Origin: a virus | IMG/VR virus record: IMGVR_UViG_3300022074_000302 | Coordinates: 1-27,319 of that record | Direction: 5' to 3' (one strand) | Length of the DNA stretch: 27,319 nt | Shown here: positions 1 through 27,319 of the stretch, in pieces | Layout of the letters: every line of letters begins with the position of its first letter | Numbering within the stretch: position 1 is the first letter of the stretch | Made by a program: the position numbers and the translations under genes | Notes under the pieces: model-generated | Databases searched by the model: none | What the model was told of the DNA's origin: nothing | The model's input: the letters and a program-made list of their open reading frames with translations, nothing else

Positions 1-491
1 TCTGGATATACAGGGAACTGTATCAAAAACACTTGACAGCAGAGGAGTTAGCCGCTAGAATACTAGAAGCGGAACAACTAGACCCTCTACCTCACTACAC
101 GGTCCTCGACTCGTCCTGTTGGAACAAAACGGGTTTCGGGCCGTCAATTGCAGAAGTTATGATGCGTGAGGGTGTGCGCTGGACTCCATCAGACCGCAAT
201 CGTATTCAGGGAAAGATGGAGATACACCGTCGTCTCGCTGACGATCCCTACACGACGGAGCCACGCCTACGCTTCTTCTCTTCGTGTCAGAACATCGTCA
301 AACAGATTGCAGGCATACCACTCTCCAAGACAAACAGCGAAGACGTAGATACGAAGGCAGAAGACCACGCATACGACGCCCTGCGCTACGGAATGATGAC
401 ACGCATGAGCGGCTACGCTTCGATACATCAGCAACTCAATGCAATCAAGAACCAAGTTCACCAAGTCCAAGACGAAGTATTCGGATACTAG
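1..491 (+). CDS. terL: Large terminase subunit, C-terminal part (5' truncated)
   Basis: The reading frame is open from the left edge of the window (first complete codon at base 3) to the TAG at 489-491, so this is the 3' end of a gene that starts outside the window. About 162 residues are visible. They resemble the RNase H-fold nuclease domain that cuts concatemeric DNA during packaging. A strand ending in VLDSSCW is followed by a long helix-rich segment, and DHAYDALRYGMM near the end fits the last conserved acidic position of the nuclease, as in other phage terminases (family knowledge). The ATPase domain lies upstream and is not seen. The next gene starts 3 bases after the stop, and the portal gene follows further on, the usual order for a packaging module. 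The TTG at 33 is not a plausible start because the frame continues upstream without a stop. The family is fairly sure; the exact terminase subtype is not. Confidence 0.82.
   Translation, partial: WIYRELYQKHLTAEELAARILEAEQLDPLPHYTVLDSSCWNKTGFGPSIAEVMMREGVRWTPSDRNRIQGKMEIHRRLADDPYTTEPRLRFFSSCQNIVKQIAGIPLSKTNSEDVDTKAEDHAYDALRYGMMTRMSGYASIHQQLNAIKNQVHQVQDEVFGY
33..61 (+). promoter_or_regulatory. Candidate sigma70-type promoter inside terL
   Basis: TTGACA at 33-38 is followed, after exactly 17 bases, by TAGAAT at 56-61, an 11 of 12 match to the bacterial consensus. It lies within terminase codons, so chance is possible. It would start transcription upstream of the recombinase-like gene at 495. 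The spacer equals that of the other promoter candidates in this window. Confidence 0.3.
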
Positions 492-494
492 ATA

Positions 495-2492
495 ATGGCA
501 GACACTGACATTTTAAAAACACTAAGTGCGCCAGACAAACTAAAAGTAGCGCAGTTTGTAACGCTACAGAAAACTCTCTTTCCAGATGGAAACATACCGA
601 CGTATGCAGAAATACGTAAGCGCATTGTTGATGGTACAGCTACAGTGGGCGATGCCTTCATTGCTAAGATGTACAACTTGGGTGTTCCTAACAACCCTCT
701 ATTTGAACAGCTAGATGAAACATCAGAGTTTGCAAAAAAGTTTCATAAGGCATTTGGCAAAAAAGTTGTAACAAAAGCCATGACCATGACTGGTCACTCT
801 CAACAGGCTGTTGATCTAGCTAGAGAGGTTGATCTTTCAAGTAATTTCTTAGAGTTGCAGTCGGATGTTCTTGCAGGGACAAGCGACCTTTCACCAAACA
901 AAATTAATAAACTCATCAGCCCACTGTCTAGCTCCTTTCAAAACGTGAAAGTAAATAAGTTAGCTAGCGCGGCAGCCGGTGCTGGAGATAGAAAACTTTT
1001 TAAGGGAGCCATACCTCCTGAAGTTCTTGAGACTGTTCTAAAACAAGTAGCTATCATACGCGAAAAAGAAGGAGCTATAGCTGCGGATGCAGTTCTTGGT
1101 TCACTGCTTGGTATGCGAGGTACGGACCTAACTGAAACGCGCACAACTATAGAGTTAGCCACACGGACAACGCCTCAACGTCCAGTCTACGATCCTGAAA
1201 CAGGAACAATTGTAAATCCCGTAGAACCGGGAGAAGCAGGAAAGGGCCTAAAAGGAATTGGAGACGACCGTCCACTTGGTCCTCTTCTTTCAAGAGTTTA
1301 CCTAGACAGGTATAATGCTGCAGGTCCAACCGGAGAACTGTTTCCGGATATGGACACAAAAAAAATCAATGCTCTAATCAACAAGTATGTAACTCCTGCT
1401 CTTTCTGATGATGTAAAAGCAAAAGCAAAAAAAAGAAATGCTTCTGGAAAGTTCTCGCTAGACTATACCGATTTACGACGTATTACTGCATCGTCTATTG
1501 CTAATGGTTTGGGTAATACAGAGGCTGCAGATGCAATTCTTGCACACACTGGATCAGAAAAAGAACTTGACGCAAAAATCTTACGTACGTTTTACATCGA
1601 CGTAGAAGATGTAGGAAAACTAGAACAACGCGGCCTAGTATTTTCAATGTTTGAGAAGATGATGGCTGATGCTCTTGGGGCTGAAAGCGGGGGACAACTT
1701 GCTGCATCTCTAGGATATGACTTTGTTGATTTTGAAGCTGATTATTCCGATCTTGAGTCGAAGATAACTATGGATGCACCAACAGGCACGGACAGTCGTC
1801 CGGCGGCTGTGGCTCCAACTGCAGAACAGGCAGCAGTAAATGCAGAGTTATCTGAGGGTAGGGGAAAACTAACCGCTGCAGAATTAGATGCTCAAGCTGC
1901 AGCTAAAGAAAGCGAAGCACTAGATAGACGAATAGCAACAGCAGAAAAGAAAGCAGCAGCGCAAGAGGCCGGAGTATTACCGGGAGATAAGCCCGCTGTT
2001 AAAAGTGAAGATGTAAAACCAAACGCTGCTGATGATATTTCAGACGAAGTAAAAGGCAAAATGAGTGGGCTAGGACTTGACGATTTCTTTGGATTTACAA
2101 AGAAGGGTTTGCTTCCAGCTATACTAGGAGGAGGTGCTGTATACTCCTTTATTGAAGACGCTGGAGCCGTAGTACGAGACGTGGCTATTGAGGGTGTTGC
2201 CACGGCAGCTAAACTTGGTCCCAAAGTTGGCGGTGCTTTGCCCATGATACTATCATCATCTCCTGCGTACGCACCGGGCCTAGAGCCAAAGCCTACGATG
2301 GCAGAAGACCCATATCCCGGACAGCCGGAGTATCAATCGTTTCGTCAGATGAGGGACATAGCTATGGAGCCTGCCATTGACGAAAGCGTAAACGATATGG
2401 AACGAATGGCACTTGAAGATTCGGGCGGATTTATTACACGAAACAGGGAACCTGAAGTCTCCCCTGCCCCTAAAGAAGGCTTCATCAGGTAA
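495..2492 (+). CDS. Tyrosine-recombinase-like domain protein with hydrophobic C-terminal extension
   Basis: A 665-residue protein. Residues about 165-390 read like the catalytic domain of tyrosine recombinases. LLGMRGTDL places R208 at the box I arginine. TDLRR places R328 at the box II arginine. AILAHTG places H351 exactly 23 residues after R328, the usual family spacing. RTFYIDV offers Y367 as the nucleophile. K250 or K253 in GKGLKG could be the hairpin lysine. Two things are odd: the box II histidine is replaced by T325, and H351 to Y367 is 16 residues where 9 is common. Residues 1-165 are mostly helical and could correspond to a core-binding region. Residues 430-540 are Ala/Glu-rich, and 545-600 contain Gly/Ala-rich hydrophobic stretches (PAILGGGAVYSFI). 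The gene lies between terL and portal and is visibly AT-richer than the portal gene. It could be an active recombinase, a virion-carried DNA-binding protein, or a structural protein on a recycled fold. The fold call is moderately sure; function is unknown. Confidence 0.62.
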   Translation: MADTDILKTLSAPDKLKVAQFVTLQKTLFPDGNIPTYAEIRKRIVDGTATVGDAFIAKMYNLGVPNNPLFEQLDETSEFAKKFHKAFGKKVVTKAMTMTGHSQQAVDLAREVDLSSNFLELQSDVLAGTSDLSPNKINKLISPLSSSFQNVKVNKLASAAAGAGDRKLFKGAIPPEVLETVLKQVAIIREKEGAIAADAVLGSLLGMRGTDLTETRTTIELATRTTPQRPVYDPETGTIVNPVEPGEAGKGLKGIGDDRPLGPLLSRVYLDRYNAAGPTGELFPDMDTKKINALINKYVTPALSDDVKAKAKKRNASGKFSLDYTDLRRITASSIANGLGNTEAADAILAHTGSEKELDAKILRTFYIDVEDVGKLEQRGLVFSMFEKMMADALGAESGGQLAASLGYDFVDFEADYSDLESKITMDAPTGTDSRPAAVAPTAEQAAVNAELSEGRGKLTAAELDAQAAAKESEALDRRIATAEKKAAAQEAGVLPGDKPAVKSEDVKPNAADDISDEVKGKMSGLGLDDFFGFTKKGLLPAILGGGAVYSFIEDAGAVVRDVAIEGVATAAKLGPKVGGALPMILSSSPAYAPGLEPKPTMAEDPYPGQPEYQSFRQMRDIAMEPAIDESVNDMERMALEDSGGFITRNREPEVSPAPKEGFIR

Positions 2493-2506
2493 ACGGAGAG
2501 AAACCT

Positions 2507-2734
2507 ATGGCAAACGCCACAACTGGTAACTACAACTACGGCGCAGCATATATTATGAACGCCGACAAGACCAGCGTCGATAAAGATGAGGGTGCATCCT
2601 CACTCTATCGCGAAGGCTTGGAATTCGACACTCGTGTTCAGACAGGACCGATGATCGAAGCCATGCCAAAGAAGCAAACTAAGCCGACAGTAGAGGCTTC
2701 ACTGTTTAAGATGGCAGACGAGCGCGACTACTAA
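2507..2734 (+). CDS. Small hypothetical protein upstream of portal
   Basis: A 75-residue protein whose ATG has a good ribosome-binding site (GGAGAG, 7 bases upstream of the start). It is polar, with tyrosine-rich N-terminal residues (NYNYGAAYIM) and many charged residues after that. There is no membrane segment and no recognisable motif. It sits 14 bases after the recombinase-like gene and 9 bases before the portal, so it is translated from the same message. Its position suggests a minor head or packaging-associated protein, but that is inference from context only. I do not recognise the family. Confidence 0.7.
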   Translation: MANATTGNYNYGAAYIMNADKTSVDKDEGASSLYREGLEFDTRVQTGPMIEAMPKKQTKPTVEASLFKMADERDY

Positions 2735-2743
2735 GGAAGCGAC

Positions 2744-4864
2744 ATGGCCGATAATTTCCTAGAACCGGACGACGAGCAGGCGATTCCGATTGCCAGTCCT
2801 GATGAGCAGATGCCCGGACTTGCGGGCCACATCAAGGCACGGTTTGACGACGCAGAGAACGGACGGTTTTCGTACGAGCAGCGATGGCTACAGGCGTACA
2901 AAAACTTTCGTGGCATCTATGATACTACGACACAGTACCGTGACAGCGAAAAGTCGAGGGTGTTCATCAAGATCACCAAGACCAAAGTACTTGCTGCGTA
3001 CGGACAGATTATCGACATATTGTTTGCTAACAAGAAGTTTCCCCTCGTTGTTGAGTCCACTCCGATGCCAGAAGGCATTGAGGAGTTTGCTCATATGCGT
3101 ACGCCTGCTGACGAGCTTTCGCAGTTGGGAAGTGACCCCTACGGTTTTCCGGGAGATGGTCGCGAGTTAGCTCCGGGGGCGATGCAAGCCAACGAGCCGC
3201 ACCGTCTAGGCTCCTATGGTAAAGACTTCGGTGACACGATCCTTGCGGGTAAGTCTCGCGTGGGTGAGCCACAATTCGAACCTGCAAAAGAGCAGGCACG
3301 AAAGATGGAGAAGTGCATCCACGATCAGTTGCTCGACACAAATGCCGTTAGTGAGTTTCGCAAAGCAATCTTTGAGTCGTCCCTGTTCGGCACAGGCGTC
3401 GTCAAGGGGCCGTTCAACTTTCACAAGCGTGTTCACAACTGGAAGATGGATGACGATGGTGAGCGTGTTTACGATCCCTACGAGCGGATGGTGCCACGTA
3501 TCGAACACGTATCGGTATGGGACTTTCACCCTGACCCTGCAGCCACATCCGTAGAGGACTGCGAGTACGTTATCGAACGTCACCGCATGAACCGACAGCA
3601 GCTTCGTAGCCTGATAATGCGTCCACACTTCGACGCTCAAGCAATCGAAGAGTGCCTTGCAAAAGGACCGAACTACGAAGACAAGTATTACGAAGACACG
3701 ATCCGTGAAGACGAAACCGAACCTCACATCTCTGAGAACCGTTACGAAGTCCTAGAGTATTGGGGTGTTCTCGACTCGAAGTTTGCAAAGGAAGTCGGCC
3801 TAGAGAACGCAGAACTCATGTCTGAGTTTGACCAGATGCAAGTCAACATCTGGGTGTGCGGTACACTCGTACTACGCTGTGTGTTGAACCCCTTCACACC
3901 TGCACGTATTCCCTACCAAGCCTTCCCGTTCGAAATCAACCCCTATCAAATCTGGGGCGTTGGCGTAGCAGAGAACATGGAAGACGCACAGATGCTGATG
4001 AACGGTCACGTTCGTATGGCAATCGACAACCTCGCTCTCGCTGGCAACCTTGTCTTTGATGTCGATGAGGCATCGTTGGTCCCCGGACAGAACATGGACA
4101 TCTTCCCCGGCAAGATATTCCGTCGTCAGTCGGGCGTCACCGGCACGGCAATCAACGGCCTCAAGTTTCCGAATACGGCACCTGAAAACATACAGATGTA
4201 TCAGATTAGCCGACAGCTTGCGGACGAAGAGACGGGCATCCCATCGATCACACACGGCCAGACAGGAGTCACCGGCACCGGACGAACTGCAGCAGGCTTG
4301 TCTATGCTGATGGGCAGTGCAGGCTTGTCGATGAAGACGGTCATCAAAAACATCGACGACCACCTACTCAAGCCAATCGGTGAAGCATTCTTTCAGTGGA
4401 ACATGCAGTTCGGAGAGAACGTCGAGGATGTCACGGGCGACCTAGAGATCAAGCCACGTGGTGTAGCAGCCGTGATGCAAAAGGAAGTACGCACACAACG
4501 ACTCACCTCACTCTTGCAAACCGTAGCCAACCCTATGCTGGCTCCGTTTGTAAAGTTGCCAAACCTGATGCGCGAACTCGCTATTGCACAAGACATCGAT
4601 CCTGACAGCTTAGTGAACGATGTCAACGAGGCACAAGTCTACGCACAGATGTTACAAGGAATGATGCAAGATGCTCAACAAGCAGCAGGCCCAGAAGCTA
4701 GCCCCTCTCCTCTACAGCAAGGAATGGCCCCAAATGGAGGAGTACCTAGTGGACCTCCGGGAGTCGATGATTCGGGCCGTGGTAACGGCACAATCGGAGT
4801 CGGAACTGCGCCAAGTGCAGGGGAAGCTGGGTTTACTGGAAATGCTCCTCAAGTTGAAGGATAG
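2744..4864 (+). CDS. Portal (head-tail connector) protein
   Basis: A 706-residue protein, about the length of large podovirus portals (P22 portal is 725). Portals form the dodecameric ring at one capsid vertex through which DNA enters and leaves. The N-terminal 100 residues have the helical pattern of a portal clip/stem region (RWLQAYKNFRG, KTKVLAAYGQIIDILF). The middle contains a stretch I associate with marine podovirus portals (SSLFGTGVVKGPF, VWDFHPDPAATSVEDC), followed by segments such as NPYQIWGVGVAENMEDAQ and the helical TAAGLSMLMGSAGLSMK. Residues about 640-706 are Pro/Gly/Ser-rich and predicted to be disordered; this stretch is also read in another frame by the gene at 4671. Flanking terminase, scaffold and capsid genes support the call. 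Confidence 0.85.
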   Translation: MADNFLEPDDEQAIPIASPDEQMPGLAGHIKARFDDAENGRFSYEQRWLQAYKNFRGIYDTTTQYRDSEKSRVFIKITKTKVLAAYGQIIDILFANKKFPLVVESTPMPEGIEEFAHMRTPADELSQLGSDPYGFPGDGRELAPGAMQANEPHRLGSYGKDFGDTILAGKSRVGEPQFEPAKEQARKMEKCIHDQLLDTNAVSEFRKAIFESSLFGTGVVKGPFNFHKRVHNWKMDDDGERVYDPYERMVPRIEHVSVWDFHPDPAATSVEDCEYVIERHRMNRQQLRSLIMRPHFDAQAIEECLAKGPNYEDKYYEDTIREDETEPHISENRYEVLEYWGVLDSKFAKEVGLENAELMSEFDQMQVNIWVCGTLVLRCVLNPFTPARIPYQAFPFEINPYQIWGVGVAENMEDAQMLMNGHVRMAIDNLALAGNLVFDVDEASLVPGQNMDIFPGKIFRRQSGVTGTAINGLKFPNTAPENIQMYQISRQLADEETGIPSITHGQTGVTGTGRTAAGLSMLMGSAGLSMKTVIKNIDDHLLKPIGEAFFQWNMQFGENVEDVTGDLEIKPRGVAAVMQKEVRTQRLTSLLQTVANPMLAPFVKLPNLMRELAIAQDIDPDSLVNDVNEAQVYAQMLQGMMQDAQQAAGPEASPSPLQQGMAPNGGVPSGPPGVDDSGRGNGTIGVGTAPSAGEAGFTGNAPQVEG

Positions 4865-4895
4865 TCACGAGGCAGTGGTTAAGAACGATGGATAA
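4671..4895 (+). CDS. Small helical protein overprinted on the portal 3' end
   Basis: A 74-residue protein in a different frame from the portal. It shares about 194 bases with it and then overlaps the next gene by 8 bases. An AAGGA at 4656-4660, 10 bases before the ATG, can serve as ribosome-binding site. The protein looks folded rather than accidental: it is helix-rich with regular hydrophobic spacing (MEEYLVDLRESMIRAVV, ELRQVQGKLGLLEMLLKL). The ELRQVQGKL segment resembles short proteins found beside portal or scaffold genes in podoviruses (family memory, not searched). The portal frame over the same bases is low-complexity and unconstrained, as expected where a second gene is overprinted. 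Role unknown; head assembly is the contextual guess. Confidence 0.72.
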   Translation: MLNKQQAQKLAPLLYSKEWPQMEEYLVDLRESMIRAVVTAQSESELRQVQGKLGLLEMLLKLKDSHEAVVKNDG

Positions 4896-7644
4896 GATCA
4901 CACAACCTAAAATGTCAAACGGTGGAACAGTGACAGAACAAGTCTACGGTCAAACACGAAGCACTCCGTACAGCATGGACGAATACCTACGCGGTAGTAT
5001 GTACGACTTTCCGGGCATCAACGTAGATGTTGCTCCAGCAGCGGGAGATGATTCTACTACTAATCCTGCACCCCCTGCACCAAGTGTTTTAAATCCTGTC
5101 GGGACAGGGGACGGTGGCGCATCTAGCCCATTTACCAGCTATTCTGTAGCAACAGGCTTACCATCATTCGGATACGAAGACATAGACCCCGTAGACTTCA
5201 TAAGCAAGTTTGAAAAGACTTCTCCGAAAGCAAAGGGCCGCAGTGACAACGCATTCTTAAACTTTGGCATCAATCAACTAGACCCGAAGAACATACCCCT
5301 AGCTGTTGCCTCACTGGCAATACCGGGTGCGGCTGGGTTTGGTATAGCTGCAGCAGAACTAAACCGTCGATCACAAAAGAAAACCGCCGACGCAATTATG
5401 GCTACAGGCAAGACAGGCGGTTCTATGTATACGTTTCAGGGACAGACAGTTCACCGTCTTCCCGGAACTAGGCAGTTCAACGGAACGCTAGGAAACATGA
5501 CTAGCGCAGAACACTATCGCTTCGACGAGATTAGACGCGGTTTTATTCCGGGCACGATGAAAGAAACAAAATCACAGGTTGGAAGTTTAGATGCTGCTAC
5601 GGGGCAGAGTAATCAATACATACGCACAGGCAAAAACACCATAGCTTACGACGCAGGTTTTGGTGCAGGCATGGATGCGTTCGGTACTGTTCACAGCGCA
5701 TCCGGTCCGCAGGGTGGTAGTGCGAGTGCGGCAACGGCTCTTCGTGAACAACTCTACCGTGAAAACATGAATCGTTTGGGCTTAACAATAGACGAAAGCA
5801 GGGTAGCTAGTGAAGCCCTATCTATGAAGCAAGCTCTCGACGCAGGTATGAAGAACAGTAGATTTCACGGCGGATTTTTTCATAAGGCAAGCAATCTGAG
5901 TGACGAGGACTACGCAAACGCTCAAACCCTGTCACAACAGATTATTCAGCAGCACATCAGAACGAACACTGCAGCCGGTAAAGCGCAGGCTCAAGCAGCA
6001 GAGGCGAAAGCCGCTGAAGCAAGTCAACGTATGCGAGAACAAGAAGCCCAACGACAGGCTATACTGCAACAGTATGATGAAGAGGATAGCGGAGGTACGC
6101 CGACCCAGTATTCAGTTCAGGATATAGAAGACGATATCATGGACAGCTATGGCGGTTCTACAGATGCAACAGACTATTCATTTGACTTTGGATTCCGTAA
6201 GGGTGGTCGTGTCGGCATGCAGATGGGCGGAACCGCTCCACAGGCTGCACCAGCGGGCTTCGTAGAGCGTCCGCCGTCACAGGTATCCGAAGCGGCTACT
6301 GTGGCTGACGACAAGCCTATGAGCGTCCCAGAGGGCACGTTTGTCATCAACGCTGCAGCCGTCGAGTTTGCTGGTGAGGGTGACATTGCCAAGATGCTCA
6401 AGGATGCCTACGCAAAAGCTGGTAAACAGGGATCAGCAGCACCATCTAAAGAACAGATTGACGTAGCCGTATCTCGTGGCGAGGTTATTGTGCCCCCAGC
6501 GATTGCCAAGATCATTGGCTATGACCGACTCGAAAAGATCAATAATCGCGGCAAGAAAGAAACGAAGCAACGCATCAAAGAGAACGGACAGGGTCGTAGG
6601 GGTGCTGCAGGAGGTGGATTCCTCACTAGAAAAAAGCTGGCAAACGGCGGTGAAGCCCAAGACATCTATGAAGACAAAATCATAATAGATGAAGTTCGCA
6701 GGAAGATGGATGACCTCTTAAAGAATCTGCCGGACGATGTAAAAGTAGATAGCAGGTATTTCGGCGATGACTATCCTGCCAACCGGGATTTCCACAGGCA
6801 GCTAGCCATTCTAAATGATGCTGATCCTGACGCATTTAAGATGCGGGCGTTTTCTTCAGAGCAACAGGGTTTAATAAATGTACCTCAGACTCCAACGCTT
6901 TTTAATCTCTACGCTATGGCGGAAGAGATTGCACACTTAGAGGCTTCTAAATACAGACGCCCAGAAACTGAAACTGTTAAAACTTTACGGGCTGATGAAC
7001 AGTCTCTTTTCGCCTCTATTCCCGGCACTGAAGGGGATATGAGGAAACACTACGGAGCATACGAGCAGGGGGGATTCCTCTACACTCCTAGTCAAATAGC
7101 GAGTATGTCCGACAAGGAAAAGGCTGAGATACAAGATACCTACGGAGTTCCGGCGGATAAAGTAAGAAATACTTTCAGCTACCCTGATTATTTTGAGCTA
7201 GAACAAGATTATCTAGAAGAAATGAGAGCAAAGAGCATCGCGTTTCAGACGGTGTTTGGTAAACTAGATAAAACAAGTAGCAAAAACGTAAAAGAAAACA
7301 CAAAAACCGGAAGAGCTATAGACTTGGCAGAATCATCGTACGGAGAGGATTTTGCCAAGTACATTCTAGCTACTGCTAGTCCGACGCTTCAAACCGCAAT
7401 ATTCCACAAACATCCTGAACTCAGAGAACGATATTTCGACGATCAGGGACGTTTTAAGAAGCGGAATATACAGCCTGATGCCGACTTTAGGATGGTCATG
7501 GAGGCTGAAGACGAAGAGGCTAGAAAGCGTTCCCTCAAAGAATTTAAAGAAGCTGACGACAGAAACATCGTTGTAAAAAATCTCACCAGTCCTCGAAAGT
7601 CTACTTTTATAGAGGGCTACGGACGAATTCCAGTTTCTGAATAA
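4888..7644 (+). CDS. Large multidomain virion-region protein with Gly-Gly-rich central module
   Basis: A 918-residue protein between portal and scaffold. The N-terminal 110 residues are Pro/Ser/Gly-rich and probably disordered. Residues 125-165 hold an Ala-rich hydrophobic stretch (LAVASLAIPGAAGFGIAAAE). Residues 350-395 form an Ala/Gln/Glu-rich probable coiled coil. Residues 437-610 contain KGGRVGMQMGG, a module I associate with marine phage proteins (EGTFVINAAAVEFAG, RGEVIVPPAIAKIIGYDRL) and a second Gly-rich patch (RRGAAGGGFLTRKKLANGG). The C-terminal third is AT-richer and includes YAMAEEIAHLEA at 676-687 and EEMRAKS at 777-783. This spacing is reminiscent of a zinc-metallopeptidase fold, but the first histidine of HExxH is replaced by E679, so activity is doubtful. 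Candidate roles are ejection protein, head-maturation factor or minor head protein. I cannot assign one. Confidence 0.6.
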   Translation: MDKITQPKMSNGGTVTEQVYGQTRSTPYSMDEYLRGSMYDFPGINVDVAPAAGDDSTTNPAPPAPSVLNPVGTGDGGASSPFTSYSVATGLPSFGYEDIDPVDFISKFEKTSPKAKGRSDNAFLNFGINQLDPKNIPLAVASLAIPGAAGFGIAAAELNRRSQKKTADAIMATGKTGGSMYTFQGQTVHRLPGTRQFNGTLGNMTSAEHYRFDEIRRGFIPGTMKETKSQVGSLDAATGQSNQYIRTGKNTIAYDAGFGAGMDAFGTVHSASGPQGGSASAATALREQLYRENMNRLGLTIDESRVASEALSMKQALDAGMKNSRFHGGFFHKASNLSDEDYANAQTLSQQIIQQHIRTNTAAGKAQAQAAEAKAAEASQRMREQEAQRQAILQQYDEEDSGGTPTQYSVQDIEDDIMDSYGGSTDATDYSFDFGFRKGGRVGMQMGGTAPQAAPAGFVERPPSQVSEAATVADDKPMSVPEGTFVINAAAVEFAGEGDIAKMLKDAYAKAGKQGSAAPSKEQIDVAVSRGEVIVPPAIAKIIGYDRLEKINNRGKKETKQRIKENGQGRRGAAGGGFLTRKKLANGGEAQDIYEDKIIIDEVRRKMDDLLKNLPDDVKVDSRYFGDDYPANRDFHRQLAILNDADPDAFKMRAFSSEQQGLINVPQTPTLFNLYAMAEEIAHLEASKYRRPETETVKTLRADEQSLFASIPGTEGDMRKHYGAYEQGGFLYTPSQIASMSDKEKAEIQDTYGVPADKVRNTFSYPDYFELEQDYLEEMRAKSIAFQTVFGKLDKTSSKNVKENTKTGRAIDLAESSYGEDFAKYILATASPTLQTAIFHKHPELRERYFDDQGRFKKRNIQPDADFRMVMEAEDEEARKRSLKEFKEADDRNIVVKNLTSPRKSTFIEGYGRIPVSE

Positions 7645-7685
7645 TTCGCTGGCTACCCGCTAACAACGGCCCCAGCACAACCGGA

Positions 7686-7715
7686 GCGGCTACCTACACG
7701 CCAAAGTAGCCCCGC
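7686..7715 (+). other. Imperfect hairpin in the leader of the scaffold gene
   Basis: The 88-base gap 7645-7732 is GC-rich. GGCTAC at 7688-7693 can pair with GTAGCC at 7706-7711, and flanking GC/GC bases can extend the stem with a small bulge. Another GGCTAC at 7651-7656 could compete for the same partner. There is no T-run, so it is not a standard terminator. It might protect or space the scaffold mRNA. No promoter is visible in this gap. Confidence 0.3.
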
Positions 7716-7732
7716 TATCAAGAGGTAATAAA

Positions 7733-8626
7733 ATGGCAAAAGCAAGAGGCCACCGTGCCAACAAACCTAACGACTCATTCGGAACAATCAACAATGACTC
7801 GTTATATCGTGGGAAGCACCGCGAAGATGTCTACAAAGACGACGAAGACAACGAAGCGGAAGAGACTGTAGAAGCACAAGACGCGGACCCCGAAGAGGCT
7901 ACTCCGCAGCAAGCAAGCAGTTTCGTAGAACAAAAGCAAGAAGCTGAACACGACTACAAGAAACGATACGACGATCTCAAACGTCACTACGATACAAAGG
8001 TAAACGAATTCAAGCAGGAAATCGCGGAACTAAAGACGGCCATGCAATCTCCTCAAGCACAGATGCCACAGGGGGTAGCAATGCCAAAGACTCCGGAAGA
8101 ACTGCAAGCATTCAAAGACCAGTATCCAGAAGTGTTCGAAGTCGTACAGACCGTTTCATCCTATCAGGCTGAGTCACAGGTTGCCGAACTCCGGGAGGAA
8201 TTAGGCACCATCAAGGAGCGTGAAAAGGAACTCGAAAAGCAGAAGGCTTACCAGCAACTGCTCAATCATCACTCAGACTTTGACGAGATCAAGTCAGATG
8301 AAAAGTTTCTTTCGTGGCTCGAAGAACAGCCTGAGTCAATCTCAGATGGCATCTACAAAAACAATACGGATGCTAAATGGGCGGCACGGGTCATAGACCT
8401 CTACAAGGCCGATACTGGTGTACCGGCAAAAAGGAAGAAGACCACAAAGCCTTCTGCAGCAGACGCAGTCACTAAGACCTCCGCGAGAGAAGTAGCGACT
8501 GCAAAAGTAGATGGTAAAGTGTGGAAGGCTTCCGAAATCCGCAGCCTCAAGCCGTGGGAGTTCGAGAAACTAGAAGACGAACTCGACTCTGCGCGTCAAG
8601 AGGGACGGATCGACCCTAACAACTAA
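7733..8626 (+). CDS. Capsid scaffolding protein
   Basis: A 297-residue acidic protein directly before the major capsid gene, the canonical place for a scaffold. Residues 30-65 are very acidic. Residues 70-105 and 145-180 have heptad-like charged helices (DYKKRYDDLKRHYDTKV, AELREELGTIKEREKELEK). The segment LLNHHSDFDEIKSDEKFLSWLEEQP matches the pattern I know from podovirus scaffolds, where a 'HPDF...F..WL..Q' helix recurs. A basic patch (PAKRKKTTKP) and a charged C-terminal helix (KLEDELDSARQEGRI) follow; basic C-terminal regions bind coat protein in P22-type scaffolds. The start is supported by AAGAGGT upstream of the ATG. It would be transient in procapsids and absent from mature virions. 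Confidence 0.82.
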   Translation: MAKARGHRANKPNDSFGTINNDSLYRGKHREDVYKDDEDNEAEETVEAQDADPEEATPQQASSFVEQKQEAEHDYKKRYDDLKRHYDTKVNEFKQEIAELKTAMQSPQAQMPQGVAMPKTPEELQAFKDQYPEVFEVVQTVSSYQAESQVAELREELGTIKEREKELEKQKAYQQLLNHHSDFDEIKSDEKFLSWLEEQPESISDGIYKNNTDAKWAARVIDLYKADTGVPAKRKKTTKPSAADAVTKTSAREVATAKVDGKVWKASEIRSLKPWEFEKLEDELDSARQEGRIDPNN

Positions 8627-8656
8627 CCTTAACCTCAAGAAGGAAGGAAAGAACCA

Positions 8657-9634
8657 ATGGCATTTGGTACTGCTGCAGGTTACGCAAACCTGCCTTCCGG
8701 TAACTTCGCACCGGAAATTTTCAGCCAAAAGGTTCTCAAGTTCTTCCGTCGTGCTTCGGTTGTAGAAGACATTACAAACACCGACTACGCGGGCGAAATT
8801 GAAAACTTTGGCGACACGGTTCGCATCATCAAAGAACCAACAGTCACTGTCAGTGCATACACACGGGGTTCCGTTGTAAACGCACAAGACTTGGCTGACG
8901 ATCAAATCACGATGGTTGTCGATAATGCAAACGCTTTCGCGTTTAAGATCGACGACATCGAAGAGCGGCACTCGCACGTAAACTTCGAAGCACTTGCTAC
9001 CTCATCTGGTGCATTTGCCCTGAAGCGTAAGTACGACGCTAATGTCTTGCAAGCCATGTCAGATGGTGCAGGCATTGCAGGTGCTGACGATGCCTCACTC
9101 TCCGGCGGGTTGACCACTACCAACTCTGCTCTGGGTACGGCATCTGCTCCAATCAACGTAGAAACTGACGATGCAGGCATCAACCTGATGCTGCTGATGG
9201 CACGTACACTCGACGATCAGTCCGTGCCGGAAGAGAATCGTTGGTTCGTAGCACCGCCGATCTTCTACGAGAAGATGTTCCAAGCCGGTAATAAAATGGC
9301 TGAAGTACAGGTAACCGGCGATGCCACTTCACCACTGCGTAACGGTCTTGCTATTCCGGGTGCCCTCGCTGGCTTCCGTTGTTACAAGTCCACTGCGCTC
9401 AACTCGACAGCAGGCACCGATCAGGTAACTCTGTCTGGTGTGGCAACTGACGCCTCTGAGAACGTCGTTCTCGCAGGCCACATGTCGTCCACCTCCACTG
9501 CTTCGCACATTGCTAAGACCGAAGTGGTTCGTTCAACTGAGTCGTTCTCTGACGTGATTCGTGGTCTGCACGTTTTTGGTCGCAAAGTTCTGCGTCCAGA
9601 AGCTGTCGTTCGCGGCGTCATTGACTTCGCGTAG
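8657..9634 (+). CDS. Major capsid protein (HK97-fold, P22-coat-like type)
   Basis: A 325-residue protein following the scaffold, preceded by an unusually strong purine-rich ribosome-binding region (AGGAAGGAAAG). The order of segments matches P22-coat-like major capsid proteins: an N-terminal arm, FGDTVRIIKEPTVTVSAYTRG (E-loop and P-domain area), DDQITMVVDNANAFAFKIDDIEERHSH, a long spine-type helix (SGAFALKRKYDANVLQAMSD), and a C-terminal strand LHVFGRKVLRPEAVVRG. The codon choice and strong translation signal suit the most abundant virion protein. No second product by frameshift is evident, because the next gene has its own start 15 bases on. The HK97 fold is inferred from family pattern and position. 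Confidence 0.87.
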   Translation: MAFGTAAGYANLPSGNFAPEIFSQKVLKFFRRASVVEDITNTDYAGEIENFGDTVRIIKEPTVTVSAYTRGSVVNAQDLADDQITMVVDNANAFAFKIDDIEERHSHVNFEALATSSGAFALKRKYDANVLQAMSDGAGIAGADDASLSGGLTTTNSALGTASAPINVETDDAGINLMLLMARTLDDQSVPEENRWFVAPPIFYEKMFQAGNKMAEVQVTGDATSPLRNGLAIPGALAGFRCYKSTALNSTAGTDQVTLSGVATDASENVVLAGHMSSTSTASHIAKTEVVRSTESFSDVIRGLHVFGRKVLRPEAVVRGVIDFA

Positions 9635-9649
9635 GGGAGGGTTAAGTAA

Positions 9650-10102
9650 ATGACTACTTACAATCATACCATTCCCGGTGGCGGCACTGTCGGACATCCC
9701 GGCAATGTTCCCCGGCCTTACATGGTTCAGTCTCGCATTTTCGATGCTGCTGATCAGAACCTGTCAGCTAACGATGTCGTTCAGATGATCGATGTTCCGG
9801 ACAATACAATGGTTATTGGCGGATGTATCGACGTTCTTGAAGCAGGCGGTTCAGGCTTGACCTACGATGTGGGTCTCAGCACTGACATCGACGCTTTTGC
9901 TGACGGTGTTGACGGAAACGCTGACGCCATCTACCAGTTTAACCTCAAGGCTGCAGGCATCAATACTGTTATTGCTGCTGACGCCATTCAGGTTAAGGCA
10001 CTGGGTGCAGGCGTAACTGCAGGACGCTTCCGCGTTATCGCCATCCTGTGCGATATCGGAACAGGTCCTAAGCAGACTGCTTCCGTAACTACGGGCACAT
10101 AA
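9650..10102 (+). CDS. Probable capsid decoration/stabilising protein
   Basis: A 150-residue protein, beta-rich and small-residue-rich, encoded immediately after the major capsid gene with a good ribosome-binding site (GGGGAGGG). Alternating hydrophobic strands (MVIGGCIDVLEAGGSGLTY, QFNLKAAG, RFRVIAILCDIG) suggest a compact beta-sandwich. The N-terminal 25 residues are Gly/Pro-rich and flexible. Phage genomes often carry a decoration or head-stabilising protein here, and a terminator follows directly, so capsid, this gene and scaffold probably share one abundant message. Function is inferred from position and composition. A head-completion protein is an alternative. Confidence 0.65.
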   Translation: MTTYNHTIPGGGTVGHPGNVPRPYMVQSRIFDAADQNLSANDVVQMIDVPDNTMVIGGCIDVLEAGGSGLTYDVGLSTDIDAFADGVDGNADAIYQFNLKAAGINTVIAADAIQVKALGAGVTAGRFRVIAILCDIGTGPKQTASVTTGT

Positions 10103-10109
10103 TACTTTT

Positions 10110-10142
10110 GGGGGCAGGGCAACTTGCCCCCTTTACCTTTCT
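10110..10142 (+). terminator. Rho-independent terminator after the head genes
   Basis: GGGGGCA at 10110-10116 pairs perfectly with TGCCCCC at 10125-10131 around an 8-base loop, followed by a T-rich tail (TTTACCTTTCTTTT). A smaller internal alternative, GGGCA at 10117-10121 with TGCCC at 10125-10129, competes for the same right arm. Placement just after the decoration gene fits the end of a highly expressed head transcript. Confidence 0.8.
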
Positions 10143-10160
10143 TTTAATCTGTGGTATATA
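10132..10160 (+). promoter_or_regulatory. Candidate promoter for the accessory/lysis block
   Basis: TTTACC at 10132-10137 and TATATA at 10155-10160 are separated by 17 bases. Each matches the sigma70 consensus at 4 of 6 positions. A TGG just before the -10 box gives an extended -10 element. It overlaps the T-rich tail of the terminator. A short inverted repeat (CCCC-ACC-GGGG, 10168-10178) lies in the leader. It would serve the gene at 10200. Confidence 0.42.
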
Positions 10161-10199
10161 CATTCATCCCCACCGGGGTAAACTCTACTGGAGGTGACG

Positions 10200-10889
10200 A
10201 TGAATTACATCACAAGTAATATTCCCTACTTCAAGGCTTGGGTACGCAGAGAATACACAACCAACCACGACAGATACCACGGTGAGTACCTACACGCTAT
10301 GGTAATCGGTGTAACTACTCTACCAATGCGTACCCTATCATTTCAAGTCTTGTTTACAGGATGTGAAGACGAAGAAGACAACGTACATGGTGGGGCTATG
10401 TGGGCACGGATGCCCCTTACTGCCCTAGTGGGAGACACACCCCTAGATGACTGGCCTGAACCTATTCCTACTCATTTGGCACAGCCGTGGGACTGTCAGT
10501 CACATCACCACTCAGTATTTGTACTCAACAGGGCTACACCCTGCCCGTGGTACGCAAAGATAGACGGGGAGTTCTACCCTGCTAAGTACTACTTCACCGT
10601 AGACTACACGGACACAGAAGTAGCAGACGATCCAGCGCAACACAAGCAGAGTCATGTACTCGAACTCTTAGATGCTGGTGACTGGACGGGCAACATGGTC
10701 GCCCTACCCAACAATCGGGTACGAGTAACAAACCCTGCTTGGTTCGTAACAGGTGAGGGTGCGCCGGACTTCGCTCCTAGTCAGTGGGTCCATCATTCCA
10801 AACAAGACCCGAACTACGTCAGTGATACGGCACGGGTATTCAACAACCTCTATGCGGAGAGTGACAATGAAGAAGATGATGAAGAGTAA
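10200..10889 (+). CDS. Conserved-type phage protein of unknown function (229 aa)
   Basis: The ATG at 10200 is chosen over an in-frame GTG at 10194 because the ribosome-binding site TGGAGG (10189-10194) would overlap the GTG. The protein has no membrane segment and no catalytic motif I recognise. It is rich in Trp, Tyr and His (KAWVRREYTTNHDRYHGEY, QPWDCQSHHHSVFVLN, CPWYAKIDGEFYPAKYYF), which suggests a compact folded beta-rich core, and it ends in an acidic tail (SDNEEDDEE). I have the impression of similar proteins in marine phage genomes but know no role. It is the first gene after the head terminator and overlaps the next gene by 23 bases. Confidence 0.75.
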   Translation: MNYITSNIPYFKAWVRREYTTNHDRYHGEYLHAMVIGVTTLPMRTLSFQVLFTGCEDEEDNVHGGAMWARMPLTALVGDTPLDDWPEPIPTHLAQPWDCQSHHHSVFVLNRATPCPWYAKIDGEFYPAKYYFTVDYTDTEVADDPAQHKQSHVLELLDAGDWTGNMVALPNNRVRVTNPAWFVTGEGAPDFAPSQWVHHSKQDPNYVSDTARVFNNLYAESDNEEDDEE

Positions 10890-11100
10890 AGGCATGAAGC
10901 GTGGTGGCAAAACCAAAGCCAAAGGTATGGCTAAGGGTGGCATGCGCGGTGGCCGTAGAATGCCCATGATGAAAAAGGGCGGCAAGGCTATGAAGGCGAA
11001 GGGTATGGCTAAAGGCGGCAAGCGTGGTGGGGCAATGACTCTTGCATCGATTCGCTCTGCTGCTAAAGCAAAGGGCTACAAACTGGTAAAGTTGGCGTAG
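10867..11100 (+). CDS. Lys/Met/Gly-repeat basic small protein
   Basis: A 77-residue protein starting at the ATG inside the end of the previous gene. The first 60 residues are almost entirely Lys, Arg, Gly and Met, built on a repeated KAKGMAKGG unit (residues 17-25 and 43-51) with KKGG and RGG spacers. The last 20 residues (MTLASIRSAAKAKGYKLVK) look like a short helical anchor. The net charge is strongly positive and compatible with nucleic-acid or capsid-surface binding. It is the first of five consecutive basic genes. A protamine-like or scaffold-like role is only a hypothesis. A longer upstream start at 10753 in the same frame is unlikely, since it would lie deep in the preceding gene. Confidence 0.7.
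   Translation: MKKMMKSKGMKRGGKTKAKGMAKGGMRGGRRMPMMKKGGKAMKAKGMAKGGKRGGAMTLASIRSAAKAKGYKLVKLA
10915..11031 (+). repeat. Direct repeat coding KAKGMAKGG units
   Basis: Two 39-base units, 10915-10953 and 10993-11031, encode the same 13-residue plan (KAKGMAKGG, one variable residue, RGG), separated by 39 bases of similar composition. They are in frame within the basic protein gene. Confidence 0.65.
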
Positions 11101-11104
11101 TCAT

Positions 11105-11254
11105 ATGGCACGTCGTGGACTATACGCAAACATAGCAGCCAAGAAACGTCGCATCAAAGCCGGTAGCGGTGAGAAGATGCGTACTGCAGGGAGCAAAGGC
11201 GCACCTAGTAAAGCCAACTTCCGTCGTGCTGCACAGACTGCAAGGAAAAAGTAA
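11105..11254 (+). CDS. Basic small protein, GLYANI type (49 aa)
   Basis: A 49-residue gene between two basic genes, 4 bases after the previous stop and 1 base before the next start. The protein begins MARRGLYANIAAKKRRI, continues KAGSGEKMRTAGSKGAPSK, and ends in a basic helix (FRRAAQTARKK). I associate the pattern GLYANI..K...I.AGSGEKMR..GSKGAP with short proteins scattered through marine phages and other aquatic viruses; this is memory, not a search. Function is unknown. The strongly positive charge and the cluster setting suggest nucleic-acid association. Confidence 0.75.
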   Translation: MARRGLYANIAAKKRRIKAGSGEKMRTAGSKGAPSKANFRRAAQTARKK

Positions 11255-11255
11255 C

Positions 11256-11435
11256 ATGGCAAGGAAGGCACCACCCAAGCCCAAGAAGAAGTCGAAGGGC
11301 GCAACTCCTAAAAACAAGGCACTCTACTCCCGTGTGAAAGCAGAGGCAAAGAGAAAATTCGATGTCTATCCAAGTGCTTACGCAAATGCTTGGCTTGTTA
11401 GGACGTATAAGAAGCGTGGCGGGACGTACGCATAA
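11256..11435 (+). CDS. Basic small protein with FDVYPSAYANAWLV motif (59 aa)
   Basis: A 59-residue protein whose start ATG lies just after the previous stop. The N-terminal 20 residues are Lys/Pro-rich and disordered (PPKPKKKSKG). The rest forms a small conserved-looking domain: LYSRVKAEAKRKF, then DVYPSAYANAWLVRTYKKRGG. I know this 'VxPSAYAxxxLV' motif from small basic proteins of marine phages and giant viruses, where no function is established to my knowledge. Its stop overlaps the next ATG by one base (TAATG), which implies translational coupling. Confidence 0.75.
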   Translation: MARKAPPKPKKKSKGATPKNKALYSRVKAEAKRKFDVYPSAYANAWLVRTYKKRGGTYA

Positions 11436-11683
11436 TGGCTAAACCGAAGGGCGGCTTAACAAAGTGGTTCAAGGAAGACTGGCGGGATGTAAAGACCGGC
11501 AAGAAGTGTGGTCGTTCCGGATCAGAAAAGAAGAAGCGGCCCTACCCTGCGTGTAGGCCAGCCAAAGTTGCTAAACGTATCACAAAGAAAGAAGCGGCCA
11601 AGAAGACCGGACCACGCAGAGTGAACTGGTCTGTTACTGCTTCGGGCAGAAAAAGGAAGAAGGCCAGTGGCAAGAAAGCCTGA
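11435..11683 (+). CDS. DUF5872-like basic protein
   Basis: An 82-residue, Lys/Arg-rich protein. The N-terminal half (GGLTKWFKEDWRDVKTGKKCGR, followed by RPYPACRPAKVA) fits the pattern I remember as DUF5872, a small domain in aquatic phages and large DNA viruses. Two cysteines (in KKCGR and PACRP) could bind a metal or stack in a compact fold. The C-terminal half is a basic tail (TKKEAAKKTG, RKRKKASGKK). It is coupled to the preceding gene by a one-base overlap and overlaps the next by 17 bases. Function unknown. The family name is from memory and needs a profile search. Confidence 0.72.
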   Translation: MAKPKGGLTKWFKEDWRDVKTGKKCGRSGSEKKKRPYPACRPAKVAKRITKKEAAKKTGPRRVNWSVTASGRKRKKASGKKA

Positions 11684-11951
11684 CAACATGCCCGCCCGCA
11701 ACAAGAAGAACTTTCGTCCTACCAAGAAGGGTGCGGGTATGACGAAGGCTGGGGTAGCGGCATACCGTAAGAAGAACCCCGGTAGCAAACTAAAGACTGC
11801 AGTCACTGGCAAGGTGAAGCCCGGAAGCAAGGCAGCAAAACGTCGCAAGTCGTTTTGTGCGCGTTCTGCAGGACAGATGAAGAAGTTCCCAAAGGCGGCA
11901 AAGAATCCGAATAGCCGTCTACGTCAAGCACGGAAGAGGTGGAAATGTTAA
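11667..11951 (+). CDS. Basic protein with conserved CARSAGQMKKFP region
   Basis: A 94-residue protein. A GTG at 11667 has AGGAAGAAGG just upstream; an ATG at 11688 (MPARNKK) is an alternative start. It carries a well-defined pattern: AGMTKAGVAAYRKKNPGSKL, then KRRKSFCARSAGQMKKFPKA, then PNSRLRQARKRWKC. I recall this as a small domain of unknown function, probably DUF6321, in cyanophages and related viruses. The two cysteines and regular arginines suggest a folded nucleic-acid-binding or structural protein. It overlaps the holin gene by 7 bases. Function unknown. Confidence 0.72.
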   Translation: MARKPDNMPARNKKNFRPTKKGAGMTKAGVAAYRKKNPGSKLKTAVTGKVKPGSKAAKRRKSFCARSAGQMKKFPKAAKNPNSRLRQARKRWKC

Positions 11952-12328
11952 ACCTACTAATCGGTCCCGTAGCAAGTCTTGCGGGCACATGGCTGGAGGG
12001 TCACGTTGAAAAGGGTAAGGCTAAGACTGAGGCTGAAGTTGCTAAGAAGAAGGCTGAAGCGGTTGTATACGAACGCAAAGCGAATGCTGAAATCGATTGG
12101 GACTTGGAAGCTATCAAGGGCAGTGCGTCTTCGTGGAAAGACGAGTGGCTCGTAATTTTATTTAGTGTGCCACTGATACTGGCATTCATACCGGGAATGG
12201 AAGATGTCGTCAAGCACGGGTTCGAACAACTCCAAGCTATGCCGGAGTGGTATCAATATTCTCTGGGGGTTATCGTTGCTGCCTCATTTGGCATTCGTAG
12301 TGCTACTAAGTTCTTCGGGAAGAAGTAG
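11945..12328 (+). CDS. Holin, 3TM gene-transfer-agent type
   Basis: A 127-residue protein. The ATG at 11945 is preferred because AGAGG ends 5 bases before it. It has a hydrophobic N-terminus (LLIGPVASLAGTWL), a charged helical middle (KGKAKTEAEVAKKKAEAVVYERKA), and two clear membrane segments (WLVILFSVPLILAFIPG and YSLGVIVAASFGI). This layout and the SSWKDEWLVIL segment match the 3TM holin family first named for gene transfer agents. Holins form membrane lesions that release the endolysin and time lysis. The lysozyme lies two genes downstream, which supports the call. The family is common in phages of alphaproteobacteria, a weak hint about the host. Confidence 0.78.
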   Translation: MLNLLIGPVASLAGTWLEGHVEKGKAKTEAEVAKKKAEAVVYERKANAEIDWDLEAIKGSASSWKDEWLVILFSVPLILAFIPGMEDVVKHGFEQLQAMPEWYQYSLGVIVAASFGIRSATKFFGKK

Positions 12329-12330
12329 GC

Positions 12331-12573
12331 GTGGCCGACGTTACTTTTGAGCGCATATCCAAGTGGAAACTTCTGCCGCGCTTTATGATGCTTGTGATGA
12401 CTCTGATGAGTTGGCGTTGTGCAGAGTGGTTTATGAACTTGGACAGCCCCACTGCAGCACAGTCCGCATTTGTAAGCGTTGTGATGGGAGCCATGACAGG
12501 TGCGTTTGGTATCTGGATGGGCGGCGAAAACAAAGTAGAGATTAGGAAAGAACATAATGATGAACGCCCATAA
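12331..12573 (+). CDS. Small two-TM membrane protein in the lysis cassette
   Basis: An 80-residue protein starting with GTG 2 bases after the holin stop. There are two hydrophobic segments, roughly residues 14-33 (LPRFMMLVMTLMSWRCAEWF) and 44-65 (AFVSVVMGAMTGAFGIWMGG), then a charged cytoplasmic-type tail (KVEIRKEHNDERP). It overlaps the lysozyme start by 17 bases. A two-TM peptide between holin and lysozyme could be a second holin, an antiholin or a pinholin-like regulator. None of these can be told apart from the sequence. Confidence 0.68.
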   Translation: MADVTFERISKWKLLPRFMMLVMTLMSWRCAEWFMNLDSPTAAQSAFVSVVMGAMTGAFGIWMGGENKVEIRKEHNDERP

Positions 12574-13075
12574 TGCAACTCGCAGGATGAAGTACGACCT
12601 CAACACGTTTGTTAGCAAGCTGCGCCTAAACGAAGGCTTAGAACTCAAAGTGTATAAGGATTCTCTGGGTATCGACACTATCGGCATAGGACGCAACCTA
12701 GAGGGACGGGGCATCAGCAAAGCCGAACTCGACCACATGGACTTTCCGTCTATCTATGCTGTCTACGAACATGGCATCACAGAGGCAGATGCGTACTACC
12801 TAGCCAGCAACGACATTGCAATCGTAGAGGACGAACTGGCACGAGCCAAGCCTTGTGTGTACGACCTCGACGCTGTACGTCAATTGATTGTGATGGACAT
12901 GGCATTCAACATGGGTGTGCCTCGCTTGTGTAAATTCAAAAAAATGTGGGCCGGTATTGAGGCGGGGGACTTCCACACCGCATCCGTAGAGATGCTCGAT
13001 TCGCGTTGGGCAAAGCAAGTAAAATCGCGGGCCGTCAAACTTTCGGACGCAATGAAAAAGGGAGAGTTTGCATGA
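12557..13075 (+). CDS. Endolysin, T4-type lysozyme (GH24)
   Basis: A 172-residue protein close in length to T4 lysozyme (164). The catalytic triad pattern is intact: E26 in LRLNEGLELKVYKD, D35, and T41 in GIDTIGIG, with spacings of 9 and 6 exactly as E11, D20 and T26 of T4 lysozyme. The C-terminal lobe keeps the usual helices (VMDMAFNMGVPRL, SRWAKQVKSRAVKL). It cleaves the glycosidic bonds of peptidoglycan from the cytoplasmic side once the holin opens the membrane. No signal peptide is visible, so export depends on the holin. ATGs at 12557 and 12560 are both served by AGGAAAG. It overlaps both neighbours. Confidence 0.93.
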   Translation: MMNAHNATRRMKYDLNTFVSKLRLNEGLELKVYKDSLGIDTIGIGRNLEGRGISKAELDHMDFPSIYAVYEHGITEADAYYLASNDIAIVEDELARAKPCVYDLDAVRQLIVMDMAFNMGVPRLCKFKKMWAGIEAGDFHTASVEMLDSRWAKQVKSRAVKLSDAMKKGEFA

Positions 13076-13362
13076 GCGAAGCACGAGGAAGACCGGCACA
13101 GGAGAGTGCGGAAACAACAAGAGAAGACACAACAGGACGAAATATTGCCTTAACAACGGGCGCAACCGTTGCAGCTATGGGTGCCGGGGCCGCTATTATT
13201 AGTAAAGAAGAAAAAAAAGAAAGAGAACGCATTGATAAAGAAGCGAAACGCCGTAACGAAGAAGTAAAAAGAAAGTATCGCGGCGGTGGCGGTGGTGGTC
13301 TGTACGTAACTCCAAATACAGCTACCAAACGAGATGTAACTAAAAGATTTAAGAAAAATTGA
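13072..13362 (+). CDS. Small single-TM, charged protein of the lysis region
   Basis: A 96-residue protein beginning at an ATG that overlaps the lysozyme stop (ATGA). The N-terminal 25 residues are polar and charged. Residues 24-45 (NIALTTGATVAAMGAGAAII) form one possible membrane segment. Next comes a highly charged helix (KEEKKERERIDKEAKRRNEE), then a hexaglycine run and a basic tail. The layout of a membrane anchor followed by a charged helix resembles an inner-membrane spanin, but there is no lipobox partner and the length is short. A membrane-anchored virion protein is also possible. Confidence 0.65.
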   Translation: MSEARGRPAQESAETTREDTTGRNIALTTGATVAAMGAGAAIISKEEKKERERIDKEAKRRNEEVKRKYRGGGGGGLYVTPNTATKRDVTKRFKKN

Positions 13363-13547
13363 AGCACGTCTTTCTCCTGTTCGTTTTCTTGGGCACGGGA
13401 GAGGACAGACAGATGGTCAGCAGCGACATGTACTTTGCAGACTTGAACGACTGCGTATGGTATGCCCAAGTCCTACACAAACAGGGAGAGAAGATAACCT
13501 CCTACTGCCTACCTCGACTGATTGACAAAAACACAAAGGTGTACTGA
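13359..13547 (+). CDS. Small conserved-type protein with hydrophobic N-terminus (62 aa)
   Basis: A 62-residue protein that starts with TTG inside the previous stop (TTGA). The start KHVFLLFVFLGTG is preferred because related short proteins in marine phages, as I remember them, begin in this way. However, an in-frame ATG at 13413 has a much better ribosome-binding site (GGGAGAGGA, 7 bases upstream), so a 44-residue form may also be made. The middle reads VSSDMYFADLNDCVWYAQVL and the end ITSYCLPRLI, with two cysteines. The hydrophobic start is too short for a clear membrane helix. Function unknown. Confidence 0.6.
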   Translation: MKHVFLLFVFLGTGEDRQMVSSDMYFADLNDCVWYAQVLHKQGEKITSYCLPRLIDKNTKVY

Positions 13548-14245
13548 TGGACCCCATCTCAGCAATGGCAACTGCTTCGGCAGCTTTTTCAGCAATCAAG
13601 AAGGGTTTTGCTGTAGGTCGTGACATCGAACAGATGGCAGGGGATTTGTCTCGTTGGATGGGTGCTATGTCTGACCTAGATCAGGCAGAGCGAGAAGCAA
13701 AGAATCCACCAATATTCAAGAAGTTGTTTGCCGGACAGAGCGTAGAACAAGAAGCCATCACTGCCTTTGCAAACAAAGAGAAGGCAAAGCAGCAGCGGTA
13801 CGAATTGCAGCAGTGGATTTCCTTGACTATGGGTAAGTCGAAGTGGGATGAACTGCTGAAGACAGAAGCGTCAATACGCAAACGACGCAAGGAAACACTC
13901 TACAAGCAGCGTGAACGCAGACAGAAGTTCGTAGAAGTCGTTGCGTGGACAGTCATGGCTACACTTGGTGCTGCTGCACTCTACGGCTTTGTTATGTTTC
14001 TCAAGGGCAAAGTCGCTCACGCAGCAGACCCCACGCATGTAACGTGTCGCCTGAAGGGTTGCACCACCGTAGACAAGCAGCGTGTGTGCGTCTATCACGG
14101 CGTAAACAACACTGTAGATACTCTGTTTTTTCGTATGGACGAGTGGTTTCCACGCGAGTTTCAGTGTCGCTATAAGCCTAACGAAGTCAAACCACCAAGC
14201 ATCCAAGAGACGTTCGAAGCAATCCGCAAGTCACAAAAAAAATAA
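13547..14245 (+). CDS. Membrane-anchored protein of unknown function (232 aa)
   Basis: A 232-residue protein whose ATG overlaps the end of the previous gene. The N-terminal third is helical (MDPISAMATASAAFSAIKKG, RDIEQMAGDLSRWMGAMSDL). Residues 75-130 are strongly charged helix. One clear membrane segment lies at about 131-153 (VVAWTVMATLGAAALYGFVMF). A cysteine-bearing C-terminal domain follows (CRLKGC, RVCVYHGVNNT, EFQCRY), with four cysteines that could form disulphides in the periplasm. I have seen the pattern in marine phages annotated only as hypothetical. A role in lysis or in inner-membrane attachment during ejection is an inference from location and topology. Confidence 0.72.
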   Translation: MDPISAMATASAAFSAIKKGFAVGRDIEQMAGDLSRWMGAMSDLDQAEREAKNPPIFKKLFAGQSVEQEAITAFANKEKAKQQRYELQQWISLTMGKSKWDELLKTEASIRKRRKETLYKQRERRQKFVEVVAWTVMATLGAAALYGFVMFLKGKVAHAADPTHVTCRLKGCTTVDKQRVCVYHGVNNTVDTLFFRMDEWFPREFQCRYKPNEVKPPSIQETFEAIRKSQKK

Positions 14246-14248
14246 AAC

Positions 14249-14277
14249 TTGCTAAATACTTAAAATAGGTGTATAAT
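14249..14277 (+). promoter_or_regulatory. Sigma70-like promoter before the tail genes
   Basis: TTGCTA at 14249-14254 and a perfect TATAAT at 14272-14277 are 17 bases apart, in one of the few gaps of the region. The predicted start near 14284 leaves only about 13 leader bases, with the ribosome-binding site AGGGAG at 14285-14290 before the ATG at 14297. Confidence 0.7.
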
Positions 14278-14296
14278 GCTGTACAGGGAGACTGAC

Positions 14297-14503
14297 ATGA
14301 AACGACTTGCTTATGAGGCACTGAAGCACAAGTATGAGGCCCAACAAAAAGATGCACTCTTTGTATATGCGAATTACACGAACAATCCTGCTGGCATCGG
14401 TGAACATCCGGATTTGCTTGAAGAAATGGACAAAGCAGTCCAAGCTTGGGCGGACGCTGAAGACAAGTTGGCAGCACTTGAAGTCTTGGATAGCGAAGCT
14501 TAA
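14297..14503 (+). CDS. Small helical protein opening the tail operon (68 aa)
   Basis: The ATG at 14297 is chosen over an in-frame ATG at 14276, which lies inside the -10 box of the promoter. AGGGAG sits 6 bases upstream. The 68-residue product is acidic and mostly helical (LAYEALKHKYEAQQKDALF, EEMDKAVQAWADAEDKLAAL), with a loop NYTNNPAGIGEHPD in between, so it looks like a helical hairpin. I do not recognise it. Being first in the tail transcript, it may assist tail or connector assembly, but nothing in the sequence proves this. Confidence 0.7.
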   Translation: MKRLAYEALKHKYEAQQKDALFVYANYTNNPAGIGEHPDLLEEMDKAVQAWADAEDKLAALEVLDSEA

Positions 14504-14514
14504 CGGGTACTAGA

Positions 14515-15579
14515 ATGGCAAGCACCTATCTCACCCTAGTCAACAACGTCCTTCGGGACTTCAACGAAGTAGAATTGACCAGTTCTAACTTTACGAACTC
14601 TCGTGGTGTACAGACTGTAGTGAAGGACTACGTCAATCGTTCGATTACTGACGTACTCAATTCTGACTTGAATTGGCCGTTCACTCGTGCAGCAGGTTCG
14701 GTGGACGTGATTGCAGGCAAGTCCCTCTACAGTCACGCGAGTATAGCCTCGACACTCAAGTATGTTGACTACGATACGATGTTCTTGAAGCCAAAAGACT
14801 ACATACAAAATGGAAATTACGAAATTGCAGGGACCGCAAGTATTACTAATTGGACTACTGTGTCTGGCTCTCCTGCCGCCAGTTCTAAGTTTGGCAATAC
14901 TCTTCTACTTACTAATGCGGAAGCATCTCAAGAAGTTACCGACCTCATCGTAGGTCGTTCGTACGTCGTCCTCACACAGACGAGTGGTGCTACACTCACC
15001 CTCGAAATAGGAACGAGTTCTGGTGGATCACAAACAAAGTCTGCTACGCTTACTATTGCCAATGGCAACGAGGTGGCTCTTACCGAAACTACATTCACTG
15101 CTACGGCTACGACGCACCACGTGAGTTTCACAGAGGCTGCGGGGGGTGCTGCATTCGTCAAGTTAGTAGAATTGAGTGAGGATGTGCAGCCTAGACCCTT
15201 GCGGTATATATCGTACGAAGAGTACAACGAGTCGTTTCGTGAGCGGGACAGTCGCCTCGATACGAACAAGTTTGCCGAACCGGAATACGTCTACACCACA
15301 TACAACGACGAGATTGGCTTAACGCCTATACCTGATACAAGCAATCGCACCCTAGAGTTTGATTACTACGTATCTCACACTGACTTGTCTTCGGCCACTG
15401 ACACATCGATCATCCCCACACGATTCGAGCCTGTCATCAACGCTCGTGCGAAATACTACACGCATCTGTTTCGTTCGGACGTGCAGTCTGCACAGTTCTC
15501 TCTCAAGGAGTACGAGGACGGCCTGAAGCGTATGCGTGTCGAACTGCTCAACCGAAAGAACTACATGAGGGCGGTATAA
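14515..15579 (+). CDS. Tail adaptor protein (T7 gp11-like) with inserted beta-sandwich domain
   Basis: A 354-residue protein, longer than T7 gp11 (196). The N-terminal helical part (TYLTLVNNVLRDFNEVEL, VNRSITDVLNSDLNWPF) and C-terminal part (RYISYEEYNESFRERDSRL, ARAKYYTHLF, LKEYEDGLKRMRVEL) follow the plan of podovirus adaptors that sit between portal and nozzle. Between LKPKD (residue 95) and QPRPLRYI (residue 225) lies about 125 residues of different character: NGNYEIAGTASITNWTTVSG, LLLTNAEASQEV, YVVLTQTSGATLTLEIG, FTATATTHHVSFTEAAGG. This is the strand order of a carbohydrate-binding-module-like jelly roll. The insertion explains the extra length. The gp12-like gene follows directly with no gap. 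Confidence 0.76.
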   Translation: MASTYLTLVNNVLRDFNEVELTSSNFTNSRGVQTVVKDYVNRSITDVLNSDLNWPFTRAAGSVDVIAGKSLYSHASIASTLKYVDYDTMFLKPKDYIQNGNYEIAGTASITNWTTVSGSPAASSKFGNTLLLTNAEASQEVTDLIVGRSYVVLTQTSGATLTLEIGTSSGGSQTKSATLTIANGNEVALTETTFTATATTHHVSFTEAAGGAAFVKLVELSEDVQPRPLRYISYEEYNESFRERDSRLDTNKFAEPEYVYTTYNDEIGLTPIPDTSNRTLEFDYYVSHTDLSSATDTSIIPTRFEPVINARAKYYTHLFRSDVQSAQFSLKEYEDGLKRMRVELLNRKNYMRAV

Positions 15580-17094
15580 GTGCCTGACTTATCACAAGCA
15601 CAACCTGTAGCATTCAACTGCGAGGGCGGACTCGTAAAGAACCGCTCGACGTTTATGATGCAGCCGGGTGAAGCACTTGAACTCGAAAACTTCGAGCCGG
15701 ACGTGGAGGGCGGATATAAGCGTATTCAGGGATTCTCCAAGTACGTAACAGGAGTTGTACCACATACAAGCAGTGCATCTGAGCCTATCCTGATGGTTGC
15801 ATCCTTTGCAGACAAGGTTGTTGCTGCACGTGGAACAAGTATCTTTCAGGCTACACCCGGCGGGTCTAGCTGGACAAGCATTGACAGTGGACGCACCAGT
15901 GCAGCCAAGTACAACTTCGAACGGTTCAACTTCGACGGCAACGACAAGTTGATAGTCGTAGATCAGACGAATGCACCAACAGTATTCAACAGTTCGTTTT
16001 CTGCGACAGATGTGAGTGAAAGCAGCGTTGCAGGCTCCAAGTTTGTTGCGGCTTTTAAGAACCACATGTTCTATGCGGGCAAGTCGTCCACCCCACAGGA
16101 AGTGGTGTTCAGTCAGCCCTTCGATGAGGATGCGTTCTCCAGTGGCAGTGGTGCAGGAAGCATCAAGGTTGATGACAACATCACCGGACTTAAGGTCTTT
16201 CGTGACAATCTGTTCATCTTCTGCGAGAACAGGATATTCAAGTTGGGTGGCAGCAGCCTCAGTGACTTTGCAGTTGTCCCCGTCACTCGTAGCATCGGGT
16301 GTTTGAACGGCTTTACGATTCAGGAATTTGCTGGTGACCTCATTTTTCTTGGTCCTGACGGCTTGCGTACCGTCGCAGGTACAGCACGTATCGGTGACGT
16401 TGAACTGGGCACTATAAGTGCGAACGTCCAGTCCCTTTTCAATGAGAACATCGCGGACTCTGCTAGCTTCGAAAGTTTGGTCATACCTGACAAGACACAG
16501 TATCGTATATTCTTTACCAAGTCTGGTCGTGGCGAATCTATCACGAAGGGCGTCATCTGTGTGATGAAGGGCCAGAAGTTCGAGTTTGCTGAAATCAGGG
16601 GCATCAAGCCTCTATGTACGGATACGTTCGTAGATGATGGCAACGTCATCGTTTTGCATGGTGCGGATCAGAGCGGATACATCTACCGTCAAGAGTCTGG
16701 CAACGACTTCGACGGCACTGCTGTTCTTGGCAAGTATCGTGGCCCTGATCTCACGTTTGGCGATGCTGGAATACGCAAGCACATGCAGCGCATTATCGTG
16801 AACTACAAGCCGGACTCCGCAATCGACGCTGACTTGTTCATACGGTACGACTACGAGTCGGCAGATGCACCGCGACCTGCTGCGTACCCCCTCGACTCAA
16901 ACGATGTCGTCGCTATCTACGGCACTTCTCTGTACAACACTGCGACATACGGCGGTGTATCTCAGCCACTGTTTCGACAGTCCATCGAAGGGTCAGGATT
17001 TGCTGTAGCCGTTCGCGTAAACGATGGGGGCACTACCGCTCCCTACTCCCTCAAGGGGTTTCAACTAGAATTTCAGACAGGAGCGAGACGTTAG
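15580..17094 (+). CDS. Tail nozzle/tubular protein (T7 gp12-like beta-propeller)
   Basis: A 504-residue protein that starts with GTG directly after the adaptor stop. The start KNRSTFMMQPGEALELENFEPD is typical of the podovirus nozzle family, which begins with a statement of repeated propeller blades. Repeating strands follow (ILMVASFADKVVAARGTSIF, DKLIVVDQTNAPTVF, KNHMFYAGKSS, DNLFIFCENRIFKLGG, GDLIFLGPDGLRTVAG), consistent with a beta-propeller platform. It is shorter than T7 gp12 (794). Such proteins extend the tail tube below the adaptor and carry the fibres. The next gene begins at the following base. Confidence 0.8.
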   Translation: MPDLSQAQPVAFNCEGGLVKNRSTFMMQPGEALELENFEPDVEGGYKRIQGFSKYVTGVVPHTSSASEPILMVASFADKVVAARGTSIFQATPGGSSWTSIDSGRTSAAKYNFERFNFDGNDKLIVVDQTNAPTVFNSSFSATDVSESSVAGSKFVAAFKNHMFYAGKSSTPQEVVFSQPFDEDAFSSGSGAGSIKVDDNITGLKVFRDNLFIFCENRIFKLGGSSLSDFAVVPVTRSIGCLNGFTIQEFAGDLIFLGPDGLRTVAGTARIGDVELGTISANVQSLFNENIADSASFESLVIPDKTQYRIFFTKSGRGESITKGVICVMKGQKFEFAEIRGIKPLCTDTFVDDGNVIVLHGADQSGYIYRQESGNDFDGTAVLGKYRGPDLTFGDAGIRKHMQRIIVNYKPDSAIDADLFIRYDYESADAPRPAAYPLDSNDVVAIYGTSLYNTATYGGVSQPLFRQSIEGSGFAVAVRVNDGGTTAPYSLKGFQLEFQTGARR

Positions 17095-18984
17095 ATGGGT
17101 GCGACCTATACCAGACAATCATCCTACACTGACGGCGATACCATCACCGCTGCTCACACCAACGATGAATTCAATCAGATACTAGCTGCCTTCGCCGCCA
17201 GCACAGGACACACACACGACGGCACCGCCGCAGAGGGGGGTCCGATTACCAAGCTGCTTGGCAACACCCTCACATTCGGTGCGGCGACAGCGGGCACGGA
17301 TATCACAATCACTTTCGACGGTGAGTCGAATGACGGTGTACTCAAGTGGATGGAAGACGAGGACTACTTCGAGTTCTCTGACGACATCTTAGTTGCCAGC
17401 ACAGAGAGGCTGCAGTTTCGTGACACGGCTATTTACATCCACTCAAGCGCGGACGGACAGCTTGACCTCATAGCCGACACAGAGATTCAGATTGCTGCGA
17501 CTACCGTAGACATCAACGGTAATGTAGATATATCAGGCACACTGACAATCGGCAGTGCGGGTATATCTGAGGCAGAACTTGAGATACTCGATGGTGCGAC
17601 GGTCACCACAACAGAAATAAACATCATGGATGGTGACACATCCGCATCCGCTACCACTGTAGTCGATGCTGACCGTGTCGTGTTCAACGATGCTGGAACT
17701 ATGAAGCAGGTGGCGGTCACAGACTTAGCCGCCTATTTTGATGACGAAATCACGGCGATGCCGAACCTCGTTACCACTGCAGCTACGACGGTGGGGGCAC
17801 TCAACTCAGGTTCGATCACGTCCGGCTTCGGCACCATCGACACAGGATCGTCAACGATCACAACGACGGGCCTCATCACAGGTGGCTCTCTCGACATCGA
17901 CGACGTTCTCATCAACGGCTCGACTATCGGTCACACAGACGACACAGACCTGATGACAGTTGCGAGTGGCTTACTCACTGTAGCCGGTGAAGTCTCCATG
18001 ACTACGCTCGACATAGGTGGTACGAACGTCACATCGACGGCAGCAGAACTGAACATCCTAGATGGCGTAACCGCTACTGCTGCCGAACTCAACTACAGCG
18101 ACACGGGTGCCTCTGTGGGCACAGTGGTTGCAAGCAAAGTCGTAACCGTAGACTCGAACAAAGACGTAGCTAGCTTCCGCAACATCACCCTCACGGGGGA
18201 ACTCGACGCAGGATCACTCGACGTATCCGGTGACGCAGACATCGACGGCACCCTAGAGGCTGATGCGATTACGGTCAACGGCACAGCACTCAACACAGTT
18301 ATCGCAGGGGTGACAGTGGCGAATGCTACCCTAGCAGCTACCACCACTGTTACGGACAGCACAGCAAACACCAACTTCCCTGTCGTATTCCACGATGAGT
18401 CGAACGCACTCTTGGATGATACGGGTGCCCTGCGCTACAACCCAAGCACAGGCGAACTCCTAGTTCCGAAGCTGACTGTAGCGGGCACGACAACCACCGT
18501 AGACACAGTGACGATGAATGCAGAGAATGCTATTATCTTCGAGGGTGCTACGGCTGACTCACACGAGACTACACTCACCATCGTAGACCCGACAGCAGAC
18601 CGTACGATCAACTTGCCCAACCAGTCAGGCACCCTGCCTGTCTTAGCTGCAGCAAGCAACACAGCGATCACGTCTACGCCCGACGAACTGAACATACTCG
18701 ACGGGGCCACCGTGGTCGTAGGCGAGATCAACGCTCTCGACTTGGGTTCGACAGCAGTCGGCACGGCTATCGCATCGAAGGCAGTCATACTCGACTCGAA
18801 CAAGGACTACACAGGTATCCGCAACTTCACCATCACTGGTGAGTTGGATGCCGGTTCACTGGACATCAGCGGAGATGCTGATATCGACGGCACCCTCGAA
18901 GCAGACGCTATCACAGTCAACGGTGCCACTCTCAACTCAGTAATTGCAGACGAGGCGACAGCCCTTGCAATTGCTCTGGGCTAA
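17095..18984 (+). CDS. Tail fibre with ELNILDG-type repeats
   Basis: A 629-residue protein. The first 60 residues (DGDTITAAHTNDEFNQILAA, GHTHDGTAAEGG) look like a virion-attachment region. The rest is low in charge variety, with Thr/Ala/Asp/Ile-rich strands typical of a trimeric beta-helical shaft. Repeat elements of the form AELEILDGATVTTTEINIMDG, AELNILDGVTATAAELNY and DELNILDGATVVVGEINALD recur at about residues 160, 315 and 525. A 64-residue unit is duplicated (341-404 and 555-618). The protein ends abruptly after the last repeat (ATALAIALG) with no globular tip, so receptor binding probably rests with the genes that follow. A promoter begins 2 bases after the stop. Confidence 0.8.
   Translation: MGATYTRQSSYTDGDTITAAHTNDEFNQILAAFAASTGHTHDGTAAEGGPITKLLGNTLTFGAATAGTDITITFDGESNDGVLKWMEDEDYFEFSDDILVASTERLQFRDTAIYIHSSADGQLDLIADTEIQIAATTVDINGNVDISGTLTIGSAGISEAELEILDGATVTTTEINIMDGDTSASATTVVDADRVVFNDAGTMKQVAVTDLAAYFDDEITAMPNLVTTAATTVGALNSGSITSGFGTIDTGSSTITTTGLITGGSLDIDDVLINGSTIGHTDDTDLMTVASGLLTVAGEVSMTTLDIGGTNVTSTAAELNILDGVTATAAELNYSDTGASVGTVVASKVVTVDSNKDVASFRNITLTGELDAGSLDVSGDADIDGTLEADAITVNGTALNTVIAGVTVANATLAATTTVTDSTANTNFPVVFHDESNALLDDTGALRYNPSTGELLVPKLTVAGTTTTVDTVTMNAENAIIFEGATADSHETTLTIVDPTADRTINLPNQSGTLPVLAAASNTAITSTPDELNILDGATVVVGEINALDLGSTAVGTAIASKAVILDSNKDYTGIRNFTITGELDAGSLDISGDADIDGTLEADAITVNGATLNSVIADEATALAIALG
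18115..18306 (+). repeat. Fibre repeat unit A (64 codons)
   Basis: First copy of a 192-base in-frame unit whose second copy is at 18757-18948. Its core, residues 368-396 (GELDAGSLDVSGDADIDG onward), matches copy B at 28 of 29 residues but at only 8 of 29 codons. Confidence 0.85.
18757..18948 (+). repeat. Fibre repeat unit B (64 codons)
   Basis: Second copy of the unit at 18115, with identical length and no insertion or deletion. Core residues are 582-610. In the core, 20 of the 21 codon differences from unit A are synonymous. Confidence 0.85.
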
Positions 18985-18986
18985 CC

Positions 18987-19015
18987 TTGACAATCAACGA
19001 CTAATCACGTATAAT
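18987..19015 (+). promoter_or_regulatory. Perfect consensus sigma70 promoter before the receptor-binding block
   Basis: TTGACA at 18987-18992 and TATAAT at 19010-19015 are both exact consensus hexamers with the optimal 17-base spacer, in a 52-base gap. The predicted start near 19022 leaves about 15 leader bases, with AGAGGGA at 19024-19030 as ribosome-binding site for the ATG at 19037. Confidence 0.88.
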
Positions 19016-19036
19016 ATATCCGAAGAGGGATAATCA

Positions 19037-19396
19037 ATGGCTAACACATTCAAGGTAGTATCGCATGACGTTATGCCAGCATCTAGCGGTACACCAGAAG
19101 ATTTATACACCGCACCCGGCAGCACGACTACGATCATCTTGGGTATGGTACTTGCAAACGTACACACCAGTCAAGTCACAACGAGTGTGAAACTTGTTAG
19201 TGATACGTCAGGCGGTGGACGTACGGCTACGAACACAACTACGTTCCTGCTCAAGGATGCACCGATACCTGTCGGCGGCTCCATAGAAATACTTGCAGGC
19301 AACAAGGTAGTCCTAGAGACAACAGACAAGATTCAAATCGATTGTTCTGTTGCTGACAAGACCAGCGTAACTATGAGTATCATGGAGATAACCTGA
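19037..19396 (+). CDS. Small beta-sandwich virion protein (119 aa)
   Basis: A 119-residue, beta-rich protein. Strands alternate throughout (TFKVVSHDVMPA, TTIILGMVLANVHTSQVTTSV, TTTFLLKDAPIPVGG, SIEILAGNKVVLE, KTSVTMSIMEIT). The segment TTIILGMVLANVH followed by KLVSDTS and a KDAPIPVG loop is one I associate with short structural proteins beside fibre genes in cyanophages and other marine phages. It is the first gene after the consensus promoter and overlaps the next gene by one base. A fibre-base or decoration role is inferred. Confidence 0.7.
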   Translation: MANTFKVVSHDVMPASSGTPEDLYTAPGSTTTIILGMVLANVHTSQVTTSVKLVSDTSGGGRTATNTTTFLLKDAPIPVGGSIEILAGNKVVLETTDKIQIDCSVADKTSVTMSIMEIT

Positions 19397-20463
19397 TGGG
19401 ATACATAGGCAATTCAGTAGTAGGTGTTGAGCATCCAAGTAAGTCTGCGTTGAATGCCACGACGGGTACGTTTACGGATGCGTTTACGTCGTTGGGTATT
19501 GACGATAATGCAGATGCCAACGCAATCACGATTGACAGTTCTGAAAACGTGGGAATCGGTACGACAAATCCTACTGCGAAAACCACCATCAAAACATCCT
19601 CAAATGAAGAAGATGCGTTACTGGTTGAGCAGTCCGACGGCACGGATGTCGGTTCTTTACGTATAAACAATGGTGCGTTCATACTGAAAGGCAAAAACTC
19701 ATCTCAGCCCATTCAAATTCAAACACACGATGGAAACGAAGATATTGAGGTAGACCCTGATGGCTTTATTAAGATGGAAACCGCTGGTGCAGAACGCCTC
19801 AGAGTGGATGCGTCGGGCGACATCGGAATCGGCACTAGCACCATCACCAACACATCAAATTATCGAAACATTCACATCGAAGGCACAACCGGCACAATTA
19901 TGCGTTTCATGGCTAATGGAACACAAGTTGGGCAGGTACAATCTGACACAAATGAGTTTCAGCTAAATGCTATAACTGCCGACCCAATGATTTTCAAAAC
20001 TACTAATACTGAAGCCATGCGTATCAGCGCAGCCGGTGAGATTACAAAGGCTTTACAGCCAGCGTTCCTTGCACAACCATCAAGCAATCAAGATGACATA
20101 ACCGCAGGTCAAAACATAACAGTTGTGCTTGGCAATGAGGTGTTTGACGTAGGTTCTAATTTTGCGTCTAACACATTCACCGCACCTGTAACTGGCAAGT
20201 ATTTACTCATTTTCACTCTTTATGGGTCACAGCTTGATGGTGATGCGTCTTACATGGAAATAGCCCTTGAAACATCAAATAGAACCTACACGACCATTCA
20301 AGAACCTAGCGGCACTGAAGATGTTTTTGCGGGTGGAACAACGGCTGCTGTGGCAGACATGGATGCCAATGATACTGCTTTTGTTAGGGTCACAACAGGT
20401 AGTGGTCAATCAACATTCGATATCACTACATCATCAAGATTTTCTGGCGCACTAATTTGCTAA
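19396..20463 (+). CDS. Tail fibre/receptor-binding protein with C1q-like C-terminus
   Basis: A 355-residue protein. The start MGYIGNSVVGVEHPSKSAL resembles the YIG-type virion-attachment start of many phage fibres. Residues 35-215 carry repeated VGIGTTNPTA, RLRVDASGDIGIGTST and AMRISAAGEI elements typical of fibre shafts. Residues about 219-355 read as a C1q/TNF-like jelly roll: PAFLAQPSSNQDDI, FDVGSNFASNTFTAPVTGKY, LLIFTLYGSQLDGDASY, and the terminal SRFSGALIC, the usual last strand of the family. Such domains form trimeric heads that bind ligands, here probably the host receptor. Codon use is visibly more AT-rich than in the upstream fibre. Confidence 0.78.
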   Translation: MGYIGNSVVGVEHPSKSALNATTGTFTDAFTSLGIDDNADANAITIDSSENVGIGTTNPTAKTTIKTSSNEEDALLVEQSDGTDVGSLRINNGAFILKGKNSSQPIQIQTHDGNEDIEVDPDGFIKMETAGAERLRVDASGDIGIGTSTITNTSNYRNIHIEGTTGTIMRFMANGTQVGQVQSDTNEFQLNAITADPMIFKTTNTEAMRISAAGEITKALQPAFLAQPSSNQDDITAGQNITVVLGNEVFDVGSNFASNTFTAPVTGKYLLIFTLYGSQLDGDASYMEIALETSNRTYTTIQEPSGTEDVFAGGTTAAVADMDANDTAFVRVTTGSGQSTFDITTSSRFSGALIC

Positions 20464-20499
20464 TCGGGTGAAACAACCCTGTCATAAAGGAGACATGAG

Positions 20500-20784
20500 A
20501 TGGCAAACCATACTAAAACACTTACACTGACAGACTTGCAGCAGCAAATACTGTCCAACGATTTGTACAACGACACAGACAATGCTGGTATTGACGCATG
20601 GATTGACGCTGCTCTTACAGGCAAAATTAACAACTGCTGGAAGCGTATGCAACAAGAATGGACAACTAAGTTGATGAATGACGAAAGTTTTACTGACCCG
20701 ATTCCATCCAATCAGGCTGACTTTGTTGCACTTGTAATCGCACGTGATGACTACAAAAATCGTAAGGCAAGGGATGACGCATAA
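20500..20784 (+). CDS. Small helical fibre-associated protein (94 aa)
   Basis: A 94-residue protein with AAAGGAG before the ATG. It is mostly helical (LTDLQQQILSNDLYN, IDAWIDAALTGKINNCWKRM, DFVALVIARDDYKNRK). The pattern IDAWIDAALTGKINNC..R is one I remember from small proteins placed between fibre genes in many phages. Its stop overlaps the start of the next fibre by one base, which implies coupled translation. A fibre chaperone or connector role is inferred from placement. There is no enzymatic motif. Confidence 0.7.
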   Translation: MANHTKTLTLTDLQQQILSNDLYNDTDNAGIDAWIDAALTGKINNCWKRMQQEWTTKLMNDESFTDPIPSNQADFVALVIARDDYKNRKARDDA

Positions 20785-22634
20785 TGCCATATCTAGGTAG
20801 GTCACCGGGAAGCGGAGTACGTTCCCGATTTATATACGCTGCCACTGCTGGGCAGACATCGTTCAGCGGCAACGACAGCAACAGCGTGTCTTTGGCCTAT
20901 GAAGATACGTTGTACATGGATGTATACCAAAACGGTGTGCTTCTCAAGCCCGTCACTGACTACGCTGCTACAACAGGCACAAGTGTGGTGCTGACTACTG
21001 GTGCAACTACGGATGACGTAGTTGAGATGATTGTCTACGATACGTTTGCTGTGGCTGACACGGTGAGTGCATCGAATGGTGGTACGTTTGCTGGTGATGT
21101 TGCGTTTACTGCTAATGCTAACTTTGGTGATAATAACAAGGCGCAGTTTGGTGCGGGGTCTGACTTACAGATTTACCACGACGGTTCTAACTCATATATT
21201 GATGATGCTGGCACTGGAACTTTAAACCTTAGAGCCAACGCAGCACTTAACATAAAAAAATATACCGGCGAGATTATGTTCGATGCTGTTGCAGATGGTG
21301 CCGTAACACTTCGCCATGATAACTCCATTAAATTCGCCACCACCAGCACAGGCGTGGACATCACAGGTGGCTTCACCGCAACTGACGGCTGCACAATCAC
21401 GACTGCCGACAACAGCGCACAACTTACACTTACATCAACAGATGCAGATGGCAGTGCTGGCCCAATTTTAGTTATGAACAGAGATTCTGGCAGTCCTGCT
21501 GTTGGCGATGTTCTTGGTCAGATTCTGTATAAGTTTGACAATGAGTCAGCAGAGTCAACAGAGGCTATCAGAATTAATGCTATTCTTTCTGACTCAACTG
21601 ATGGCAGTGAGGATGCTAGACTTCAGATAGAGCAAATGTTTGGTGGCTCTATGTTTTCTTTTCTCACAATGAGCAAAGACGGCATTATCTTTAACGAAAA
21701 CAGCCAAGACATTGACTTCCGTGTTGAGTCTGACGGCAACGCTAATATGATTAATGTTGACGCTGGCAATAATCTTGTAGGCATAGGGATGGTGCCAGAC
21801 ACGACGGCACTAACAGTCAGCGGTCAAATAGGAACAACTAACGGAACTGAAGGCGCACCAACCCATAGCTTTTACTCCGACGTAAACACCGGAATGTTTC
21901 GTCCGTCAGGAGACCATCTGGGATTTTCTACTGGCGGCACGGAACGCCTCAGAATTGATAACGGCGGAACACTGCTGGTTGGAACAACCACCACAGCAGT
22001 AAACAGTAGTTCTTCGGTAGCAGGTTTTTCAGTACAAAGTTCTGGCATATTGGCCGTCGCCCGTAGTGGCGGCGATGTAGCCAGTTTTAATCGACAAACA
22101 AACGACGGCACAGTTATTCAAATACACCAAGCTGGTACAGTCGAAGGCACGATATCTGTGTCTGGCACAACCGTGTCATACAACGGTGGTCACATTTCAC
22201 GTTTCTCTCAGGCCACTGACGGCAATCGTATCGACGGCCTTGTCAAAGGCACCGTGATGACTAACCTCGATCAGATGGCTGAGTGGACAAAGGATGGTGT
22301 GACAGAAGACAATGAGCAGCTTAACTGCATGGCCGTGTCATCAGTCGAGGGTGATGCCAATGTGGCTGGCGTGTTTGTAAACTTTGATGATGACGACAAG
22401 GACCACACCGCCGATATGAACATAGCAATGACCGGCGATATGGTTATCCGCATTGCACAAGGCACAACAGTGGCACGAGGCGACTTGCTGATGTCTGCTG
22501 GTGACGGCACTGCCAAGCCGCAGGGCGATGACATTGTTCGCAGCAAGACGATTGCAAAAGTCACCAGCATCACAGTTTCACATACATATGATGACGGCAC
22601 CTATCTCGTGCCGTGTGTCCTAATGGCGTGTTGA
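20784..22634 (+). CDS. Large tail fibre with chaperone-like C-terminal domain
   Basis: A 616-residue protein. The N-terminus (MPYLGRSPGSGVRSRFIYAA, TAGQTSFSGND) followed by DVYQNGVLLKPVTDYAAT is the attachment type seen in many phage fibres. The shaft contains the widespread DLQIYHDGSNSYIDDAGTGT and LNLRANAALNIKK elements and VGIGMVPDTTALTVSGQIG. Residues about 470-616 (DGLVKGTVMTNLDQMAEW, VSSVEGDANVAGVF, GDLLMSAGDGTAKPQGDDI, VRSKTIAKVTS, HTYDDGTYLVPCVL) resemble the intramolecular chaperone domains that trimerise fibres and in some cases cut themselves off (Peptidase_G2-like; family from memory). Whether cleavage happens here cannot be told. It overlaps the upstream gene by one base. Confidence 0.78.
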   Translation: MPYLGRSPGSGVRSRFIYAATAGQTSFSGNDSNSVSLAYEDTLYMDVYQNGVLLKPVTDYAATTGTSVVLTTGATTDDVVEMIVYDTFAVADTVSASNGGTFAGDVAFTANANFGDNNKAQFGAGSDLQIYHDGSNSYIDDAGTGTLNLRANAALNIKKYTGEIMFDAVADGAVTLRHDNSIKFATTSTGVDITGGFTATDGCTITTADNSAQLTLTSTDADGSAGPILVMNRDSGSPAVGDVLGQILYKFDNESAESTEAIRINAILSDSTDGSEDARLQIEQMFGGSMFSFLTMSKDGIIFNENSQDIDFRVESDGNANMINVDAGNNLVGIGMVPDTTALTVSGQIGTTNGTEGAPTHSFYSDVNTGMFRPSGDHLGFSTGGTERLRIDNGGTLLVGTTTTAVNSSSSVAGFSVQSSGILAVARSGGDVASFNRQTNDGTVIQIHQAGTVEGTISVSGTTVSYNGGHISRFSQATDGNRIDGLVKGTVMTNLDQMAEWTKDGVTEDNEQLNCMAVSSVEGDANVAGVFVNFDDDDKDHTADMNIAMTGDMVIRIAQGTTVARGDLLMSAGDGTAKPQGDDIVRSKTIAKVTSITVSHTYDDGTYLVPCVLMAC

Positions 22635-22644
22635 GGGAAAAGAT

Positions 22645-23724
22645 ATGAGCAAGGCAGCAGAACTCGCCGCACTGATTGGTTCGCAGTCGGCGTTGTCAGA
22701 CAGAAATATGATAATCAATGGTGCGATGGCTGTTAGTCAGAGAGGAACCAGTAGCACTGGTCAGGGTGCATCTGATTTATTTCTTGTTGACCGATTTCAC
22801 CTAAACACAAACGGCAACTCTGCTGGCAGGTTCACTGTCACACAGGAGTCTGACGGCCCCAGCGGCATCCCTAATTCTTTGAAGCTGGCTTGCACCACAG
22901 CCGACACATCTATTGCAGCCAGTGAAAGGTTTTTCATTGAGCAAAGATTAGAAGGGCAAAATCTCCAACGTATGAAAAAAGGCACCAGTGATGCACAAGC
23001 AATTACTGTGTCGTTTTATGTGAAGGGCAACGCAGCGGCAACATATGTCGTAGGTATTTTCGACACTGACAACAGTCGTCAGATTGGCGCACAGTTCTCT
23101 GTAACGACATCATGGAACAGGATATCTGTTACATTCCCCGGCGATACAGGCGGTAGCGCACTAGATGATGATAATGCCGAAAGCCTGTCACTTCGTTTTT
23201 TCTTACATGCTGGCTCGACCTACACTGGCGGCACATTGCAGACAACGTGGGATACTGCGGCAGGTAATGAGCAAGTAGGCAGTGGCACCACCTCTATCTT
23301 TGACAGCACCAGCCGCACGTTTTTCTTGACAGGCGTACAGATGGAACTTGGCGAACAGGCCACGCCGTTTGAGCATCGGTCCTTTGCAGATGATTTGGCT
23401 AGGTGTCAGAGGTATTATCAAAGAATTACTGCAGATGCGTCATACACTGCTTTTGCAGCAGGGTTATGCACAACTACAACCCAAATGATTTGTGCATTAA
23501 AATATACAACAACTATGAGAGCATCACCAACTTTAACTCAAAGCAATACTGGAATAAACATCCAATCTCAAATTGCAACCGCCTCAATAGGTACAAGTTA
23601 TCTAGGAAAAGATAGTGCTTTTGTACCAGTGAATGTTTCGTCTGGATTGACGGCTGGAAATGCAGGACTTTGGAATGCCAATAATAATACAGCGGCGTAT
23701 GTAGACTTAACAGCGGAGTTATAA
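22645..23724 (+). CDS. Receptor-binding protein with jelly-roll domain and variable tip
   Basis: A 359-residue protein. NMIINGAMAVSQRG at residues 21-34 and DLFLVDRFHL, then TVSFYVKGNAAATYVVGIF and FFLTGVQMELGEQATPFEHR (about 227-246), are the hallmark order of the carbohydrate-binding-like jelly rolls common in phage adsorption proteins. The LARCQRYYQR segment ends that domain. Residues 263-359 form a beta-rich tip (TMRASPTLTQSNTG, AAYVDLTAEL). The DNA becomes markedly AT-richer from about base 23400, that is, in the tip and in the small gene that follows. This protein is the best candidate for primary host recognition. Confidence 0.76.
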   Translation: MSKAAELAALIGSQSALSDRNMIINGAMAVSQRGTSSTGQGASDLFLVDRFHLNTNGNSAGRFTVTQESDGPSGIPNSLKLACTTADTSIAASERFFIEQRLEGQNLQRMKKGTSDAQAITVSFYVKGNAAATYVVGIFDTDNSRQIGAQFSVTTSWNRISVTFPGDTGGSALDDDNAESLSLRFFLHAGSTYTGGTLQTTWDTAAGNEQVGSGTTSIFDSTSRTFFLTGVQMELGEQATPFEHRSFADDLARCQRYYQRITADASYTAFAAGLCTTTTQMICALKYTTTMRASPTLTQSNTGINIQSQIATASIGTSYLGKDSAFVPVNVSSGLTAGNAGLWNANNNTAAYVDLTAEL

Positions 23725-23726
23725 AA

Positions 23727-23897
23727 ATGTACACCAATTTAAAGTATGGTGCAGACCCACAGGGTAATAATATTTGCATTCTTTGTGATATAAATGGTGT
23801 AAATGGTGTAGTCCCTATAGACAATGAAAACTCAGATTACGCAGAAATCATGCGCCAAGTAGCTGCTGGCGACTTGACCATAGCTGACGCCGACTGA
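23727..23897 (+). CDS. 56-residue protein paired with the receptor-binding gene
   Basis: A short gene starting 2 bases after the receptor-binding stop and ending in a TGATG overlap with the next start, so it is very probably translated. The product begins MYTNLKYGADPQGNNICIL and ends EIMRQVAAGDLTIADAD, with a NGVNGV element encoded by a 9-base direct repeat. Short acidic proteins ending in a similar 'DYxxixxxvaaG' helix often follow phage receptor-binding genes and may act in their assembly; this is recollection and inference. Its AT-rich composition matches the adjacent tip and not the flanking genes. Confidence 0.66.
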   Translation: MYTNLKYGADPQGNNICILCDINGVNGVVPIDNENSDYAEIMRQVAAGDLTIADAD

Positions 23898-24097
23898 TGA
23901 AACTGACGATGGAACCCGTACTCAAAACACAGATGGAACTTGAGGCACACGAGAAGGAGTGCGCCATCAGGTATACCGCTGTCCAAGAGAAGCTAGAGGC
24001 ACTCGACAAGCGTATGTGGCGGCTTGAGGCAATGATTATGGGTAGTACGATTATGGTAGTCGCAATGGTAGTTACAGTATTTATGGGAATGAATTAG
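23897..24097 (+). CDS. Small coiled-coil protein with C-terminal membrane segment
   Basis: A 66-residue protein overlapping the previous gene by one base. A charged coiled-coil helix (KTQMELEAHEKECAIRY, VQEKLEALDKRMWRLEAMI) leads into a C-terminal hydrophobic segment (GSTIMVVAMVVTVFMGM). This plan is common for tail-anchored small phage proteins, including hemolysin XhlA-like lysis accessories. It is distant from the main lysis cassette, so either an accessory lysis role or a role in virion assembly at the membrane is possible. Confidence 0.72.
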   Translation: MKLTMEPVLKTQMELEAHEKECAIRYTAVQEKLEALDKRMWRLEAMIMGSTIMVVAMVVTVFMGMN

Positions 24098-24098
24098 T

Positions 24099-25454
24099 AT
24101 GGCCGACGTAAATAAGATATCTACCGACAGCGAACTTGCTACAGAAGTAGGAACTCTCGCTGCAGGAGAACAGGGTGGTGTACCGCAGGTTGAGGTCGTA
24201 CGTCCGACTGTAAAAACGGACGAACTACAACAAACAACCGGCGCAATGCTAACAGGTACGCCTGCCGCCGTTACGGCTCTGTCAGATATAACAGGAATAT
24301 CTGCCGTAGTTCCTACCCAACAGACCCCGAACTTGGGACAGATTGACAACGTAACCCAAATTAGTCCCGACATCACGAGTATGACAGCAGCACAGATCGA
24401 AGACGCTCGTCGTCCACAGATCGACATGACTCAAGTTCAGGGCACTGTATCCGCCGGATCACAGGCCGTAGCCGCCACAGAAGAACTCGACCAACGCGCC
24501 ACTGTTCAATACCAGCTTGGTGAGTTGCTTGGCAGCATCGAAGAGGGCAAGCCTATGCCAGCATGGGCTGCACCTGCCGTACGCAAGGTAGCCGGTGTTA
24601 TGCAGGCACGTGGCTTGGGTGCCTCGTCTATGGCTGCAGCAGCTATGACACAGGCTGTGATGGAGTCGGGTGTTGTTATCGCTGCACAAGATGCCAACAA
24701 GTACGCCACGATACAGCTACAAAATCTAAACAACAAACAACAAACTGCCCTCACCAATGCTGCCGTCGTAGCGGGAATGGACAAAGCAAATCTATCCGCT
24801 CGTTTGCAGGCTTCTGTGGTCAACGCACAGACTCTTCTTGCTACCGAAACAAAGAACCTCGACGCACGGCAACAGGGCAACACTCTATCCTACAACGCCC
24901 TAACACAAGCCCTGTTCAAGGATGCAGCAGAAGATAATGCTCGACAGCAGTTCAACGCAAAGAACGAATTGCAAGTTGAGGAGTTCTTCGCTGAGTTGGG
25001 ATCACAAGTCGAAACAGCAAACATGAACCGCATAGCGGCTACACAGCAGTTTAACGCTGGTGAAGTAAACGCTCAGTCCCAGTTCAATACGGCTATGCGC
25101 GATAACCGTGAGAAGTTCAACGCAAATATGCAATACGCTGTAGACCAGTCAAATGTTCAGTGGCGCAGGCAAGTCAATACGGCTGACACTGCCCTGCAAA
25201 ACGAAACAAATCGTATCAACACACAAAATCAGTACAATGCTAGCCAGAATGCCCTAAACAATTTGTGGCAGCGATACCGTGATGAGGCGGCGTGGTCCCT
25301 GCAAAAAACAGAGTCCTTCTTGCAAAGGCAACACGAAGTAGGCATAATGGCTATGGAATTTGCCAACTCCAAAGAACTGTATTCCAAACAACAAAAGGAT
25401 CAACTAGCTGCCGGTATTGGCAACTGGCTAGCTCTTTGGTATGCAAATAGGTAA
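24099..25454 (+). CDS. Probable internal virion/ejection protein, Asn/Gln-rich helical
   Basis: A 451-residue protein. Residues 1-120 are Thr/Val/Gln-rich and extended. Residues 140-200 are Ala-rich helix (GVMQARGLGASSMAAAAMTQ), a pattern I know from phage internal virion proteins. Residues 282-385 form a long Asn/Gln-rich helix with repeated short elements (QQFNAKNE, QQFNAGEV, SQFNTAM, EKFNANM, NQYNASQ). A C-terminal helix (WSLQKTESFLQRQHE) and IGNWLALWYANR close the protein. There is no signal peptide. Long, polar helical proteins encoded after the tail genes of podoviruses are often stored in the capsid and ejected ahead of the DNA to build a channel through the envelope. That role is inferred. 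Confidence 0.66.
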   Translation: MADVNKISTDSELATEVGTLAAGEQGGVPQVEVVRPTVKTDELQQTTGAMLTGTPAAVTALSDITGISAVVPTQQTPNLGQIDNVTQISPDITSMTAAQIEDARRPQIDMTQVQGTVSAGSQAVAATEELDQRATVQYQLGELLGSIEEGKPMPAWAAPAVRKVAGVMQARGLGASSMAAAAMTQAVMESGVVIAAQDANKYATIQLQNLNNKQQTALTNAAVVAGMDKANLSARLQASVVNAQTLLATETKNLDARQQGNTLSYNALTQALFKDAAEDNARQQFNAKNELQVEEFFAELGSQVETANMNRIAATQQFNAGEVNAQSQFNTAMRDNREKFNANMQYAVDQSNVQWRRQVNTADTALQNETNRINTQNQYNASQNALNNLWQRYRDEAAWSLQKTESFLQRQHEVGIMAMEFANSKELYSKQQKDQLAAGIGNWLALWYANR

Positions 25455-25459
25455 TTAGC

Positions 25460-25903
25460 ATGAGCATCGGAACTACTTTACTTGCAGCTTTAATTCCTGT
25501 CGGCATAGACCTAATTACTGGAAAAGGGCCGGGGCAACAGGGAACAAAGGGAGACATCGGCAAGTCCCTTGCTGATTCATTCCTGCAGAGTTCGGGATTG
25601 ACAAAGGCAAAGGATGGGCAGGCTACAGGACAGGTATTCACTCCTGCTACACCTCCCCGCCCACGTAGCGTAGCTGAATTGACTCGCGGTTCCCCGCAGA
25701 GTGCGGTGGCGCAGATGAGTGCGGCTGCTCAATTAATACAGAACAATCCCAAACTTGCTACCCGTGTTCCTGACTACATCAATGGCACATCTAATCCTCA
25801 AATGATGGACTTTCGAGCTAAGTACGGTACTTCTGCTACGATAGCGCAGGGACGTAAAACTCTCAGCACTCCGCAACCCGGAAAGATACAGGTGAGTAAA
25901 TGA
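25460..25903 (+). CDS. Hypothetical virion-region protein (147 aa)
   Basis: A 147-residue protein. The first 20 residues are hydrophobic (TLLAALIPVGIDLITG) and could insert in a membrane or form an amphipathic helix. The rest is Gly/Gln/Pro-rich and flexible (GPGQQGTKGDIGKS, FTPATPPRPRS), with one helical patch (AVAQMSAAAQLIQNNPKLA). It lies 5 bases after the ejection-type gene and overlaps the next by 4 bases (ATGA). I do not recognise the family. A small internal virion protein is the contextual guess. Confidence 0.65.
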   Translation: MSIGTTLLAALIPVGIDLITGKGPGQQGTKGDIGKSLADSFLQSSGLTKAKDGQATGQVFTPATPPRPRSVAELTRGSPQSAVAQMSAAAQLIQNNPKLATRVPDYINGTSNPQMMDFRAKYGTSATIAQGRKTLSTPQPGKIQVSK

Positions 25904-26451
25904 TGGAAGAACTCCCTCTGGCAGGCTCCATTGCAGCAAAGGACGACTTCGCTGCATCTCCACCCGGTCACAGCCTAACTATAGACAACGAGAGATGGGC
26001 GTGGGGTAAGCCTCAAGAACAAGTCGATCCCCAAGTCGTACTCGACAAAGCCGTTGACTCCATAGACGTGCCAAGCGTACGTGACGAAATGATGAAACTG
26101 TTGATGGTGGGAGCGTCTGTCGAGGCACTCGTAGAGGGATATATATTTCAAGCGTTTCAAGAGGGCGGCTTCTCTCCAGACGTAGGTTTGTTGATCAAGG
26201 GGCCACTCGCTCTATACATTGCTAGTGTGGCTGAAGAAGAGAACATACCCTATCGTATGTTTGAAAATCAAAATGCTCTAACAGAAGACGAGATGGATGA
26301 TAAGACGTTCTTTATGATGATGAGGGACAATAATCCAGCCATGTTTGAGTACGTCAACCAGAATATAAATGAAGGTATTCGAAGGGGCAATGCTCCCACT
26401 CCACCCGCCGAAGATAATTTTATAAACATGTCAGACAAGAAGGATTCATAA
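25900..26451 (+). CDS. Conserved-type virion-region protein (183 aa)
   Basis: A 183-residue acidic protein whose ATG overlaps the previous stop, with AGGTGAG as ribosome-binding site. The pattern PLAGSIAAKDDFAASPPGHS, then DNERWAWGKPQEQVDP, then DEMMKLLMVGASVEALVEG and DVGLLIKGPLALYIASVAEE looks well conserved, and I associate it with marine phage structural regions, where it is annotated only as hypothetical. Helical segments dominate residues 60-130. The Met-rich tail (TFFMMMRDNNPAMFEYV) is unusual. There is no membrane segment long enough to be sure. The gene sits between two probable internal virion proteins. Confidence 0.7.
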   Translation: MMEELPLAGSIAAKDDFAASPPGHSLTIDNERWAWGKPQEQVDPQVVLDKAVDSIDVPSVRDEMMKLLMVGASVEALVEGYIFQAFQEGGFSPDVGLLIKGPLALYIASVAEEENIPYRMFENQNALTEDEMDDKTFFMMMRDNNPAMFEYVNQNINEGIRRGNAPTPPAEDNFINMSDKKDS

Positions 26452-26454
26452 ATT

Positions 26455-27319
26455 ATGGGTATCGGTGTTGCACTAGCTACAGGACTCGTACAAGGTTTCA
26501 CGCAAAACATCGGGCGTGAATTGGAACGTCGCACGGCTGAAAAAGAAAAGCTTGAAGGATACCGTTTAGCTGTAGCAAACGCACTGATGACCGGCGGGGA
26601 TGACTTACGTAAGAGTGGTGTTGAGGCAGTGCAATCTATGATTGAGGGGGCACAGGGCCGTTTAGATAAGCAGAAGGGTATTGATCTTTTTGGTACGGCA
26701 GGAGATTCTATATTTGGTGATGAGGGGGCAGACTTCACTGACATGATAGCAAATCTCAGTGACACAACATCCTCAACTTCTTCGCTTATGATTGGACAAA
26801 ACTTTGATCTTGTTGATCATATGAGTCTCGACCTAACTGAACGTCTTGAAAAAGACAGATCAAATCCCTTGCAATTAGGGACGATTACTATGCAGGGCCT
26901 AAACCAATACTATAATAAAGTTGGTGAGGCTAAATTTATGGAAGCGTTTTCTAGTGTAGAAGACAAGAATGCTCTACGCAATGTGGTCAGAACAAGTGTT
27001 AAAAATATATCAAAGGGCGATCCCACGTCGGACTCGTTTGGTAAAGTTACAGGATTTGCCGGAGATTTTATTGCAAACTATGATTTTTATGACCGTTTCT
27101 TAGGTCTTAACAGTGATTCTGTTTTGAATGCTAATCTTGTAGAGGGTAACGCTGCAGCAGCGGAATACTATAACAGCACCCTAGAAGAGGGAGAAGATGC
27201 CGAAACAGCAGCAGATTTTATCACCATTAGCGGCACAGCGTACGGAAATTCTAGTGTTAATAGGCATGTTAGAATAGCTGAACTACAAGAACACAACATC
27301 GATATAAGCACCATAGATG
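26455..27319 (+). CDS. Probable internal virion protein, N-terminal part (3' truncated)
   Basis: The frame opens at the ATG at 26455, 3 bases after the previous stop, and is still open at the right edge, giving at least 288 residues. The start MGIGVALATGLVQGFTQNIG is a mildly hydrophobic helix, followed by a charged helix (RELERRTAEKEKLEGYRLAV). The remaining sequence is mixed helical with many Asp, Asn and Ser residues (LFGTAGDSIFGDEGADF, MSLDLTERLEKDRSN, LNQYYNKVGEAKFMEAF). Composition is AT-rich relative to the genes before it. Large proteins at this place in podovirus genomes are often ejection proteins, some with lytic transglycosylase domains, but none is visible in the portion seen. 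Confidence 0.68.
   Translation, partial: MGIGVALATGLVQGFTQNIGRELERRTAEKEKLEGYRLAVANALMTGGDDLRKSGVEAVQSMIEGAQGRLDKQKGIDLFGTAGDSIFGDEGADFTDMIANLSDTTSSTSSLMIGQNFDLVDHMSLDLTERLEKDRSNPLQLGTITMQGLNQYYNKVGEAKFMEAFSSVEDKNALRNVVRTSVKNISKGDPTSDSFGKVTGFAGDFIANYDFYDRFLGLNSDSVLNANLVEGNAAAAEYYNSTLEEGEDAETAADFITISGTAYGNSSVNRHVRIAELQEHNIDISTID

Follow-up and report, generated by a model that had tools for sequence, protein, structure and literature searches.

The familiar roles of tyrosine recombinases are those of integrase, transposase and dimer resolvase, each beside its own site. Here a gene for a predicted enzyme of this class, which we call X, is fixed in the head operon of a clade of uncultured marine bacterial viruses, yet between phages over 98% identical in the flanking genes its sequence changes wholly while its predicted active site is preserved. 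The internal head proteins of T4 are exchangeable packaged phage proteins, and X resembles them in two ways: it is exchanged as a cassette at one fixed locus among the head genes, and it carries a short, recurring peptide at its terminus. However, X has a conserved enzyme active site, and its packaging is putative. X is similar to the Xer/Int-type recombinases (XerA, 4a8e; XerD, 1a0p; Tn1549 Int, 6en0) in profile homology and in the predicted fold of its catalytic core, but differs from them in that it lacks the histidine of the HxxR motif, carries either histidine or arginine at the second histidine position, has a long C-terminal tail with a terminal motif, and lies between terL and portal. 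The first HxxR histidine is likewise absent from the archaeal integrases of the SSV1 type (R..KxxR..Y) and the pNOB8 type (R..YxxR..Y) (PMC8371274), and SSV1 Int was among the weaker matches of the X family profile. In contrast to these, X belongs to bacterial podoviruses and has a varied residue in place of that histidine, and any attP within the gene is hypothetical. Tyrosine recombinases are also found in a related phage group, as the integrases of HMO-2011 and CRP-1/2/3 (PMC9038755, PMC6918029), but the int genes of HMO-2011-type phages lie upstream of the replication module (PMC9038755), whereas X is hot-swapped within the head operon. We found no description of a terL-X-portal locus in the open-access literature.

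Our window, the whole stretch of DNA analysed, is a virus record of 27,319 bases from a marine podovirus distantly related to HMO-2011, and its portal is at most 53% identical to the portals of cultured phages such as HTVC115P, HMO-2011 and the CRP phages. X starts 4 nt past the terL stop (stop at 491), and the locus has the following features.

3..491, + strand: 3' part of terL (phrog_5653, 0.0004), homologous to the full-length terL of relatives.
495..2492, + strand: X, 665 aa, predicted divergent tyrosine recombinase, hot-swapped, between terL and portal.
495..989, + strand: N-terminal helical region of X (residues 1-165), with AF2 helices of middling confidence.
1002..1694, + strand: catalytic domain of X (about residues 170-400).
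1707..2489, + strand: C-terminal extension of X (residues 405-665), in the AF2 model a helix at 443-491 and otherwise mostly disordered.
2475..2489, + strand: C-terminal peptide of X, EGFIR, an instance of the family motif [GSN]F[ILMVA] and a candidate packaging signal.
2507-2734, + strand: ORF of 75 aa, directly after X and ahead of portal.
2744-4864, + strand: portal protein (SU10_portal PF23899, 3.3e-24; phrog_332, 3.2e-82).
4888-7644: gene Y, after portal; a conserved central module (AGFVERPP..PEGTFVINAAAVEFAG..GGFLTRKK) lies within hypervariable sequence.

Judging from the model, residues 1-165 of X probably form a core-binding domain; within this region T50 is kept in 57/60 homologues. 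The window X is without a 132-aa N-terminal module that is found in its close relatives L003 (2756-3150) and L015, and the same module also precedes other catalytic types (L018, L083). The C-terminal extension is the most divergent part of X within types.

The first-pass annotation had remarked on the odd position between terminase and portal, and had named a search for the same gene beside terL in other phage genomes as a check. This position is a property of the whole clade. Among loci gathered by portal similarity and counted where both terL and portal were covered, one long ORF of 537-806 aa lay between the two genes in 78/78, starting 0-5 nt after terL in 77 of them. The 75-aa ORF stood behind X in all 78 and had no match in the five loci of cultured relatives (L009-L013). 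When the scan was repeated from a divergent portal of this clade, X again lay between terL and portal in 52/52 loci, a set that shares many contigs with the first and is not fully independent of it, while X was present in 0/67 loci gathered with the portal of HTVC115P, from a related clade. When X itself was the query, the scans returned no copy outside the terL-portal locus. Most X loci are metagenomic fragments, and no genome among them is seen whole.

The window X protein on its own matched no family in Pfam, PHROGs or the PDB, so that annotation misses such genes, and a single-protein search against 50,697 phage genomes gave nothing useful. One match to DUF1039 (E 0.013) fell under the cut-off, had no support and was set aside. 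Family members fared better: PF00589 (Phage_integrase) was matched by 28/60, with a best value of 1e-6, and the phrog_1 integrase family by 31/60, matches that mostly lie below the curated cut-off. A profile of the 60 sequences reached XerA (7.9e-10), Tn1549 Int and XerD in the PDB with the catalytic residues R, R and Y aligned; the 60-sequence profile alone succeeded, and profiles A2, A6 and A7 did not reach PDB recombinases. In hhalign the window subfamily was linked at 96% and E 2.4e-9 to subfamily L083, which is more canonical, and the residues R, R, H and Y matched between the two; no significant alignment was obtained between the window subfamily and group A7.

Structure prediction had also been named beforehand as a check. 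An AF2 model from 3 sequences was uninformative (pLDDT 45.6), whereas the 60-sequence model was confident over most of the catalytic core (pLDDT 85-95), with low confidence at residues 351-371. The top matches of this model among PDB and viral structures were recombinases, at modest E-values (best PDB E 0.09). Taken together with the residue conservation described below, the family profiles bear out the identity first read from the window, and homology of X to the tyrosine recombinases appears almost certain. X is, on this evidence, a divergent tyrosine recombinase without the HxxR histidine.

The first-pass annotation had also listed R208, R328, H351 and Y367 in named sequence contexts, with 23 residues from R328 to H351. 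All are present as described, and the positions of the putative active site are given here with their conservation.

1116..1118, + strand: R208, box I arginine; R in 60/60, and in 94/97 with further sequences.
1251..1253, + strand: K253, possible catalytic lysine of the beta2-beta3 hairpin; 51/60 have K and 5 have R.
1467..1469, + strand: T325, at the HxxR histidine position; never His across the X family.
1476..1478, + strand: R328, box II arginine; R in 60/60, and in 97/97 with further sequences.
1545..1547, + strand: H351, at the His/Trp position; of 60 sequences, 31 have H and 29 have R.
1593..1595, + strand: Y367, presumed nucleophile; Y in 60/60, and in 96/97 with further sequences.

Taken alone, the bare R-R-H-Y signature is weak evidence: the pattern R-(80..160)-R-22-H-(7..17)-Y occurred in 21/279 control ORFs (>=300 aa) and in 45/2000 shuffles of the window protein. 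A stricter pattern that included motif context was found in 0 controls, 0 shuffles and 14/69 homologues. Conservation is what lifts the signature above chance, since in 60 positional homologues with a mean column identity of about 15% the only invariant columns are M1, R208, R328 and Y367; on this ground a chance occurrence of the motif was rejected. In 37 additional unique homologues R328 was kept in 37/37, Y367 in 36/37 and R208 in 34/37, the exceptions being confined to four sequences, some of them apparently misaligned, and all four residues are kept in the relatives L007, L008, L017 and L018, whose cores are 41-75% identical.

Other features of the site depart from the textbook arrangement. 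The position of the HxxR histidine holds T, S, Y, K, G and others in the family, and the spacing of 16 from H351 to Y367 is longer than usual for tyrosine recombinases. Half of the family carries arginine at column 351, where recombinases carry His or Trp, and the division between H and R is a single, ancient split on the core tree. The register of K253 is uncertain; K250, two residues closer to the classical GKG motif, is less conserved. As accepted subgroups of tyrosine recombinases are also without the first HxxR histidine (PMC8371274, PMC8138268), we did not treat its loss as excluding. Given that this histidine is missing and that arginine takes the second histidine position in half of the family, activity is not certain, but we consider it probable that X is catalytically active.

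The most informative property of X is the way in which it varies, which the first-pass annotation had no means of seeing in the window. Between phages whose portals are 97-99.7% identical, X can be 13-15% identical: L003 and L022 share 99.7% of portal, 98.8% of terL and 14% of X; L035 and L036 share 98.7%, 99.7% and 14.7%, respectively; and the window and L019 share 97.5%, 98.1% and 13.6%. In several pairs the DNA identity extends a few bases into X and returns at or near its stop codon, while other pairs have the C-terminal part of X in common. The DNA flanking alleles that are 14% identical is itself 95-98% identical. X falls into 19 core (catalytic) types, with at least 38 changes of type on the portal tree, and exchange also takes place separately for its N-terminal module, its catalytic part and its tail. 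Within types the catalytic domain has a dN/dS of 0.01-0.21, indicative of purifying selection, where dS was computable and with some dS values near saturation; selection is strongest in this domain. Because of this purifying selection, the types are distinct, maintained genes rather than decaying ones. By these comparisons X is a tyrosine recombinase variant that keeps one locus in the head operon and undergoes unusually strong allelic exchange there. Since it is swapped wholesale between near-identical viruses with its active site intact, X is probably a working enzyme whose target differs from virus to virus, and the swapping points to strong selection on the choice of target.

Based on these observations, we propose that X is a catalytically intact enzyme of a divergent tyrosine recombinase subfamily, made late beside the head proteins. 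Through Y367 it would cut and rejoin DNA at a specific site, which may lie in the host chromosome, in the DNA of competing elements or within the X ORF. Given that the DNA-recognising domains are replaced without change in the neighbouring phage DNA, the site would not be in the adjacent backbone, an argument limited to that adjacent stretch. X is probably expressed together with the head proteins, to judge from its operon position, and this late synthesis and the recurring C-terminal motif suggest that X would be built into the particle and enter the next cell with the DNA. The motif [GSN]F[ILMVA] occurs within the last 15 residues of 64/76 X proteins versus 21/267 other ORFs; the neighbouring protein Y has similar motifs, as does the portal close to its C-terminus, and in relatives Y carries swappable cell-wall hydrolase domains (Hydrolase_2 or Pesticin). 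Given the head operon, the recurring motif and this neighbour, it is plausible, as was first suggested, that X is virion-associated, although the motif could serve something besides packaging. A shared X type is weakly associated with a shared N-terminus of Y (odds ratio 4.6, p 0.0014; the pairs are not independent). Frequency-dependent selection acting on an exchangeable choice of target, whether through occupied sites or through rival elements, would account for the variety of X alleles.

We regard X as most likely a recombinase that is made late, may be carried in the virion and has an exchangeable specificity. The complete mechanism, in which a late head-operon recombinase has its target outside the adjacent backbone and is delivered by the particle, has in our judgement slightly less than an even chance of being correct. 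A fuller version, which we consider unlikely, is put forward tentatively: X may be a virion-delivered, polymorphic site-specific recombinase, an exchangeable effector that is packaged via its C-terminal peptide and, once inside the cell, recombines or breaks DNA of the host or of competitors, its many specificities being kept by frequency-dependent selection in phages that otherwise hardly differ.

Another reading, which we consider unlikely but the best of the alternatives, is that X is a phage integrase that moved into the head operon, with alleles that integrate the phage at different host sites and an attP placed either inside the X ORF, which is the SSV1 arrangement, or at some other point of the genome. 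Exchange of integrases among related phages is common, and X was the sole PF00589 match in ten related contigs (33-47 kb), matched in two of them in a search that was not exhaustive. HMO-2011-type relatives carry integrases, and one of these phages, CRP-3, integrates into tRNA-Met (PMC6918029). However, the relatives' int lies upstream of the replication module (PMC9038755), whereas X directly follows terL in all but one of the 78 loci, and at 537-806 aa it has a long tail. Moreover, the replaced segment runs almost precisely from the start codon of X to its stop codon, and flanking attachment sites are therefore not exchanged alongside it. Searches of limited reach for other signs of lysogeny were negative: there was no tRNA-like attP in the X loci, the 20 proteins considered from one 47-kb relative included no recognisable repressor or excisionase, and no prophage with X or portal was found in 84,980 species genomes by a method that needs conserved peptides and in a collection where the hosts are probably poorly sampled. 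The earlier remark that no lysogeny gene is visible is true of the window, which is a 27-kb fragment.

That X acts on its own phage DNA, resolving or circularising terminally redundant headful genomes in the manner of Cre in P1, or that it aids packaging, seems to us rather improbable. X adjoins terL, and for phiM6, a distant relative, a terminally redundant genome of the pac/headful type is predicted (PMC6256558), but alleles of X that are 14% identical function with flanking DNA that is 95-98% identical, and lox-like inverted repeats in and near X, numbering 60 against 38 in shuffles, included none that was shared. Since the backbone beside X stays the same when X is swapped, the action on genome ends that was first suggested for it is likewise disfavoured. 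More doubtful still is a topoisomerase IB-like or protelomerase-like enzyme that relaxes DNA or forms hairpin ends: both have the catalytic fold in common with X, the HxxR histidine is absent, and human topoisomerase I was among the weaker structure matches, but every sequence-profile match was a recombinase, as were the best structure matches. Least credible of all is a recombinase fold reused without catalysis, in a structural head protein or, as was first suggested, for DNA binding; the head-operon position, the lost HxxR histidine and the arginine at the second histidine position in half of the family would suit it, but R208, R328 and Y367 outlast near-total divergence in practically all 97 sequences, and the catalytic domain is the part of X under the strongest purifying selection.

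With its types numbering 19 or more in a single genomic setting, X gives a natural set of recombinases in which to ask what phages gain from swapping specificity, and the family could be a source of new site-specific recombinases. Elsewhere in the window, positions 10753-11951 hold a run of small, strongly basic proteins rich in Lys/Arg, one with MAKGG repeats, which are perhaps DNA-condensing virion proteins, and positions 17095-18984 encode a probable tail-fibre-like protein with repeated GDADIDGTLEADAITVNG-type segments. A related 47-kb contig (L101) has a C-5 cytosine methylase upstream of terL (3570-4739), and also encodes DNA polymerase A, a DnaB-type helicase and a B12-dependent ribonucleotide reductase.
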